From NCBI RefSeq assembly GCF_003858635.1, contig NZ_RQJO01000007.1, forward strand, positions 2,047,941 to 2,111,940: a stretch of 64,000 nt of DNA. The letters run 5' to 3'. The translations under genes and the position numbers were made by a program. Below, piece after piece: positions 1 to 64,000 of this stretch. This stretch comes from Larkinella rosea (GTDB lineage Bacteria > Bacteroidota > Bacteroidia > Cytophagales > Spirosomataceae). The stretch's first letter is position 1, and each line of letters starts with the position of its first letter. Under the pieces are notes generated by a model. That model had not been told where the DNA came from and made no database searches. It worked only from the letters and a program-made list of their open reading frames with translations.

Positions 1-495
1 TAGTTTCCAATACGATGCAATCCGCCAGAGATCATCGTCTACTTTCGTAAATACATCGACCAAAATCTGATTTGGGATAATTTGAACGTATTGGCGAAAC
101 GACGGTATTGGGCGGTATAACCTGAATTTCGCGCGTTTATCAAACCCTTTCGTTGATGGGGAGAAAACCTCAATAATCACAACCGGGTTGGTTGCCGCAT
201 TCTTATGCATTTCACCCGTCTGTACTGGACCACAGATAATGCTGGCAGCGGGATAAACATATTGATTCTGAGAAATGGCAAGTGCCAGATCGGAATTATA
301 AATTCGACCCGGTTTACCTTTCAGGTTATTCCCTAATTCGCGGGTTGTATTTGTGGCAATCAGGCTATGCTCCGGAGTTCCTCCCGCCATACCATAGATC
401 TGGCCACCAACGTATTCGTATTTACTGTCCGATTCCTGAACCAGCGCAATGTACTCCTCGACCGTATAGCGAATTTTCTCGGCGATTGGCTCCAT
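1..495 (-). CDS. Uma2-family endonuclease-like protein, C-terminus cut by window edge
   Basis: Translating the minus strand from the ATG at 493-495 gives about 165 residues without a stop, running off the left edge. It begins MEPIAEKIRYTVEEYIAL and contains the DSKYEYVGGQIYGMAGGTPEH stretch seen at the start of Uma2 (DUF820) proteins. A later PVVIIEVFSPSTKGFDKRAKF segment carries the E-V-x-S-P-S-T core of the PD-(D/E)xK-like fold. Uma2 proteins are usually about 190 residues, so roughly the last 25 are missing. The family is widespread in Cyanobacteria and Bacteroidota; nuclease activity is presumed from the fold. The family call is strong, the function weak. Confidence 0.8.
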   Translation of the reverse strand, partial: MEPIAEKIRYTVEEYIALVQESDSKYEYVGGQIYGMAGGTPEHSLIATNTTRELGNNLKGKPGRIYNSDLALAISQNQYVYPAASIICGPVQTGEMHKNAATNPVVIIEVFSPSTKGFDKRAKFRLYRPIPSFRQYVQIIPNQILVDVFTKVDDDLWRIASYWKL

Positions 496-536
496 GAGGT
501 ATTCGGTTCTGAAGCGAGTAAGTTACAGAAAAGTCG

Positions 537-1604
537 TCAATAAGCCGCCCGTTTCACCAGATCGACCAGCGTTTCGATCCAGATCGGGCTGTCGTTCAGG
601 CTCTCGACCAGTTGCCAGTGTTCTCCGCCGTTTTTCTCGAAGAGCTCCTTGTATTCTACGCCGACTTCAATGATCGTTTCCAGACAGTCGGCCACAAAAG
701 CCGGTGAAAACGCCAGCACCCGTTTGGCTCCTTTCTGCACCAGTTGCGGAATTACTTCGTCGGTATACGGTTTTATCCAGGGATTCTTGCCCAGCCGCGA
801 CTGAAAGGAAGTCGTGTATTTTCCCTCCGGAATACCCAGTTCACTCACCAGCCGCCGGGTGGTGTCGAAACACTGCGCACGGTAACAGTACTGATTCATG
901 GCGTGCATCGACTGACAACAATCGCCGAATTTGCACACCTGACCGGTTACGTCGCCTTTCAAAATCTGACGTTCGGGCAAACCGTGGTAGCTAAACAGAA
1001 AATGGTCGTATTCCTGCTGTGCCATGTATTTACGACCCAGCCGAACAAACCCTTCGATAAATTTGGGATGGTCTGAAAACCGGTTGGTGAACGAAATCTT
1101 TGGAATGACCTGCCATTTCCCCACAATTTCCATCACTTTTTCATACACCGAACCCGTGCTGGCCGACGCATATTGCGGAAAAAACGGAATAACAATGATT
1201 TCCGTCAAACCAAGTTGCTGAAACGCCGTAAGCCCCGCTTCGATGCTCGGATTCTGATACCGCATCGCCAGCCTCACCACATAATCCTCGCCCAGCGCAG
1301 TTTGCAGCTCGCGTTCTACGACCTCACCATAATACTTTAAAGGTGAGCCATTTACCGTCCAGACATCCTTATAGACTTTTGCGGATTTGGGAGCCCGAAA
1401 GGGTGCAATAATACCGTTCACCAGAAAGGTTCGGGAAACAACCGGAATGTCGATCACCCGGCCATCCATCAGAAACTCACGCAGGTAATTCCGCACGTCC
1501 GGCACCGACGGGCTATCGGGCGTACCCAGATTCACAATCAGAACACCGGTTTTTCCGGGTTGTTTCTGCGCGGTTACGGTTTGTTGCAAAACGGGTATCT
1601 CCAT
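537..1604 (-). CDS. hemH: Ferrochelatase
   Basis: Ferrochelatase inserts ferrous iron into protoporphyrin IX (or coproporphyrin III, depending on the branch), the last metal step of heme synthesis. The 355-residue product opens with GVLIVNLGTPDSP, has the HGLPERQ motif with the metal-site His near 207, the conserved SFQSRLG near 266-272, and FVADCLETIIEV with the acidic partner Glu near 309. A cluster of cysteines at about 224-245 resembles the region that binds a [2Fe-2S] cluster in some bacterial ferrochelatases. Length matches the family. It is divergent from the oxyR-like gene, sharing a 161-bp intergenic region, which suggests peroxide-linked control. This link is inferred. Confidence 0.95.
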   Translation of the reverse strand: MEIPVLQQTVTAQKQPGKTGVLIVNLGTPDSPSVPDVRNYLREFLMDGRVIDIPVVSRTFLVNGIIAPFRAPKSAKVYKDVWTVNGSPLKYYGEVVERELQTALGEDYVVRLAMRYQNPSIEAGLTAFQQLGLTEIIVIPFFPQYASASTGSVYEKVMEIVGKWQVIPKISFTNRFSDHPKFIEGFVRLGRKYMAQQEYDHFLFSYHGLPERQILKGDVTGQVCKFGDCCQSMHAMNQYCYRAQCFDTTRRLVSELGIPEGKYTTSFQSRLGKNPWIKPYTDEVIPQLVQKGAKRVLAFSPAFVADCLETIIEVGVEYKELFEKNGGEHWQLVESLNDSPIWIETLVDLVKRAAY

Positions 1605-1699
1605 ACCGGGTACTTCTTAAATGAATAGCTGAAATAACAGGTCAAAATTACAACCTTATCGGTATCAACTCAATCAATATGTTTTATTTTTACATCGAA

Positions 1700-1711
1700 A
1701 TTATTGATAAT
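1700..1711. promoter_or_regulatory. Small palindrome between hemH and oxyR, candidate operator
   Basis: The 12-mer ATTATTGATAAT has 5-bp inverted arms and lies 55 bp before the oxyR start and 96 bp before hemH. It does not match the four-tetranucleotide E. coli OxyR site, so it is only a candidate LysR-type half site. Confidence 0.2.
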
Positions 1712-1765
1712 CATTCAAACCACCTCAACCGGTTATTACCATCCAGCCATTTTAGCCATTTAAAA

Positions 1766-2701
1766 ATGACCCTTTCCCAATTAGAATACATTGTTGCCGT
1801 TGATACGCACCGCCATTTTGCCACGGCTGCCGATCATTGCCACGTCACGCAGCCGACCTTAAGCATGCAGATTCAGAAGCTGGAAGATGAATTAGGGGTG
1901 TTGTTATTTGATCGGTCGAAACAGCCGGTGGTTCCGACGGAAACCGGTCAACTCATTCTGAATCAGGCGCGGGATGTGCTGCGAACCGCCCGACGAATTC
2001 CGGAAATTGTCAAAGAATCAAAAGAAGATTTTAGCGGTGAACTTCGGTTGGGCATCATACCGACCCTGGCACCGTACCTGCTGCCGTATTTCATCGGTCA
2101 GTTTATCGATCGTTATCCCGCCGTAACCGTCCAGATTCAGGAAATGATGACGGAACAGGTGTTGGAACGACTGAAAAACGGGCAGATCGACGTTGGTATT
2201 GTTGTCACGCCATTGGACGAAAACGGACTGTTGGAAATCCCGCTGTTTTACGAACCGTTCGTCGTGTATGCCGCCGACTCCCACCCGTTATTTCAAAAAA
2301 CCGCTATTTCGGCAACGGATTTAAAAACGGACGGTTTGTGGTTATTAACCGAAGGGCATTGCTTTCGAAATCAGGTAGTTAGCCTGTGTGGAACAGACAA
2401 AAGGCAGAACGGGAGCCAACCGCTCCGCTACGAAACCGGATCGCTCGAAACGCTCATCAAGCTGATTGATAAACAGGATGGTTTTACGCTCCTCCCCCAG
2501 CTCGCAACGGTTGATATGGACACTACCCGAAAGGCCCGCACCCGGCCCTTCGAGGCTCCACAGCCGGTGCGGGAAGTCAGTCTGGTGATGCACCGCAGTT
2601 TTCTGAAGCGGAAACTGATCGATGCCCTGAAGCAGGAAATTATCAATCACCTGCCCGTTGAACTGACTACGAAGAAAAAGAATACCGTTATCGGTATTTA
2701 A
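1766..2701 (+). CDS. oxyR: Hydrogen-peroxide-sensing LysR-family regulator OxyR
   Basis: OxyR is a LysR-type activator that senses H2O2 through a reversible disulfide. The 311-residue product has the winged-helix domain at 1-65 ([21 protein letters not shown]) and a periplasmic-binding-like sensor domain from about 90. The diagnostic [12 protein letters not shown] places cysteines at 199 and 208, the E. coli OxyR numbering. I chose the ATG at 1766 over an upstream one at 1679, because TLSQLEY is the normal N-terminus and the upstream 29 residues do not look like protein. It is divergent from hemH, and its stop overlaps the stop of the convergent helicase gene by 4 bp. Expected targets are catalase, Dps and ferrochelatase; this is inferred. 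Confidence 0.93.
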
Positions 2702-3957
2702 CGCCGTCCAAAACGACGCCGGTTTGAGCCCCGGAATGCATTCTCACTCCGGTTTCCGGTGGCTCCACTGTTCGTTTGGGGTCTTGCCGCAGATGCAGTT
2801 CCCGTCGAAGCAATTGCGGTTTCCATCGGATACGGATGGTTATCAATCACCGGAATAGTTTTGGAAATCAACTTATTGATATCCCGCAGGTATTCTTTTT
2901 CTTCCGAATCACAGAACGACAGCGCAATCCCGTTGTTGCCCGCCCGTCCGGTCCGGCCAATGCGGTGAACGTACGTTTCCGGAATATTCGGTAATTCGTA
3001 ATTGATCACGTGCGAAAGCTCTTCCACATCGATTCCGCGCGCGGCAATATCCGTTGCGACCAAAACCCGCGTTTGACGACTTTTGAAATTTGACAAAGCG
3101 CGTTGACGGGCATTTTGTGACTTATTCCCGTGAATGGCTTCTGCCGGAATACCGGCTTTCAGCAAGTCTTTGGCGACTTTGTCGGCACCGTGTTTCGTTC
3201 TGGCAAAAACCAGCGCCGAAGCGATCGCTTTATCATTCAAAAGATGAATCAATAAACGTTTTTTATCGACTTTGTCCACAAAATAAACCGCCTGTTTGAC
3301 CGTCTCCGCCGTCGAAGAAATGGGGGTTACTTCCACCCGAACCGGTTTTCGCAGAATCGTATCTGCCAGTTTGGAAACTTCCGGCGGCATGGTTGCGGAG
3401 AAAAACAGCGACTGCCGTTGCGAAGGCAGTTTGGCAATTACTTTTTTGACATCGTGGATAAATCCCATATCCAGCATCCGGTCGGCTTCATCGAGCACAA
3501 ACAGTTCGATGTTTTGCAAATGGACAAACCGCTGGTTCATCAGATCCAGTAACCGACCCGGTGTAGCGATCATAATATCGACACCCGCTTTCAGGGCCAG
3601 TGTTTGCGAATGCTGCGGGACGCCCCCAAAAATAACCGTATGACGAAGATTAAGGAATTTTCCGTAAGCCGAAAAGCTTTCGCCAATCTGAATGGCTAAT
3701 TCACGTGTCGGCGTTAAAATCAGGGCTTTAATGGGGCGGGGACCGCGATCCGACAATTTTTGTTCACTCAGAATCTGGAGAATGGGAATGGCAAAAGCAG
3801 CGGTTTTTCCCGTACCGGTCTGGGCGCATCCCAGCAAATCCTTCCGTTCCAGTAAAATGGGAATGGCCTGTTCCTGTATAGGTGTTGGAGTTGTATAACC
3901 TTCGGCACTCAGAGCCTTCAGAATTGGCTCAATGAGCGATAATTTGGTAAAAGACAT
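2698..3957 (-). CDS. DEAD-box ATP-dependent RNA helicase, RhlE type
   Basis: This helicase unwinds short RNA duplexes for ribosome assembly and RNA turnover. The 419 residues carry the Q motif ([11 protein letters not shown]), Walker A AQTGTGKT at 45-52, PTRELA near 83, DEAD at 156-159, SAT (FFSATMPP) and the [10 protein letters not shown] motif VI. A low-complexity Gly/Asn/Arg tail from about 385 ends [10 protein letters not shown] and is typical of RhlE-like helicases that bind RNA non-specifically. Stop codons overlap with oxyR across 2698-2701, so both genes end in the same few bases and any terminator must lie inside coding DNA. RhlE versus other Bacteroidota DEAD-box paralogs cannot be separated by eye. 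Confidence 0.92.
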
Positions 3958-4020
3958 GTGTTGAATTTAGGTACTTACATTCGTACAACCCGTTCAGGAC
4001 AAATAAAGTGCCATTGCTGT

Positions 4021-4590
4021 TTATTCCGCAGCCCGATGTTCCGTGTTCTTCAACATATCGCGGACTTCCATTAACGCAAAACCCAACAAATTCCGCCCCG
4101 GCCATTTGACTGGATTTTCCCGATTGGGATGATCAGCCGCCAATCCAATTCCCCAAATGGCGTCAACGGGACTGGCTTCCACCAGAATGCGTTCGCCAGT
4201 TTGAATAAGGAAGCTTTTTAAAGACTGATTCTGGGCGAATTTGTAGAAATTGCCCTTTCTGACTATGTCATAACACTGGCCGGTCCAGCTTGCCGCATCG
4301 AAATTCCGCACCTGCCTTCCCCATTTCTTCGCTTCACCGGGCGATTTGCAGCGAAGGATTTCCTTTAATACGGCTTCGTCGCCGAACAGCCGGGCTTTTT
4401 CAGCCATCATCCAATGTTCGGCTGTTTTATAAACAACGTTCTCAACGGTAAATGGAGCTCCCCACCACTGACTGAAGCAACTTTCACCAATCTGTCCATC
4501 CTTTCGGGGCTGATGTCCCCAGAAAAATAGATACTTTAATCGGACTTCTTCGTCCAACCGGTTAATCAGCCAGGGCAAACTGTATTTCAT
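4021..4590 (-). CDS. NADAR-family protein (YbiA-like N-glycosidase)
   Basis: The 189-residue product shows the NADAR signature: KYLFFWGHQ near the N-terminus, FTVENVVYKTAEHWMMAEKARLFGD, then SPVDAIWGIGLAADHP and NLLGFALMEVRDML at the end. NADAR proteins of the YbiA/RibX type are N-glycosidases acting on riboflavin-pathway intermediates, and others remove ADP-ribose from guanine in RNA or DNA as antitoxins to ADP-ribosyltransferases. No toxin-like partner gene lies next to it; the closest gene is the small unknown one downstream at 4644-4901, on the same strand. The family call is firm, the substrate unknown. Confidence 0.85.
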   Translation of the reverse strand: MKYSLPWLINRLDEEVRLKYLFFWGHQPRKDGQIGESCFSQWWGAPFTVENVVYKTAEHWMMAEKARLFGDEAVLKEILRCKSPGEAKKWGRQVRNFDAASWTGQCYDIVRKGNFYKFAQNQSLKSFLIQTGERILVEASPVDAIWGIGLAADHPNRENPVKWPGRNLLGFALMEVRDMLKNTEHRAAE

Positions 4591-4643
4591 TGGATTTCAC
4601 AGAAATCAATAACTGCTTTCAAGGTCAATAAATGCCAAAGAGT

Positions 4644-4901
4644 TTAGTTTTCTAATTGACGCAAATCGACATCTTTTAAAAGTTCCTTCATTGAATCATA
4701 TTTCATCTGAAAGGCTTCATCAGCGGTTTTGTAAACCGTATCTTTTCCGTCCTGAATCTTTTGATTTGCGTTCTCAGCAAATAATTCTTTTCCAATTCTG
4801 TTAACTTCTTCTCTAAAATCATCAAAATCTTCCCGAGACCAATCATTCCATGAGCCAGCCATATCTAAGATTTTCTGATAGTTTTCGTCTTTTATGGTCA
4901 T
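4644..4901 (-). CDS. Small acidic hypothetical protein (85 aa)
   Basis: I do not recognise this gene. It encodes 85 residues beginning MTIKDENYQKILDMAGSW, mostly charged and predicted helical, with a WNDWSREDFDDFREEV segment and no signal or membrane segment. It lies upstream of the NADAR gene on the same strand (54-bp gap), so the two could be co-transcribed. Coding potential is supported by an uninterrupted frame with an ordinary composition in a stretch where no other frame is open. An antitoxin or a partner of the NADAR enzyme is possible but unsupported. Confidence 0.55.
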   Translation of the reverse strand: MTIKDENYQKILDMAGSWNDWSREDFDDFREEVNRIGKELFAENANQKIQDGKDTVYKTADEAFQMKYDSMKELLKDVDLRQLEN

Positions 4902-4965
4902 AGCTATTCGTTTTGATGAAATGTCTGTTTATTGAATCAGTTATTTTCATTAGTGGAAAATACTC

Positions 4966-6048
4966 TCACACCATCAACAACCGCCAGACGCCGGAAATCA
5001 GCAGCAGGATCAGGCCGACCGGCGTCAGGACCTTCCAGCACAGAAACATCATCTGATCGACCCGGACTCGGGGCAGCGTCCAGCGAACCCACATCTGCAC
5101 CAGAACCGCAAGCATCGCTTTCGAGAACAACCAGAACACGCCGGTAATATTGCCCCAGACCGTGCCAGGCAAACCGCTCGTCCAGTCGGCCAGCCGAACG
5201 GGGCCGAGATTTGGCAGGGGCGTGTTCCAGCTTCCGAGAAACAAAATCGCGCCCAGAAACGAAACGAGCAGCATCATGGCGTATTCAGACAACATCAGCA
5301 ACGCAAATCGCATGCCGCTGTATTCGGTGTTGTAACCACCCACCAGTTCAGATTCGCCTTCGGGCAAGTCGAAGGGCGCGCGGTTGCTTTCGGCCAGCGT
5401 CGTGATGAAGAAAATGACGTACGCAACCAGTAGAAACGGATTGCGCAGAATGTTCCAGCTAAAAATACCGCCCCAGTTCGTCACATCGACGCCCAATGCT
5501 TTCAGGCCGAACAGGTAATTGGTTTCTTCCGCATAAATACCCTGCTGAAAGCTGATGTCCTGCAAATTCAACGTCTGGCAAATCATGACTGCGCAGAGAA
5601 TCGTCAGGCCGAGCGGGATTTCGTAGGAAACGATCTGAGCGACGGAACGCATCGCCCCGAACAGCGAATACTTGTTGTTGGAGCCCCAGCCCGCCATCAG
5701 AATTCCGATCACATCGACGGACACAATCGCCATCAGGTAAAATACGCCGACATTCGTAGCCGAGCCCTGCAAATCGGGTGTCAGGGGCAACACGGCATAT
5801 CCGGCAAAAACCGACGCAAAAATGACCATCGGGGCCAGCAGAAACAGCCGACGGTCGGCGGCTTTGGGCACAATATCTTCTTTTTGCAGCAGTTTCAGTA
5901 AATCCGCAATCAGTTGCAGCAAACCGAATTTCCCGACTTCCATCGGCCCCAGGCGATCCTGAATAAAGGCCGAAACCTTGCGTTCGAGGTAAACGCCAAC
6001 CACCACAAAACTGACTGAAATGCCTAAAAAGATCGGAAGTGCGAGCAT
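4966..6048 (-). CDS. nuoH: NADH-quinone oxidoreductase subunit H, solitary
   Basis: NuoH is the membrane subunit of respiratory complex I that forms the quinone-binding chamber with NuoB/D. The product (360 residues from the ATG at 6048) is strongly hydrophobic with about eight helices and the family landmarks ERKVSAFIQDRLGPMEVG, the AESNRAPFDLPEGESELVGG loop and a C-terminal RWTLPRVRVDQMM. A GTG seven codons upstream (6069) is possible, but LALPIFLGIS is a normal NuoH start. No other nuo gene is adjacent: downstream is the unknown 85-aa gene and upstream the divergent photolyase. Subunits G and I would normally flank it. Sequence motifs appear intact, so it is probably functional. Confidence 0.93.
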   Translation of the reverse strand: MLALPIFLGISVSFVVVGVYLERKVSAFIQDRLGPMEVGKFGLLQLIADLLKLLQKEDIVPKAADRRLFLLAPMVIFASVFAGYAVLPLTPDLQGSATNVGVFYLMAIVSVDVIGILMAGWGSNNKYSLFGAMRSVAQIVSYEIPLGLTILCAVMICQTLNLQDISFQQGIYAEETNYLFGLKALGVDVTNWGGIFSWNILRNPFLLVAYVIFFITTLAESNRAPFDLPEGESELVGGYNTEYSGMRFALLMLSEYAMMLLVSFLGAILFLGSWNTPLPNLGPVRLADWTSGLPGTVWGNITGVFWLFSKAMLAVLVQMWVRWTLPRVRVDQMMFLCWKVLTPVGLILLLISGVWRLLMV

Positions 6049-6242
6049 ATTTGTACCTACGGGTCGCACGGGCGTCCCCGTTCAGTCCGTGTTTGAATCC
6101 TATCACTGGAAATTGCTGAGATTTTCAGCAATGCAGCTTAATAATTTTCAAATATAGGGATGCCGGGTCTAAATTACGGACTTTAGTCCGCAGGTACATA
6201 AACATTTCCACTGAACCGGCCGTTGCCCAGAAAAACCATCGT

Positions 6243-7565
<1,323 letters not shown>

Positions 7566-7657
7566 GCCCAGAAATAGTATTAATAAAATTGTAACTTGGA
7601 TGATTACAACTTTATCATACGTTTTGGTGTCTATACGAATACAATCTGCTGCCGCGC

Positions 7658-10015
7658 ATGCGTAATCGATACTTTTATTGCTTTGCTCTTTTATTCCTTA
7701 GCCTTCAACAACTTATTGCCCAGCGGGTTACCTTAAGTGGAACGGTCATGCGGGCCGATACGGCGCTGCCCGTCGTGGGTGCAAGTCTATTTGTGGTGGA
7801 GTCCGGCGCGGGTACAACTACCGACGAACAGGGGCGGTTTTCGTTTTCACTGCGCCCCGGTTCCTACCACATTCAACTGTCGGCAGTCGGTTTTAAGTCC
7901 GAACGACCGTTCATTGTCGTCAACGCCAATCGCACGGCGGTTTTCAAACTGATTTCCCAAACCTTTGAACTGGATGAAGTACAGGTTCGCGATCGGCGCG
8001 CGGATCAGAATGTGAAGGATGTTCGGATGAGTCAGATTCAACTGGATGTCCGGCAGCTCAAAAAAATGCCGGTCGTTTTGGGCGAACCGGATATTCTGAA
8101 GGCGCTGACGCTTCAGGCCGGGGTTTCGACGGCGGGCGAAGGCGCGGGCGGTTTTAACGTACGCGGGGGCCGCACCGACCAGAATCTGGTGTTGCTCGAT
8201 GGCGCGCCGATGTACAACACGTCGCACTTGCTCGGTTTTTACACGAACGTCAGTTCGGACGTCGTGCAGGATGTCAACCTGTACAAAGGCAGTTTTTCGT
8301 CGCAATATGGTGGGCGGATTTCGTCCCTGCTGCTCGTCAACACCAAAGCGGGCAACAGCGAACGCTGGCGGTTGTCGGGCGGAGTCAGTCCCGTCAGCGG
8401 ACGGCTGGTGGTCAATGGTCCGATTGCGAAAGGGCTGACGCTGATGGCCGCTGGGCGGGTGGCTTATCCGAACTGGATTCTCAAATCGTTTCCGGAACGG
8501 AGCGCGGCCAAACAAAGCCGGGCCTTTTTCTACGACGGAAATCTGAAACTCAACTATTCACCCAACGCCATTAATACGTTTTCGCTGTCGGCGTATCGCA
8601 GCGCCGACAGTTTCAAATTTCCCGGCGACACGACCTACGGCTGGCAATCGAACGTGGTATCGGGACGGTGGAGCAGTCTGTTGCGTCGGAATTTACAACT
8701 GAATGTCAATGCGTTATACAGCGGTTATCAATACCACGTCGATGGAGAAACCGAAGGATATACGTTTCGGTTGACTTCATACATTCAGCACCGGGAGGTG
8801 AAAGCCGATCTGTTTTATACGCTTTTCGAGAAACACAAATTACAAATCGGGGCCAACGGGATTTTGTACAAAATTCAGAAGGGCGATCAGCAGCCAACGG
8901 GTGCCAATTCGAGCATCAATCCGAAACAACTGGAACCCGAAAATGCCCGCGAACTGGGCGTATATGGCAATACGGAATGGATTCTGACGCCATCGATCAC
9001 GTTGCAGGCCGGTCTGCGGTATTCGGCTTACGCGCAGCTTGGACCGCAGACGGTTTATCGCTACGCCGGACAGGTGCCCCGTACGCCCGAAACCGTGGTT
9101 GACTCGACGGTTTATGCCGACGGAAAAACCATCCAGACCTACGGCGGTTTTGAACCCCGGCTGGGTTTGCGGATGCAGGTATCGCCGACGATGTCGCTGA
9201 AACTAAACTACAGCCGAAACCGCCAATACATTCATTTAATCTCCAACACCACCGCCATTACGCCCTCCGATTTCTGGAAAGTCAGCGACTCGTTCGTTCC
9301 CGCGCAGGTAGCCGATCAGATTGCCGTTGGGGTATTTAAAAACCTGAACGACAACGCCGTAGAACTTGCCATCGAAGGCTATTATAAAAGCATCGACAAC
9401 CTGGTTGAATACCGCAACGGCGCCACGTTGCTCCTGAACGAACGACTCGAAACCGATTTGCTGCGGGCGCACGGCAAGGCGTACGGCGTGGAGTTGAGCC
9501 TGGCTAAAAACAAGGGGAAACTGACAGGGCAGTTCAATTATTCATACGCCCGCTCGCTCGTGGCCGTGCAGACGGCGTTTAGTGAGTTACAGGTCAATCA
9601 GGGTGCGTATTATCCGTCGAATTTCGATAAACCGCACAACCTGAATATCCAGACCCGGCTGGCGATGCGCTACAACTGGACGTTTACGACCAACTTTGTT
9701 TACAGCACCGGCGTTCCGGCCACCTACCCCGACGGCCAGTACGTTTTTGCCAACCAGCCAACGCTGAATTATTCCAAACGCAACGCCGACCGGGTGCAGG
9801 ATTACCACCGGCTCGATATTGCCTTTTCGAAAGATACGCGCCTGAGCAACCGGCAAACCCGGTACAGCATCTGGACCATCGGCATTTACAATGTCTACGC
9901 CCGTAAAAATCCGTATTCGGTGTATTTCAACCGGGCTAATGCGCGATCGGAAGCTTACCGGCTGGCGGTTTTCGGCACTGTCATTCCGTCAGTTACGTAT
10001 AATTTTAATTTTTGA
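7658..10015 (+). CDS. TonB-dependent outer-membrane receptor with carboxypeptidase-like N-terminal domain
   Basis: The 785-residue protein imports a ligand through the outer membrane using TonB energy. It has a signal peptide (YCFALLFLSLQQLIAQ), a carboxypeptidase-regulatory-like domain at about 22-105 (VTLSGTVMRADTALPVVGAS), a plug domain with GGFNVRGGRTDQNLVLLDGAP, and a barrel ending in an aromatic-rich strand (SVTYNFNF). It is translationally coupled to the next gene by a TGATG overlap at 10013-10017. The receptor/DUF4249 lipoprotein pair is a recurrent Bacteroidota arrangement analogous to SusC/SusD. The ligand is unknown; siderophores or oligopeptides are possibilities. Confidence 0.9.
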   Translation: MRNRYFYCFALLFLSLQQLIAQRVTLSGTVMRADTALPVVGASLFVVESGAGTTTDEQGRFSFSLRPGSYHIQLSAVGFKSERPFIVVNANRTAVFKLISQTFELDEVQVRDRRADQNVKDVRMSQIQLDVRQLKKMPVVLGEPDILKALTLQAGVSTAGEGAGGFNVRGGRTDQNLVLLDGAPMYNTSHLLGFYTNVSSDVVQDVNLYKGSFSSQYGGRISSLLLVNTKAGNSERWRLSGGVSPVSGRLVVNGPIAKGLTLMAAGRVAYPNWILKSFPERSAAKQSRAFFYDGNLKLNYSPNAINTFSLSAYRSADSFKFPGDTTYGWQSNVVSGRWSSLLRRNLQLNVNALYSGYQYHVDGETEGYTFRLTSYIQHREVKADLFYTLFEKHKLQIGANGILYKIQKGDQQPTGANSSINPKQLEPENARELGVYGNTEWILTPSITLQAGLRYSAYAQLGPQTVYRYAGQVPRTPETVVDSTVYADGKTIQTYGGFEPRLGLRMQVSPTMSLKLNYSRNRQYIHLISNTTAITPSDFWKVSDSFVPAQVADQIAVGVFKNLNDNAVELAIEGYYKSIDNLVEYRNGATLLLNERLETDLLRAHGKAYGVELSLAKNKGKLTGQFNYSYARSLVAVQTAFSELQVNQGAYYPSNFDKPHNLNIQTRLAMRYNWTFTTNFVYSTGVPATYPDGQYVFANQPTLNYSKRNADRVQDYHRLDIAFSKDTRLSNRQTRYSIWTIGIYNVYARKNPYSVYFNRANARSEAYRLAVFGTVIPSVTYNFNF

Positions 10016-11052
10016 TGAAACAACTTCTTTTATTCTGGATGATCGCTGGTGCCGTGTCGGCCTGCATCGACCGGGTTTCGCTGCCCATCCGCAACGAAGC
10101 GCCCCGGCTGGTGGTCGATGGCCTGATTACGAACGAAAAACCGCCGTACAGCGTCCGACTCTCCTATTCCGGTAGTTTTACGTTCGATCAGGACACTCCG
10201 CAGGATCAGAAAATTACAAATGCGACGGTTACGCTCAAAGACGATGCGGGACATTCGACGCCCCTGGTGCATAGCATGTTTAATCAGGGCTATTACCAGA
10301 CAACCGATTCGTCATTCGTTGGCCAACCCGGTCGTTCCTACACCCTGACGGTCCGGCTGGCCGACGGAAAAACCTACGTTTCGGCGCCCGAAAAGATGCC
10401 CGCCGTGCCGCCCATCGACAGCGTTTATGCTAAATTTACGGCTACCGAAAGCGTCACCCTTCCCTACCAGTATTACATTTACCTCGACGCAACCGACCCG
10501 GCGGCCCAAGCCAATTATTACCGCTGGACGGCCTTCACCTACACCGCCCGCCGTTCGACCGGCATCCCGTGTTGCCTGGGATGTCCGGGGAAATGCTACG
10601 ACCGGTGCTGGTTGAAGTATTTCAGCCAGGATATCACCATTTTATCGGATAACGGTGTGAACGGAAACCGGTTGCGGCAACGGCAGGTAATGCGGTCGCC
10701 CATTTACACACCCGGCCCAACACTGATTGAAGTACAGCAGTTTAGCATGACGCCCGCGGCCTATCAATTCTGGAAGCTTTTTAAAGAGCAACAATCCCGA
10801 ACCGGCACCATTTTCGATCCGCTACCGGCGTCGGTCATTGGGAACATCGCCAATGCCAGCGACAGCAAAGACCAGGCTTTAGGCTATTTCGGCGCATCGG
10901 CGGTGGCTCGAAAGCGGTTTCGGGAACGGGGTGACGAAACCTACGGCACGGCTATTTATGGCTACATTAGTTCGGTTCTGGTGCCGGAAGGCGACTGCCG
11001 ACAAACCTACGGTTACGCGACTCCCGTGGTTGAGCCGCCCGGCTGGTTGTAG
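10015..11052 (+). CDS. DUF4249 outer-membrane lipoprotein
   Basis: A 345-residue protein with a lipoprotein signal (LLLFWMIAGAVSAC) followed by LVVDGLITNEKPPYSVRLSYS, which is the conserved opening of DUF4249 proteins. The region PCCLGCPGKCYDRC has six cysteines in fourteen residues, likely disulfides or a metal site exposed outside the cell. An in-frame TTG three bases upstream is ignored because the ATG at 10015 overlaps the receptor stop as TGATG, implying coupled translation. Its partner is the upstream TonB receptor; it probably sits on the receptor as a ligand-capturing lid. The gene abuts the convergent transglycosylase gene with no spacer (11052/11053). Confidence 0.85.
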   Translation: MKQLLLFWMIAGAVSACIDRVSLPIRNEAPRLVVDGLITNEKPPYSVRLSYSGSFTFDQDTPQDQKITNATVTLKDDAGHSTPLVHSMFNQGYYQTTDSSFVGQPGRSYTLTVRLADGKTYVSAPEKMPAVPPIDSVYAKFTATESVTLPYQYYIYLDATDPAAQANYYRWTAFTYTARRSTGIPCCLGCPGKCYDRCWLKYFSQDITILSDNGVNGNRLRQRQVMRSPIYTPGPTLIEVQQFSMTPAAYQFWKLFKEQQSRTGTIFDPLPASVIGNIANASDSKDQALGYFGASAVARKRFRERGDETYGTAIYGYISSVLVPEGDCRQTYGYATPVVEPPGWL

Positions 11053-12303
11053 TCAAAGCACTTTCCAGTCAACGAGCCAGCCGCGACCACCCGGTTTTAG
11101 CTGGTCGGCTTTCGGGAGCGGAACACCCGCCAAACCGGTTTGCTGATTCAGACAAATGAGGGTCAGCTTGTAAGGAAGTTTGTCTACCGTTGAAACTATT
11201 TTGGTCGAACGCAGAAAGAGTTGTCCCGATTGAGTATCGACATCGTCAACGACCGCATAGACAACATCATTTTTACCCAATTTCTGGTCGCCGATCTGTA
11301 CCTCGGACGTGATCTTGAATTGCCACGTTTGGCCCACCGCCAGTTTACCCGGTTTGACCAGTTCGGCCTGCACATCGCCTTTGAACAAAACCGCATTGGT
11401 TGCTTTTAACTGCGACAACGCGCCCAGCAGGCTATCGACGGAAGCGGTTTCAAACCGTAGTTCCATGCTTTCCTTCGGTTCGATGGCCAGCCCGACCGGC
11501 TCCGGTTCTTCGGTCGGAATCAGTCCCTTCGCCATCGCTTCGGCCCGCTCCCGTTCGTAGGAATTTCCCGCCGACGCCATGAGGTTGTTCGTCAGGTATT
11601 GGCCCGGAAACTGAAAAAACTCCTTGACAGCCACGATTTTATAGAGATAATCGCTCGTCTCCGGATTCATCGACAGAAAATAATAATTCGACTCCTGCTG
11701 CTTCTTCATGTGCGACTGCATCCGGCCAATACCGCCATTGTAGGCAGCGGCTACCATCGTCCAGGAGCCGAGGTTCCGATACAGAATCCGCAGGTAGCGA
11801 CAGGCCGCGTCGGTAGACTTGAGCAAATCTTTGCGCTCGTCTACTTTGTCGGTGAATTTCAGCCCCAGTTCACTGGCGGTTTCCGGCATCAGTTGCCAGT
11901 AGCCCATCGCGCCTTTTCGCGAAACCGCATCGGCTTTGAGGCCGCTCTCGACCACCGCCAGATACTTAAAATCATCGGGAATCCGGTATTTTTTCAGGAT
12001 CGGTTCAATAACCGGAAAGTATTGAGCGATGGCCCGGCGACGGAAATTGATGAGGTGGTTTTGCGACGAAATATTCCGCATCAGCGCCATCGACAGGTTG
12101 TGAGCCACGGCCCCGCTCTCCACCGGAACCGGTTCTCCGCAGAAATTGACTCCCGCCGGTTGGGGTGCCGAAACCGTTCGGGCGGGCGCCCGACGCCCGG
12201 TTTTGTGGGAATAACGCTGGGCAAAAACCGTAGCCGGAACCAGTATGCCCAGCAGACTTATAAAAGTTATTGTCGTGAAGATTGGTTGATGACGCACGCT
12301 CAT
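11053..12303 (-). CDS. Secreted lytic transglycosylase (SLT/MltD type)
   Basis: This enzyme cleaves peptidoglycan between MurNAc and GlcNAc. The 416-residue product has a signal peptide ending near ATVFAQ, then an SLT domain with FKYLAVVESGLKADAVS (catalytic Glu about 119), KGAMGYWQLMPETASELGL and VAAAYNGGIGRM, all hallmark motifs of goose-lysozyme-like transglycosylases. The C-terminal 200 residues (QPAGVPLPKADQLKPGGRGWLVDWKVL at the end) replace the LysM repeats of MltD and resemble a beta-rich cell-wall-associated domain; I do not recognise it. It converges with the DUF4249 gene with zero intergenic bases. Confidence 0.88.
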   Translation of the reverse strand: MSVRHQPIFTTITFISLLGILVPATVFAQRYSHKTGRRAPARTVSAPQPAGVNFCGEPVPVESGAVAHNLSMALMRNISSQNHLINFRRRAIAQYFPVIEPILKKYRIPDDFKYLAVVESGLKADAVSRKGAMGYWQLMPETASELGLKFTDKVDERKDLLKSTDAACRYLRILYRNLGSWTMVAAAYNGGIGRMQSHMKKQQESNYYFLSMNPETSDYLYKIVAVKEFFQFPGQYLTNNLMASAGNSYERERAEAMAKGLIPTEEPEPVGLAIEPKESMELRFETASVDSLLGALSQLKATNAVLFKGDVQAELVKPGKLAVGQTWQFKITSEVQIGDQKLGKNDVVYAVVDDVDTQSGQLFLRSTKIVSTVDKLPYKLTLICLNQQTGLAGVPLPKADQLKPGGRGWLVDWKVL

Positions 12304-12560
12304 TCTACCTGGTTGTCAGTGTAAAAACCCCCAATTCCGGGTTTGTGTTCCTACCAGACGTGGTTTTTAGGGAAAGGTCACCTTTCAGATCGTTTTTTGG
12401 CTGAGCCCTAAAGATTCCACCAGGCTGATCGACTGGCCGGAACAGCGTATACCGGGTCCGTATGATAAAACTTTCACTTGTTTTGCAACCCTTTTGCTTT
12501 AACTAAACTCTACCCCCTTAGTAATCAGTCCAATCCTATCTACAAAACCTTATTTTTCCT

Positions 12561-13376
12561 ATGAACTCGTTTCCCCGAATGGCCCTTTTTTCGGCCACAA
12601 TCGTCCTTTTGTTCGATTCCTGCGCCCTCGACGATCACCAACCGGTGCCCTCCATCCAGATTCCTGATTGCCCAATCCAAACCTATAGCGTTGTTGAAAA
12701 AAGTTCGTTTCGGGAAGGCCAGAATCGGGATGAGCCATTTCAGATCAATGGCCAGGACGTTCTGGTCGGGAAATTACGAAGTTATACGTATCAATTCGAT
12801 GATCAGAACCGGGTCATTGAATCGCATTACATTCGTCATTTTGCCAGCCCGGTCGACCGAAGGGAGACTTACGAATATGGAACAGACAAAGTAATCCACA
12901 AAGTTTACGATTTCGGATCGTCATCTCCGTCGCTGGAGGAAGAAATTCCGCTGAATGCGCAGGGCTTGTGGGCCAAAACCGGTCGGACCTACGACGCAGA
13001 CGGTTATTTGATTGAAGATACCAGTGAATTTGGAACGACCAATTATACCATTGCCGACGGTAATGTGGTCCGCATCGAATACCGCTCGACGCCGGGTGGC
13101 CCGGTTTCCAGTTACCGTACGTACGAATACGACCTGACCAAGCCGAGCCTTCCGAACATCGATGTAACTTTCAGGGGAAAAGCCAGTAAGAATCTGGCGC
13201 TTAAGGAGACCAACTATACCTACTCCGGAACGGAACCAACGGTTACTTCAGTTGTCAACTTTAACTATATAGACCAGGGTAATGGTAACATTCGCCGGTA
13301 TTACGAGTTTACCGAATCGAATGTAAAGTATTATGCGCTACTCGATTATGCCATCACCTGTCAACCTACCCGGTAA
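12561..13376 (+). CDS. Lipoprotein with YD-like repeats, paralog of 42375-43145
   Basis: A 271-residue product with a probable lipoprotein signal (VLLFDSCALDD). It contains spaced beta-strand units, YTYQFDDQNRVIESHY, YEYGTDKVIHKVY and RTYDADGYLIEDTSEFG, that resemble isolated RHS/YD-type units found in many Bacteroidota lipoproteins. The other copy at 42375-43145 shares YEYDLTxPxLPN, the SKNL phrase and the ending DYxITC. The function is unknown; cell-envelope or surface location is inferred from the signal. Each copy is a single gene between unrelated neighbours, so the pair is dispersed rather than tandem. Confidence 0.7.
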   Translation: MNSFPRMALFSATIVLLFDSCALDDHQPVPSIQIPDCPIQTYSVVEKSSFREGQNRDEPFQINGQDVLVGKLRSYTYQFDDQNRVIESHYIRHFASPVDRRETYEYGTDKVIHKVYDFGSSSPSLEEEIPLNAQGLWAKTGRTYDADGYLIEDTSEFGTTNYTIADGNVVRIEYRSTPGGPVSSYRTYEYDLTKPSLPNIDVTFRGKASKNLALKETNYTYSGTEPTVTSVVNFNYIDQGNGNIRRYYEFTESNVKYYALLDYAITCQPTR

Positions 13377-13605
13377 TTCGGGCAGGCAGCGCGATTCACT
13401 CATTTGCTCTTCCTAACAACACTTGCTAATCAACACCTTGGCGCATTTTTTAGGAAGAGCTGATTGATGTACCGGACCGTTTCAGTCGGCAGGTCAAGCG
13501 GTTTTTTCTGATCTATTCTTCCAATTGTGCTGTGTGACGCGCCCGGATTCTGTATATTAGGCACGAAAAAACCGCAAGTCGACTGAATAATTTCACAAAA
13601 ACCTC

Positions 13606-14187
13606 ATGAAAAAAACCGTACTGTTTCTTGGACTGCTTTTCCTGGCCCTGACCGGAGCAAATGCGCAAACGTTTACCTTTCGTGGCATCGACAAATCGCC
13701 GATGGACATGGCCTATTACCCCGACGATTACGCCCATGACCGCAAGTTTGCCCCTGCTAAAATCGGCTCGGACAAGGCAATGGTTCGGGTGGTTTACAGT
13801 CGGCCCGGGAAAAACGGACGGGAGCTTTTCGGAACGAAACTGGCACCCTACGGCAAGGCTTGGCGGGCGGGTGCGAACGAAGCCCCGGAAATCAAATTTT
13901 ACCAGGATGTGACCTTTGGCGGCAAAAAAATAAAAGCGGGGAATTACGCCCTGCTGGCCATTCCAACCGAAAAAGAATGGACGATCATCCTCAGCTCCGA
14001 CCTCGACCAATGGGGCGCCTACAGTTACAACGAAGCCCTCGACGTAGCCCGTGTGACGGTTCCGATACAAAAATCGGACAGCGTTATCGAGAACTTTTCC
14101 ATCCAGTTTGCCAAGAAGGATGCCAAAACCGCTACCATGTACATGGGCTGGGACACGGTTCTGGTAGCCGTGCCGATTGAGTTTTAA
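13606..14187 (+). CDS. DUF2911 secreted protein
   Basis: A 193-residue protein with a signal peptide (LFLGLLFLALTGANAQ) and the DUF2911 pattern: RVVYSRPGKNGRELFGT, PYGKAWRAGANEAPEI, the KIKAGNYALLAIPTEKEW strand pair, and SIQFAKKDAKTATMYMGWDTVLVAVPIEF at the end. The family is common in Bacteroidota and of unknown function; it is predicted to be periplasmic and beta-rich. A perfect 21-bp inverted repeat begins immediately after the stop codon. It stands alone, with the next co-directional gene 420 bp away. Confidence 0.88.
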   Translation: MKKTVLFLGLLFLALTGANAQTFTFRGIDKSPMDMAYYPDDYAHDRKFAPAKIGSDKAMVRVVYSRPGKNGRELFGTKLAPYGKAWRAGANEAPEIKFYQDVTFGGKKIKAGNYALLAIPTEKEWTIILSSDLDQWGAYSYNEALDVARVTVPIQKSDSVIENFSIQFAKKDAKTATMYMGWDTVLVAVPIEF

Positions 14188-14234
14188 TTCCTGTTTCAGT
14201 GGACAAACCTGGAGTTTGTCCACTGAAACAGGAA
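14188..14234. terminator. Perfect 21-bp hairpin after the DUF2911 gene
   Basis: Arms 14188-14208 and 14214-14234 are exact inverted repeats with a 5-nt loop (CTGGA), starting directly behind the stop codon. There is no long T run after it, so it may act as a bidirectional terminator, an mRNA 3' stabiliser or an exported-DNA-like palindrome. Confidence 0.6.
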
Positions 14235-14607
14235 TAGAACGATTTACAACCTACAATCTGCCTGTGCCGGTTTTACTGTTTACCTGACTCGATTGGTTTT
14301 TATGCTCCAAAAAATACGCGTTAAGATAGCCGGATATGTGTAAAGTAATGAAAAGCAGGAACCACTTTGAAACCGCTCGGGATCGGGTTTATCGGTAAAC
14401 AAAGAGTTTAATAGCCATTCGTAGTGTAACCAACAACCAACCTACCTATCAACCTGTTCCCCCTTTACCTTTGACCTCCTTGCTAGCTGTCCTGCGGTGG
14501 CAGCGAACGGGTTTACTCATCTGGATATCAAATGTATCTTATGCGGTTTTGTGAAACGGCTCACGAAAAGGAATTTAGATCTATTTGCCTGATTTAGTTT
14601 CTTACTT
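14235..14607. other. 373-bp intergenic region without recognisable gene
   Basis: No frame longer than a few dozen codons and no RNA structure that I can support. It separates the DUF2911 hairpin from the LytS-type kinase and must contain the kinase promoter. Confidence 0.5.
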
Positions 14608-15681
14608 ATGAAACAATGGTTTATCCTGGATCGCAGCGACTGGCTGCTGCTTCTGGGACAGTACCCCGTTATTCCATTTGTCAATTATTTCATACTGGGT
14701 GAGCCTTACCTCGCCGATGTTACCCTATTTCTGTTTGTCACAACTTCTACTTCAGTAACGTACCTGTTGTTTGTCTGGGTAATGGATAGTTGGCGTAAGT
14801 ACATCCTTTATCGCTTTCCGGCATTGCAACAATCCACCCAACGGATTGGGGCGTCATTGAGTGTATACATAATCCTGACCTGGCTGTTGTGCGGGATCAA
14901 CTTTGGGTTTTATGAACTGGCGGATTCCCCCGGTTACCAATTTTCAATGGCTAAATTTGGTGGCGTAGGCCTGCTCGGTACGGTGTTCAACGTGCTGTCT
15001 GCGAGCATTTTTGAAGCTCTTTATTTTCACAGCCAATGGCGACAGACCCTGGTGCGTGAATACGAACTAAAACAACTGAATATTCAGCAGCAACTCGACG
15101 TACTGAAGCAGCAGGTCAACCCGCACTTTCTGTTCAACAGTCTCAACTCACTCATCACACTCATTGGCGAAGACCCCGACCAAGCTGAGGTCTTCGCCGA
15201 AGAACTCAGTTCGGTTTACCGCTATGTGCTGCGGACCAATCGCAACGAGGGTATCAGCAGCAGCGGACCCGACTTAACTCAGCACCTAACCGATCTCGAC
15301 TCGGAACTGCGGTTTATTCAGTCCTACTATCATCTGCTGAAAATGCGTCACGGCTACGGGTTGGATTTGGTGGTAAGCGTCGATGAGCAGTTTGGTCCTT
15401 ACCGACTGCCTCCGCTTACGTTACAATTGCTGGTCGAGAACGCCGTAAAACACAATATTACGCTCCCCGATCAACCGTTACGCATTCAGATTCGTACGAC
15501 CGAACGGGGTATGTTACAGATTCTCAACAACATCCAGCGTAAATACGTGCGGGTATCAAGTAATGGCGTAGGGCTGAGTAATATTCTGGCGAAGTATGCG
15601 ATGCTAGGACAGCCCGCCCCTATTATCGAGGAAGTCAATAGTGCGTTTATCGTCACGCTTCCACTCATTAAAGCAACCTGA
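14608..15681 (+). CDS. LytS/YehU-type sensor histidine kinase, orphan
   Basis: The 357-residue protein has four predicted membrane helices in the first 140 residues, a short coiled coil (YELKQLNIQQQLDVLKQQ), then the His_kinase phospho-acceptor motif VNPHFLFNSLNSL with His about 173, and a C-terminal ATPase domain (PPLTLQLLVENAVKHNI, GVGLSNI). Such kinases usually pair with a LytTR response regulator encoded next door, but here the next gene is tmRNA on the other strand. It therefore has no adjacent regulator and probably signals to one encoded elsewhere, possibly the LytTR protein at 60904. That pairing is a guess. Confidence 0.9.
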   Translation: MKQWFILDRSDWLLLLGQYPVIPFVNYFILGEPYLADVTLFLFVTTSTSVTYLLFVWVMDSWRKYILYRFPALQQSTQRIGASLSVYIILTWLLCGINFGFYELADSPGYQFSMAKFGGVGLLGTVFNVLSASIFEALYFHSQWRQTLVREYELKQLNIQQQLDVLKQQVNPHFLFNSLNSLITLIGEDPDQAEVFAEELSSVYRYVLRTNRNEGISSSGPDLTQHLTDLDSELRFIQSYYHLLKMRHGYGLDLVVSVDEQFGPYRLPPLTLQLLVENAVKHNITLPDQPLRIQIRTTERGMLQILNNIQRKYVRVSSNGVGLSNILAKYAMLGQPAPIIEEVNSAFIVTLPLIKAT

Positions 15682-15710
15682 GGGAAGGCAAAGAGAAATA
15701 GGCCTTGCAT

Positions 15711-15745
15711 TAAAAATGCCGCTTCCAAGATCAGAAGCGGCATTT
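15711..15745 (-). terminator. Terminator of tmRNA
   Basis: Inverted arms 15714-15725 and 15734-15745 (12 bp, AAATGCCGCTTC type, 8-nt loop) followed on the minus strand by a T-rich tail. It starts at the 3' CCA of tmRNA and also sits behind the convergent kinase gene, so it may serve both directions. Confidence 0.8.
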
Positions 15746-16116
15746 GGTGGAGACGCAGGGAGTCGAACCCTGGTCCAGACAAGGAAACCGTCGTGCTTTC
15801 TACATGTTTAGCTGCGATTGGGATTGTCGGGAATCGGTCAGGCTCGCATCAGGCCAAACCTCATCCGTAGGTGCTTGTGTCTTACCCGGCCGTTAACACC
15901 ATAAACCGGGCCAGCACTGCGAGTCGATGCCTCCTGATCCAGCCAGCAGTACGTAGGCCGGGGAGACAATGGCTATTGGTTAATCCTCCGGATTAAGCAG
16001 CCATGGCGTAGTTATATTCGCCAGTTATTGTTTGAAGGTTTGTTATACAGGAAATGCCCTCAACTCCCGACATGCTTACACGCAGCCTCATCAAGCTGTC
16101 AATTCCGGTCGTCCCC
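15745..16116 (-). ncRNA. ssrA: tmRNA (SsrA)
   Basis: tmRNA rescues stalled ribosomes and tags the incomplete protein. The minus-strand RNA begins GGGGACG and ends CGTCTCC-ACCA, which pair as an acceptor stem with one G-U; a T-arm-like GGTTCGACTCC precedes the 3' end. The tag frame reads GEYNYAMAA followed by TAA, ending in the YAxAA pattern common in Bacteroidota tags. Length is 372 nt, within the usual range. A TAGCTTTG match to the Bacteroidota -7 consensus lies 24 nt upstream, at 16140-16147. Ends are set by base pairing, accurate to about two bases. Confidence 0.93.
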
Positions 16117-16139
16117 AGAAACGTGTGTAGGTTTTAACG

Positions 16140-16147
16140 CAAAGCTA
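16140..16147 (-). promoter_or_regulatory. Candidate -7 element for tmRNA
   Basis: TAGCTTTG on the minus strand matches the Bacteroidota TAnnTTTG element, 24 nt before the mature 5' end. No clear -33 TTTG is seen. This could be a chance match. Confidence 0.35.
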
Positions 16148-16153
16148 CGGAAA

Positions 16154-16783
16154 TTAGTTTTCCTTTCCCGCATTGATTTTTTCCGACGCCATCAAACTGT
16201 TCAGCCAGACCGCATACAGACCGGTTTCAATGGCCACCGCCCGCTCCGCATGCCCCTGCCAGTCACCAAAAAAGGTTTCCATCTGCCGCAGCATTTCGGC
16301 CAGATGCCCTTCTTCTTCCACAATAATCGACCGGACGTTTACTTTGCTCCCCGCTTCGGTCAGCACGTCCTGATACACCGGATACAACTCGTCGGCCCGC
16401 ACCTCGATGGCGTAGGTCACCAGCAGATAAGCCGCGTATCTCAGCTCCGTCCCCGACAGGCCCAGGGCGGTTTTCAGGTACCGGCACACCTGCACGTCGA
16501 GCCGGTTCAGATAGGCATGGCTGTCGGTGGGGGCCAGTAGAAAGTCCGGTTCGTAAGTCGGACAGTCGGTTTTGGCAAGTTTCTGAATTTGTTTTTTAAG
16601 GTAATAAGCGTGCCGGGCTTCTTCGGCCGCGTGTTTCAGCATCAGTAAATCGACGGTGGTTTTGGGTTCGGCCGCCGAAATCTTGCGGGCGCCGGTATTT
16701 TCCATCATCGAGAGCGTATTGAGCCAGCGGGCGTGCAACGAATCGTTGGCCACTATATTCGTTAACAGGTGTGTAAATTCCAT
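16154..16783 (-). CDS. Ferritin-like diiron protein
   Basis: The 209-residue, all-helical product carries two E-x-x-H motifs, EARH in HAAEEARHAYYLKK and EEGH in IIVEEEGHLAEML, plus further acidic residues (YAIEVRADELYP) that would complete a diiron site. The spacing fits the ferritin-like superfamily (Rubrerythrin/DUF455-like), but the exact family is not clear to me. Cytoplasmic: no signal peptide. It is a single gene between tmRNA and the divergent ThuA-PQQ gene. Oxidative-stress or iron handling is plausible; oxygenase activity on an unknown substrate is an alternative. Confidence 0.65.
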   Translation of the reverse strand: MEFTHLLTNIVANDSLHARWLNTLSMMENTGARKISAAEPKTTVDLLMLKHAAEEARHAYYLKKQIQKLAKTDCPTYEPDFLLAPTDSHAYLNRLDVQVCRYLKTALGLSGTELRYAAYLLVTYAIEVRADELYPVYQDVLTEAGSKVNVRSIIVEEEGHLAEMLRQMETFFGDWQGHAERAVAIETGLYAVWLNSLMASEKINAGKEN

Positions 16784-16850
16784 TTAAAAACGTGAATAAG
16801 TACTCCGCAAAGATACGGCATTGAGGTGGGTAGCGGAACGGTTTTTTTTG

Positions 16851-16858
16851 TACTTTTG
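16851..16858 (+). promoter_or_regulatory. Candidate -7 element for the ThuA-PQQ gene
   Basis: TACTTTTG fits TAnnTTTG and lies 81 nt before the ATG. No well-spaced -33 element is visible, so support is modest. Confidence 0.3.
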
Positions 16859-16938
16859 AAGCTTTGGAAAACCCTATTTGAAATCCAAATCGTTATAAGG
16901 GGATTTTTCCAGACAACAGCGTTTTTTAACTAACCTTT

Positions 16939-19900
16939 ATGTATTCTTACAATCCCCAATCCTCGTTTCGCTTTCGGGCGTTTCGCTCCTGGATGCTGGT
17001 GTGTTGCCTGACGGTTTCGGCCTTGTGGTCGGTGGCCCAGACGCCCCAGAAACGATTATTAGTTTTCTCCAAAACCAAAGGTTTCCGGCACGCGTCGATT
17101 CCCGTCGGCAAGTTGGCCATCCTGAAACTAGGTAAAGAGAACGGTTTTGCGGTCGATACCACCGAAAACGCGGGCCAATTCACCGAAGCCAATCTGAAAC
17201 GCTACAATGCCGTTGTTTTCCTGAGCACCACGGGCGATGTCCTCGACGATCAGCAACAGGCCGCTTTCGAACGCTACATTCAGGCCGGTGGCGGCTACGT
17301 TGGAATTCACGCAGCGGCCGACACCGAATACGACTGGCCTTGGTACGGTAAACTGGTGGGCGGGTATTTCATGAGCCACCCCGGCAATCCGAACGTCCAG
17401 GAGGGCGAAGCATATGTTGTCAGTAAAGACAACGTGTCGATGTTCGGATTCCCCGATCGCTGGAAGATCAAGGACGAGTTCTACGACTTTAAAAACGTCA
17501 ATCCTGACATAAAAGTCCTCGTCAAAATCGACGAAAAAACGTATAAAGAAGGCAAAATGGGTGACAACCACCCCATGTCGTGGTTCCACGAATACGACGG
17601 CGGCAAGGTGTTCTACACCAACTTTGGTCACCCCGACGAAACCTATGCCAACCCGGTTTACCTCAAACATTTACTCGGTGGGATTCAGTATGCGGTTTCC
17701 GAAAAACTGGATTATTCCAAAGCCAAGACAATGCCGTTCCCGGAAGAAAACCGCTTCGACAAGGAAATACTGGCCGAAAAGCTGGACGAGCCGACCGAAC
17801 TGGTGGTGCTCGATAATGGAAAAGTGTTGTTCACCGAACGTAAAGGCGCACTGAAAGTATACGACCCGAAGTCGAAAGTCACCAAAGTTGTCGCCAATCT
17901 GCCGGTGTATACGAAGCAGGAATACGGTTTGATGGGGATGAACATCGACCCGAAATTCAAAGACAATCAGTGGTTGTATCTGTATTATTCGCCAACCGCC
18001 GAGAAGTGGAAAGCCGACACCGCCCAGCACCTGTCGCGGTTTAAGTTCGATGCCGAGAAAAATGAGCTGAAAATGGAAAGCGAGCAGGTGATCCTGCGGG
18101 TTCCGGTTAAGCGCGATGACAAATGCTGCCACACCGGCGGTTCGGTGGCCTGGGACAAGTCGGGAAATCTCTACCTGTCAACGGGTGATGACACCAACCC
18201 CTTCGAGTCGCGCGGTTTTAGTCCATCCGACGACCGGCCCGGCCGTGAAGGTTTCAATGCGCTGACGACATCCAGCAATACAATGGATTTACGCGGCAAA
18301 ATCCTGCGCATCAAACCGCTCGACGATGGCACGTACGCCATTCCCGAAGGCAATCTGTTTCCGAAAGGAACCCCAAATACCCGCCCGGAAATCTACGTGA
18401 TGGGAAATCGGAATCCGTATCGGATTTCGGTCGATCAGCGCACCGGTTTTCTGTACTGGGGCGAAGTTGGTCCGGATGCCGCCAACAACATCGAAAAATA
18501 CGGTCCGCGCGGTCACGACGAAATCAATCAGGCTCGCAAAGCCGGTTATTACGGCTGGCCGCTGTTCGTGGCCGATAACCGGCCGTACCGCCATTACAAT
18601 TTCGCCGACAGCACCTCCGGCCCGGCTTTCGACCCGGCCAAACCGATCAATCCGTCGAAACTGATCAAAGGTATCAGTGAGTTACCGCCGGCGCAAAAAG
18701 CGTTTATCTATTATCCGTACGCCGATTCGCCGGAATTTGGCCCAATTGTCAGCAAAGGCGGCCGGAACGCGATGGGTGGACCGGTTTATTATTACGACGA
18801 TTATCCGGAAACCGCCGTGAAATTCCCGCGCCACTACGATGGAAAATTCTTTGCTTACGACTGGATTCGCGACTGGATTCACCCGGTGACGATGACCAAA
18901 GAAGGTGATTTCGTGAAAATGGAAACCTTCATGCCGAATACGAAATTCAGCCATCCGATCGACATGCAATTCCACAAAGACGGTTCTTTGTATGTGCTCG
19001 AATACGGCCAGAACTGGTTCGCCCAGAACGACGACGCGCGCCTGTCGCACATTACCTACAACGCCGGAAACCGCAAACCGCTGGTCGTGGCCAGCGCCAG
19101 CAAAACCGTTGGAGCGGCTCCCCTGGCCGTGAAATTCGATGCCAAAGGCTCGCTGGATTACGACGGTGATGCGATCAAATACGAGTGGACGTTCGGCCCG
19201 GGTTTACCCAAAAGCACCCAGGCCGCTCCGGCGTTCACTTACGCCAAACCGGGTGTATATTACCCGACGCTGAAAGTTACCGATGCCGCCGGAAATGTAT
19301 CGACGAAGAAACTGGAAGTTCGGGTTGGTAACGAAGTTCCGAAGGTGGAAGTCGCCGTGAAGGGCAATCAGACGTTTTTCTTCGATAACAAACCGGTCGA
19401 ATACGAGGTAAAAGTCGCGGATAAAGAAGATGGTAGTTTGACGGCGGGTAAAATCAGCCCCGAAGACATTACGATGACCATAAACTACCTGGAAGGTTTC
19501 GACAAAACGTTGCTGGCGCAGGGTCATCAGGCCAATGTCGGTTTTGCCACCGGAAAACGCCTGATCGAACTCAGCGACTGCAAAGCCTGCCACAGCATCG
19601 ACAAAAAATCGATTGGCCCGGCCTATCAGGACGTAGCGAAGAAATACGCGAAAGAACGCCGGACTGAGATTGTCAACAAACTGGCCACCAAGGTCATCGA
19701 AGGCGGTGGCGGAGTCTGGGGCGAACAAGCCATGAGCGCCCACCCGCAGTTGAAAGTCGATGAGGTCAAGGAAATGGTGAGCTACATCATGTCGCTGGGC
19801 GATAAGCAGCAAGTCGATAAAAAACCGCTGAAGGGCACCTACACCGCTCAACCGAAGGAAAAGGACGGTTCGTATCTGTTCTCGGCCAGCTACACCGACA

Positions 19901-20349
19901 AAGGCGGTTCGGTGATCGGGCCGCTGACGGGAACGTCGACGGTGGCGTTGCGCAGTGCCAAAATGAAAGCCGCTTCGTACGATGGTGGAAAGGATGTTAC
20001 GAAATACAAACTACCCTCCGGAAATGAGATCGTATTCGGTGCTAAATCAGGCGGTTATATCTTCTTTGACGGCATCGACCTCACGGCCATCCAAAGTTTG
20101 ACTGTTATGGGTTCTGCATCCAAGCAATACATGGCGGGAGGTACGCTCGAAATTCGGCTCGACTCCCCCACCGGAACCGTAGTCGGCACCGGGGAGGTGA
20201 ATAGCAACGCCATGGAAGCCGTCAGCATTGCCTTTAAAACTCCGGTAACCGGTCAGCACAAGCTGTATTTCGTGTATGTCAATCCAGCTGCCGGGTCAAA
20301 GCCGTTGTTTGCGCTGGATAGCATTCAGTTTAACGCCGGAACGATGTAA
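16939..20349 (+). CDS. Periplasmic ThuA / PQQ-type sugar dehydrogenase / PKD / cytochrome c / CBM-like fusion
   Basis: A 1136-residue exported protein. In order: signal peptide (to about 35); ThuA-like domain 38-250 (VFSKTKGFRHASI, GGGYVGIHAAADTEYDWPWY); glucose/sorbosone-dehydrogenase-type beta-propeller about 260-690 (VLFTERKGALKVYD, DKCCHTGGSVAWD, GNRNPYRISVDQ); PKD domain about 712-795; class I cytochrome c with CKACH at about 881-885 and a likely Met ligand near EQAMSAH; and a C-terminal beta-sandwich from about 988 resembling CBM6. ThuA family members act on keto-sugars, and the propeller would oxidise a sugar and pass electrons to the fused heme. Fusions of this type recur in Cytophagales. 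The substrate is unknown. Confidence 0.88.
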   Translation: MYSYNPQSSFRFRAFRSWMLVCCLTVSALWSVAQTPQKRLLVFSKTKGFRHASIPVGKLAILKLGKENGFAVDTTENAGQFTEANLKRYNAVVFLSTTGDVLDDQQQAAFERYIQAGGGYVGIHAAADTEYDWPWYGKLVGGYFMSHPGNPNVQEGEAYVVSKDNVSMFGFPDRWKIKDEFYDFKNVNPDIKVLVKIDEKTYKEGKMGDNHPMSWFHEYDGGKVFYTNFGHPDETYANPVYLKHLLGGIQYAVSEKLDYSKAKTMPFPEENRFDKEILAEKLDEPTELVVLDNGKVLFTERKGALKVYDPKSKVTKVVANLPVYTKQEYGLMGMNIDPKFKDNQWLYLYYSPTAEKWKADTAQHLSRFKFDAEKNELKMESEQVILRVPVKRDDKCCHTGGSVAWDKSGNLYLSTGDDTNPFESRGFSPSDDRPGREGFNALTTSSNTMDLRGKILRIKPLDDGTYAIPEGNLFPKGTPNTRPEIYVMGNRNPYRISVDQRTGFLYWGEVGPDAANNIEKYGPRGHDEINQARKAGYYGWPLFVADNRPYRHYNFADSTSGPAFDPAKPINPSKLIKGISELPPAQKAFIYYPYADSPEFGPIVSKGGRNAMGGPVYYYDDYPETAVKFPRHYDGKFFAYDWIRDWIHPVTMTKEGDFVKMETFMPNTKFSHPIDMQFHKDGSLYVLEYGQNWFAQNDDARLSHITYNAGNRKPLVVASASKTVGAAPLAVKFDAKGSLDYDGDAIKYEWTFGPGLPKSTQAAPAFTYAKPGVYYPTLKVTDAAGNVSTKKLEVRVGNEVPKVEVAVKGNQTFFFDNKPVEYEVKVADKEDGSLTAGKISPEDITMTINYLEGFDKTLLAQGHQANVGFATGKRLIELSDCKACHSIDKKSIGPAYQDVAKKYAKERRTEIVNKLATKVIEGGGGVWGEQAMSAHPQLKVDEVKEMVSYIMSLGDKQQVDKKPLKGTYTAQPKEKDGSYLFSASYTDKGGSVIGPLTGTSTVALRSAKMKAASYDGGKDVTKYKLPSGNEIVFGAKSGGYIFFDGIDLTAIQSLTVMGSASKQYMAGGTLEIRLDSPTGTVVGTGEVNSNAMEAVSIAFKTPVTGQHKLYFVYVNPAAGSKPLFALDSIQFNAGTM

Positions 20350-20365
20350 GTCGAAATAAAAAAAG

Positions 20366-20460
20366 AAAGTGTTTCGCGGAGTTGAGCGGAGAAAAAAAGA
20401 GTTTAACAGCGCTTTCCTGCGTTACTCCTTTTCTCTCCGCTCAACTCCGCGAAACACTTT
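20366..20460. terminator. Long hairpin after the ThuA-PQQ gene
   Basis: Arms 20366-20391 and 20435-20460 are a perfect 26-bp inverted repeat built on GTTTCGCGGAGTTGAGCGGAG, flanked by A and T runs. The loop is 43 nt. It is likely a strong terminator, or a REP-type palindrome. Confidence 0.6.
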
Positions 20461-20498
20461 TTTATGCGCTATTCCTTCCTTTCGTTGTCTGATTATTC

Positions 20499-20623
20499 TT
20501 TTCAGTCCCAAAAACCGGGCGTAGTAACTTTGTACACTACAATTGCACAATCTTCCTTATAACAAGATTTAAGTGTAACTACTTACTATTCGCTGGTAAG
20601 TAGTTACTATGCAATAGTAACTT
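20499..20623 (+). ncRNA. Candidate small RNA with alternative hairpins
   Basis: TAACTTTG at 20525-20532 matches the Bacteroidota -7 element, with a weak TTTT at the -33 position. Downstream, arms 20577-20586/20596-20605 (10 bp) and 20602-20609/20615-20622 (8 bp) overlap, so the two hairpins exclude each other. No terminator T-run is clear. A 29-codon frame (20692-20781) follows. This is inference from pattern only. Confidence 0.2.
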
Positions 20624-20691
20624 AATAAACTCCTTCGGAATAGAATAATAGTACAATCACCGTCTGACAATTGGGGTATATTCGAAAAATC

Positions 20692-20781
20692 ATGACACTA
20701 TTTTTCAATTCTGCCAGGGATTCGGCAAACCAGACTAAGGAGAAGTTGGTGAAGACTGAAAAATCCGGGAGGCAAAACTAA
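20692..20781 (+). CDS. Possible 29-aa peptide gene
   Basis: ATG to TAA without interruption: MTLFFNSARDSANQTKEKLV then a Lys-rich end. It is short and has no recognised homolog, so it is listed only because the surrounding 460 bp holds no other gene and a possible RNA lies just upstream. It is probably not coding. Confidence 0.15.
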   Translation: MTLFFNSARDSANQTKEKLVKTEKSGRQN

Positions 20782-20810
20782 GTATTTACTACCAAAAAAC
20801 CATTTAAACT

Positions 20811-22373
20811 TCAACGCGCTACCATCAGGCGTTTGGTGAACGTTCCGGTAGCGGTTTCGACTCGAAGCAGGTATTGCCCGACCGGCAAATTACCGACGTT
20901 GAACTGGACTGAAATAGATGTCGGGCGCGATGTTCTTACAGGCAAAACCCGCCCCTGCATGTCGGAAATCTGCATCAGCTTGATTCCCTGGGCCAGCCAG
21001 TCCGATTCCAGCACCACCTCGCTCGACGCCGGGTTGGGATACAATCGGGCGTCGGAAAGCAGCGGTTCGACCGCCGTAACGGTTTGCCGGAAAACCGGAG
21101 CAACCGGAAAATCCCTGAATAACGTGGTGGTTTCGGCACCGGCGTCGGCCCCAAACCAGTCGGTCAGGATGGCGGCATACACCTGCCGGAAATCCGTTTG
21201 CATCTTCAGGTTGTTGGCATCCAGATCGCTCAGGTTTGGATTTTTGCCCACCATCGTGGTTTTGACGGCATTCCCAAAAACAAACATCGGTGCCGATGTT
21301 CCGTGGTCGGTCCCCAGACTGCCGTTGGATTTGGCCCGCCGTCCAAATTCCGAAAACGTCATACCCACCACCCGATCGGCGACGTTCAATTGGGTCAGAT
21401 CGTTTTGAAACGCCAGAACCGCATCGGAAAGTGTTTTGAGTAAATTCGCATGCGTGCCTGTCGTCGTATCACTGGCTACAACCTGGTTGGCGTGGTTGTC
21501 AAAACCGCCCAGTGTCAGATAATACACCTTCGTCTGCAAACCGCCACTGATCAGTCGGGCAATGATCTTGAGCTGATCGCCCAGGGCGTTTTTGTCGGGA
21601 TAGGTCACCAGATTCTTCCCTTTCCCCGCTGCGGTTTTGATTTGGGCCGCGTAACTGACCGAACTGGCCTGCTGCTTCCGAATGTAGTCGATCTGCTGAC
21701 CGGCGTACCCCGGAAGTGTCGACAACGGATCTTTGGGCGTATCCCCCACCAGCCGGGCAAAGGTGTCGGGATTTTCGAGCACAACAGCCATCGAGGTAGT
21801 CGGGCCCAACAAGGTCGTTGCGGTTACGTAACCAATTTGAATTGCCGGAGGATCGGGCAACTGATCGGTCGGGTATTTCTCCGGAAATCCCGGAAACCGG
21901 TTGTCGAGATAACGACCGGTCCAGCCCGAAGCCGAGGTTTTGTCCGAATCGACGCCCGTCATCCAGATGTCACTCGCCCGAAAATGGGAAAAATTGGGCG
22001 TTGGGTACGAAACGCCCTGCACAATGCTCAGTTTGCCGTCGTTAAAAAGTTGCTGCATTCCCGCCATGGCCGGATGCAGACCGGTTTCGGCGTAGTATTT
22101 CAGTTTCAGCGCTTTGGCTTCGGGAATGGCAATATTCCCCCGAAAACCGGCCGACGTATACACGCTCATCTGGTCGAGCGGAATAACCATGTTCAGGCCG
22201 TCGTTGCCCCCCTGCAATTGAATGATAACCAGCACCCGGTCACTCTGCCCGGCGAGACTGATCAACGATTGCACCAACGACGATGGCCGCGCAAATGCTT
22301 TGGCGCCATACCCGTCGATCAGAACCGGCAGCAGCGACGATGCTGCGCGTTGTAAAAAATGACGACGCTTCAT
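20811..22373 (-). CDS. DUF1501 protein with type IX secretion C-terminal domain
   Basis: The product (520 residues from ATG at 22373) starts MKRRHFLQRAASS, a signal with twin arginine-like residues, followed by the sulfatase-like DUF1501 fold (VLVIIQLQGGNDGLNMVIPLDQ, the FSHFRASDIWMTG block, SEFGRRAKSNGSLGTDHGTSAPMFVFG). From about 445 a T9SS sorting domain follows (LYPNPASSEVVLES, ISDMQGRVLPV, GQYLLRVETATGTFTKRLMV). An upstream Met at 22427 would add 18 residues before the signal and is unlikely. It sits 86 bp downstream of the DUF1800 gene, its usual genomic partner; the pair is thought to be secreted and to act together, but no reaction is known. Confidence 0.9.
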   Translation of the reverse strand: MKRRHFLQRAASSLLPVLIDGYGAKAFARPSSLVQSLISLAGQSDRVLVIIQLQGGNDGLNMVIPLDQMSVYTSAGFRGNIAIPEAKALKLKYYAETGLHPAMAGMQQLFNDGKLSIVQGVSYPTPNFSHFRASDIWMTGVDSDKTSASGWTGRYLDNRFPGFPEKYPTDQLPDPPAIQIGYVTATTLLGPTTSMAVVLENPDTFARLVGDTPKDPLSTLPGYAGQQIDYIRKQQASSVSYAAQIKTAAGKGKNLVTYPDKNALGDQLKIIARLISGGLQTKVYYLTLGGFDNHANQVVASDTTTGTHANLLKTLSDAVLAFQNDLTQLNVADRVVGMTFSEFGRRAKSNGSLGTDHGTSAPMFVFGNAVKTTMVGKNPNLSDLDANNLKMQTDFRQVYAAILTDWFGADAGAETTTLFRDFPVAPVFRQTVTAVEPLLSDARLYPNPASSEVVLESDWLAQGIKLMQISDMQGRVLPVRTSRPTSISVQFNVGNLPVGQYLLRVETATGTFTKRLMVAR

Positions 22374-22459
22374 AGGGTTGAGTGATTGTGCAAATGAGTA
22401 ATTGAGTGAAAAGCTGACGCGAAACATGCGCTAAACCGCTCATCCACTAACCCATTCAA

Positions 22460-24010
22460 TTAATAAATCTGATACTCGGCCATTCGGAAAATGTATTGCA
22501 GAAAAGCGGTCAGTTTGATCTGGACGGCCTGTTTTTTGGCTGCATCGTTCGGCGATTTTACGTAATCATTCCACTCGCCGGTCCATTCATAGCGCGGAAT
22601 CGAATTGAGCAGAACCGTATCCGTCAAAAAGTCTTTTTGCGCCTGCGTAAGCGAAACAGCCAGTAACTGCCCCGTCAGATCGTTCACCAATTTGGCCGGG
22701 TCAGTCGGATCGGACAGCGTTTTGACGTACGCCAACACATCGATCACCGGTTTCCCGTTCAATTTTAAGGCATTGGTGGTCAGCGCATCGCCGAACGAAC
22801 CACGAAGGCCCAGCGTCGTTGAGTTAATCCACTGTTGGTAAAAACCGGTCTGGTAAAAAGCGGTCCACCCGAAAACCGTTGGCGGATTCAGCAAATCCTG
22901 CTGCTGTTCCCTGACCCGGGCATACATGTAATTTCCGACCTGGTAAAAAGCCGGTAAACTCTGGGGCGAATCCGGCGCCAGAACTCCCCAGAATCGCAGC
23001 GTGCCGACCACCAGATCCACCGGCGATTTAATGATCGCTCCCCGCAACGCTTCATCAAAGAAATGCTGACTTTGAAAAAGAGCCGATAAAACCGGTTTCA
23101 GCTCAAAGTTATTTTTTCGGAAAAGCTCCGCGAGCGGCTGAATAAAATTGGCTTCAACCTCCGCCGGAATTTCCGAATTAACAAACCACCGGTAGAGTTT
23201 GCGGCAGATGTACCGGGGCGTTTCCACCTGGCGAAGAATCATGTCGATCAGCTCATTCAGTTCATCCAGCCCGGCGTTGTTGCCCGTGCGGCCTTTAATC
23301 ACGGTATTCTGATACGCAGCCGAGAATTTTTTATCCGTTGTGTCGTGCCGGTTTGCCCGAAACGTGCTGCCAATGGCCGCGTTGTTCACGTCGCGATAAC
23401 CGGTGTCGGCCCAGCCCGTCAGTACTTTCGCGGCCGCTTTTACATCGTCTTCCGTATAACCGCCGTTGCGCCCGATGGTGAAAAGTTCCTGCAATTCGCG
23501 GGCGTAGTTTTCGTTGGCAGTCCCCACTACGTTCTGGTTGCCATTCAAAAACCGCAACATGGACGGATCCTGGGTAATGGCGATCGTAAATGCTTTGAAA
23601 TTGCCCAGCGCGTGTTGCCTCAGCAAGCTGTTGTAACGGTACGTGAAGCGGTAATCGTTGACGGTCGAATCATTGGTTACAAAATGGTTCGACCAGAACA
23701 GGGTCATCTTTTCGAGCAGCGATATGGGCTGGTTCAGCATCAGGTTCGCCCACCAGTTTTTTATGTAAACCTTTAATTTCCCCGTATTAACCGAATCGAA
23801 TGGCAGGTCATGGAAGGCTTTGCCGGTTTCCAGCGCTAGTGGTGGCGTTGGCGTTGGTTGATCAGCCAGCAACGTCGTAACAACTTGGGCCACTGTCTGA
23901 CCGGTCAGCGATTTAATCTGGCTGGCAGTTGACCCAAACGTCGTTCGTCGGAGCAGGTGGCCTACCTGCTCGGCCGTCAGCGGTTTTGAGTACGCATCGA
24001 GTAAGGCCAC
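22460..24010 (-). CDS. DUF1800 protein
   Basis: A 516-residue protein with DUF1800 landmarks: LTAEQVGHLLRRTTFGS at the start, LFWSNHFVTND, NYARELQELFTIG, DVKAAAKVLTGWAD, PRYICRKLYRWFVN and GWTAFYQTGFYQQWIN. No signal peptide is obvious, unlike its DUF1501 partner. The two genes are co-directional with an 86-bp gap, DUF1800 first. The family is frequently found together with DUF1501 in Bacteroidota, Proteobacteria and Planctomycetes. Function is unknown; a role in assembling or processing secreted proteins has been proposed but is not visible here. Confidence 0.9.
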   Translation of the reverse strand: MALLDAYSKPLTAEQVGHLLRRTTFGSTASQIKSLTGQTVAQVVTTLLADQPTPTPPLALETGKAFHDLPFDSVNTGKLKVYIKNWWANLMLNQPISLLEKMTLFWSNHFVTNDSTVNDYRFTYRYNSLLRQHALGNFKAFTIAITQDPSMLRFLNGNQNVVGTANENYARELQELFTIGRNGGYTEDDVKAAAKVLTGWADTGYRDVNNAAIGSTFRANRHDTTDKKFSAAYQNTVIKGRTGNNAGLDELNELIDMILRQVETPRYICRKLYRWFVNSEIPAEVEANFIQPLAELFRKNNFELKPVLSALFQSQHFFDEALRGAIIKSPVDLVVGTLRFWGVLAPDSPQSLPAFYQVGNYMYARVREQQQDLLNPPTVFGWTAFYQTGFYQQWINSTTLGLRGSFGDALTTNALKLNGKPVIDVLAYVKTLSDPTDPAKLVNDLTGQLLAVSLTQAQKDFLTDTVLLNSIPRYEWTGEWNDYVKSPNDAAKKQAVQIKLTAFLQYIFRMAEYQIY

Positions 24011-24483
24011 GTAAGGACAGAGTTAGTTTGTGTAACTGACTGACCATAAAAGGTAGCATAAGGTTTAATCAATTGCCAGTAATTAATTGGTTTTTAATCG
24101 CTTCCGGCCAATTCCGCTGGTCTGCCGGGGATGAGTGGGTGGTTAAAAAAAAGCCCGGCCATTGCTGGTCAGGCTGTGTTGTGCAGAGTAAATCAGAAAG
24201 TATCGTCACAAGTTTACCAATAAATCAGTGAAAACAAAAACCGGTTCATAAAGTTCGGCTTTTCAGCTATTCAGCTCGTTTCCAAATCATTGGATGTCCA
24301 CTTCTGAAAGGTAACCATTCAGGCACTAGCTATTTACCCAAAACCGCCAGCTATCAATCGGAACTGGCAAGTTACCTCCGACGGATTGTACTTTTATTCC
24401 GTAATCGAACCAGCCGCCGGTCGGTATCGGGCGCACGTTCAACGAATCCAGATTCCGATGAAATCCACTTCATCATTCAAACT
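24011..24483. other. 473-bp intergenic region between divergent genes
   Basis: AT-rich near 24060-24110 and otherwise unremarkable. It separates the divergent DUF1800 and lipoprotein genes and should hold both promoters. I see no RNA, repeat or frame worth naming. Confidence 0.5.
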
Positions 24484-25275
24484 ATGAACGCATTACTATT
24501 TCGGCTTTGTCTGCTGGCAACGGCCTGCTTTTTATGGGGATGTGACCCCGACGATAACATCCTGGTAGTGAGTGTATACAAAGGGCATACGCTCCAGCTA
24601 GTCGACCACATGAGCGCTCGAAGCATCGGCCAGTACAATCATCAGGCGGTTTTACGGTTTGACGGAAAAACCGTCAGCGATTACAACGTCGGATTTCCGC
24701 TGCTGCCCGAACAACATCCGGATTGGGTCATTCGGAACTACGATCTCGAAATGTCCAGTCCCGATCAGACGCCCTGGACGGTTTATATGTCACCTAAAAC
24801 GTTCAGCCGCGCCGAATTCGACCAGATGATTGCCTGTTTTGAAGCCAAATGGAGTGATTTTGATACCACCCTGACCAACTTCCGCACCCCAAGTTACGGC
24901 AAGCCCGGACGCATCGAGCGAATCGTGTACGGTGAAGCCCCCCGTGAACTGGTGTTTCATCCCAAAAAGCTCCGCTATCAAACCGTTTATGGGCGCAAAG
25001 GCGAACCCGAAGAAACGTTTACCATCAAACCCGACGGAACCTGGTATTTTCAGATTGCCAGCAATGGCGATGGCAGTCGTTTCGTTGCCAATGCCGCCAA
25101 CGGCATGCTGATGGCGAACAATGGGCAGTTGATCATCGAAAAACCGCTGGTCGTCGACAGCCCGATGTTGAGCGTCCGACCCGAAATGGCCGGTTTATCC
25201 GATTCGGATTACTTCCAATCCTTTGCCGACTCGACCGGAAAACCGCTGTTGAGCGTGATGAAATACCCGTATTAA
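24484..25275 (+). CDS. Hypothetical lipoprotein (263 aa)
   Basis: I do not recognise the family. The N-terminus LCLLATACFLWGC is a lipoprotein signal with the acylated Cys at about 20, followed by a DPDD acidic sorting-type stretch. The mature part is beta-rich with an AxEMSxxD-like centre (NYDLEMSSPDQTPWTVYMSP) and repeated KPDGTWYFQIASNGDG-type turns. No catalytic motif is seen. It is followed by a 13-bp inverted repeat (25289-25301 / 25334-25346) that probably terminates it against the convergent FAD oxidoreductase gene. Confidence 0.7.
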   Translation: MNALLFRLCLLATACFLWGCDPDDNILVVSVYKGHTLQLVDHMSARSIGQYNHQAVLRFDGKTVSDYNVGFPLLPEQHPDWVIRNYDLEMSSPDQTPWTVYMSPKTFSRAEFDQMIACFEAKWSDFDTTLTNFRTPSYGKPGRIERIVYGEAPRELVFHPKKLRYQTVYGRKGEPEETFTIKPDGTWYFQIASNGDGSRFVANAANGMLMANNGQLIIEKPLVVDSPMLSVRPEMAGLSDSDYFQSFADSTGKPLLSVMKYPY

Positions 25276-25288
25276 GGACGTTTAAACC

Positions 25289-25346
25289 AATGAACAATGA
25301 ATGGCTTGCTACTCTCTTTTACTCCTGGCATCCTTCATTGTTCATT
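25289..25346. repeat. Intergenic inverted repeat of the AATGAACAATGAA family
   Basis: Arms 25289-25301 and 25334-25346 (13 bp) are exact inverted repeats. The same word family occurs at 38411-38502 and, imperfectly, near 29503-29577. It probably acts as a terminator between convergent genes. Confidence 0.55.
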
Positions 25347-25349
25347 CAC

Positions 25350-27056
25350 TTACAACGTCAGTCGCTGCCCTTCTTTGAGCAAAACCGCCTGCAGTTTGGC
25401 GTAGGGCACCTGCTGAACCGAAGTCTTGTTTTCAATCGCCAGCACGGCCGCTGTGGCCGCCGATTGGCCCAGAATCATGAAAACCGGTTCCATCCGAATT
25501 GAGCCGTAGGCGATATGCGAACTCGACACGCAAACCGGCACGAGCAGGTTTTTGCACTGGTTTTCTTTGGGAACAATGGCGCCGTACGCAATGGAATATG
25601 GTTTGTCGGGATGTACGCCGATGTCGCCTTCGTTCTGCACAAAACCGTCTTTCTTCACAAACCGCTGCGCATTGTGGGCATCCAACGCGTACGACCCCAT
25701 CCCGACCGGATTCGGTACGACGGTTTTGCCCAACGCGTCGGCTTCCTTCATGACGAATTCGCCAATCATGCGTCGGGCTTCGCGGATGTACAACTGGTGC
25801 GGCCAACCGCCATTGTCTTTGAACTCATCCTTCGGCAAGCCCCACTGCTGCATCGCTTCGTGAACATCGGCCGGAATTTTCGGGTCGTTCTGCAAATAAT
25901 ACATCAGGCCTTTCTGGTACAGCTCGTGGTCGCGAATGATCGCTTTCCGGCGCTCGTAAGTCGCATTGGGGTAATCGTAGTTTTTGCCCAGGTAATCGGT
26001 GCTGAATGGGCCGTGGTTGTTGGTATCGGTTTTGCGGTTCGGAATCGGGTCGTATTTGTCGAAGGTTTCGCGCCAGCCGATGGCAAACACGCGAGCCAGC
26101 AGCTCGTACCGGGCCGGATTATAGCCCGCCGGTTTCGGGAACGGCACCCGGTTTTCGGGGTGATTGCTGAGGCACATCCGGAAACAGTACGCCTGAATTT
26201 TGTTATCGCCCGTGCCATTGACACCCGGGACTTCCGCCGACACTTCGGGCAGCAAACCGCTTTTCGGATCACCCGCAATTTTATATGGGCTGACGTCCTT
26301 GCTGAAGTAGTGCCGGTGCTGAAAAACGCCCACCTGAAGGCCATTGTGGGTCTCGTTATACACGCTGTTGGCTTCCCGACCCACGTGGTATTTGACACCC
26401 GCAGCCGCCATCAGATCGCCTTCATAGGTCGCGTCGATGAACATGCTGCCTTCGTAAACCGTGCCGCTCAGCGTTTTAATCGACTTGATTACGCCGTTCT
26501 GTTTCTGAATGCCTTTGGCCGATCGGTCGAGCCATTCATTGCGGTAGATCGTCAGCTTGTTTTCCTTCACAAAATCCTCAAAAACCTGCTCGGCTGCGTG
26601 CGGTTCAAAAATCCACATCGTCCGGTTGGTACCATCGAGCGCGGGCGTTCCCTGGCCTTTGTTGCCGTATTCGCTCCGTTTTTGCCACATCCATGAAGCA
26701 TCTTTCTGGTAATGCTCATAAAGCCGGTGGTAGAACTCGCGCGAAAGGCCACCGATGACTTCCTTGTTGCCCGTATCGGTGAACCCCAAACCGCCCGACG
26801 ACAAACCGCCCAGGTGTTTATCGGGTGATACGACAATCACCGACTTGCCCATCTTCGTGACCTGAACAGCCGCCGTGACCGCAGCCGCCGTTCCGCCGTA
26901 AATGATGACATCAGCTTTACGCGTTGTCGTTGGTTTAAGTTTGGCCGTGCGGTAGCCCGGCAGTAAAATCAACGCGCTAAGGAGGACGATAGAAGCCGAC
27001 CATTTCGCGGTCAGCTTGCTCAGCACGATTAAAAGCTGGGAGTTGGAAGTAGTCAT
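25350..27056 (-). CDS. Exported FAD-dependent oxidoreductase (FAD_oxidored family)
   Basis: A 568-residue flavoprotein. After a hydrophobic N-terminal segment (IVLLSALILLPGY) comes the FAD-binding motif VIIYGGTAAAVTAAVQ with KMGKSVIVVSPD, then HLGGLSSGGLGFTDTG, typical of the PF12831 FAD_oxidored family. Later blocks include DATYEGDLMAAAGVKYHVGREA, GVNGTGDNKIQAYCFRMCLS and IPYGAIVP-like (YSIAYGAIVPKENQCKNLLVP). It lies 22 bp downstream of the SGNH hydrolase gene and in line with SusD/SusC, so it probably acts periplasmically on the locus substrate. Members are sometimes annotated as xanthan lyase; no lyase motif supports that. Confidence 0.87.
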   Translation of the reverse strand: MTTSNSQLLIVLSKLTAKWSASIVLLSALILLPGYRTAKLKPTTTRKADVIIYGGTAAAVTAAVQVTKMGKSVIVVSPDKHLGGLSSGGLGFTDTGNKEVIGGLSREFYHRLYEHYQKDASWMWQKRSEYGNKGQGTPALDGTNRTMWIFEPHAAEQVFEDFVKENKLTIYRNEWLDRSAKGIQKQNGVIKSIKTLSGTVYEGSMFIDATYEGDLMAAAGVKYHVGREANSVYNETHNGLQVGVFQHRHYFSKDVSPYKIAGDPKSGLLPEVSAEVPGVNGTGDNKIQAYCFRMCLSNHPENRVPFPKPAGYNPARYELLARVFAIGWRETFDKYDPIPNRKTDTNNHGPFSTDYLGKNYDYPNATYERRKAIIRDHELYQKGLMYYLQNDPKIPADVHEAMQQWGLPKDEFKDNGGWPHQLYIREARRMIGEFVMKEADALGKTVVPNPVGMGSYALDAHNAQRFVKKDGFVQNEGDIGVHPDKPYSIAYGAIVPKENQCKNLLVPVCVSSSHIAYGSIRMEPVFMILGQSAATAAVLAIENKTSVQQVPYAKLQAVLLKEGQRLTL

Positions 27057-27078
27057 AGAAAAATCTAAAAAACGACCT

Positions 27079-27801
27079 TCAGGCCGTAACGAGTTTTTGA
27101 AGGTATGCGGGATAATTTCTGCCCTGATCGTCGCCGTGGGTAATGCTGTCGCCGAAACAGACGATGCGGTTTTTAACCAATTGCCGCTGACTCAGAAACG
27201 TATAAACCGCCACCGCCATCGTCCGGTATCCTTCGGGCGTGGGGTGGATGCCGTCGGTTTTGTTGCTGTTGGCTTCGTTTTTCAACAAGCTGCTTGCCTC
27301 CAGGCCGATGTTACCCACGGTTTCAAAAATATGGTGCATATCCAGCAAAGGCGAATGCGTATCCGCAGCTACTTTCCGAATGACGTCATTCATCGCATTT
27401 TTTCGGGCGGTATGGCCTTCGGGCTGATAAAACGACGGGTCGTGGCGGGTCATCAGGTAGGGTTCATACACCGGCAGAATCGTCATCAGCATAACCTGGC
27501 TATTCACCGCCATCAGTTTCGAGCAAATGCTCCGCAGATTCCGCTCGTAGTCGGGCAGGTGAACGTGCTTTTTACTGTTTACGTCATTCGTACCCACCAT
27601 TAGAATGGTCAGTTCGGGCCGCAACGCCAGGCAATCCTTCTCAATGCGGGCCAGTAAATCCACCGTATTGTTGCCTCCAACCCCGGCGTTGGTAACCATC
27701 GGATTCAGAGCAGCGGTTTTCGGCTGACGATTTTCTACGAGTTGCCAGTTGAGAAGTGGTGTAACGGCAATAGTGCTTTGCAAAAACGTTCGACGATGCA
27801 T
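27079..27801 (-). CDS. SGNH/GDSL hydrolase with circularly permuted catalytic blocks
   Basis: A 240-residue exported esterase-like protein; RRTFLQSTIAV at the N-terminus looks like a signal or Tat-like segment. The SGNH blocks are all present but reordered: block II NAGVGGNN at 38-45, block III GTND at 70-73, block V DGIH at 183-186, and block I VCFGDSITHG at 214-223, near the C-terminus. In ordinary members block I is N-terminal. The C-terminal NYPAYLQKLVTA would normally lead straight into the residues now at 30-45. No block I lies upstream of 27801. It is co-directional with SusCD and the flavoprotein. Likely role: deacylation of a carbohydrate substrate; inferred. Confidence 0.85.
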   Translation of the reverse strand: MHRRTFLQSTIAVTPLLNWQLVENRQPKTAALNPMVTNAGVGGNNTVDLLARIEKDCLALRPELTILMVGTNDVNSKKHVHLPDYERNLRSICSKLMAVNSQVMLMTILPVYEPYLMTRHDPSFYQPEGHTARKNAMNDVIRKVAADTHSPLLDMHHIFETVGNIGLEASSLLKNEANSNKTDGIHPTPEGYRTMAVAVYTFLSQRQLVKNRIVCFGDSITHGDDQGRNYPAYLQKLVTA

Positions 27802-27880
27802 TTTTAAAATTGAAAGCTGACTGCGGTTTCCTATTTATGATTCTCAAACTAAACCAGGATTTTAAATAACAAGCATTTTC

Positions 27881-28030
27881 AGTCCCGTAGGGACACAATG
27901 TTTGTAGTAAAAAGGTGGCAAATGTTTCCCGCGTGCCTTTAGGTACGCAATTTTGACCTGTCAGATTGCGTACACGCCAGAATGCGAAAATCCAGCTATT
28001 TCTACAAATATTACGTCCCTAAGGGACTAT
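27881..28030. repeat. REP-like pair of inverted palindromic units
   Basis: 27881-27911 (GTCCCGTAGGGAC followed by a TTTGTAG tail) and 27998-28030 (TCTACAAATATTACGTCCCTAAGGGACT type) are inverted copies of one unit, each with its own short palindrome, separated by 86 bp. A third palindromic stretch (GCCTTTAGGTACGC) lies between. This looks like a REP/BIME-type element between the SusD and SGNH genes. Confidence 0.6.
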
Positions 28031-28062
28031 ACTCACGGCCTAATTGCCGATTGCTCTAAAGA

Positions 28063-29484
28063 TCAATACCCCGGATTCTGGTCCAGTTTCGGGTTCACAT
28101 CCCGTTCCGTTTGGGGAATGGGAAACAGGTAATGGTGTTCGGCGACGGGGATGGTCGGGTTCTGGGCTTTCATCGCACTGATCAGCCGTTTGGTGCGCAC
28201 CAGATCATACCACCGATGCCCTTCGAAAGCCAGTTCCAACCGCCGTTCCAGCAGCAGACTATCGCGAAACTGGGCCTGACTGAGGTTCGCCGTCAGGTTC
28301 GGCAAACCCGCCCGGTTGCGGATTCGGTTGATCGTCGCGTAGGCGTCAGCGCTGTTGGCAGCCTGTTCGTTCAACGCTTCCGCGTACATCAGCAACACGT
28401 CGGGATACCGGATAATCGGGTAATTATTCCCGCCGTCACTCGTACCGGTCGAGGTGGGATCGAGGTATTTGTAAACGTAACAAGGGAACAGCACACTGGC
28501 CGGTGCGGCAGGCGTGGTGGTAGTCGAATAGAGCCTCAGCGTTACATTCCGGCGTTTGTCGTCCGGGCGGTAGGCTTTGTACAGGTTTTCAGTCGCGGGA
28601 TCATCGCCAAATCCGGACACGCCGTTGACGCGGTCGAAGTTCGGACGCATATAGCCCTGCATCAGGCTTCCTTCGCCAAAACCGCCACTCAGCGCCTGCA
28701 TTTCAAAAACCGCTTCCTTGCCGTTTTTATTGGCGATCAGAAACGCGTCGGCAAAATTGGCCCACAAATCGTATTGCCCCAGATCGATCACTTCCTTCGC
28801 CTTGGCCGCTGCTTTTGGCCAGTCCTGCCGGGTCAGGTATACTTTGGCCAGATACGCTTTGGCCGCGCCCTTCGTCGCCCGGCCCCGGTCGGCCGCCGAA
28901 TACGTCACCGGTAGAGCGGTTTCGGCATCCGTGAAATCCTGAATGATCAGTTTATAAACGTCGTCGACGGAAGCCCGGGCGACGGCCAAATCATTCAGTG
29001 AAGTCGTTTCCGTCGTAATAAGTGGAACCCCACCGAAATACCGTACCAGCGTGAAATAATAAAACCCGCGCATGAATTTCGCTTCGGCCACGTACCGGGC
29101 TTTCAGGTCATTGTCCATCGTAATACCAGGAACCCGATTAATAACGGTATTGGCCCGGTTGATAGCGGCATACACCGTTGACCAAATCGCCTGAAAGGTG
29201 TTGGTTGCGGGGGTAAACGTGTACTTGTCGAGGTCGTTTTTGGGTTGATTGGCGGTCGAGCGGCCATTCCCCCATTCGGCGTCGTCGGTGGCCTGATCCT
29301 GCAAAATCCACATCACCTGACCGTATAAATTCTGGCTGTTCAGCGGATCATAAACCGCACTGACAGCCGCTTTGGCATCGTCGGCATTTTTGTAAAAATT
29401 GGCCGGTGTAAAACTCGATTCAGGCTTCTGGTCCAGCACTTCGCAGGACGACAGGAGGCAGAGGAGGAAGAGGTATCTTTTCAT
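28063..29484 (-). CDS. SusD/RagB-family outer-membrane lipoprotein
   Basis: A 473-residue nutrient-binding lipoprotein that caps the SusC channel. The signal LFLLCLLSSCEVLDQKP gives a lipid-anchored Cys about residue 14. TPR-like helices follow (KAAVSAVYDPLNSQNLYG, AEAKFMRGFYYFTLVRYFGGVPLIT), and the C-terminal block has the standard YPIIRYPDVLLMYAEALNE and NRIRNRAGLP, RLELAFEGHRWYDLVRT, ending NPKLDQNPGY. Length fits the family. The SusC gene starts 120 bp upstream, on the same strand. Sugar specificity cannot be read from sequence. Confidence 0.95.
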   Translation of the reverse strand: MKRYLFLLCLLSSCEVLDQKPESSFTPANFYKNADDAKAAVSAVYDPLNSQNLYGQVMWILQDQATDDAEWGNGRSTANQPKNDLDKYTFTPATNTFQAIWSTVYAAINRANTVINRVPGITMDNDLKARYVAEAKFMRGFYYFTLVRYFGGVPLITTETTSLNDLAVARASVDDVYKLIIQDFTDAETALPVTYSAADRGRATKGAAKAYLAKVYLTRQDWPKAAAKAKEVIDLGQYDLWANFADAFLIANKNGKEAVFEMQALSGGFGEGSLMQGYMRPNFDRVNGVSGFGDDPATENLYKAYRPDDKRRNVTLRLYSTTTTPAAPASVLFPCYVYKYLDPTSTGTSDGGNNYPIIRYPDVLLMYAEALNEQAANSADAYATINRIRNRAGLPNLTANLSQAQFRDSLLLERRLELAFEGHRWYDLVRTKRLISAMKAQNPTIPVAEHHYLFPIPQTERDVNPKLDQNPGY

Positions 29485-29603
29485 GATCTAAGTCGTTAGA
29501 AATGAATAATTAACAATTAACAATGAATGGAAAACCGAGTGCTGTCTTTTCGGAAATACGGACTGTTAATTGTTTATTCGGGGTCGCCCGGCGGTTAATT
29601 CGA

Positions 29604-32600
29604 TTAAAATCCAACATTTAGTCCGAACAAAAGCGTTTTCGTGGCCGGGTAGCTGGCGTAGTCGAAGCCCTGGCTGCGGCTGTCCTGCCCAAACCGGTTT
29701 ACTTCCGGATCGTAGCCCGAATAGCTGGTCCAGGTCAGGAAGTTCTGGGCGGTAACGTACACGCGAACCGACTGAATTTTCAGGGCCTGAATCACCGACG
29801 TCGGCAGGTTGTAGGCCAGCTGGAGATTCTTCAGCCGCAGGTACGACCCGTCTTCAATCTGCCGGGTCGAAACGCGGTTGGCGGGGCGGGTTGTCGAAGC
29901 CCGCGGAATGTCGGTGTTGGTGTTGGTCGGTGTCCAGCGGTTCAGTACATCCCGGTCCTGATTGGTGGTTGCGTTCAGGTATTCCAGCTCATACCGGTTG
30001 GCATTCAGGATGTTATTACCGTAAACGCCCTGAAAGAAAGCCGTCAGTTCGAAGCCCTTAAACGAGAACGTATTGCTGATGCCACCGATAAATTTGGGTT
30101 GCGCCCGGCCAATAATCGTGCGGTCGTTGTCATCAATTTTCTTGTCGCCGTTCAGATCGGCGTACTTGCGATCACCCGGTTTTCGGGCCTGCGGATCGGT
30201 CAGTGCCGTTAGCTCGTCGGTGGTTTGGTAGAGGCCGTTGGTCACGTAGCCAAAGAACGACCCCAGCGGTTCGCCAACCCGGATAATCCCGGAATTCAGC
30301 CCCTGGCCAATGTTGGCGACACTTCCGGCAAAAATCTGGGGTGCTCCGCCAATGTCGAGCACCTTGTTGCGGTTGGACGCAAAATTCAGGTCGGTATTCC
30401 ATTTAAAAGCCCCGTCGATGTTGCGCGACGAAATGCTGAATTCAAGCCCTTTATTTTCAACCTTCCCGAGGTTTTTGATGGCACTCGAAAAACCCGACGT
30501 ACTCGGAACGGTGACGTTCAGCAGCAAATCTTTCGTCCGTTTCAGGTACGCATCGGCGGTCAATGTGATCCGGTTATTCAGAAAACCGACGTCAATTCCA
30601 AAATCAGCCTGCGTGGTGGTTTCCCACGACAAATCCGGGTTGGCAATCTGATTCGGCCCTAAACCGGTCGAAACCGTGTTGCCAAATACGTAGTTCTGGG
30701 TTCCCAGCAGCGAATAGGCCGGGTAGTTTCCAACACCGTCCTGGTTGCCGGTCGCACCGTAGGTCAGCCGGACTTTCAGGTCGTTCACCACGCGGCTGCT
30801 TTTCATAAATGCTTCTTCCGAAACCCGCCACGCCAGAGCCGCCGAGGGAAAATAGCCGTTGCGTTTGTTGGTCCCGAACCGGGAAGAACCATCGGTCCGG
30901 AACGAAGCAGTTAACAGGTATTTGTCTTTGTACCCGTAATTAATCCGGGCCAGATACGACCGCAATCCCCAGGTTCCGATGCCCGATTCGGGTGTCAGCG
31001 GTACCGAACCCGACGCCAGGTTGCTCGAACCAAGGTTGTCATTCACAAAATTACGCGACTGCGCCCGGCTGGATTCCGTGCGGTTGGCCTGCTGCGTATA
31101 CCCAATCAGGGCCGTAATATTGTGGATCGTATTAAAGGTTCGGGTGTACGTCAGCAGGTTCTCATTAAGCCAGGTTATCGATTGGGCGTTGTAAATAGTC
31201 GCGGACCCGCCCTGTGCCAAACCGCTCGAAACCGAGCGCGGGAGGTACGAATCCTGTTTTTGTAAAACCGCGTCAATGCCCAGCGACACGCGCAGGCTTA
31301 GGCCGTCAATGATCTGATAATCACCAAAAATGTTTCCGAAAACACGGTAAGCCGTGTTGCGGTTTTTGTTGTCGCGGGCCAGCGCCACCGGGTTGTCGGC
31401 GGTAAAGGCGAGCGCCGGATCGGTCAGCAAATAGGAACCGTTGGGCGTCGTCACCGGCAGAATGGGCGGGAATTGCAGTGCCGCAATCGTGACCAGACCA
31501 GCACTGCCCAGATCGCCGTCCGAACGCGCCTGATTGGTGACCGTCCGATTGACAGTCAGGCTATTACCGATTTTGATTTTACTGGTCAGCTTGCGGTCCA
31601 GGTTTACCCGGAACGAATACCGGTCGAAATCGGAGTTGACGATAATCCCGTTCTGTTTAAAATAACCGCCCGCGACGGCGTACTGGGTTTTTTCATCCCC
31701 GCCACTAAACGAAAGCTGGTAATTGGAAATGGGCGCCTGACGGAAAATCTCGTCCTGCCAGTCGGTGCCCACGCCGAAGGCATCAACCTGAGCCTGGGTG
31801 TAAACCGCCGGACGACCTTCGTTGGTATTGGCGTCGTTGACAAACTGCGCGTACTCCCGGGCGTTCAAAACCGGGTATTTCCGGCGGACATTTTGAACTC
31901 CGTAATAGCTCTCAAACGAAATGGTCGACTTTCCGGCTTTTCCGCGTTTGGTCGTGATAATCACCACGCCATTCGCCCCACGCGATCCGTAAATAGCCGT
32001 CGAAGACGCATCTTTCAGCACCGAAATCGATTCGATATCGCTGGGATTGAGCGTACTCAACACGTTGAAATTCGAGCCCGAACTGGCCCCATCGTTTTTA
32101 AACGGAATGCCGTCGATGACGTACAGCGGCTCGTTATCACCCTGTATCGAGTTGCCGCCCCGAATCCGGATGCTGGTCGTACCGCCCGGTGCACCTGAGT
32201 TCTGGGTGATCTGCACCCCGGCCGCCCGGCCCTGCAACGCCTGATCGAGCGAGGTAACGGCCACTTTCTTAATTTCTTCCACCGGAACCGTGGCCACCGC
32301 ACCGGTCAGGTCGCTTTTCTTGACCTGTCCGTAGCCGACTACCACCACTTCGTTCAACGCTTTGGTATCCGGAACCAGTTGAATATCAATTACCGAGCGG
32401 TTTCCAATCACCTGTTCCTGACTCGCATAACCGACAAAACTGAAAACCAGTGTGACGTTCTCGTTGGGAACGCTGAGCTGATAGCGACCCTCGGCATCGG
32501 TGGACGTTCCACGCGGAGAGCCCTTCACCACCACACTCACGCCGGGAAGTCCTTCACCGGTTTCGCTCGTTACCCGGCCGCTGACTTTTACATCCACCGG

Positions 32601-33083
32601 GGCCACGCCGATCAGTTGGGCGGGTGAAATAGCGGTCAGGCCTGCCAGCGGAATGGGGCCGCTTTCGGCCGCGGAGGTGTTGGTCAATGGGGGCAGACTG
32701 TTGGTGGAGCGATCGCTGTTTTTGGGCGGCAAAATCAAATATGCGCCTGAACGTAGCTTCTTAAACCGCAGTCCGTAACGTTTTAGAACGGTAGTCAGAT
32801 TCGTTTCCAGCCGGACGGTCAGATCAAGCGGTTCGGTCGGGCTGAGGTTTCGTCCGACAACCGATTCCTCGAACAGAATATCGACGCCATAATGCGCCTT
32901 CAGTTCTAGTAAGGTTTGCTTTAACGTCAGATTGGTGCCCGTCGAGGCCGCGGTTTTGCCCGCCTGCGGGGTGTCGATCTGCTGGGTTGTCCGGACCAGG
33001 GCGAGTGTCTGGGCGACGGTATTGCCGTAACCGACGCTGATCAATAACCCGGTTGCCAGGGCGAGGGGTAACGATTTTCTCAT
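29604..33083 (-). CDS. SusC/RagA TonB-dependent transporter with STN signalling domain
   Basis: A 1159-residue outer-membrane importer. Signal peptide, then an STN (secretin/TonB short N-terminal) domain about 55-110 (TLKQTLLELKAHYGVDILFEE) that contacts the anti-sigma factor, a carboxypeptidase-like domain about 165-250 (VSGRVTSETGEGLPGVSVVVKG), a plug with NSIQGDNEPLYVIDGIPF and SSTAIYGSRGANGVVIITTK, and a large barrel ending LLFGLNVGF. The STN domain is absent from ordinary SusC proteins and marks trans-envelope signalling. FecR overlaps its start (ATGA at 33080-33083), so FecR, SusC and the sigma factor are one transcriptional unit. Confidence 0.95.
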   Translation of the reverse strand: MRKSLPLALATGLLISVGYGNTVAQTLALVRTTQQIDTPQAGKTAASTGTNLTLKQTLLELKAHYGVDILFEESVVGRNLSPTEPLDLTVRLETNLTTVLKRYGLRFKKLRSGAYLILPPKNSDRSTNSLPPLTNTSAAESGPIPLAGLTAISPAQLIGVAPVDVKVSGRVTSETGEGLPGVSVVVKGSPRGTSTDAEGRYQLSVPNENVTLVFSFVGYASQEQVIGNRSVIDIQLVPDTKALNEVVVVGYGQVKKSDLTGAVATVPVEEIKKVAVTSLDQALQGRAAGVQITQNSGAPGGTTSIRIRGGNSIQGDNEPLYVIDGIPFKNDGASSGSNFNVLSTLNPSDIESISVLKDASSTAIYGSRGANGVVIITTKRGKAGKSTISFESYYGVQNVRRKYPVLNAREYAQFVNDANTNEGRPAVYTQAQVDAFGVGTDWQDEIFRQAPISNYQLSFSGGDEKTQYAVAGGYFKQNGIIVNSDFDRYSFRVNLDRKLTSKIKIGNSLTVNRTVTNQARSDGDLGSAGLVTIAALQFPPILPVTTPNGSYLLTDPALAFTADNPVALARDNKNRNTAYRVFGNIFGDYQIIDGLSLRVSLGIDAVLQKQDSYLPRSVSSGLAQGGSATIYNAQSITWLNENLLTYTRTFNTIHNITALIGYTQQANRTESSRAQSRNFVNDNLGSSNLASGSVPLTPESGIGTWGLRSYLARINYGYKDKYLLTASFRTDGSSRFGTNKRNGYFPSAALAWRVSEEAFMKSSRVVNDLKVRLTYGATGNQDGVGNYPAYSLLGTQNYVFGNTVSTGLGPNQIANPDLSWETTTQADFGIDVGFLNNRITLTADAYLKRTKDLLLNVTVPSTSGFSSAIKNLGKVENKGLEFSISSRNIDGAFKWNTDLNFASNRNKVLDIGGAPQIFAGSVANIGQGLNSGIIRVGEPLGSFFGYVTNGLYQTTDELTALTDPQARKPGDRKYADLNGDKKIDDNDRTIIGRAQPKFIGGISNTFSFKGFELTAFFQGVYGNNILNANRYELEYLNATTNQDRDVLNRWTPTNTNTDIPRASTTRPANRVSTRQIEDGSYLRLKNLQLAYNLPTSVIQALKIQSVRVYVTAQNFLTWTSYSGYDPEVNRFGQDSRSQGFDYASYPATKTLLFGLNVGF

Positions 33084-34099
33084 TGGGTAATGGAGTTTTC
33101 GGAAACAGTTGAAAAAATGAGATATTGGTCTAGGTGGCTGAGCCGCAGGTTGAGCAATTCCGCCAGGGCCTCCGCCAGTTCGTCGGACGATCCGGCCCGG
33201 ATCGTTCCGGTCAGTTTCCGGCGGGCCAGCGCCGGGTCGGAAAGCTGGACATGGACCCCAAAAACCGCCTGAATCTGGCGGGCCACTTCGCGCAGGGGCG
33301 TGTTATTAAAACTAAACAGGCGATACCGCCAACTGGCAAATCGCGCCGTATCGGCCTTGGGCTGCAAATGAAGCGAGCCTTTGTCGTCGAGCAGCACCCG
33401 GTCGCCGGGTTTCATCAGCAGATTCTGCGGGGGCTGATTTTCGGAGGCATAGCGCAGATTCACCTTGCCGCGTTTCAGAACCACCTCGGCTTTGGCCGCC
33501 CGGCTGCGCACCGAAAATTCGGTTCCCAACACTTCTACATCCAGCCCATTCATGTCCTGCACTACAAAAGGCTGGTTGGTCGAAAGGTGTTTGACGTCGA
33601 AAACCGCATCACCCGTTAGGGCCACCCGCCGGGAAAGCCAGCCGTAGCCGATGCGGGGAATGGTTACCGATGAATTGCTGTTGAGCGCGATCGTTGAGCC
33701 ATCGGGCAGGCTCAGCGACCGGAGCTGGTGCGAGCCGGTCGAGATGGTTTTGTACAGGAGCGGTTTTTGAAAAAACCAGCCCCCGGCGAGCAGTGCGAGT
33801 GCTACCGAAGCGGCAGCCAGCCAGCGGAGCGGTTTTTGAAACAAGCGGGCGTCTTCCGGAAGCTGACGTACCAAGCGGGGCTGTTCTTCGGCCGGATTTT
33901 CCATCCGCTGACGGAATAGATCGACGTGATGGGTCAAATCGGGGGCGTATTGCGGGAAGCTCCGCTCCCATTCATCCAGCCACTGAAAATACATTTCCCG
34001 GCTGGTTGGTCGGTTGAGCCATTCACCGATCACTTTCTGTTGCACCGAGGTTGCCTGGCCGGCAAAGTAGGTGAATAGCAATTCTTTAGTAGGTTCCAT
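33080..34099 (-). CDS. FecR-family anti-sigma factor
   Basis: A 339-residue membrane protein that transmits ligand status from SusC to the sigma factor. The cytoplasmic N-terminus contains FTYFAGQATSVQQKVIGEWLNRP and EMYFQWLDEWERSFP, typical of Bacteroidota anti-sigma regions; a membrane helix follows at about 92-110 (WLAAASVALALLAGGWFF); the periplasmic FecR domain has GSHQLRSLSLPDGSTIALNSNSS; and the C-terminal STN-like DUF4974 domain (VARQIQAVFGVHVQLSD, KLTGTIRAGSSDELAEAL). The sigma gene ends 24 bp upstream. Overlap with SusC by ATGA suggests coupled translation. Confidence 0.93.
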   Translation of the reverse strand: MEPTKELLFTYFAGQATSVQQKVIGEWLNRPTSREMYFQWLDEWERSFPQYAPDLTHHVDLFRQRMENPAEEQPRLVRQLPEDARLFQKPLRWLAAASVALALLAGGWFFQKPLLYKTISTGSHQLRSLSLPDGSTIALNSNSSVTIPRIGYGWLSRRVALTGDAVFDVKHLSTNQPFVVQDMNGLDVEVLGTEFSVRSRAAKAEVVLKRGKVNLRYASENQPPQNLLMKPGDRVLLDDKGSLHLQPKADTARFASWRYRLFSFNNTPLREVARQIQAVFGVHVQLSDPALARRKLTGTIRAGSSDELAEALAELLNLRLSHLDQYLIFSTVSENSITQ

Positions 34100-34123
34100 G
34101 AGGTGGAAGTATGGCGTTGATGA

Positions 34124-34798
34124 TTACGGAAAAACCGTCAGCAGCAGCAGGGCCCAGCCAATCAGCTTTTGCTGCCGGAGAAACTGTCGAACGGTCGAAA
34201 TGGCCTGTAGCAGGTGGTTTTCGACGGTTTTGGGCGAAAGCGACAGTTCCGCGGCAATTTCTTTGTAGGATTTCCCTTCGAAGCGGCTCAGCAGAAACAC
34301 CCGCTGGCGTTGGGGAGACAGGCGCTGAACGGCCTGTTCGAGTGCCCGGTAGAGCTCGTCCTGCTGCAGGAGCCGGTCGGGCTGAGTGGCTTCCAGATCG
34401 GCCTGCTCGAGGTCGTCGGGCAGGGTTTCCTGCCGGTTTAGTTCCCAGCGCAAACTGTTGTAGGCCCGGTTGCGCACGGCCTGGTAAAGGTAAGCCCGGT
34501 ACGAGCCCTTCACCTGCCTATACAGTGCCTTCTGGTAGAAGGTATAAAACAGATCCGCCACCACGTCTTCAGCCACCTGCCGGTCGTAGACGAACCGGAT
34601 CGCGTGGCTGCACAAAGGCGCAAAATACTGCCGGAAGAGCAGCTCGCAGCCCAGTTTGGGGTCCGTATCAAACGCATTGCGAATGAACAATTCCGGATCG
34701 GTCGTCGCGGGGATTTCGGTGTCGTTCCGCAGCAGGGGCGTCAACCCGATGGAAGTCGGATCGGGAATGCGTCGGAATGGAAACGAGTTGACAGACAT
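34124..34798 (-). CDS. ECF sigma-70 factor
   Basis: A 224-residue alternative sigma factor. Region 2 is at about 45-115 (LFRQYFAPLCSHAIRFVYDRQVAEDVVADLFYTFYQK, SYRAYLYQAVRNRAYN) and region 4 at about 150-205 (LSPQRQRVFLLSRFEGKSYKEIAAELSLSPKTVENHLLQA). The C-terminal AQQLIGWALLLLTVFP-like tail is hydrophobic. It is first in the operon sigma-FecR-SusC-SusD-SGNH-FAD oxidase. A -7-like TAAATTTG lies upstream at 34879-34886. It should direct RNA polymerase to this locus after FecR signalling. Confidence 0.94.
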   Translation of the reverse strand: MSVNSFPFRRIPDPTSIGLTPLLRNDTEIPATTDPELFIRNAFDTDPKLGCELLFRQYFAPLCSHAIRFVYDRQVAEDVVADLFYTFYQKALYRQVKGSYRAYLYQAVRNRAYNSLRWELNRQETLPDDLEQADLEATQPDRLLQQDELYRALEQAVQRLSPQRQRVFLLSRFEGKSYKEIAAELSLSPKTVENHLLQAISTVRQFLRQQKLIGWALLLLTVFP

Positions 34799-34878
34799 CG
34801 AATGAAGGGTCTAGTATAGCGAAGACAAGTTAGCGCCGGAAATCCCCCAATCGAATTTTATTTATTATTTACAAAATA

Positions 34879-34886
34879 CAAATTTA
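34879..34886 (-). promoter_or_regulatory. Candidate -7 element for the sigma/FecR/SusCD operon
   Basis: TAAATTTG on the minus strand, 81 nt upstream of the sigma start, matches TAnnTTTG in a very AT-rich stretch. The -33 element is unclear. Confidence 0.3.
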
Positions 34887-34929
34887 AAAGACATTAGCCG
34901 ATCGGCGAGCGTGAGAAATCAGCAGATAG

Positions 34930-35278
34930 CTATAATTCATGCGGATTGGCTGTCAGCAGCCCTGTATTTTTTTAAAATCGCTGGTATTCTGGGTCAGTCA
35001 TGTAAAAGTATGCACCAATGCGGTAGCGGCAATGATGGCATCCGGAAGGTTGATCTTGTGTTTTTTGCGTATCGCAATCGATCCCAAATCCAGAAAAGCC
35101 CGAAGACGTTTCATCGATTCATCTTTGCCATTAAATCCCGGTACTTCAATGTAGACAATAATCAAGATATTAACTTCCTCATGAATATCGAATCAAGCGT
35201 CACTGCCACAGGTTCCGGAAGCAGCTCACCTGCATAATCAATGACGATATTGGAATCTAAAAGATAGCTCGATCCCAT
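34930..35278 (-). pseudogene. Decayed PIN-domain (VapC-type) toxin
   Basis: The reading frame starting at ATG 35276-35278 gives MGSSYLLDSNIVIDYAGE with the first catalytic Asp (LLDSNIVIDY), but it is broken by a frameshift near 35190. An in-frame TGA follows at 34998-35000, and a second shift near 34960. Correcting them restores EEVNILIIVYIEVPGF, KHKINLPDAIIAATALV, LTQNTSDFKKI and GLLTANPHEL, the PIN C-terminus with the DAIIAATA motif. The minus-strand sequence just upstream ends KKMVLEMHQYVEKSRQEWDR, an antitoxin-like C-terminus whose stop overlaps the toxin start. The module is dead; no intact antitoxin survives. Confidence 0.8.
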
Positions 35279-35541
35279 TCCTGTCTGGATTTTTCAACGT
35301 ATTGATGCATTTCAAGAACCATCTTTTTGAAATAGAACCCCAAAATCCGCCGGTTTTTTCGGGGTAGCGATTGACAACGGGCCAGTCTGTCCAACAAAAA
35401 ATTTGCACAAACAGGCTCTGCAAACCTTTGCAATCGGGCTTCGATTTTCCAGAATCGGATTTTGGCTCGTTCCGGTTTGACCGCGAAAGATTTTCTCCTA
35501 ATTTTAACTAAATATTCCTAAGCAACTTACGACCTGTTACC

Positions 35542-38406
35542 ATGTACGAACTTCGTTTGCTCATTCCATTTCTCATTACTCTTTTTTCAATTCCTAATAT
35601 TGACTACCCGGTTCTATCGGCCAAAACCGCTGTCGCTCCGGACACGGCAAAATACGACCGGGATTACGCGCTGGAGGCTACCATGCTCGGTTACTTCGCC
35701 AAAGACGGTACGCGAAATCCAACCCTGAAAGCCAACAAAGGCGACCGCGTCCGCATTACGATTACCAACGGGGAGGTCATGACGCATGACATCACCCTCG
35801 AAAAACTGAAGCTGAAGAGCAAAACCATTCTGGAAAAGGGTTCCAGCACGAGCATTGTGTTCAAGGCGGAGCAGAACGACACCTATTACTGTTCGGTTCC
35901 CGGCCACCGCGCGGCTGGCATGGTCGGCACGATTGAAATTGTGGAAGGCACGATCTCCAACGCGACCATTGCCGGACAGCAGCCGATGAAAAACGGCCAG
36001 CCGCTGAACCTCAACTTTGAAACCGGTACTTTGAAAGACTGGACCGCCAAGGGCGATGCGTTTGCCAATCCGCTGATCAACGCCGACCCGTCGCCGGTTC
36101 ACGAAAAAGAAATGACCATCGGTTTTGCCGGAAAATACTTTCTAAGTAGCGGTGGAACAACGAATTATAAACTAACCGGCACGTTGACCTCCGTTCCGTT
36201 TACCGTTACACAGCCGTTTGCCGCTTTCCGGGTTTCGGGCGGAGCATTACTCGATACGCGCGTTGAGATTGTACAAGCCGAAACGAATAAGGTTATTTAC
36301 CAGATTACGGGACAAGGTCGTGCCACGCTGCAACCCGCCGTTGTCGATCTGCAACCGTACCTGAACAAGGAAATTTTCATCCGGATTATTGACAACGAAA
36401 CCGGTATTTCGCAGATTCCGTACATTCCGAACGACAAATGGGCACACATCAATTTTGATGAATTCCTGTTCTATCCCACACGCCCGGAATTTCCGAACGA
36501 ACTGAAACAGAAAGATATTATTATTCTTCCGCCACTGGATCCGGTTCTGCACGCCGGACTTTCGGGTGTTGAAGCGGCCAAGGCCATGACGCTGCCGAAA
36601 GGGTTTAAAATTACACTGGCGGCTTCCGAACCGGACATTATCAAACCCATCTGTTTTACGCTCGATGCGCGCGGACGGCTTTGGGTGGTGGAATCCCACA
36701 CCTATCCGGTTCCCGCGCCCGAAGGCCAGGGCCGCGACCGGATTCTGATTTTTGAAGATACCAACGGCGACGGTACGCTGGACAAAAAGAAAGTGTTCAT
36801 CGAAGGACTGAATCTGGTCAGTGGCATGGAGCTGGGTATGGGTGGAGTGTGGGTCGGGGCGGCCCCGTACCTGCTGTTCATCCCCGCCGATTTCAAAAAC
36901 GACAAACCCACCGGGCCACCGCAAAAACTGCTCGACGGCTGGGGAACGCAGGATACACACGAAACCCTGAACAGCCTGCGCTGGGGGCCCGATGGGTGGC
37001 TCTACGGCAACCACGGTGTGTTTACGCATTCCAACGTCGGGAAACCGGGCGCGCCGGATTCGGAACGGAAGAAAATCAACGCGGGCGTCTGGCGGTTTCA
37101 CCCCACGACGCAGGAGTTTGAGATTTTTGCCGAAGGCACGAGCAACCCCTGGGGACTTGATTTCAACGACTACGGGCATGCGTTCATCACGGCCTGCGTC
37201 ATTCCGCACATGTACCACATGATTCAGGGCGGGCGCTACCAGCGTCAGGGTGGCAAACACTTCAACCCGTATACGTACGACGACATCAAAACGCACGCCG
37301 ATCACGTGCACTGGCTGGGCGAACGCGGCCCGCACGCCGGTAATTTCCGCTCGGCAGCAGCCGGGGGTGGACACGCCCACGCCGGAGCCATGATCTACCT
37401 CGGCAACAGCTGGCCGAAGGAATACCGCAATGATATTTTCATGAACAACATCAACGGAGCCAAGCTGAACAACGACCACCCGATTCGCGAAGGATCCGGC
37501 TACAAGGTGACACACCGGCCGGATTTTCTGACCATGAACGACTCCTGGTCGCAGTGGCTGAACATGAAATACGACCCCAGCGGATCGGTTTTTGCCATCG
37601 ACTGGTACGACAAAAACCAGTGCCACAGTTCGAACCCGGATGTACACAACAAGACGATGGGCCGGATTTTCAAGATCACCCACGAAAACGACAAATGGGT
37701 GCAGGTCGATCTCTGGAAGGCTTCGGACATGGAACTGGTGAAATACCAGTTGCATCCCAACGAATGGTACGTGCGGCAGGCCCGGGCGATTTTGCAGGAA
37801 CGCGGCCCAAACAAGAAGGTGCACAAAGCCCTGAAAGAAATTCTGGCCAGTAACCCCGACGAAACCCGGAAACTCCGCGCGCTCTGGGCTTTGCACGTCA
37901 CCAAAGGATTGACGGAAAAAGAGTTGACCGACCTGCTCAGCAGTGAAAGCGAATACGTCCGGAGCTGGGCGATTCAGTTGCTGGCGGAAGATAAAACCGT
38001 GCTGCCCGAAACGCTGAAACGGCTGGCCACCCTGGCCCAAAACGACAATTCGGCGCTCGTACGGCTTTACCTGACCTCGGCCATGATGCGGCTGGAACCG
38101 GGCCAACGCTGGGAAGTGATGGACGCGCTGGTGCAGAAATCGGTGGACAAAGACGACCACAACCTGCCGCTGATGGTGTGGTACGCCATCGAGCCGCTGT
38201 CGGTGCTGGATGCGAAGCGGTTTTTGCAGATGGGCGAAAAAGCGAAGCTGCCCAAAATCATGCCGTATACCATTCAGCGGGTGGGCGCCATTGGCAGCAA
38301 CGACTCAAAAAAAGCACTGAAGGCTTTGAATGATCGACTTGGCAAAGGGCATTCGCACGAAAACCACGAAAGTCAGATGCTGATCGGCAAATACCTGGGC
38401 GAATGA
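35542..38406 (+). CDS. Cupredoxin / PQQ-type dehydrogenase / HEAT-repeat periplasmic protein
   Basis: A 954-residue exported protein. N-terminal signal, then a cupredoxin domain about 37-135 with a copper site read as His82 (MTHDITLEKL) and Cys117, His122, Met127 (YYCSVPGHRAAGM). A beta-sandwich follows (about 150-320), then a PQQ/sorbosone-type propeller about 345-745 (LRWGPDGWLYGNHGVF, GTSNPWGLDFNDYGHAF, YDKNQCHSSNPDVHNKTMGRI), and HEAT-like helical repeats to the end (SEYVRSWAIQLLAEDKTVLP). Similar Planctomycete-type proteins have a C-terminal CxxCH cytochrome; here none exists and the copper domain may replace it as electron acceptor. The next gene encodes an FG-GAP protein. Confidence 0.85.
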   Translation: MYELRLLIPFLITLFSIPNIDYPVLSAKTAVAPDTAKYDRDYALEATMLGYFAKDGTRNPTLKANKGDRVRITITNGEVMTHDITLEKLKLKSKTILEKGSSTSIVFKAEQNDTYYCSVPGHRAAGMVGTIEIVEGTISNATIAGQQPMKNGQPLNLNFETGTLKDWTAKGDAFANPLINADPSPVHEKEMTIGFAGKYFLSSGGTTNYKLTGTLTSVPFTVTQPFAAFRVSGGALLDTRVEIVQAETNKVIYQITGQGRATLQPAVVDLQPYLNKEIFIRIIDNETGISQIPYIPNDKWAHINFDEFLFYPTRPEFPNELKQKDIIILPPLDPVLHAGLSGVEAAKAMTLPKGFKITLAASEPDIIKPICFTLDARGRLWVVESHTYPVPAPEGQGRDRILIFEDTNGDGTLDKKKVFIEGLNLVSGMELGMGGVWVGAAPYLLFIPADFKNDKPTGPPQKLLDGWGTQDTHETLNSLRWGPDGWLYGNHGVFTHSNVGKPGAPDSERKKINAGVWRFHPTTQEFEIFAEGTSNPWGLDFNDYGHAFITACVIPHMYHMIQGGRYQRQGGKHFNPYTYDDIKTHADHVHWLGERGPHAGNFRSAAAGGGHAHAGAMIYLGNSWPKEYRNDIFMNNINGAKLNNDHPIREGSGYKVTHRPDFLTMNDSWSQWLNMKYDPSGSVFAIDWYDKNQCHSSNPDVHNKTMGRIFKITHENDKWVQVDLWKASDMELVKYQLHPNEWYVRQARAILQERGPNKKVHKALKEILASNPDETRKLRALWALHVTKGLTEKELTDLLSSESEYVRSWAIQLLAEDKTVLPETLKRLATLAQNDNSALVRLYLTSAMMRLEPGQRWEVMDALVQKSVDKDDHNLPLMVWYAIEPLSVLDAKRFLQMGEKAKLPKIMPYTIQRVGAIGSNDSKKALKALNDRLGKGHSHENHESQMLIGKYLGE

Positions 38407-38410
38407 GAAT

Positions 38411-38502
38411 AATGAACAATGTAGAATGAACAATTAACAATGAAAAAGGTCTGACTACCAATAGCTTAAAAGTTGTTAATTGTTCATTCTACATTGTTCA
38501 TT
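38411..38502. repeat. Perfect 30-bp inverted repeat between the PQQ and FG-GAP genes
   Basis: Arms 38411-38440 and 38473-38502 match over 30 bp with a 32-nt loop; arms are built from AATGAACAATG / TTAACAA units. This resembles dispersed Bacteroidota intergenic repeats (compare 25289 and 29503). It is likely to attenuate read-through to the downstream gene. Confidence 0.65.
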
Positions 38503-38516
38503 CTAATTCAAGAGCT

Positions 38517-39776
38517 ATGAATTCGAGACTACACCGGTATTTAGTGGGCGGAATGCTGCTTTCCGTCTGGTTGACGAATGCGTATGGCCAGGAAAAACCG
38601 CTGTTCAAAATGCGGCAGCAGATGGCGTCCGGAACGGCAGCCAGCGCGGACAAATCCGGAAAACCGGTCGTGGCGTCCAACGACTTTAAAAAGATGAAGC
38701 TGACCGGCGATTTTATTTCCGAAGGCGTGGCGGTGGCCGACCTGAACAAGGACGGCAAGCTCGACATTGTGGCCGGTTATTACTGGTTCGAAGCCCCGAA
38801 CTGGAAGCGGCACGAGCTGGCGCCGTCGCGGGTTTTTGATCCACGCAAGGAATATAGCAATTCATTCCTGAATCTGGGAATGGACGTCAATCAGGATGGC
38901 TGGGACGACGTCGTGATCGTTGATTTTCCCGGGAAACCCGGTTTCTGGTTTGAAAACAACCAAAACAAACCGGGCGAATGGCAGAAGCACATGCTGGCCG
39001 ATTCCCTCGGAATTGCCAACGAATCCCCCGGTTTTATCGATATCAACGGCGACGGTCGGCTCGATATTCTCTGCGGTGATAAAGCCAAAAAACAGATTGT
39101 CTGGTTGCAGGCCCCCGAAAAACCGGGCGAAACGGCGTGGAAACGGTTTGCGATGAGCGCGGAAAATGTGCCGGGAACCGAGATTTTCTCGCACGGAATC
39201 GGCTACGGCGACGTGAACAAAGACGGTATTAAAGACGTCGTGGTTCGGGAAGGCTGGTTTGAAGGAACGGCGGATAAAAAAGCCGCCAACTGGGTCTTTC
39301 ATCCGGCCAACCTGGGCGAGCCCTGTTCGCACATGCAGGTACTGGATGTCAACGGCGACGGCAAAAACGATGTCGTCAGTGCATCGGCGCACGCGCTGGG
39401 CATCTGGTGGCACGAACAGATCATCGATGAAACCGGTAAGCTCAATTTCAAAACGCACCTGATGAGCAACACCACGGCCCAGACGCACGCGTCGATTATG
39501 GCTGACCTGAATGACGACGGCCGCGCCGATTACATTACCGGCAAGCGATTCCTGGCGCACCACGGCCGCGACCCCGGCGACAGCGATCCGGCCATTTTAC
39601 TGTGGTTTGAATTTACGCCCGGGAAAGAGCCGTTTTACAAGGAACACGTTATCGACACGGATTCCGGGGCCGGGCTCAACATTGTAGTGCAGGATATGAA
39701 CGGCGATAAAAAACCGGACATCGTCATTGCCAACAAGAATGGCGTTTTTCTGTTCGAAAACAAAATTAAAAAATAG
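38517..39776 (+). CDS. Exported FG-GAP/VCBS repeat protein
   Basis: A 419-residue protein with signal peptide and repeated FG-GAP-like calcium-binding units: GVAVADLNKDGKLDIVAG, DVNQDGWDDVVIVDFPG, DINGDGRLDILCGD, DVNKDGIKDVVVREG, DVNGDGKNDVVSAS, DLNDDGRADYITGK and DMNGDKKPDIVIAN. These form a seven-bladed propeller, with one unit per blade. Found beside PQQ-type proteins in Cytophagales. It may bind surface polysaccharide or its upstream partner. No enzymatic residues seen. The gene is 110 bp downstream of the cupredoxin gene, with a long hairpin in between. Confidence 0.88.
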   Translation: MNSRLHRYLVGGMLLSVWLTNAYGQEKPLFKMRQQMASGTAASADKSGKPVVASNDFKKMKLTGDFISEGVAVADLNKDGKLDIVAGYYWFEAPNWKRHELAPSRVFDPRKEYSNSFLNLGMDVNQDGWDDVVIVDFPGKPGFWFENNQNKPGEWQKHMLADSLGIANESPGFIDINGDGRLDILCGDKAKKQIVWLQAPEKPGETAWKRFAMSAENVPGTEIFSHGIGYGDVNKDGIKDVVVREGWFEGTADKKAANWVFHPANLGEPCSHMQVLDVNGDGKNDVVSASAHALGIWWHEQIIDETGKLNFKTHLMSNTTAQTHASIMADLNDDGRADYITGKRFLAHHGRDPGDSDPAILLWFEFTPGKEPFYKEHVIDTDSGAGLNIVVQDMNGDKKPDIVIANKNGVFLFENKIKK

Positions 39777-39857
39777 TCACACTTCTAAACCGATGGCGTG
39801 TCCAAACGACCGGTTTTCGGCTCGTCTGATTTGCTCCCTTTCCAAAAACCGGCTGCT

Positions 39858-40196
39858 TTACACCCGAAAGTGAACCTCTTTGAGGGTACTCATTAAAAAA
39901 ATGCTTTAGGTCTGCCCAATTCCTTTAATTTCGTTCAAGTGATTGATCACGAACGAAGGGTAACTATCCATGCTGTCGACAACGATCTTCAGTATGAAAT
40001 CAAATTCACCCGAGATAGTATATGACCCTCAATGGCAAAACACCTGAGCGGTTTTCTTATCGTGTTCTTTCAGGGAAACCTCACAAAGCGCCATCAAGCC
40101 TTTTTAACGTTCCGGTTATCGAGTAGGGCTACATAACTTGTAATCACCCAGTCGCTTGATCCGTTCGTAAACCGGCGTCGGGCTCAGGTGCACCTA
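39858..40196 (-). pseudogene. Decayed Lrp/AsnC-family regulator, 5' end missing
   Basis: Reading three minus-strand frames together gives HLSPTPVYERIKRL, VITSYVALLDNRNVKKG, LMALCEVSLKEHDKK, GHILSGEFDFILKIVVDSM, YPSFVINHLNEIKGIGQT and LMSTLKEVHFRV ending at TAA 39858-39860. This is the Lrp/AsnC helix-turn-helix second helix plus the RAM ligand domain, with several frameshifts and stops. The first about 28 residues are gone. It meets the MFS relic head to head at about 40196, so both genes seem to have lost their 5' ends in one deletion. Confidence 0.8.
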
Positions 40197-40647
40197 CCTG
40201 GTTCACTCCTCTTTTTACTGACTTCACTGGGTGCCGGTTTCGTGCGTCCTTCGAATCCATTGCCGTTTTCAGAACCTTGCAGGCCTTGCGGTTGTTGCTG
40301 GTTCCATTTAGTCTGATGTCGCTGCTCCTGTTGTCGGCGGCTTGCGTAACCGGTAGCGGCATGACCCTCTGTTTCACGAGTCTGATGGCCTTGCGGTTCG
40401 GGATATCCGCTCGAATTCCACAGTATAGCTTCCGGTCTTTCAACGAACTGCCTACTTTTTGGGAGCCGAACTGGGTTTGTCCACCGTAACCATGTCGCTC
40501 GAAAACAGCGGTTTAGGCAACGATCGATGCAGCATTCCAGCCCTGGTTCTAACCTTATTCGGGGCGTTAGGAGTCTTCTGGTTCCTGGTCTCGGCCCGAA
40601 AAAACCGCCCGATACGCGAAGCCATCGCTTTGGAAGAAGTCGTCTGA
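40197..40647 (+). pseudogene. Decayed MFS (DHA2-like) transporter fragment
   Basis: Plus-strand frames read LLFLLTSLGAGF, then SFESIAVFRTLQALRLLLVP (compare the R-x-x-Q-G block of 14-helix drug/proton antiporters), SGMTLCFTSLMALRFGI, and, after a shift near 40465, LGAELGLSTVTMSLENSG and ALVLTLFGALGVFWFLVSARKN. The middle of the protein is deleted and the start is missing. The call rests on spacing of hydrophobic segments and two motifs; the family is likely, not certain. Confidence 0.45.
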
Positions 40648-40831
40648 GCGGTCCGCCGGTTGACATCATCAGCCCAAATTCGCTTTACAATCCATCCGGA
40701 CAAGTAGACAATTCAGGCAGCTCATTCCGCAACATGGTCATCCAACGGTTTCAGGCCGGGAGCGGTGAATCTATCTTCGCAAAAACAACGCATGTACACA
40801 TCACGGTAAACAACATCCAACTCCAATTTTT

Positions 40832-41596
40832 ATGAAACCGCTCAAACATTTTCTCTTCGCGCTTGCCCTGTTGACCACCGCAGCCTGCACCAAACCCGGA
40901 ATTGATGGTCCGGATAGCAATGGCAACTCGCAGGAAGGCATTGTAAAAGGCCGCGTTGTCGACGAGCAGGGCAAGCCCGTCGCCAATGCCGTTATTGTCG
41001 CCAGCAGCACCGATTTTTACAACAAAACCTCCACGGGTTATACCGATGTGAACGGGAATTATAGCTTTAAGTTACCAACCGGTATTGCCGAAGGTTCGTA
41101 CACTGTGGATGGAACCGTCACTTATAAATACCACAACAAAAACTATAAAATGGCTCTTTACCAGGAAGATACGCGCGTATTTTCCGCTTATGAAGGAGCT
41201 GTCCGCAATTTCAAATTCCGGTTGACGGGCAAGCGAACCATTGACGACGACGCAACCAGCCGACCATTGGGTGCCCGGCTTGAAGTTCATCACCAGGTTG
41301 ATCATGTTGTGCTGGAGAATGTGGAAATTACCTTAGATCCCGTTGGGCCACTGGTCGACGGCAGTATCGGAACGAAAATCGTCGTTCCGATGGCGGATCG
41401 AAGCTATTACATTGAAGACATTCCCCTCGGTATGTACAAAATTACCGCCCGCGACCGGGTTAGCCGCCAGGCTCTGGGTGTAACTGTACTCGGCTCACTC
41501 AAGAAACACGAACCGTCCGTTACGAGTCTTTTTGAAAGCGAGCGTTTTGAAGGATCGACCTTCTATGAGTTAGGAATTGAGGTCGATACGCTGTAG
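40832..41596 (+). CDS. Lipoprotein with carboxypeptidase-regulatory-like domain
   Basis: A 254-residue protein: signal FALALLTTAACTKPG with lipid Cys about 19, then a CarboxypepD_reg-like beta-sandwich (IVKGRVVDEQGKPVANAVIVASSTDFYNK, GYTDVNGNYSFKLPTG) about 36-95, and a less defined C-terminal half (LEVHHQVDHVVLENVEITLDPVGPLVDG; YYIEDIPLGMYKITARD). No enzymatic motif. It stands alone; upstream lies the pseudogene stretch. Surface adhesion or scaffold is likely, unproven. Confidence 0.75.
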   Translation: MKPLKHFLFALALLTTAACTKPGIDGPDSNGNSQEGIVKGRVVDEQGKPVANAVIVASSTDFYNKTSTGYTDVNGNYSFKLPTGIAEGSYTVDGTVTYKYHNKNYKMALYQEDTRVFSAYEGAVRNFKFRLTGKRTIDDDATSRPLGARLEVHHQVDHVVLENVEITLDPVGPLVDGSIGTKIVVPMADRSYYIEDIPLGMYKITARDRVSRQALGVTVLGSLKKHEPSVTSLFESERFEGSTFYELGIEVDTL

Positions 41597-42046
41597 ACCT
41601 GCCTTATTGGAAAAATTAAATTCTTCACCCAGCGCTTTATTTATTCACAGCCCGTCCAAAAAGTGGATAGGCTGCTTGTTTTCCGGAATCAGGTATCGGG
41701 ATTCCTATGGACCAAAGCAAAACCGGAGCGGTTTTGCCAACTTTCTGTTCCCTTTCCATTTTCTTTTTTCCTGACCTGTTCCTGGAGTAAAACCGGGTTT
41801 ACAACGCTACAAAAGGAGATTTTCGATTCAATTTCTCCAATAACCAGCGCAGCCAGAAATTGTACTTTAACGACCTGCATCACAAGCAGAAGCTCGGCCA
41901 AATGAAAAAGAACGTGTCTTTAATGGGTTTTTAACCTTAATTAACGCACATTAAACTTTAGTTAATTAATTGTTTTTCAATTCTTTTACTCATATTTGTA
42001 GTTATTTTTGTTTCAAATTATATAAAACATTCTTCAAATATCATTC
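41597..42046. other. 450-bp intergenic region, AT-rich at its end
   Basis: No supported gene. From about 41930 the sequence turns strongly AT-rich, with TTAATTAATTG repeats that look like the promoter region of the small gene at 42047. An open minus frame near 41689-41901 lacks recognisable features. Confidence 0.5.
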
Positions 42047-42148
42047 ATGGATAAACATAATTCTACCGTTAATGAGTACTCTATGTGGGCTGTATTGATC
42101 CTGATGGCATCAATAGGTGTTGCTTGTATTGTAGGGATGATGATTTAA
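42047..42148 (+). CDS. 33-aa single-pass membrane peptide
   Basis: The frame ATG 42047 to TAA 42146-42148 encodes MDKHNSTVNEYSMWAVLILM followed by ASIGVACIVGMMI. A short polar N-terminus and one about 20-residue hydrophobic helix is the layout of bacterial small membrane proteins. A strong hairpin terminator (42207-42251) follows 58 nt later and an AT-rich promoter-like tract precedes it, so it is a self-contained small transcript. No homolog is recognised. Confidence 0.5.
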   Translation: MDKHNSTVNEYSMWAVLILMASIGVACIVGMMI

Positions 42149-42206
42149 GCCGTTTATTCCTTGATTAACCCAATAGCTACTTGCACAAAAACTGGCCATA
42201 GGTGGC

Positions 42207-42251
42207 CGGTTTATTGTTTTCGGCCGAAAAACCGCCGAAAACAATAAACCG
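42207..42251. terminator. 18-bp hairpin terminator
   Basis: Arms 42207-42224 and 42234-42251 are a perfect 18-bp inverted repeat (CGGTTTATTGTTTTCGGC) with a 9-nt loop. It lies between the 33-aa plus-strand gene and the convergent lipoprotein gene. Confidence 0.7.
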
Positions 42252-42374
42252 AATTTCTGTTCGGCACCGTTGGCACGGCAAACCGCTTTACTCCGAAAAA
42301 TGATATTTTTCAGCCGGCTTGGAGTTAGTCGAAACGAACTGTATTCTTCCCTCTGTGAATGAATTGCGGGCTTC

Positions 42375-43145
42375 CTACCGGCAGGTGATGGTATAGTCGG
42401 CAACCAGGTAGCGCCCCTCCCCAATTTTCCGGTAGCGTCGTGTTTTCGTTCCCGATTCGTCAAATATGTATTTGTAAGCATACGAACTCGCCGAAACACC
42501 GGTTCCCGTCGTTACTTTCATCAGCAGGTTTTTACTGGTTTTCCCGTCGTAGGGATTCGTATTGGGCAAATTGGGCCGGGTCAGATCATATTCGTACGTC
42601 CACTCATAGACCATTGGATTTGGTGGGGCGGCCCGTTCCTGCTCGCGGACAATGTTCCCGTTTTCAATGGTGTAGGTTTTGGTTGCGCCATAATTTACGC
42701 TTTCAATCAAAAACCCATCTGCATTATATTTCAGATTGGCGCTCCCATTCAACCCCTGCTTATTGAGCGGAAATTTATGGATTTGCCGATCCATTCCCAG
42801 GTGGGTGGAAATGAGCGTAACGGTATCCGAAGTATATTGATAGAGCGTCTTTCCGCCGTTACCACCGTAATTGTAGGTGGCCCAGGTCGATTCGATAATC
42901 CGGTCTTGCTCATCATATTTATAAGTGCGGGTGCTGACTTTTCCAATTTTCACGGTATCCCGATCCAGCACGGCGGTTTCATCCCGAACGTAGGCTTCCG
43001 GACTCGATTCCTTACTCTCAATGGTATAAGTAAGGACCTGGCAGCCGGGTTTCAACAAAGAATGCTGATCTTTTCCCGGATTGCACGAATGCAAAAAAAA
43101 CAGCAGGCAGGCGGAAAGACCGGCAAAACGGGTAACGATTTTCAT
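42375..43145 (-). CDS. Lipoprotein with YD-like repeats, paralog of 12561-13376
   Basis: A 256-residue product with signal LSACLLFFLHSCNPG and YD-like units RTYKYDEQDRIIESTWATY, LYQYTSDTVTLIS and LKYNADGFLIESVNYGA. The C-terminal part (YEYDLTRPNLPNTNPYDGKTSKNLLMK; RRYRKIGEGRYLVADYTITC) aligns with the copy at 12561-13376. The stop codon is followed by the hairpin at 42207-42251. Both copies are on opposite strands and 29 kb apart. Unknown function; surface lipoprotein inferred. Confidence 0.75.
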   Translation of the reverse strand: MKIVTRFAGLSACLLFFLHSCNPGKDQHSLLKPGCQVLTYTIESKESSPEAYVRDETAVLDRDTVKIGKVSTRTYKYDEQDRIIESTWATYNYGGNGGKTLYQYTSDTVTLISTHLGMDRQIHKFPLNKQGLNGSANLKYNADGFLIESVNYGATKTYTIENGNIVREQERAAPPNPMVYEWTYEYDLTRPNLPNTNPYDGKTSKNLLMKVTTGTGVSASSYAYKYIFDESGTKTRRYRKIGEGRYLVADYTITCR

Positions 43146-43405
43146 AGGGCTTAAAAGGCATAGACAGGATTCTAAAACCGTAGAGCATAGATAGGGAAAA
43201 AGGGTTGGAAGTCCGGGGGCGGTTTTGATAAATTTATCAGGCAGGAAGGTGGGAACCCTTTTACCGGTTTTACAATAGCAACCTGTATTGGGCCATTTTG
43301 CATCTCATTACGATCAAATACCCCCGAAATTTCAGGAGGTTTTGCGAATACAGTCTCATTTTCTTCAAAAACCGTTTAAATGTAGCTTAAATTGTTATTA
43401 TTCAG

Positions 43406-43413
43406 TATTTTTG
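43406..43413 (+). promoter_or_regulatory. Candidate -7 element for the receiver gene
   Basis: TATTTTTG matches TAnnTTTG, 25 nt upstream of the ATG. The -33 position has no clear TTTG. Confidence 0.35.
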
Positions 43414-43437
43414 CAGGAATTCTACTATTCCTAAAAT

Positions 43438-43782
43438 ATGAAGAATGTAGTGATTTGTACGTTTGTAGGCCGTTCCGAAGCAGCTCTTCAAATGGATAAA
43501 GTACTAAAGCACATCGGTGCCATTCGCAGTATAAAATTCTTCCCCAATGATTTAGCCTTATTTCAGTATCTGGGAACAACCGATGAATACCCTGACCTGA
43601 TTACGCTTGATCTTCACTTGCCTTTAAAAGGAGGGCTTCAAATCCTTAAATCGCTCAAAAAAGACCTTCGCTGGAAAAACATTCCGGTCATGATGACCTG
43701 TAATGAGGCATCCCAGTTTGAGATTCTGGCCTGTTACAAAGCCGGGGCCGAATCGTTTTTAGTGGAATCCATTCTGTTTTGA
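43438..43782 (+). CDS. Receiver-only response-regulator-like protein, degenerate
   Basis: A 114-residue CheY-like domain with no output domain. The phospho-acceptor Asp is at about 58 (LITLDLHLP) and the switch Thr at 87 (VMMTCN), but the acidic pair after strand 1 is missing (VVICTFVGRSE), and the usual Lys before the final loop is Glu (SFLVESIL). Magnesium binding and phosphorylation may thus be impaired. A TATTTTTG promoter match is at 43406. Such single-domain proteins in this lineage relay from kinases or act phosphorylation-independently. Confidence 0.8.
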   Translation: MKNVVICTFVGRSEAALQMDKVLKHIGAIRSIKFFPNDLALFQYLGTTDEYPDLITLDLHLPLKGGLQILKSLKKDLRWKNIPVMMTCNEASQFEILACYKAGAESFLVESILF

Positions 43783-43813
43783 CTCCGAAAAAACCGCGGG
43801 TTCGTTATCCCTT

Positions 43814-44578
43814 TCAGGCGGTTTTCTGTTGAGCCACCCGTTCGCTAAAGCTTTTAGCAGCCGAAGTAAAATCGGACGGAACCATCACAATCGTCGTGGT
43901 ATTGTTGTCGATGCCGATTTCGGAGAGCATTTGCATGCGCCGTAACTCGACCGCAATCGGGCTTTTTTCCATCTCCGTCGCGCCCTGGGTCAGCTTGATC
44001 GACGCTTCCAGTTCGGCTTCGGCCTTAACAATCCGGGCTCTTTTTTCCCGGGTGGCTTCGGCTTCGCGGGCCATCGCCCGTTGCATGGCCGCCGGAATTT
44101 CGACATCCTTCATCTCAACCATTTCAATTTTAATGCCCCAGGGTTCGGTCGTCGAGTCGACAATGCCTTGCAGCGTTTTATTGATCTGTTCCCGTTCCCG
44201 CAGCACTTCGTCGAGGGAATGCTGACCAATGATATTCCGCAGGGCCGTAACCGAAAACTGATACACTGCCTTGTTGTAGTCGGCCACCTCAATAATGGCA
44301 TCTTTCGGCGTAATGATTCGAAACCACAAAACCGCATTTACTTTAATCGTTACGCTGTCTTTGGTAATCGTTTCCTGTTGTTCCAGGTCAACCGTTTTGG
44401 TCCGGATATCGACTTTCTGTTGCCGATCGATAAACGGAATCAGCCAGTAAAGACCCGGTCCCTGAATGGACTGAAACCGCCCGAGTCGGAATACAACTGC
44501 CCGCTGATATTCCTGAGCAATGCGAAAACCGGTCAGTAAAACGACCAGAATAAGTGCGAAAACGAGTAAGATAGCCAT
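43814..44578 (-). CDS. SPFH/Band 7 membrane protein (slipin/stomatin-like)
   Basis: A 254-residue protein with one N-terminal helix (AILLVFALILVVLLTGF) and the SPFH domain (YQRAVVFRLGRFQSIQGPGLYWLIPFIDRQQKVDIRT, TKDSVTIKVNAVLWFRI), followed by a coiled-coil region (EIPAAMQRAMAREAEATREKRARIVKAEAELEAS). Forms ring or microdomain scaffolds in the inner membrane and usually cooperates with a NfeD-like protease, which is not adjacent here. It is downstream of the KUP transporter gene on the same strand (76-bp gap). Confidence 0.9.
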   Translation of the reverse strand: MAILLVFALILVVLLTGFRIAQEYQRAVVFRLGRFQSIQGPGLYWLIPFIDRQQKVDIRTKTVDLEQQETITKDSVTIKVNAVLWFRIITPKDAIIEVADYNKAVYQFSVTALRNIIGQHSLDEVLREREQINKTLQGIVDSTTEPWGIKIEMVEMKDVEIPAAMQRAMAREAEATREKRARIVKAEAELEASIKLTQGATEMEKSPIAVELRRMQMLSEIGIDNNTTTIVMVPSDFTSAAKSFSERVAQQKTA

Positions 44579-44654
44579 GGGATTTCGAACGATTAAACAA
44601 CTGGTTTACAAAAAACGCTTTCAGAAAAGACATGCAGATCAATCAGACCTGCGT

Positions 44655-46598
44655 TCAGGCATCGATGCGCTTCAGCTTGATGTTTTCGACGGGCCGAATC
44701 ACGAGCGGCACTTTTTCGATCTTGACCGAGCTGGTATCCAGGCCAAACCAGCGGTCCTCGGTGGTGGTGAATCCCTTGATGAAAAAATAGAAATTCATGA
44801 TCATTCGCTCCATCCACGGCAGGTCGTTCTCGAAGGAGAGAAATTTTTCCAGCACGACAAACCGGAAGTCTCCAATCACATGCTGGCGGCTCAACGATTC
44901 GTAGCGGCTCGTAATATCGACTTCCTTGTTTTTCACCATGTCTTCGATCACCTTCCGAAAGAAGAGATTAATGCGCTGCTCGACCCGGAACCCCAGCCGG
45001 AACGTGATTTTGTAGGCGTCGTCTTCGGCAATGGTATTGACCTTGTATTCCATTGTATACGGATCATCGGTCGTATCGACGTGGACGAACCAGAAAATAT
45101 CGGCCCGTTTGGGGCGCTTCTGGAAAATGGAATAGATAATCTTGGATTCGATCTCGGACTGCCGGGCTGCGTTACTCATAAAAACCAGGTGCGTGGCGTA
45201 TTTGGGAATGCTGATGTCCCGGCTTAACTCCTTGAGCGGCTGCAGGTAGCTGTCGATCCGGACGTATTCGGTCAGCCGCAGTTTGATGTAAAAAGCCCGG
45301 AGCCAGGTATACATCACGATCGCAATCGTCGCTCCGATGAACAGCGAAACCCAGCCGCCATGCGGAAATTTGATCAGATTGGCCACCAGAAAAGCGCCTT
45401 CCAGCCCCACATACACCACCAGAAACAACACAACGCCCCAGGCCCGATACCGGTGGCTATACAGATAATACGTCATCAGAAGTGTGGTCATCAGCATCGT
45501 CAGCGTAATGGCGAGCCCATACGCAGCTTCCATATTCGACGACTCGCGGAAATACAGCACCACTCCCACACAGCCCATCCACAACAGCAAATTAATGCTG
45601 GGGACGTACAACTGCCCTTTCTTGATGGAAGGGTAACGCAGGACGACTTTCGGCCATAAATTCAAACGAATGGCTTCACTGATCAGCGTGAACGAACCGG
45701 TAATCAGGGCCTGGCTGGCAATGACCGTGGCGGCCGTGGCAATGCCGATTCCGGCGATGAGAAACCAGTCCGGCATCAATGAATAGAACGGTTTTTGGAC
45801 GCCCAGCGCCCGTCCTTCCATGGTCAGCAACCAGGCACCCTGACCAAAATAATTCAGCAGCAGACAGGTTTTCACAAACAGCCAGCTCACCCGGATATTT
45901 CCCCGGCCGCAATGGCCCAGATCGGAATACAGCGCTTCGGCGCCCGTCGTACAGAGAAAAACCGATCCCAGGAGCCAGAAACCGCCGGGATATTCGACCA
46001 GCAGCCACCAGGCGTAATAAGGGTTGACGGCGGTCAGAATGGATGGTGCATGGGCAATGCTCATGAACCCTAAAACGCCCAGCATGAGAAACCAGAGCAA
46101 CATCACCGGCCCAAAAGCCGTACCGACGACGCTGGTTCCCAGGGCCTGAATCAAAAACAAAACCGTCAGAATACCGATGACAATCGGGACCGTGGGAATA
46201 TGCGGATAAAGCAGTTCGAGCCCCTCGACGGCGGAAGACACCGATACCGGTGGTGTGATGATGCCATCGGCCAGCAGGGCACTACCCCCAATTACGGCGG
46301 GAATGGTTAACCACTTCGCGTGACGTCGAACCAATGCATAGAGCGCAAAAATGCCACCTTCGCCCTTGTTATCGGCCCGCAATATCAGGACCACATATTT
46401 AACCGTTGTTTGCAGCGTCAGCGTCCAGAAAATACAGGAAATAGCCCCGCGCACCACATCCGCCCGGATGGGCTGATCAGGACCCATAATGGCCGAGAGA
46501 ACGTAGAGCGGGGAAGTCCCAATGTCGCCAAAAATAATACCCATCGCCACCAGCAGCCCGGCAGCGGTCACTTTATCCAACTGATGTTTACTTTCCAT
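44655..46598 (-). CDS. kup: KUP-type potassium uptake transporter
   Basis: A proton-coupled potassium importer of 647 residues with about 12 membrane helices in the first 430 (MGIIFGDIGTSPLYVLSAIM; DNKGEGGIFALYALVRR; DGIITPPVSVSSAVEGLEL; VFLCTTGAEALYSDLGHCG) and a cytoplasmic C-terminal domain (TFRLGFRVEQRINLFFRKVI). The GDIGTSPLY and DNKGEGG motifs are diagnostic. The SPFH gene follows co-directionally. Upstream lies a 517-bp non-coding stretch with a terminator for other transcripts. Confidence 0.94.
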   Translation of the reverse strand: MESKHQLDKVTAAGLLVAMGIIFGDIGTSPLYVLSAIMGPDQPIRADVVRGAISCIFWTLTLQTTVKYVVLILRADNKGEGGIFALYALVRRHAKWLTIPAVIGGSALLADGIITPPVSVSSAVEGLELLYPHIPTVPIVIGILTVLFLIQALGTSVVGTAFGPVMLLWFLMLGVLGFMSIAHAPSILTAVNPYYAWWLLVEYPGGFWLLGSVFLCTTGAEALYSDLGHCGRGNIRVSWLFVKTCLLLNYFGQGAWLLTMEGRALGVQKPFYSLMPDWFLIAGIGIATAATVIASQALITGSFTLISEAIRLNLWPKVVLRYPSIKKGQLYVPSINLLLWMGCVGVVLYFRESSNMEAAYGLAITLTMLMTTLLMTYYLYSHRYRAWGVVLFLVVYVGLEGAFLVANLIKFPHGGWVSLFIGATIAIVMYTWLRAFYIKLRLTEYVRIDSYLQPLKELSRDISIPKYATHLVFMSNAARQSEIESKIIYSIFQKRPKRADIFWFVHVDTTDDPYTMEYKVNTIAEDDAYKITFRLGFRVEQRINLFFRKVIEDMVKNKEVDITSRYESLSRQHVIGDFRFVVLEKFLSFENDLPWMERMIMNFYFFIKGFTTTEDRWFGLDTSSVKIEKVPLVIRPVENIKLKRIDA

Positions 46599-47115
46599 AC
46601 GGGGTCACCGGAGCCGGTGAATGCGAAGACGTGTAACGGTTTAAAGAACGGATTGCAAGCTGGGCAGGCTTAGGAAGTTAGGGAGGGAAAACGGTCGCGT
46701 TGGACATCTTCGTTGATCAAATCTCAGTCGGTCGTTGGGACAACCGCCGAAAACATTGTTACCAGAACCGGCTCCAACCCGGAACCGGTTTTCAATTCAC
46801 CTATCGATAGTAGTTCACGCATCCAATGTAATGCCAATGTTAAGTCTGCCACACTACTTGACTGATAATCAAAGGAATAAAAATAACAGCCTGTACCAAT
46901 AGCGATAAAACCTTTCCATTTTGGAAAGGTTTTTTTCATTTTGATAGTATGATTTTGGGGTAGTATCGAACTAATACGTACGAAGAGGCCAAAAAGCGAC
47001 CCGATTTTCGTCTGTCAGACCAATTTTGAGCGGGGTTCGATTGGATGCAAGCCGAAACCGACCGCTCGTTCGGACCAGTCGCGGGTTAAAAGTAGCGTCG
47101 TAAATCCGGTGATTT
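46599..47115. other. 517-bp non-coding stretch with a terminator
   Basis: Contains the strong hairpin at 46907-46936 but no convincing gene. A 71-codon minus frame exists here, but its start lies inside the hairpin, so it is not coding. It may contain the KUP promoter and the 3' UTR of the minus-strand LamG gene. Confidence 0.5.
46907..46936 (+). terminator. Rho-independent hairpin
   Basis: Self-complementary AAAACCTTTCCA / TGGAAAGGTTTT with a 3-nt loop, followed on the plus strand by TTTTTTTC. On the minus strand it could end the gene at 47116-47844; the plus-strand T-run is better, yet no plus-strand gene precedes it. Confidence 0.65.
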
Positions 47116-47772
47116 TTACGGACGGGGCGTGATGGTCAGATTGGCGAAATCATTGGGGAGACCATCCGAGTACAAACCAAAAAGTCCTTCGGTTCTGTCA
47201 TTGAGCAGGGTAACCTGCAGCGACGGTTTTGCCGAATGATTGACATAAACGCTCAGTGTTTTATGGATAAGAACCAGGGTGGCATGAAACCACTCGTCCG
47301 CTCTGGGTACCGGATCGACCGCGTTTTCGTACACCAACGGATGATCCCGGCGCAATACGGCGTAATTTTTATCGGGCAAACTCATGTAGGCAACGGACCA
47401 TTTACGGCGCAGCGTGTCTTCATGTCGAAAATTGAACGGGCGGAAATACAGAATGTCACAGGTCGTCGTATCCACCCCGTGAAAGGCAATTCCCAGAAAA
47501 CTCTTCAGAAAAACGTCCTTCCCCCGCAGGTCGATCTCGATCGTGCCCTGTTTAAAGTTTACTCCTTTCAGCCACACAATTCCCTTCATCGACACCGCCG
47601 GTTTGCCGGCAGTGGTCAAGGCTGTTACTTCGTTGGAAGGCAAGGCAACCAGGCGGTTTTCCCGGAGCAGCTGCGGCAGATGATAGGCCGTTTTCTGGGC
47701 CATTGCGGGTAAAAAAATACCACAACAGGCCATAAGACCCAGTAGCATCATCCTTCGTTTCATCGTGTTCAT
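47116..47772 (-). CDS. Exported LamG/DUF1080-like protein
   Basis: A 218-residue secreted protein with a signal (RMMLLGLMACCGIFLPAMAQ) and a concanavalin-like fold. Blocks KGIVWLKGVNFKQGTIEIDLRGKDVFLKSFLGIAFHG, WSVAYMSLPDKNYAVLR, and GLFGLYSDGLPNDFANLTITP at the C-terminus fit the laminin-G/DUF1080 family (now called 3-keto-disaccharide hydrolase in Pfam). Upstream Met at 47844 adds a stretch of charged residues that is not a signal, so 47772 is the better start. A keto-sugar-related role would fit the PQQ/ThuA genes, but is inferred. Confidence 0.7.
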   Translation of the reverse strand: MNTMKRRMMLLGLMACCGIFLPAMAQKTAYHLPQLLRENRLVALPSNEVTALTTAGKPAVSMKGIVWLKGVNFKQGTIEIDLRGKDVFLKSFLGIAFHGVDTTTCDILYFRPFNFRHEDTLRRKWSVAYMSLPDKNYAVLRRDHPLVYENAVDPVPRADEWFHATLVLIHKTLSVYVNHSAKPSLQVTLLNDRTEGLFGLYSDGLPNDFANLTITPRP

Positions 47773-47970
47773 GTTCAGGGTTGATTTGACTTGGTAATGG
47801 TTTTTCCGTCTTTTTCTAACCGGCATTACCAATGGACCGTACAAACCTATTCACTCGGCCTCAGGACAGCCATTCATCCCGTGTTCAAGTTTGTTCAAGC
47901 CACATCAATCTGATAATCAAGCTCATACTTATTCACCAATACCCGTACCACTCTTATTTTTTCAAAAACA

Positions 47971-47995
47971 AACCCGGCTTTTGGGGAGCCGGGTT
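47971..47995. terminator. Terminator of the T9SS surface protein gene
   Basis: 9-bp GC-rich arms AACCCGGCT / AGCCGGGTT (47971-47979, 47987-47995) with a 7-nt loop, lying 30 bp after the stop of the minus-strand gene. Confidence 0.65.
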
Positions 47996-48024
47996 GTTCA
48001 GAAATATGCCGGTGCCTGAAACAA

Positions 48025-51000
48025 CTAAGGTTTGAGCACTTTCAATGTCACCTTCCGGGAACCGCTGCTCACCCGCAGCAACAACATCCCCGCCGGTTGT
48101 CCACTCAGCGATAGGGTTTGCCGTTCGCTGAATCCGGCTTTTTCCACCCACTGCTCCGTCACTTGCTGGCCTTTCAGGTTCATCAATGTGAGCCGAACCG
48201 GCAGCCCTTCAGCCCCCCGGATTTCCACCGTCAACCGGTCTGAAACCGGGTTACCTAACATCGTCACCTGTAAATCCGGCGTCTCAACGGCCGACATGCG
48301 CACCGGAGCGGGTGGTGAACACGTCAGCGGTTTTCCGGAATCTTTCAGGACGTAGGTGCTGCCCGACACCCGTGCGCTAATCAGGTGGGTGATGTTATCT
48401 TTCAAAACCGACGGTACGTCGAAACTGTAGGCATGAATGCCGTTGCCCTTGCCCGCATTCAACAGATCCACCCGGTAAATGTTGGCAACCACACTGCCCC
48501 AAACCGTACTGCCGGTGTAGAATTCCACCGTCACCGGCGTGTTCGGTTTCTTCCGGTCCCAGACCCAGCCCCGAATCGTGCCGCATTCGACTTTGTCGAG
48601 ATACCCTTCGAAATCACCCGTGACGACCGTCGTCGAACCCGCTACGGTCAGGTTGAAGCTTACGCTGTTGGTGGCTCCCTGCGGATCGGTGGCCGAATAC
48701 GTCAAGACGAACAGGCCTTCGACTTCGGGTTTTCCGGTAATCTGACGGGTACCACTCGTAAACGTCAGCCCCGTGGGCAAACCCGCCAGACCATAGCTGA
48801 GCGTGCTGCCTTCCGGGTCGGTGAAAACTGGTAAGGTTGTCGTAAAACTCACCTCTTTCTGGGCCGTCAAAGCCACCCCGGTTGGCGCAACGGGCGGTTT
48901 ATTGGCTGGGGGCGGTGGCGTGCCGGTTTGACACTGAATGGTTTTCGGGCCGTCTTTCAGCGTAAAACCGCTGCCCGAAATTCGGGCCGAGAGCGAATGC
49001 ACCTGACCGTCTTTCAGTTCGGCCGGAATCGTCCAGCGAAACGCATGAATCCCGTTGCCTTTTCCGGCATCCTTCAAATCCTGCCGAAACTCGTTGGCGG
49101 CAATCGTGCCTTTGAAAGTGTCGCTATCGTAAATATCAACCGTAAAAACCGTATTGGGTTTGTTGCGATCCCAGGCCCAGCCCCGGAAGGTGGAGCAATC
49201 AGCCCCGTAGAGAAACCCATCGAAACTGCCGGTCACCGAAACTGCGGACGTGACCACTACCGTAAACGTGGTCGCTGGACTGGTACAACTGCCCTGCTGA
49301 CACGAGACGGAATAAGCGAATGTTCCGGTCGCCGAAGTTGACACGGAAACCGTTGACCCCGTGGGCGATCCGGGACCGGTCCAGACCAGCGTTCCCGAAC
49401 AGCCGCTCGCCGTCAATGAAACGGTTGGGCTGTTCTGAAGAACAAGTAAACTACCCGGACTACCGGCCGCCGGACTGCTGCTGAGCGTTGGGGCTGGAAT
49501 TGACCCGGCAACGGTTATGTGGATCTCTTTCTCTTCAAAACAACCGTTGCTGTTCGTTACGGTAACTTTATACGTTCCGGTGGCCGTCACACTGATGATG
49601 GCAGTGGTTTCGCCGGTGTTCCACAGATAAGTTCCTCCACCCGAAGCGGTCAGCGTGGCCGATGTTCCGGCACATACTGCCGTGGCCGATGCCACAATCG
49701 TAACGGTTGGATGCGGTATGACGGTCAGGTTGAAGGGTTCGGACGTGATGGCATTGGAGGACTCGGCCGTGCTGACACTGCACGCATTACTCACCACCAT
49801 GCGATACTCCCCGGAAGTCATATCCGAAGTATACTGAAAGGCCGAACCATCACCACTGGTCGTATATTCATCATATTTCACACCATCTTTATAAAATTGA
49901 TAGGTTACGGGCCCCTTCCCCCCTAAACCAATGAGTTGCTGTTCACTTGAAAACAGGTGGCCTGTGGGAGTCGAACAGATCGTTAAACTCAAGGGTGTCG
50001 GGTTGATGAAAAAGAGGGCATCCGACTCTCCCTGAAATTCAATTGCCCCCCGGTCGATATAATCGCCGTAAACGCGGGTTTTCCCGGCGAGATCGGTATC
50101 CGGACCGCTCACAGCCGTGTAGGAATCCAGATTTCCGGAATTGATGGCAAACGAACAGGCCGTTAACCGCAGATCGCCGTTGGCTTCGTCGACGAAAGCC
50201 GGGCTGGCGGTTTGGTTGCCCTGGCCGGGAAGATTGTCCTGATTGATTGAAAAAGTGACCGTCTTCGTTCCGGCGCCGGTTATATCCAGGCCATCATCAC
50301 CTTGAATCTCGCCATCATAATTGGGCCGGTTATTCCACAGGATGCTGTTCGTCAGGGTGAGTGCTCCTTCATTTCGGATGGCATTACCGTTTTTGGCCCG
50401 GTTTCCAACCAGTGTGCAATTGATCATCGTGAGCTCGGCGCCTGAACTCACAATGGCTCCGCCGGATCCATACACTATTTCATTAACTCCATAGGATTTA
50501 TCAATCGCTTGATTATCAAAGAAAACGCAATTGATTAGTAGGGGACGAGAATTCTCGGCACTAAAATTCTCCCCACTGACGTAAATCGCGCCCCCCATAA
50601 TGGCCTGATTGTTCGTGAAATAACAGTTGCGAATGGTGGGGCTGGCTCCTACCCCACAATTATAATAAATTAAAATTCCGCCCCCGGAAGCGTCAGCTCC
50701 ATTTCCATCGCTATGCGCACCGCTGAAGACCAGCCCGTCCAGAATGGTGGACCGGGCGGAATAAAACATCTCCATAATTTTATACGAATTATCAGATATT
50801 TCGCCCGGATCACCAATTTCGCCACTGAGCGTTGTGGAGGATGGGAAAGTCAATTTCCGCTCGGCAAGTGTTGTTTCATTACCCTCAAAACCGCCATAAA
50901 TTGCAAAATTATGCTTATCGACCAGGCTAAACGTATGATATCGCTCGTCGCCGGGCGTATACTTTCCAGCCGCTACCCAGATCTGATCGCCAGACTGTGA

Positions 51001-51201
51001 CTGCTGAATCATTTGCCGAAGGTCGCCCGAAGCATCATCCCAGGTCAGCCCTTCACCGGTTCCTCCTTCTTTCACGTAACGTATCGTCTGGGCCTGAGCG
51101 CCCGTCAGTGTGCCCAACAGGCAAACCTGCACAAACAACAATAAACAACTGGCTAAAAACCGACCGCCGAGCCGTCGGATCTGATGTAGAGAAGGGTTCA
51201 T
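48025..51201 (-). CDS. Large secreted beta-helix / Ig surface protein with T9SS domain
   Basis: A 1058-residue protein: signal peptide to about 37, then a right-handed beta-helix-type region (about 40-400: GDQIWVAAGKYTPGDERYHTFS, AIYGGFEGNETTLAERKL, NSILWNNRPNYDGEIQGDDG), Ig-like domains (SGVSATVSSS type, VPAPTLSSSPAAGSPGSLL), two copies of a 100-residue module around GNGIHAFRW and GNGIHAYSF (each has GWxWDRxKPNT and AGKGNGIHA), a putative Ig (PVFTDPEGSTLSYGLAGLP), and the T9SS domain from about 965 (ARGAEGLPVRLTLMN, GMLLLRVSSGSRKVTLKVL). Large surface adhesin or sugar-binding protein. A broken relative lies upstream at 51559. Confidence 0.85.
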   Translation of the reverse strand: MNPSLHQIRRLGGRFLASCLLLFVQVCLLGTLTGAQAQTIRYVKEGGTGEGLTWDDASGDLRQMIQQSQSGDQIWVAAGKYTPGDERYHTFSLVDKHNFAIYGGFEGNETTLAERKLTFPSSTTLSGEIGDPGEISDNSYKIMEMFYSARSTILDGLVFSGAHSDGNGADASGGGILIYYNCGVGASPTIRNCYFTNNQAIMGGAIYVSGENFSAENSRPLLINCVFFDNQAIDKSYGVNEIVYGSGGAIVSSGAELTMINCTLVGNRAKNGNAIRNEGALTLTNSILWNNRPNYDGEIQGDDGLDITGAGTKTVTFSINQDNLPGQGNQTASPAFVDEANGDLRLTACSFAINSGNLDSYTAVSGPDTDLAGKTRVYGDYIDRGAIEFQGESDALFFINPTPLSLTICSTPTGHLFSSEQQLIGLGGKGPVTYQFYKDGVKYDEYTTSGDGSAFQYTSDMTSGEYRMVVSNACSVSTAESSNAITSEPFNLTVIPHPTVTIVASATAVCAGTSATLTASGGGTYLWNTGETTAIISVTATGTYKVTVTNSNGCFEEKEIHITVAGSIPAPTLSSSPAAGSPGSLLVLQNSPTVSLTASGCSGTLVWTGPGSPTGSTVSVSTSATGTFAYSVSCQQGSCTSPATTFTVVVTSAVSVTGSFDGFLYGADCSTFRGWAWDRNKPNTVFTVDIYDSDTFKGTIAANEFRQDLKDAGKGNGIHAFRWTIPAELKDGQVHSLSARISGSGFTLKDGPKTIQCQTGTPPPPANKPPVAPTGVALTAQKEVSFTTTLPVFTDPEGSTLSYGLAGLPTGLTFTSGTRQITGKPEVEGLFVLTYSATDPQGATNSVSFNLTVAGSTTVVTGDFEGYLDKVECGTIRGWVWDRKKPNTPVTVEFYTGSTVWGSVVANIYRVDLLNAGKGNGIHAYSFDVPSVLKDNITHLISARVSGSTYVLKDSGKPLTCSPPAPVRMSAVETPDLQVTMLGNPVSDRLTVEIRGAEGLPVRLTLMNLKGQQVTEQWVEKAGFSERQTLSLSGQPAGMLLLRVSSGSRKVTLKVLKP

Positions 51202-51496
51202 ACCAGAACTGGTTAAGTGGAAGAAATAGAACAGAAACAGGGCGTAAAATGCGTTAAACGGGTGTCGGTTGAACAGGACACGGCGGAACCCAAAAATGGA
51301 AAGAAGTATTTAGTTGCGCCAAAGGGCAAACCGGATGGAAACGATCGATAATCTTCATGGACAGAGGAGGTTGGCAACGCAGGAAACCGATTCCCTACGA
51401 AAGGCCCAAGCCGTTGCGCAGGTTCTGATTACGTCGCCAAAGTAGCAAACTATTTATGATATGTGCGAGATTTTAAACAAAAAAGTAACAAAAAGA
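51202..51496. other. Intergenic region upstream of the T9SS surface protein gene
   Basis: About 295 bp with no supported gene. It must carry the promoter of the T9SS surface protein gene. Confidence 0.4.
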
Positions 51497-51541
51497 AAAA
51501 CCGCTTCAGGTCGCTGATAATCAGTGGCCTGAAGCGGTTTT
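51497..51541. terminator. Hairpin downstream of the broken T9SS gene
   Basis: Arms 51497-51510 and 51528-51541 (AAAACCGCTTCAGG type, 14 bp) with a 17-nt loop. It lies 18 bp past the stop of the pseudogene at 51559-52217. Confidence 0.65.
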
Positions 51542-51558
51542 AGTACAGCATTGGCCGC

Positions 51559-52217
51559 TCAGCGTTTAAGCACCTTCAAGCTTACGCTCCGAATGCCACT
51601 GGCAACCCGCAGCCACAACAACCCGGCGGGTTGCTGGCTGACGGTGAACAGCTGTTGCTCGACCGGGTTGGCGGTTTCGAGCTGACACTAGCTGATGAAC
51701 CGCCCGCTGGCATCAGTCAGAAGCAGCAGGAGCGGCTGCCCTTCCGCTCCCCGGATTTCGACGGCCAGCTGCTCCGAAAACGGATTGCCCAAAACCGCCA
51801 CCTGAAGTTCATCACCGGTTTCGGCCGATAACCAGGCTGCCGGTGAACAGGTCAGCGGTTTACCTGAATCCTTTAAATCGTACGTCGAACCCGAAACCCG
51901 CGCCCAAATCAGGCGCGTCGTATTGTCTTTCAAAACCGTCGGAACCGTAAAGCTGTAGGTATGGGATCTGTTGCCTTTGCCCGCATTCTTCAACTCATTC
52001 CGGTAAATATTGGGTGCCCCCGACACAGCCACTCAGCGTCAGCATGACGAACGGGGTGTTCTGGATAACCGTTAGCGGGCTGGGATGTCCTTGGGAAAAC
52101 GCAATCGTCGGGGCGCTCAGCACCTGGACGGTAAAACCCGGCGACCAGGCTTCGGCCCCGGGCCCGAAGCAGATTGGGACTCAGCAGTGCCAGCGTAATC
52201 AATAGCCATTTCTTCAT
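51559..52217 (-). pseudogene. Broken short relative of the T9SS surface protein
   Basis: The frame begins with a signal peptide (MKKWLLITLALLSPNLL), shifts once, and reads AWSPGFTVQVLSAPTIAFSQ and LTLSGCVG, then changes frame again into NIYRNELKNAGKGN, ISARVSG-like repeats (IWARVSGSTYDLKDSGKPLTC), then a T9SS domain. That domain is interrupted by an in-frame TAG at 51688-51690 and resumes as QQPAGLLWLRVASGIRSVSLKVLKR. These blocks match the gene at 48025-51201 (GNIYRVDLLNAGKGN; DSGKPLTC). Most of the middle is lost, and it lies directly upstream of that intact copy. Confidence 0.8.
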
Positions 52218-52320
52218 AACCGGATAAAGGGTTGGTTTATCCGGCCAAAGTAGAAGGACCGCCAAAAAGGGACCATAAGGGTTTTCCCAACGACTATAAA
52301 AATGTACCCACCCTGAAAAA

Positions 52321-55300
52321 TCAGGCCATTCCGCCTTTAGCGACAAATTCGGTGGGGGTCATCTGGTACAGTTCGCGGAAACATTTGGTGAAATAGGCCG
52401 GACTGTCGAAGCCGACGCGGTAGGCGGTTTCGGTGCTGGTGAAACCCTCCCGCAAAAAATACGTCGCCCGTTTCAGGCGGTAATTTCGGATCAGTTCGTT
52501 GGTCGAAAGACCGGTCACGGCCTTCGTTTTGCGGTAAAAACTCATCCGGCTCATGCGCATTTGCGTGGTCAGTTCTTCCACGCCGAAAGCCGAATTGTCC
52601 AGATTAGTTTCCAAAATCGGATACAACACCTCCAGAAACGGCTCCGAGTCGGTGGTTTCTGCGCCACGAACCGGCGTGTCCGGATTGATCAGGGAAGCCC
52701 GAACCCAATCCCGGAATTGCCGCTGTTGTTCGAGCAGATTTCGAACCCGCAGCCGCAACTCCTCCAAATGAAACGGTTTGGTGATGTAATCGTTAGCTCC
52801 CGCCGTAAGGCCTTCCAAACGGCTTTCATGCGCCGATTTGGCCGTCAGCAAAATAACCGGGATGTGGCTCACCCGAAGGTCTTCTTTTAACTTCCGGACC
52901 AGTGTATACCCGTCCATGATCGGCATGAGCACGTCCGAAATGATCAGGTCGGGCATGTGTTCCAGGGCCAGGGCGAGCCCATCCGCGCCGTTGGCCGCCC
53001 GCCGAATATGGTAGGAATCCGGGAAACTCTCGGCGATATACATCGTCAGTTCCTGGTTATCTTCCACGATCAGCAAATGGATGCCTCCTTCCCGTTCTTC
53101 TCCGGGGGCTGCGGGCAGGTTCGCGGTTGAGGCCAATGGGGGAGCCGCCGGACGGTAGGGCAAAAAAAACGCAAATTCCGTACCGTCGCCCGGTTCGCTT
53201 TTCAGCTGAATGGCCCCTCCCTGCAATTCAACAAACTCTTTCACCAGCGACAGCCCGATGCCGGTGCCCCCCTGCTGTTTCTGAGCCAACAAGCCCGAAG
53301 CCGAATCCTCGACCTGGTAAAACCGGTCGAAAATATGCGGCAAATGGTTCGGGGAAATACCAATTCCCGAATCGCGCACGGTAATCTTTACCACCTCAGC
53401 GTTCTTGTATTCAACCATTTCGATCAGGCATTCCACCTGGCCACCGGACGGAGTAAACTTCAGGGCATTGGCCACGAGGTTGTACACGATCCGCTCCAGT
53501 TTCCCCTTGTCGAACCAGTATTCCTCCGCCAGTTGTCTTGCCAGAAACCGCAACATAATACCACGCTCTTCAGCTTCGGGCTGGAACGATTGCACAATGA
53601 TTTCCACAAATTCGCGCAGATCACCCCGGGCTTCGTCGGTTTTGACCGCCCCCGCTTCCAGTTTCGACAGATCCAGCAATTGATTCACCAAATCGAGCAA
53701 CTGATTGGCGTTCTGGCTGATGGTGTTCAGCCGTCGACGATCTTCGGGTTCCCGGAAGCGGTTCAGAAGTTGCTCGGTCGGCGTCATGATCAGGGTGATC
53801 GGGGTGCGAAACTCGTGCGTAATGTTGGAAAAAAACCGGGTTTTCATTTCATCGAGCAGCCGGAGTTGCTCGGCCTTTTTCTCCTGAAGCTCCATCGACT
53901 GCCGCAACCGGATGCGGTTCAGATACATGCGAATGAGTCCGTAGGCAATGCCGGCCAACAGCAGGAAATAAAGCATCAATGCCCACCAGGTGGTCCACCA
54001 CGGCCGGTGAACGATAACGGAAACCGTGCGAACATGCGAACTCCAGACGGCGGACGTGTTCGATGCATTCAGTTTCAGCGTGTAGTATCCGGGGCGCAAA
54101 TCTGTATAAACCGCAATTGGTCGTTCAGTAACAATCCAGTCGGGATCGAGTCCTTCCAACTGGTAGCGAAACCGGATTTTACTGCGCCGGTTAAACTGCA
54201 TGGCCGCAAAACTAGCCGTTACGAAGTTCTGATTGTGGCTCAAATCCAGGACATCCAGCGTGTGAACGGCCCGATTGTTTGTCAAGCTCCCCGGCTCGAG
54301 CATCCGGTTATTGATCTGAATATCCGTCAGTTGCACTTCGGGCTGGTACGTATCTTCCTGCAATTCGTCGGGTTTGAAAGCAGTCAGTCCTTCCAGTCCG
54401 CCGAGGATGATCCGGCCATCGGGCAACTCCAGCTGATGAAACCTGTTGAACTCATCCGCCTGTAATCCATCTTCGTAGGTATAGACCCGGGTTTGAAACG
54501 TTTTCCGGTTCAACTGGCAAAGACCCTGGTTGGTGGCCACCCACACAAAACCGCGCCGGTCGGGGATCGCCGTATAGATCACTTCGTTCGGTAATCCGTC
54601 TTTCTGCGTCAGCCGCCGAACCCGGCCGGTTTGTTTATCAAAAAGACACAGCCCGCTGCCGTAAGTGCCAATCCAGAATTTGTTGGGATCAACCAAATCC
54701 GCCACCAGCCCCGTCAGGTTGTTGCTGCTCAGCGAGGTCGAATCGCCGGGCTGATGGGTATAGTGCCGAACAGTTCCGGTTTTACGGTCGGTCCGAAAAA
54801 AACCGTCCGATCCGGTGAGCACCCAGACAAATCGTTCATCAACAATCATCTGGATGGATTGTCGTTCGTTAGCCTGTTGGCGTCGGATTGGAAACGGAAA
54901 CGCATGCCAGGTGCGGTGCAGCTCGTCATACTGCCAGGCTTTCAGTCGGTGAGCCAGCCAAATGCCCCCCTGCGGGTCGGAGGTCAGCAAAACCGGTTTT
55001 CCATCAGGTTTGTCGGGCAGCCCGGCCGGTTGCGGAATCATCTCCGCCAATTTCGTCCGCAAGTCGAGTCGATACAGATTGCCCGGACCGGCAGAAAACC
55101 ATAGCTTTCCCTGCCGGTCGTACGTATAGCGAAAATTGTACGGGTTGGTTTTGGCAAACCGGGTCGAGAGCTCTGTTGTTTTCATACCTAGAATCCGGGT
55201 GAACAGATCCGAGGGAAACCCAACCCGGTAAGGCAGTGCCGTAAACCGACTCGAACGCAGGTTGTACTTGCGAATCCCCGCGCCCTGCGTCCCGAGCCAC

Positions 55301-56259
55301 AACACATCCGAGCGATCAATGTAAATACTCTGGCAACTCTGAATCAGGGTGGAATCGTAAAGCAGTTGGGGTCCGGTTCGCTCGTTGAACCGGTATAAAT
55401 CATTGACGGTGATGTAATCATTCCCCTGGCTGTCGGTCGCAAAGTCCGGAACAATCCCTTTGTAATAGCTTTTGGGTAGTCGAAACTGTTTAGGAGGCCC
55501 CGTCCGCGCCGGGTATACCGTCAGATGGCGACCGGACAGTAACAGCAAATCACCGTCGGGTTTGAGGTACAGACCGATAATCGAAGAATCCGGTTTATAG
55601 TCGGGTGCCGAGGTCGGTAACGGGAGATGGACAAACCGCCCCGTCGACTCATCGAAGCGATCCAGACCGGTATCGGTGGCGACCCAAAGCCGCTTTTGGT
55701 AGTCAATAACGATGTTTTTGACCATATCGTTGCTCAGCGAATGGGGATTACCCGGCTGATGGCGGAATCGGCGAAAGCGGTGGGTTGCCAGGTCAACGCT
55801 GACCAATCCTTCAAAAGCCAATCCTAACCAGATCCGGCTTGGGTTTTCGACAAAAAACGAACGGATGTGCTCCTGCGGAAAGTGTTTCCGAAAAAAGGGA
55901 TGACGGGTAAACGGATGAAACGTTTCCGTAGCGGGGTCGAACCAATCCAGGTCATGTTCGCTTTTGAGCCAGAGCCTTCCCCAGTTGTCGGGCCTAACCT
56001 GCAGCGGACTGGCCGGGCGATAAACCTTAAATTCATTGCCGTCGTACCGGCATAAACCGTCCAGTGTTCCGACCCAAATAAAGCCCTGCCGATCCTGGGT
56101 GATTGCCGGAACAAAAGCCTGTGGCAATCCCTCCCGCTGGGTTATTCGTTCTGGTTGAGGAAGTCCCTCCGATTGCGCCCTGACACTCTTCGGAGCAAGG
56201 CTAATCCATCCGGATAGCACGATGAAGGCCAGGTACCAATGCAAATCTTTCCCGATCAT
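52321..56259 (-). CDS. Hybrid two-component sensor/regulator (HTCS) with AraC output
   Basis: A 1312-residue single-protein signalling system. Signal peptide; a periplasmic two-component propeller (repeats such as GFIWVGTLDGLCRYDG, RLWVATDTGLDRFD, FVWVATNQGLCQLN) to about 660; a Y_Y_Y domain (FRYQLEGLDPDW, YTDLRPGYYTLKL); one helix about 765; HisKA with phospho-His about 815 (HEFRTPITL); HATPase (GTGIGLSLVKEFVELQGG); a receiver with Asp about 1109 (LIISDVLMP); and an AraC helix-turn-helix. HTCS regulators usually control adjacent polysaccharide genes, here possibly the T9SS protein. A truncated copy lies immediately upstream. Confidence 0.94.
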   Translation of the reverse strand: MIGKDLHWYLAFIVLSGWISLAPKSVRAQSEGLPQPERITQREGLPQAFVPAITQDRQGFIWVGTLDGLCRYDGNEFKVYRPASPLQVRPDNWGRLWLKSEHDLDWFDPATETFHPFTRHPFFRKHFPQEHIRSFFVENPSRIWLGLAFEGLVSVDLATHRFRRFRHQPGNPHSLSNDMVKNIVIDYQKRLWVATDTGLDRFDESTGRFVHLPLPTSAPDYKPDSSIIGLYLKPDGDLLLLSGRHLTVYPARTGPPKQFRLPKSYYKGIVPDFATDSQGNDYITVNDLYRFNERTGPQLLYDSTLIQSCQSIYIDRSDVLWLGTQGAGIRKYNLRSSRFTALPYRVGFPSDLFTRILGMKTTELSTRFAKTNPYNFRYTYDRQGKLWFSAGPGNLYRLDLRTKLAEMIPQPAGLPDKPDGKPVLLTSDPQGGIWLAHRLKAWQYDELHRTWHAFPFPIRRQQANERQSIQMIVDERFVWVLTGSDGFFRTDRKTGTVRHYTHQPGDSTSLSSNNLTGLVADLVDPNKFWIGTYGSGLCLFDKQTGRVRRLTQKDGLPNEVIYTAIPDRRGFVWVATNQGLCQLNRKTFQTRVYTYEDGLQADEFNRFHQLELPDGRIILGGLEGLTAFKPDELQEDTYQPEVQLTDIQINNRMLEPGSLTNNRAVHTLDVLDLSHNQNFVTASFAAMQFNRRSKIRFRYQLEGLDPDWIVTERPIAVYTDLRPGYYTLKLNASNTSAVWSSHVRTVSVIVHRPWWTTWWALMLYFLLLAGIAYGLIRMYLNRIRLRQSMELQEKKAEQLRLLDEMKTRFFSNITHEFRTPITLIMTPTEQLLNRFREPEDRRRLNTISQNANQLLDLVNQLLDLSKLEAGAVKTDEARGDLREFVEIIVQSFQPEAEERGIMLRFLARQLAEEYWFDKGKLERIVYNLVANALKFTPSGGQVECLIEMVEYKNAEVVKITVRDSGIGISPNHLPHIFDRFYQVEDSASGLLAQKQQGGTGIGLSLVKEFVELQGGAIQLKSEPGDGTEFAFFLPYRPAAPPLASTANLPAAPGEEREGGIHLLIVEDNQELTMYIAESFPDSYHIRRAANGADGLALALEHMPDLIISDVLMPIMDGYTLVRKLKEDLRVSHIPVILLTAKSAHESRLEGLTAGANDYITKPFHLEELRLRVRNLLEQQRQFRDWVRASLINPDTPVRGAETTDSEPFLEVLYPILETNLDNSAFGVEELTTQMRMSRMSFYRKTKAVTGLSTNELIRNYRLKRATYFLREGFTSTETAYRVGFDSPAYFTKCFRELYQMTPTEFVAKGGMA

Positions 56260-56506
56260 GAAGTTTTCCTAACGCCCAGAGTAACCGATACAAAAATATA
56301 GCTAATATTTTCAAATCGTTAGGACAAATCACATTTCTAAACTTCCAAACAGGTATGACCGCACGTCTCAAGTATAAAACCGGTTGATCACCTGTCCGTT
56401 TCTGTATGGACGTTTGTTCATTTTTGGACAAACTATCACCTCCAGCCCACGCGGTAAAGCCCCTTTCAGACCCTATAAACCTATTTTTAAAAGTTTGGCC
56501 AAGTAT

Positions 56507-57521
56507 TTATTCGACAAAGCCTATACGAATCATTCCGGCATACCACCGGGCCTGGGTTTCGGCAACGGACACCCGTCGCTGGATGCAGGGTTCGGGGTCT
56601 TCCTGCAGAAGCTGTTCCATGGGCGACAGAATCAGCGTCAAAGGCGTTCGAAACTCGTGGGTAACGTTTGAAAAAAACCGGGTTTTCATGGCATCGAGCG
56701 CCCGAAGCTGCTCGGCTTCCCGCAGGTTGGAAAGCATCCGTTGCTCCATGCGCACGCGATTGGCATAGTTCCGGAATAAGGCGTAGGCAATGCCGCCGAT
56801 CATCAGTCCGTAGAGCACATAGGCCCACCAGGTTTCCAACCAGAGCGGCCGAATGGTAATGGGTAAAGTTCGGATGTGCGGACTCCAGATGCCCGATGTA
56901 TTGGTGGTAATCAACCGTAACGTGTAACTACCGGGCCGTAAATCCGTAAAAACCGCAACGGGTCGGCTGTTTTCCACCCAGGCCCCGTTGAGGCCCGTCA
57001 ATTGATACCGATAGCGGTTTTTGGTATGTTTGTTAAACTGAAGGGCCGAAAACTCAACCGTCAAAAAGTTTTGATCATACGGCAGGTCAAGCCGGTCAAG
57101 CGCCTGCGGTGGCAACTCGCCGAACGGCGTTGTTGTTGATTTGCAGGCTGGTAATCTCCACATTGGGCTGAAAAGGGTCGGGTCGAACCTGACTGGGATA
57201 AAACGCCGTAATGCCCTCCAGGCCCCCCATCAGAATCCGGTTGTCCGGCAGGTGTACAAAATGATAGCGGTTAAATTCATCGGCCAGAATCCCATCTTCG
57301 GTCGTATAATTCCGGATTTGCAGGGTTCGTCGGTTGATGCGGGCCAGGCCTTTGTTCGTACCGGCCCAGACATCACCGTGCGGATCGGGAATCACCGAAT
57401 AAATGAGCAATTCGGGCGTCGGGAGGTGGTTCGGCTGGGCAAACAAAACCGGGGAGAGCCAAAACAGCCTACCCAAAACCGCGAAAATAGATCGAAATTT
57501 CCGATTGTACCTTTGCTTCAT
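56507..57521 (-). pseudogene. Truncated and frameshifted HTCS relative
   Basis: Two overlapping frames (57096-57521 and 56507-57163) form one broken gene. It starts with a signal (FAVLGRLFWLSPVLFAQ), jumps to the last propeller blade (DPHGDVWAGTNKGLARI; DNRILMGGLEGITAFYPS), shifts frame near 57120, then has a Y_Y_Y domain (YRYQLTGLNGAWVENS), a helix, and HisKA (HEFRTPLTLILSPMEQLLQE) before the frame ends within the kinase. About 530 propeller residues plus all of the ATPase, receiver and AraC parts are missing compared with the intact neighbour. Confidence 0.85.
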
Positions 57522-57705
57522 AGGCCACGGCTAATCAGCGCAACTACCCAAAGTAAGGAGAAAATTTCTCATGTTACTTTTTTTAACAAATCATTTATCA
57601 GAAGGAAACAATTGGTACAATTCGAAAACAACGGTTTTTAGACTTGCCGGTTTCCCCGAATGGTTAGCGCTATTTTAAATCTACCTTTATCCAGCACGCA
57701 CTCTC

Positions 57706-59091
57706 CTATCGTACCAATTCGGCCAGATACCCTTTGGCATTGGCATTCGTCGGGTCTTTTTCAATGGCTTTCTGGTAGTAGACGATCGCCAGTTGTTTCA
57801 CTCCCATTTTGGCGTAGCAGTCTGCAATCAATTGGTAGGCGTAGGAATAATCGCCCGGCTGAATGGGCAAGCTCGTACCCAGCTGAAATAGCCGGATTGC
57901 CTCTTCATACTTTTGTCGACGCATCAGGTATTTGCCGGTATTTACCAGATCCCCGATCTCGAACCCAAGATCATACCGCTCTCGCTGGTGCTCTTTGACC
58001 TCCCGGTAAAAGGCCATGCCCTCGTTGAAATCGGCCAGCACTTTTTCGCGCATATCCAGGTAGAGCGAGCGTTTGGGAACCGTGTACGGTTTTCCCTGAA
58101 GAATGGCGATAATGCTGTTGGTCAGCGCGTTGACCTTAAACTGCTGGCTATTGGTCATCAGAATTACGACAATATCATTCGCGACATCATGGGTCATCAG
58201 AGCTTCGTAGTTATAATTTGAGCCATGATGTTGATGCCAGGTCAGCTCGTCGTTTTTAAAAACTGCATGGCCCAGGCTGCTTTCGTTGCCGCCAAAATCC
58301 ACGGCCAGCGCCTGCATGGACGCTTTAGTAATCAGTTGGTAACTATCCAGTTTGACCAGCCAGTTGTACAGATCATCAATCGACATGCGGGGCCAGCCCG
58401 TTAGTTGCTGCTCGTAGTTGCTTTCTTTAAAATTGCTGTCAAACGCCCGCGTCATTTCCGGGGCCGTAACCGGCAAATCCAGGAAGGTGTGGTGCATCTG
58501 CAGCGGTTTCAGCAGCTGTTCGGTGATAAATGCCGCATACGTCTGGCCCGAAACCCGCTCAATGATCCGGCGCTGGAGATATACATTGGAATAGCTATAG
58601 GCATAGGCATTGCCCGGCCGGAAGGCCAGGGCTTTCAGCGATTTCAGTTCATCAAGAATCTGCTGATCGCTCATCGCCCCCGTAATGGGCAAACCGCTGG
58701 TGTAGTTGATCAGGTGCTTGAGCTGGATGCTGTCGGACCAGCTCGGCAGGTCTTTCAGGTACTGGCTAAGCCGGTCAGTCAGCAACAGTTTTCCTCGTTG
58801 CTGTAACAGTAGAAGGGCGGCACCATTAAATTCCTTGGAAATGGAGCCAATATCGAAGAGCATATCGAGGCTCAGCCTGCGGCTGCGGCTGCCATCGGCG
58901 TAGCCAAAACTGTTGCGGTATTGGATCACTCCCCGATGCACCACAACCACGTTGCCATTGAAAACACCCAGGCCATGAGCCGCCTGCATGAGTGAGTCAA
59001 GCCGGTTTCTGATCTGATCCTGAGCAAGCGAAGAAAATGATATGATGGCCAGCAGGGCCAGACAGATTAGTTTTAGACGGAACGTGCGCAT
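57706..59091 (-). CDS. Beta-lactamase-family serine hydrolase with TPR tail
   Basis: A 461-residue exported serine hydrolase. Signal peptide (LICLALLAIISFSSLAQ), then a class C-like domain with the SxxK nucleophile read as Ser83-Ile-Ser-Lys86 (DIGSISKEFNG), and YSN (AYSYSNVYL) as the YxN motif. The third motif (HTG/KTG) is not evident. From about 390, TPR-like helices (EEAIRLFQLGT, YAYQLIADCYAKMGVKQLA, AIEKDPTNANAKGYL). The start at 59091 gives a good signal; Met at 59112 adds six residues. D-alanyl-peptide or ester hydrolysis is likely; substrate unknown. Confidence 0.85.
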   Translation of the reverse strand: MRTFRLKLICLALLAIISFSSLAQDQIRNRLDSLMQAAHGLGVFNGNVVVVHRGVIQYRNSFGYADGSRSRRLSLDMLFDIGSISKEFNGAALLLLQQRGKLLLTDRLSQYLKDLPSWSDSIQLKHLINYTSGLPITGAMSDQQILDELKSLKALAFRPGNAYAYSYSNVYLQRRIIERVSGQTYAAFITEQLLKPLQMHHTFLDLPVTAPEMTRAFDSNFKESNYEQQLTGWPRMSIDDLYNWLVKLDSYQLITKASMQALAVDFGGNESSLGHAVFKNDELTWHQHHGSNYNYEALMTHDVANDIVVILMTNSQQFKVNALTNSIIAILQGKPYTVPKRSLYLDMREKVLADFNEGMAFYREVKEHQRERYDLGFEIGDLVNTGKYLMRRQKYEEAIRLFQLGTSLPIQPGDYSYAYQLIADCYAKMGVKQLAIVYYQKAIEKDPTNANAKGYLAELVR

Positions 59092-59225
59092 GTGATTAAT
59101 CGGAAAAATCAATCAATAATACGGTGGTTATGTGTGATCAATTTTGGTAAACTTGCCAACGACACCACCCGTTTGTCAACGGCACCGGAACCCGCCTGGT
59201 GACTCTTATCTTTGTGCATTCGAAA

Positions 59226-60923
59226 ATGTTGATGACTCGACTCAAACCGTGGATTCGCTGGTTTTGCCTGATGGGGTTGCTTGCGCTGGCAGGCTGTCAG
59301 CCGGTTTCGATCGGCCCGGAACAGATCCGACTGAAGCTCGGGGATCAGCCCGAGTGGGCGGTTTTGGACTGGAACGATCGGAACTGGTCAGTGACCAACG
59401 GCACCTCCCGGCAACAGGTTTTCTGGGTTCGCTTCCACTTCCACCTGGACTCGGCGGCCACGCTGCGTAAACCGCTGGGGGTCCGCGTCGTGGCCCTGGG
59501 TTCCTTCGATGCGTTCTGGGATGGGCGGTTGCTGGGTCATAATGGGCAGGTCGGAACGACGAAAACCGCCGAGCGTCCCGGTCAACATGCGACGTATTGG
59601 CTCCTGACCGATGCTGATACCAAACCGGGGGCGCATGTGCTGGCGCTTCGGGTATCCAATTTCTATTCCCGCGCGGGCTACAGTTTTTATAATGCCCGGA
59701 TTGAACATGAGCCGGACCGGGCACGGGCCTCGTTGCAAACCGTTGCCTGGATGGCCATGCTGGCGGGAGCTTTTTTGATCGGTGCGTTCTACTACCTGTT
59801 TTTGTATTTTCACAACCGCCGGGAGCCCCTTTTTCGCTTATTTAGCCTGATTTGCGGGCTGTTCTTCGGCCTGCTCGTTGCCGAATATGTACCCTTTGTC
59901 TGGCCGTATCGCTATGACCTGCAAACACCCCGACTGGAAGTGATTGGGGCGCTGACGCTGTGTATTTCGCTGCTGGTTCCTTCCTTTTTGAACCGGCAAT
60001 TCAGCCTCTTCAACCCCAGACGCTTTACGGGGCTCTTGCTGTTGGTTCTGCTGGGAATCTATCTGTACTTCCACGGACGGTATGATTTTACGGCCCAATT
60101 GCTGAGTTTAACGATGGGAATCAGTGCACTGTTCATAGCGGTTTTGGCGGTGCGGCAGCAGCGAAAAGGGGCCGCCAGCATCCTTATCTCGATCGTTTTG
60201 AGCGGGTTATGCACCCTCTTTTTCTACTATGACTACAGCCTGTACCTCGGTTTTGGCTTTTTACTGCTGGCTATGCTCTACGGACTGGTGACTCATTCGA
60301 GGGAAATGGATCAGGCTTATCGGGAGACCTTCGTGTTGTCGGAGCGGCTAAAAACGGAATTGCTCAAAAAAAGTATTCAACCCCATTTCTTGCTTAATAC
60401 TCTGACCTCGCTTATCGACTGGATTGAGGAATCGCCCCGGCAGGGTGTGGTGTTCATTGAAGCACTCGCCAGCGAATTCAGGTTGTTGAGTCAAATGGTC
60501 GATGTGCGTCTGGTGCCGATCACGCATGAAATCGAGCTGTGCAAAAGCCACCTGGCCGTCATGCGGTTTCGGAAGGAAATTAATTATGTTTGGGAGGATT
60601 CCGGCATTGATCCGACCGATACGCTTCCCCCGGCTTTGCTGCATACCGTTCTGGAAAACGGAATTACCCACAGCTTACCGCTGGCCGACGGAACGATCCG
60701 GTTTCTGCTTTCTTTTCAGCGGAATGCGCATTACCGGCAGTATCAACTCCGCACCCGGGCCATCAACCGCAACCCGGGAGACCAACCAAAAACCGGAACG
60801 GGATGGCAGTATATGAAAGCCCGACTGACCGAAAGTTACGGCCAAAACTGGGCCCTGCTCTCGGAGGAAATCGAGGAGGGCTGGCTAACTCAACTAACGA
60901 TTTATGCGAATCCTGATCATTGA
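59226..60923 (+). CDS. 7TM-DISM-like LytS histidine kinase
   Basis: A membrane sensor kinase of about 565 residues. The N-terminal lipoprotein-like signal (LMGLLALAGCQPV) precedes a periplasmic jelly-roll domain (WVRFHFHLDSAATLRKPL, GSFDAFWDGRLLGHNG), then seven helices (MAMLAGAFLIGAFYYLFLYF onward), and the His_kinase motif QPHFLLNTLTSLIDW with His about 387, followed by a weak ATPase region (LPPALLHTVLENGITHSL). I chose ATG 59226; an earlier GTG at 59199 is possible. The stop overlaps the LytTR regulator gene by 20 bp, so they are co-expressed and a cognate pair. Confidence 0.9.
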   Translation: MLMTRLKPWIRWFCLMGLLALAGCQPVSIGPEQIRLKLGDQPEWAVLDWNDRNWSVTNGTSRQQVFWVRFHFHLDSAATLRKPLGVRVVALGSFDAFWDGRLLGHNGQVGTTKTAERPGQHATYWLLTDADTKPGAHVLALRVSNFYSRAGYSFYNARIEHEPDRARASLQTVAWMAMLAGAFLIGAFYYLFLYFHNRREPLFRLFSLICGLFFGLLVAEYVPFVWPYRYDLQTPRLEVIGALTLCISLLVPSFLNRQFSLFNPRRFTGLLLLVLLGIYLYFHGRYDFTAQLLSLTMGISALFIAVLAVRQQRKGAASILISIVLSGLCTLFFYYDYSLYLGFGFLLLAMLYGLVTHSREMDQAYRETFVLSERLKTELLKKSIQPHFLLNTLTSLIDWIEESPRQGVVFIEALASEFRLLSQMVDVRLVPITHEIELCKSHLAVMRFRKEINYVWEDSGIDPTDTLPPALLHTVLENGITHSLPLADGTIRFLLSFQRNAHYRQYQLRTRAINRNPGDQPKTGTGWQYMKARLTESYGQNWALLSEEIEEGWLTQLTIYANPDH

Positions 60924-61602
60924 AGATGAAGCCCGGATTGCGGCCCGGATCGAACGGTTCGTGCAGGAAATTCTGGGCACTGAGCTAAGCAGTCTGGCAC
61001 GTTGCGATGGCGTTGAAAGTGGCACCGAATACATTCGCAGTCAAGGCATTGACTTGCTGTTTCTGGATCTAAACTTGAACGGACAAGACGGTTTTGAAGT
61101 ACTGAAAAACGTAGTGGCCGAATCTTTTCACACGGTGGTGGTTTCGGCCTATACCGACAAGGCCATCACGGCTTTTGAGTATGGCGTGCTCGATTTTATT
61201 GCCAAACCCTTCTCGGTCGAGCGGGTCAGACAGGCTTTGGAACGGGTGGTCCAGAAACCGGCGGGTCCGCAGCCCCCCCTCCAATTTCTGGCGGTTAAGT
61301 CGCGGGGGCTAATCCGGTTGATTCCGGTAGAAGACGTGCTTTTTATACAAGGGTCCGGTGTGTATTCCGAACTGCATTTGCTGAACGGAACGAAAGCGTT
61401 GCATGATAAATCACTGGAAAAACTGGCCCAACTGCTGCCCGCCCGTTTTGAACGAATTCATAAATCCTACCTGGCCGACAGCCGTTATTTTGCCGCGATC
61501 CAGATTCAATCGGGTGGTCGCTATACGCTTCAGTTAACCACCGGCCACCAACTGCCCATCGGTCGGTCGCGGTATGAGCAGCTCAAACGACACTTCCAAT
61601 AG
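60904..61602 (+). CDS. LytTR-family response regulator
   Basis: A 232-residue regulator with a receiver domain (1-120: ILIIEDEARIAARIERF; phospho-acceptor Asp about 55 in LLFLDLNLNGQDGF; VVSAYTDKAITAFE; KPFSVERV) and a LytTR DNA-binding domain from about 130 (FLAVKSRGLIRLIPVEDVLFIQG; RFERIHKSYLADSRYF; LPIGRSRYEQLKRHF). It is paired with the overlapping sensor kinase gene. Such pairs in Bacteroidota commonly control membrane or cell-envelope genes; the membrane gene downstream is a candidate target. Confidence 0.94.
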   Translation: MRILIIEDEARIAARIERFVQEILGTELSSLARCDGVESGTEYIRSQGIDLLFLDLNLNGQDGFEVLKNVVAESFHTVVVSAYTDKAITAFEYGVLDFIAKPFSVERVRQALERVVQKPAGPQPPLQFLAVKSRGLIRLIPVEDVLFIQGSGVYSELHLLNGTKALHDKSLEKLAQLLPARFERIHKSYLADSRYFAAIQIQSGGRYTLQLTTGHQLPIGRSRYEQLKRHFQ

Positions 61603-61690
61603 TTACGGCGGTTATTCCACCTTCTATCCTTTCGAAACCTCCCGAATTTTCCTAATGTAGTATTTTAACAGGGCTATTTCACACACACAT

Positions 61691-62089
61691 ATGAAATTTC
61701 TCTACCGGTATTATTACACGTTTTTCCAACTTCACCTGCGGGACCGGGAAATTGGTAGAAATAAAAATCTACCCTGGTTTAGTGCCTTAATTCAAGTGAC
61801 AGCTGGCCTTCTTTTCCTGTTCTTAGGTACGTATTGGGGACTATTGTGGCTAATTGAATCGAAACCAATCACAGGTGGGCTACAGAAGTACCACATCTAC
61901 CTTTTGGTGGCTCTCCTCTTTTGGGCTTTGCATTATCTGCTTTTTCAGCACTTTGGCGTCAACAAACAAACCGGTTTAACCGATCAGTATACATTTGAAG
62001 GGACAGCTCAAACCAAACTGTTTTTCTGGATAATCTGGGTTGGTTCTTTCTTGTTTGTCGTCATACTAGGCTTTCTCCGTCACCAGTAG
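61691..62089 (+). CDS. Small membrane protein (132 aa)
   Basis: Family not recognised. Three hydrophobic stretches, about residues 31-55 (ALIQVTAGLLFLFLGTYWGLLWL), 67-85 (HIYLLVALLFWALHYLLF) and 110-129 (LFFWIIWVGSFLFVVILGFL). A basic N-terminus (MKFLYRYYYTFFQLHLRDREIG) precedes the first. It follows the LytTR gene by 88 bp in the same direction and may belong to that unit. No catalytic motif. Confidence 0.65.
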   Translation: MKFLYRYYYTFFQLHLRDREIGRNKNLPWFSALIQVTAGLLFLFLGTYWGLLWLIESKPITGGLQKYHIYLLVALLFWALHYLLFQHFGVNKQTGLTDQYTFEGTAQTKLFFWIIWVGSFLFVVILGFLRHQ

Positions 62090-62139
62090 GGTTGCGTTGA
62101 ACTTTGACTTCCGAATCGAGACGAATTAACCCGCGTTCA

Positions 62140-62147
62140 TACTTTTG
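62140..62147 (+). promoter_or_regulatory. Candidate -7 element for the barrel protein gene
   Basis: TACTTTTG matches TAnnTTTG, 90 nt before the ATG. No clear -33 element is seen. Confidence 0.3.
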
Positions 62148-62236
62148 TTAAAAATACTTAATAACCGGATCTCATTACAACCTTTTGTAACCCACCCCGT
62201 TCTTTGTTCGTGATGTAATCCTCTAAAAATAATCGT

Positions 62237-62926
62237 ATGAAAGCCTTTTACTATTCCCTCGTATTGGTAATGACCACTTCAACTTTTGCGTACAGCCAGG
62301 GCCGTTTTTCTTTATCGGCAACTCTCTCACCCACCTGGCGTAATCTGGATTACCGGATGACGATCCACGACAGCAGCCCCGATGTCTCCGGCGCCAATGT
62401 CCTGGCAAAAGATCACGGTGGTACCGTTGGACTGATGGCGAATTACCAGTTCCATCGCAATTGGTCGGTTTCGTCGGGTTTATGGTACAACCGCTCGAAA
62501 GGGTATATGGATTTTCAGGCCTTCAGAACGAATACAACGATTGAAGCTGAACCTACCCGACAGATGACGCTGAATCATTTGCAACTACCGGTTTTAATCA
62601 ATTTTTCTCCCACCAAAAACCGCTTATCGCCTTACCTCTCGACAGGGCTGGTGTTCAATATGAATTACCAGAGTCGGATTTCACCTTTTCCGGGAAGTAA
62701 TGAGGCCGGCGTAACTCACTCAAAAGAAATAAATACGCACGCGCTGGTGGGGGTTGGTGTTCAGTACCGGATCAGTTCGCGGTGGTCCGTAATCGTGCAG
62801 CCCACGGCCATGTACCGATTGGGAAGTCTTAAAAACAATTCAGATCACGGCTATCCTCTCCAAATTCAAAGCCGCAATCGGGACTGGCAATTCGGAGTTC
62901 AGGTTCGACTGAAATATACCTTTTAG
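62237..62926 (+). CDS. Outer-membrane beta-barrel protein (PorT-like)
   Basis: A 229-residue exported protein with signal (ALVLVMTTSTFAYSQ type) and an alternating beta-strand pattern (ATLSPTWRNLDYRMTIHD, GTVGLMANYQFHRNWSVSSGLWYNRSKG, HLQLPVLINFSPTKNRLSPYLSTGLVFN) that ends with the aromatic terminal strand QFGVQVRLKYTF. It resembles small PorT/OmpA-like barrels. The substrate is unknown. It is monocistronic and convergent with a small membrane gene downstream. Confidence 0.8.
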   Translation: MKAFYYSLVLVMTTSTFAYSQGRFSLSATLSPTWRNLDYRMTIHDSSPDVSGANVLAKDHGGTVGLMANYQFHRNWSVSSGLWYNRSKGYMDFQAFRTNTTIEAEPTRQMTLNHLQLPVLINFSPTKNRLSPYLSTGLVFNMNYQSRISPFPGSNEAGVTHSKEINTHALVGVGVQYRISSRWSVIVQPTAMYRLGSLKNNSDHGYPLQIQSRNRDWQFGVQVRLKYTF

Positions 62927-63074
62927 AGATAGGCGCGTTAGTGTCGGCAATGAAGCCAAGTGCCTGGGGCCCCCTTTTTACCAATTTACGCTCCCGACGT
63001 GATCGTAAGCTAATTTTATGCCCACTTCCGGTCAGCGAGAATGGAACAATCAACGGAAAAACCGGCCGTACGTA

Positions 63075-63269
63075 TCATTTCTTTTCTCTGCTTTTAACTT
63101 TGCGGGTTTTATGCTGGTACTTCCGTTGTTCCCACCAAAGAACAGGAATCGATAGCGTTACCACAAATAACGTAATGATCGACAGGACAAAAACTCCCAT
63201 CGTATCCGCTAGCAGGAATAGGTGACGTGCGCTGGTGGCAAAGGCGGTTATCTGAAGTAGAGCCGTCAT
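63075..63269 (-). CDS. Small single-pass membrane protein (64 aa)
   Basis: A 64-residue product with one hydrophobic segment (TMGVFVLSIITLFVVTLSIPVLWW) followed by a strongly basic tail (EQRKYQHKTRKVKSREKK), the pattern of a type of membrane-anchored small protein. It is unlikely to be a shadow: no gene overlaps it on the opposite strand. It belongs to a small minus-strand cluster with the two genes upstream. Function unknown. Confidence 0.5.
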   Translation of the reverse strand: MTALLQITAFATSARHLFLLADTMGVFVLSIITLFVVTLSIPVLWWEQRKYQHKTRKVKSREKK

Positions 63270-63317
63270 GGTGAATCATTCGTTGAAGGTATAGCTTCGT
63301 AGGTAGTCCCCGGAACC

Positions 63318-63716
63318 CTAAACCGGTCTCTCAAGGTCGGTTTTGCGGATGGAATGCTCCGGATATAATTGCTCCAATTCCCGCCAAAAAGAGCGGATAA
63401 AGCTCCGCTCGGCCCGCGAAATACTTTCCCGAGCCTGAACAACTCGCTGCAGAATATGCACAAACCGCTTCCGGGTCTGCCGATTTAGTTCCAGGCGAGA
63501 GTCGGTTCTGTGCGGGAAAGGCAACCGACCGGTTTCTCCCACAACTTCACCTATATTGTCCCACAGAAAACAGATGCAAACCGTCAAATTCCAGTTGGGG
63601 TCTTTCGCGAACAGGTCTTTAACTCCTGCGCTTTCCGGCTCCGGGAAAGAACCCGCCAGCTTTGTGAGGGTGAAGGCAACATTGCCCAAATCCTTGGCTA
63701 CTTCAGGGGTGTACAT
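63318..63716 (-). CDS. Hypothetical helical protein (132 aa)
   Basis: Not recognised. It encodes 132 residues, mostly charged helices (LNRQTRKRFVHILQRVVQARESISRAER; SFIRSFWRELEQLYPEHSI), with a short hydrophobic core (NLTVCICFLWDNIGEVVG). It is minus strand and lies 61 bp downstream of the edge-truncated gene, in line with the 64-aa gene after it. Confidence 0.5.
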   Translation of the reverse strand: MYTPEVAKDLGNVAFTLTKLAGSFPEPESAGVKDLFAKDPNWNLTVCICFLWDNIGEVVGETGRLPFPHRTDSRLELNRQTRKRFVHILQRVVQARESISRAERSFIRSFWRELEQLYPEHSIRKTDLERPV

Positions 63717-63777
63717 TTTACGTTTCAGTTTGTTGAAGATTTTACGAGAAACAGGTCCGATTCACCTGTTTCTGTCC

Positions 63778-64000
63778 TTATGCGTACGTATGAGCGGCCA
63801 GTTGATGGAAAACCCGTTCATCCAGTCGGTATCGATCATTCAGCGTCAAACTACTCCGGCTGGTAAACAGGGCATAGTTCACCGCGTTATATAAAAGCCA
63901 GTATGACCCCGGGGTGTCGAGGAGACGTTCTTCCAGGCGCAATCGTTCGCTGGCCTGCTTGGCTAGCTGAACCGGAATGGGCAATTGACGCAACAAACGA
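63778..64000 (-). CDS. C-terminus of an unidentified protein cut by window edge
   Basis: Runs off the right edge in frame (no start inside the window; the first in-frame start-like codon is TTG). The remaining 74 or so residues contain YWLLYNAVNYALFTSRSSLTLNDRYRLDERVFHQLA. The W-x-L-Y-N-A phrase recalls the end of DUF932/DUF3871-type phage-like proteins, but the fragment is too short for certainty. Confidence 0.4.
   Translation of the reverse strand, partial: RLLRQLPIPVQLAKQASERLRLEERLLDTPGSYWLLYNAVNYALFTSRSSLTLNDRYRLDERVFHQLAAHTYA

Follow-up and report, generated by a model that had tools for sequence, protein, structure and literature searches.

Described permutations of the SGNH fold

Circularly permuted SGNH-like enzymes have been described and, in the available portions of the reports on AlgJ, AlgX, WssI and PatB1 (PMC9487903, PMC4148444, PMC10302187, PMC5697884), all four are O-acetyltransferases with the order H-S-G-N, Y or D replacing N in AlgJ/AlgX and WssI. 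According to the same portions, the permuted SGNH fold of the AlgX/AlgJ family and WssI is cut between blocks III and V and carries a Ser-His-Asp triad (PMC9487903, PMC4148444, PMC10302187), and these enzymes function in exopolysaccharide synthesis. The motifs are altered in AlgX/AlgJ (GTSYS, DxH and Tyr for Asn) and in PatB1 of Bacillus cereus (5V8E; DHHW family), a cell-wall polysaccharide O-acetyltransferase with a permuted SGNH-type core, DHHW as block V and KDS as block I.

The family described here resembles these enzymes in its permuted SGNH-type core but differs from them, as far as the available portions go, in its order (G-N-H-S), in its canonical motifs (GDS, DGxH and, in most members, GTND) and in its catabolic setting. 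Neither the H-S-G-N order nor the altered motifs (GTSYS/KDS, DxH/DHHW, Tyr for Asn) were found in it. As far as tested, its sequences suggest a second, differently placed SGNH permutation, cut between blocks I and II; in the open-licence PMC literature no description of a G-N-H-S SGNH protein was found, and only the H-S-G-N type turned up. A sequence-only reading of the locus had taken block I to be N-terminal in the known SGNH/GDSL hydrolases, which the described permuted enzymes (AlgX/AlgJ, PatB1 and WssI) contradict, though they are cut elsewhere.

The best sequence and fold matches of the permuted protein are linear SGNH/GDSL carbohydrate esterases. AlAXEase (7DDY), Axe2 (3W7V), the Bacteroides acylhydrolases 4IYJ/4PPY and the sialate O-acetylesterase 6NJC have the same four blocks with canonical motifs, but block I is N-terminal in these linear enzymes and C-terminal in the permuted family. 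Among the best 60 of the 63 PDB chains matched by a profile of the family, 59 have their best stretch ending at position 206 or before, and the other, 4rw0_A, matches block I alone, at its own N-terminus. The profile also touches, at 115-206, the PatB chain 8tlb_A, which is named a peptidoglycan O-acetyltransferase and is not PatB1.

Gene, motifs and block order

The permuted SGNH hydrolase gene is located at 27079..27801 on the minus strand of the window (the whole 64,000-nucleotide stretch of Larkinella rosea DNA that was analysed) and encodes 240 amino acid residues plus a stop codon. The superfamily residues Ser, Gly, Asn and His/Asp of blocks I, II, III and V are all present, but in the translation the blocks run II-III-V-I (G-N-H-S) and not in the canonical order I-II-III-V. 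From sequence and alignment, block II (NAGVGGNN, residues 38-45, 27667..27690) is near the N-terminus of the mature protein and is followed by block III (GTND, residues 70-73, 27583..27594), block V (DGIH, residues 183-186, 27244..27255) and block I (GDSITHG, residues 217-223, 27133..27153), which contains the proposed nucleophile, Ser219; all are on the minus strand, and the translation agrees exactly with the motif positions given in the sequence-only reading. The transposed segment, residues 206-240 (27082..27186, minus strand), comprises strand 212-217, the block I serine and helix 230-239. The protein starts with MHRRTFLQSTIAV, and residues 1-30 (27712..27801, minus strand) form a putative export signal, as judged from the sequence, from pLDDT values below 50 and from the highest dN in the protein. 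By inspection this signal is twin-arginine-like, RRTFLQ being what we take to be the twin-arginine motif.

The native protein matches Pfam Lipase_GDSL_2 (PF13472) at 1.6e-24 and 87.9 bits, above the cut-off of 32.9 bits, in two stretches. The better of these spans only positions 35-177 of the 178 in the profile, starting at position 35 because the first unit is absent from the front. Annotation with linear profiles thus sees a headless GDSL match, and such proteins may pass for truncated or inactive ones. An overlooked N-terminal block I in the same frame was considered and rejected, since ahead of the start the frame stays open for a mere 11 codons (251 residues in all).

We consider it very probable that the protein is an exported SGNH-fold esterase in which the beta1-Ser-alpha1 unit has been circularly permuted from the N- to the C-terminus. 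The first unit of the fold, strand beta1 with the catalytic serine and helix alpha1, would have moved as a whole, beta1 would insert at its usual place in the sheet, and Ser219, Asp183-His186 and the oxyanion donors (the block II Gly and Asn72) would form one ordinary active site.

Rotation and core-profile tests

The sequence-only reading had proposed that joining the C-terminus to the front restores a linear SGNH sequence, and the rotated protein behaves in this way. The native mature protein scores 87.8 bits against PF13472 in two stretches. Placing its last 33 residues ahead of the rest raises the score to 100 bits, with one unbroken stretch over 1-177 of 178, and shuffling those C-terminal residues lowers it to 72.7 bits. 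The score of L010, a linear paralogue in the same genome, is 88.7 bits.

A core profile, from which block I was left out, was run on the 779 open reading frames of at least 120 residues from the fetched loci, and 50 proteins were left once identical cores had been removed. Thirty of these scored 164-261 bits and had a GDS-type motif downstream of the core in every case. The other 20 scored at most 89.4 bits, with block I upstream of the core in 18, on neither side in two (L080 and L038) and downstream in none; the gap in score between the two sets is partly by construction, 20 of the 30 permuted sequences having been in the training set. In two permuted proteins, L002 and L012, a tetrapeptide resembling the motif occurs ahead of the core as well, within the signal or leader sequence. 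The 30 distinct permuted proteins are 27 from bacteria, the window's included, and three from viral contigs; their identity goes down to 27%, and the order G-N-H-S is kept in all of them.

That this is a true permutation, as had been claimed from the sequence, is backed by the rotation test, by conservation, by two structure models and by the split between full-length and core-only matches in the genome scans.

Gene neighbourhood and predicted function

The permuted gene is flanked by a SusD-like gene (28063..29484) and by a FAD_oxidored gene (PF12831; 25350..27056), the latter 22 bp downstream. Ahead of it are also genes for a SusC/TonB-dependent receptor with Plug and CarboxypepD_reg-like domains (29604..33083), a FecR-type anti-sigma regulator (33080..34099) and an ECF-type sigma factor (34124..34798). 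All are on the minus strand, and the SusC and SusD genes bear out the TonB/SusCD locus previously recognised there. Tblastn searches with the proteins of the window placed SusD and the FAD oxidoreductase on opposite sides of the gene in 17 of 18 close loci (L001-L005, L007, L008 and L012-L021; the proteins of L007 and L015 are identical, and these two loci may come from one species). At the remaining locus, L006, the searches found neither SusCD nor the FAD oxidoreductase, and the gene is surrounded by histidine-kinase, PAS and thioredoxin-like genes.

Nine distant loci were inspected over 12-19.5 kb around the gene. SusC relatives are present, by tblastn, in seven (L120, L121, L122, L124, L125, L126 and L128) and the FAD oxidoreductase in four, by tblastn in L121 (about 6 kb off) and L122 and by Pfam in L122, L124 and L127. 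The neighbours include a GH20 hexosaminidase (L120), a GH29 fucosidase (L121), sulfatases (L122) and a GH88 enzyme (L126), the Pfam scans at these loci having covered chosen neighbours. In the window itself, a scan of nine genes between 16.9 and 34.8 kb found no glycoside hydrolase. By their sequence matches, the neighbouring genes point to glycan catabolism.

The most likely function is that of an exported carbohydrate O-acyl (acetyl) esterase, with a substrate guessed from its context. After export by the Tat-like signal, the enzyme would remove O-acyl groups, most likely O-acetyl, from a glycan imported by the SusCD pair encoded next to it; O-acetyl was chosen because acetyl xylan esterases are among the PDB entries closest to it in sequence. 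The alternative that fares best, although improbable, is an O-acyltransferase that decorates a glycan in the manner of AlgX/AlgJ, PatB1 and WssI, since the permuted SGNH enzymes described in the available portions of the literature are O-acetyltransferases. The motifs and the neighbourhood argue against it. An alignment of 20 sequences has GDS and DGxH in every row and GTND in 18, the exceptions to the latter being GVND in L066 and GIHD in L025, where His takes the place of the block III Asn present in the other 19; this is unlike the GTSYS, DxH and Tyr given for AlgX/AlgJ in those portions. The neighbours are catabolic, and an MBOAT acyl exporter was absent from the subset of neighbours scanned.

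The FAD_oxidored gene remains a neighbour of the permuted esterase gene in some of the distant relatives, too, and its product could contribute to the use of the glycan by oxidising a sugar.

Between the SusD and the permuted gene, at 27860-28045 of the window, there is a long imperfect palindrome with GTCCCNNAGGGAC and TTTGTAG at both ends, which has a fold z-score of -5.5; the genome has one further such inverted pair. The GTCCCNNAGGGAC core is present in three of 128 fetched loci, all three covering the same place as the window palindrome, which looks like an insertion of the REP/MITE type.

Predicted structure

Two AlphaFold2 models were obtained, one of the protein from 9 sequences (mean pLDDT 77.3, pTM 0.78) and one of its mature part from 12 sequences, three of them viral (pLDDT 83.1, pTM 0.85). 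The predicted fold is SGNH-like, alpha/beta/alpha. In the first model strand 212-217 runs directly into Ser219 and the chain ends in helix 230-239, and the second has the same C-terminal strand and helices; residues 211-220 have an average pLDDT of 92 in the first and 85 in the second. The first model has 35 residues with pLDDT below 50, mainly within 1-30, and residues with pLDDT of 50-70 number 41 in the first and 43 in the second.

Foldseek searches with the two models gave 1641-1686 PDB matches, of which the best 50 chains are considered here. With the second model, these 50 are GDSL/SGNH-type esterases and the scaffolds 9hi4-9hi6, which match the same profile; some of the chains were assigned by title or by sequence match and others are ones that we take to be such esterases. 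The first model gave a similar list, in which 7bxb/7bxc are not identifiable as such by title. TM-scores normalised by query length are moderate, 0.39-0.51 for the first model and 0.46-0.59 for the second, and alignments with the second comprise 161-184 columns at an rmsd of 3.2-5.8 Å. Alignments as short as these would fit a moved unit that drops out of a sequential alignment. AlgX, AlgJ and B. cereus PatB1 were absent from the best 50 PDB chains.

The models bear on a further alternative, a strand-swapped dimer or oligomer in which each C-terminal GDS segment would contribute to the active site of another subunit beside it. Only a short loop (approximately residues 206-211) links the last core helix to the moved strand, and such an exchange is compatible with the monomer models; these nevertheless place the strand with good confidence within the one chain, and across the 20 aligned relatives the connection hardly changes in length, by a few residues at most. 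We therefore regard strand swapping as doubtful, slightly more so than the acyltransferase.

With the permutation within one chain as the preferred reading, the SGNH active site appears to tolerate a second chain break, directly after the unit that bears the nucleophile, with the canonical motifs kept, and the permuted family is a clean natural test of the rewiring of an enzyme fold.

Conservation and distribution

The alignment of 20 sequences, 27-82% identical to the window protein, has 16 invariant positions: N38, G40, R52, G70, D73, N175, N178, D183, G184, H186, G191, G217, D218, S219, G223 and P231. Selection on the C-terminus was estimated by comparison with Larkinella orthologues. For residues 206-238, dN/dS is 0.052 (L001), 0.146 (L002), 0.043 (L003) and 0.035 (L008), a fifth orthologue (L004) having yielded no dS, and the core gives 0.108-0.129 in the same comparisons. 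These values suggest that the C-terminal segment is under purifying selection. They also weigh on the view that the GDS at the C-terminus is a relic without a catalytic role, the protein being inactive or an SGNH-like domain that works differently. Such a view draws on the fact that activity is deduced from the sequence, but it sits poorly with the invariance of G217, D218 and S219 along with D183, H186, G70 and D73 and with the low C-terminal dN/dS against all four orthologues, and we think it distinctly unlikely.

The C-terminal GDS block is carried by all eight relatives examined in Larkinella, Spirosoma, Telluribacter and Xanthocytophaga (53-82% identity). An artefact of gene calling, frameshift or assembly, which the sequence-only reading had named as one finding that would refute its claim, can be dismissed as next to impossible: the same order recurs in these relatives and in genomes of several families, with no stops in the matched frame, and the C-terminus is under selection.

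The genome scans were all centred on Bacteroidota, and the genome samples of the order, class and phylum scans overlap and were not randomly chosen. With the window protein as query, 15 of 390 genomes of the order, the window's own included, match at E ≤ 1e-20, and all 15 matches extend to residue 238 or beyond, those in the other 14 genomes to 238 or 239. With the profile of 20 sequences, 15 of 390 genomes have matches at E ≤ 7.9e-86 that extend to position 236-237 of 238. The match listed after these has an E-value of 9.0e-26, and those that remain stop no later than 207, the behaviour expected of linear GDSL proteins. In the phylum-wide scan, four of 395 genomes match to the end (the window's own, G494, G678 and G546), and two further matches, ending at 196 and 204, are both linear. 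The class-wide scan likewise gave four of 395 to the end (the window's own, G546, G1057 and G1077) and two further matches, ending at 209 and 204, both linear. In the class of G494, one of 244 genomes matches to the end and 11 others end at 198 or before. The search across Bacteroidota for the same block order that had been proposed thus finds full-length permuted matches, and the permuted SGNH family, as recognised by these matches, appears widespread in Bacteroidota but patchy. The scan of contigs across genomes used the single window protein as query. In a plasmid collection nine records matched, all within query residues 21-213, and none reached the C-terminus.

Origin of the permuted family

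The linear proteins that score best against the permuted core profile (74-89 bits) are of the GDSITQ/GDSITE type, of the kind of L010, L060, L061 and L064. In a tree of 45 cores (30 permuted and 15 linear), which includes long-branch linear proteins and omits five of the 50 core-profile rows because of their shortness, two changes of the permuted label are required. In a tree of 32 cores, comprising 24 of the 30 permuted proteins (six near-copies left out) and a hand-chosen eight of the 15 linear ones, the permuted proteins lie on one side of a branch with support of 61/60. A single origin is weakly supported by the smaller tree and not by the larger.

The permuted form could have arisen by duplication: a GDSL gene would have undergone tandem duplication or fusion, after which the first beta1 and the last core were lost.

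The genome of the window (G000) has a large SGNH repertoire, with 31 Lipase_GDSL_2 matches, 29 of them above the cut-off. Two of its open reading frames have two SGNH matches each in tandem, one of 501 residues (L035/L041, G000:C11:1651535-1652611) and one of 629 residues (L032/L047, G000:C17:243442-244605). This genome therefore does contain tandem fusions such as permutation by duplication would require; kinship of these two to the permuted family is not implied.

Viral and fused versions

The permuted domain is carried by three distinct IMG/VR contigs, L065, L066 and L070; in the four scans of viral contigs L065 was also seen as L067 and L069, and L066 as L068. On L065 (40.3 kb) the open reading frame is at L065:2950-3642, after a 588-residue open reading frame with an fn3 match and before an endolysin. 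On L066 (38.4 kb; L066:2236-3693) and L070 (53.9 kb; L070:4254-5696) the domain is the C-terminal half of proteins of 465 and 467 residues, respectively, fused behind an N-terminal part of about 250 residues. Both of these proteins adjoin genes with tail-fibre or minor-tail matches, an endolysin is nearby, and genes upstream on L070 match baseplate wedge families. On the basis of these neighbours the three proteins are possible tail-associated esterases.

SGNH/GDSL esterases of phages are known from PHROG lipase and tail families, with the SGNH domain in phage genes, some of them annotated as tail. In one viral-contig scan of 13 loci, where L072 duplicates L071 and L075 duplicates L074, two (L069 and L070) are permuted and ten of the other 11 have a GDS-type block I before the core; in the remaining one, L080, block I was not seen. 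Searches of named phages found no permuted form at the sensitivity used, all 23 records being of the core only; the L065 protein gave two records (one phage twice), again core only, and the L066 domain none. Proteins from Vibrio, Microbacterium, Listeria and Arthrobacter phages match the core only (query 33-206), as expected of the linear order, unlike L065, L066 and L070.

It is likely, if less firmly so than the permutation itself, that a G-N-H-S permutation distinct from that of AlgX/PatB1 founded an old, patchy family of glycan esterases across the polysaccharide loci of Bacteroidota, and that tailed phages have this permuted domain at work on their tail proteins, where it would probably deacylate receptors or capsules. 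The family is small and well bounded, with a conserved FAD_oxidored partner, a testable substrate and a phage version beside tail genes.

A further fusion was observed at L123:9079-10884, where a single protein of 602 residues has a permuted SGNH domain, with a block III that reads GIHD and is without the Asn, and a C-terminal domain with a GHSYGG motif. The match of the latter to glucuronyl esterase is weak and below the cut-off, and the fusion is a possible double esterase.
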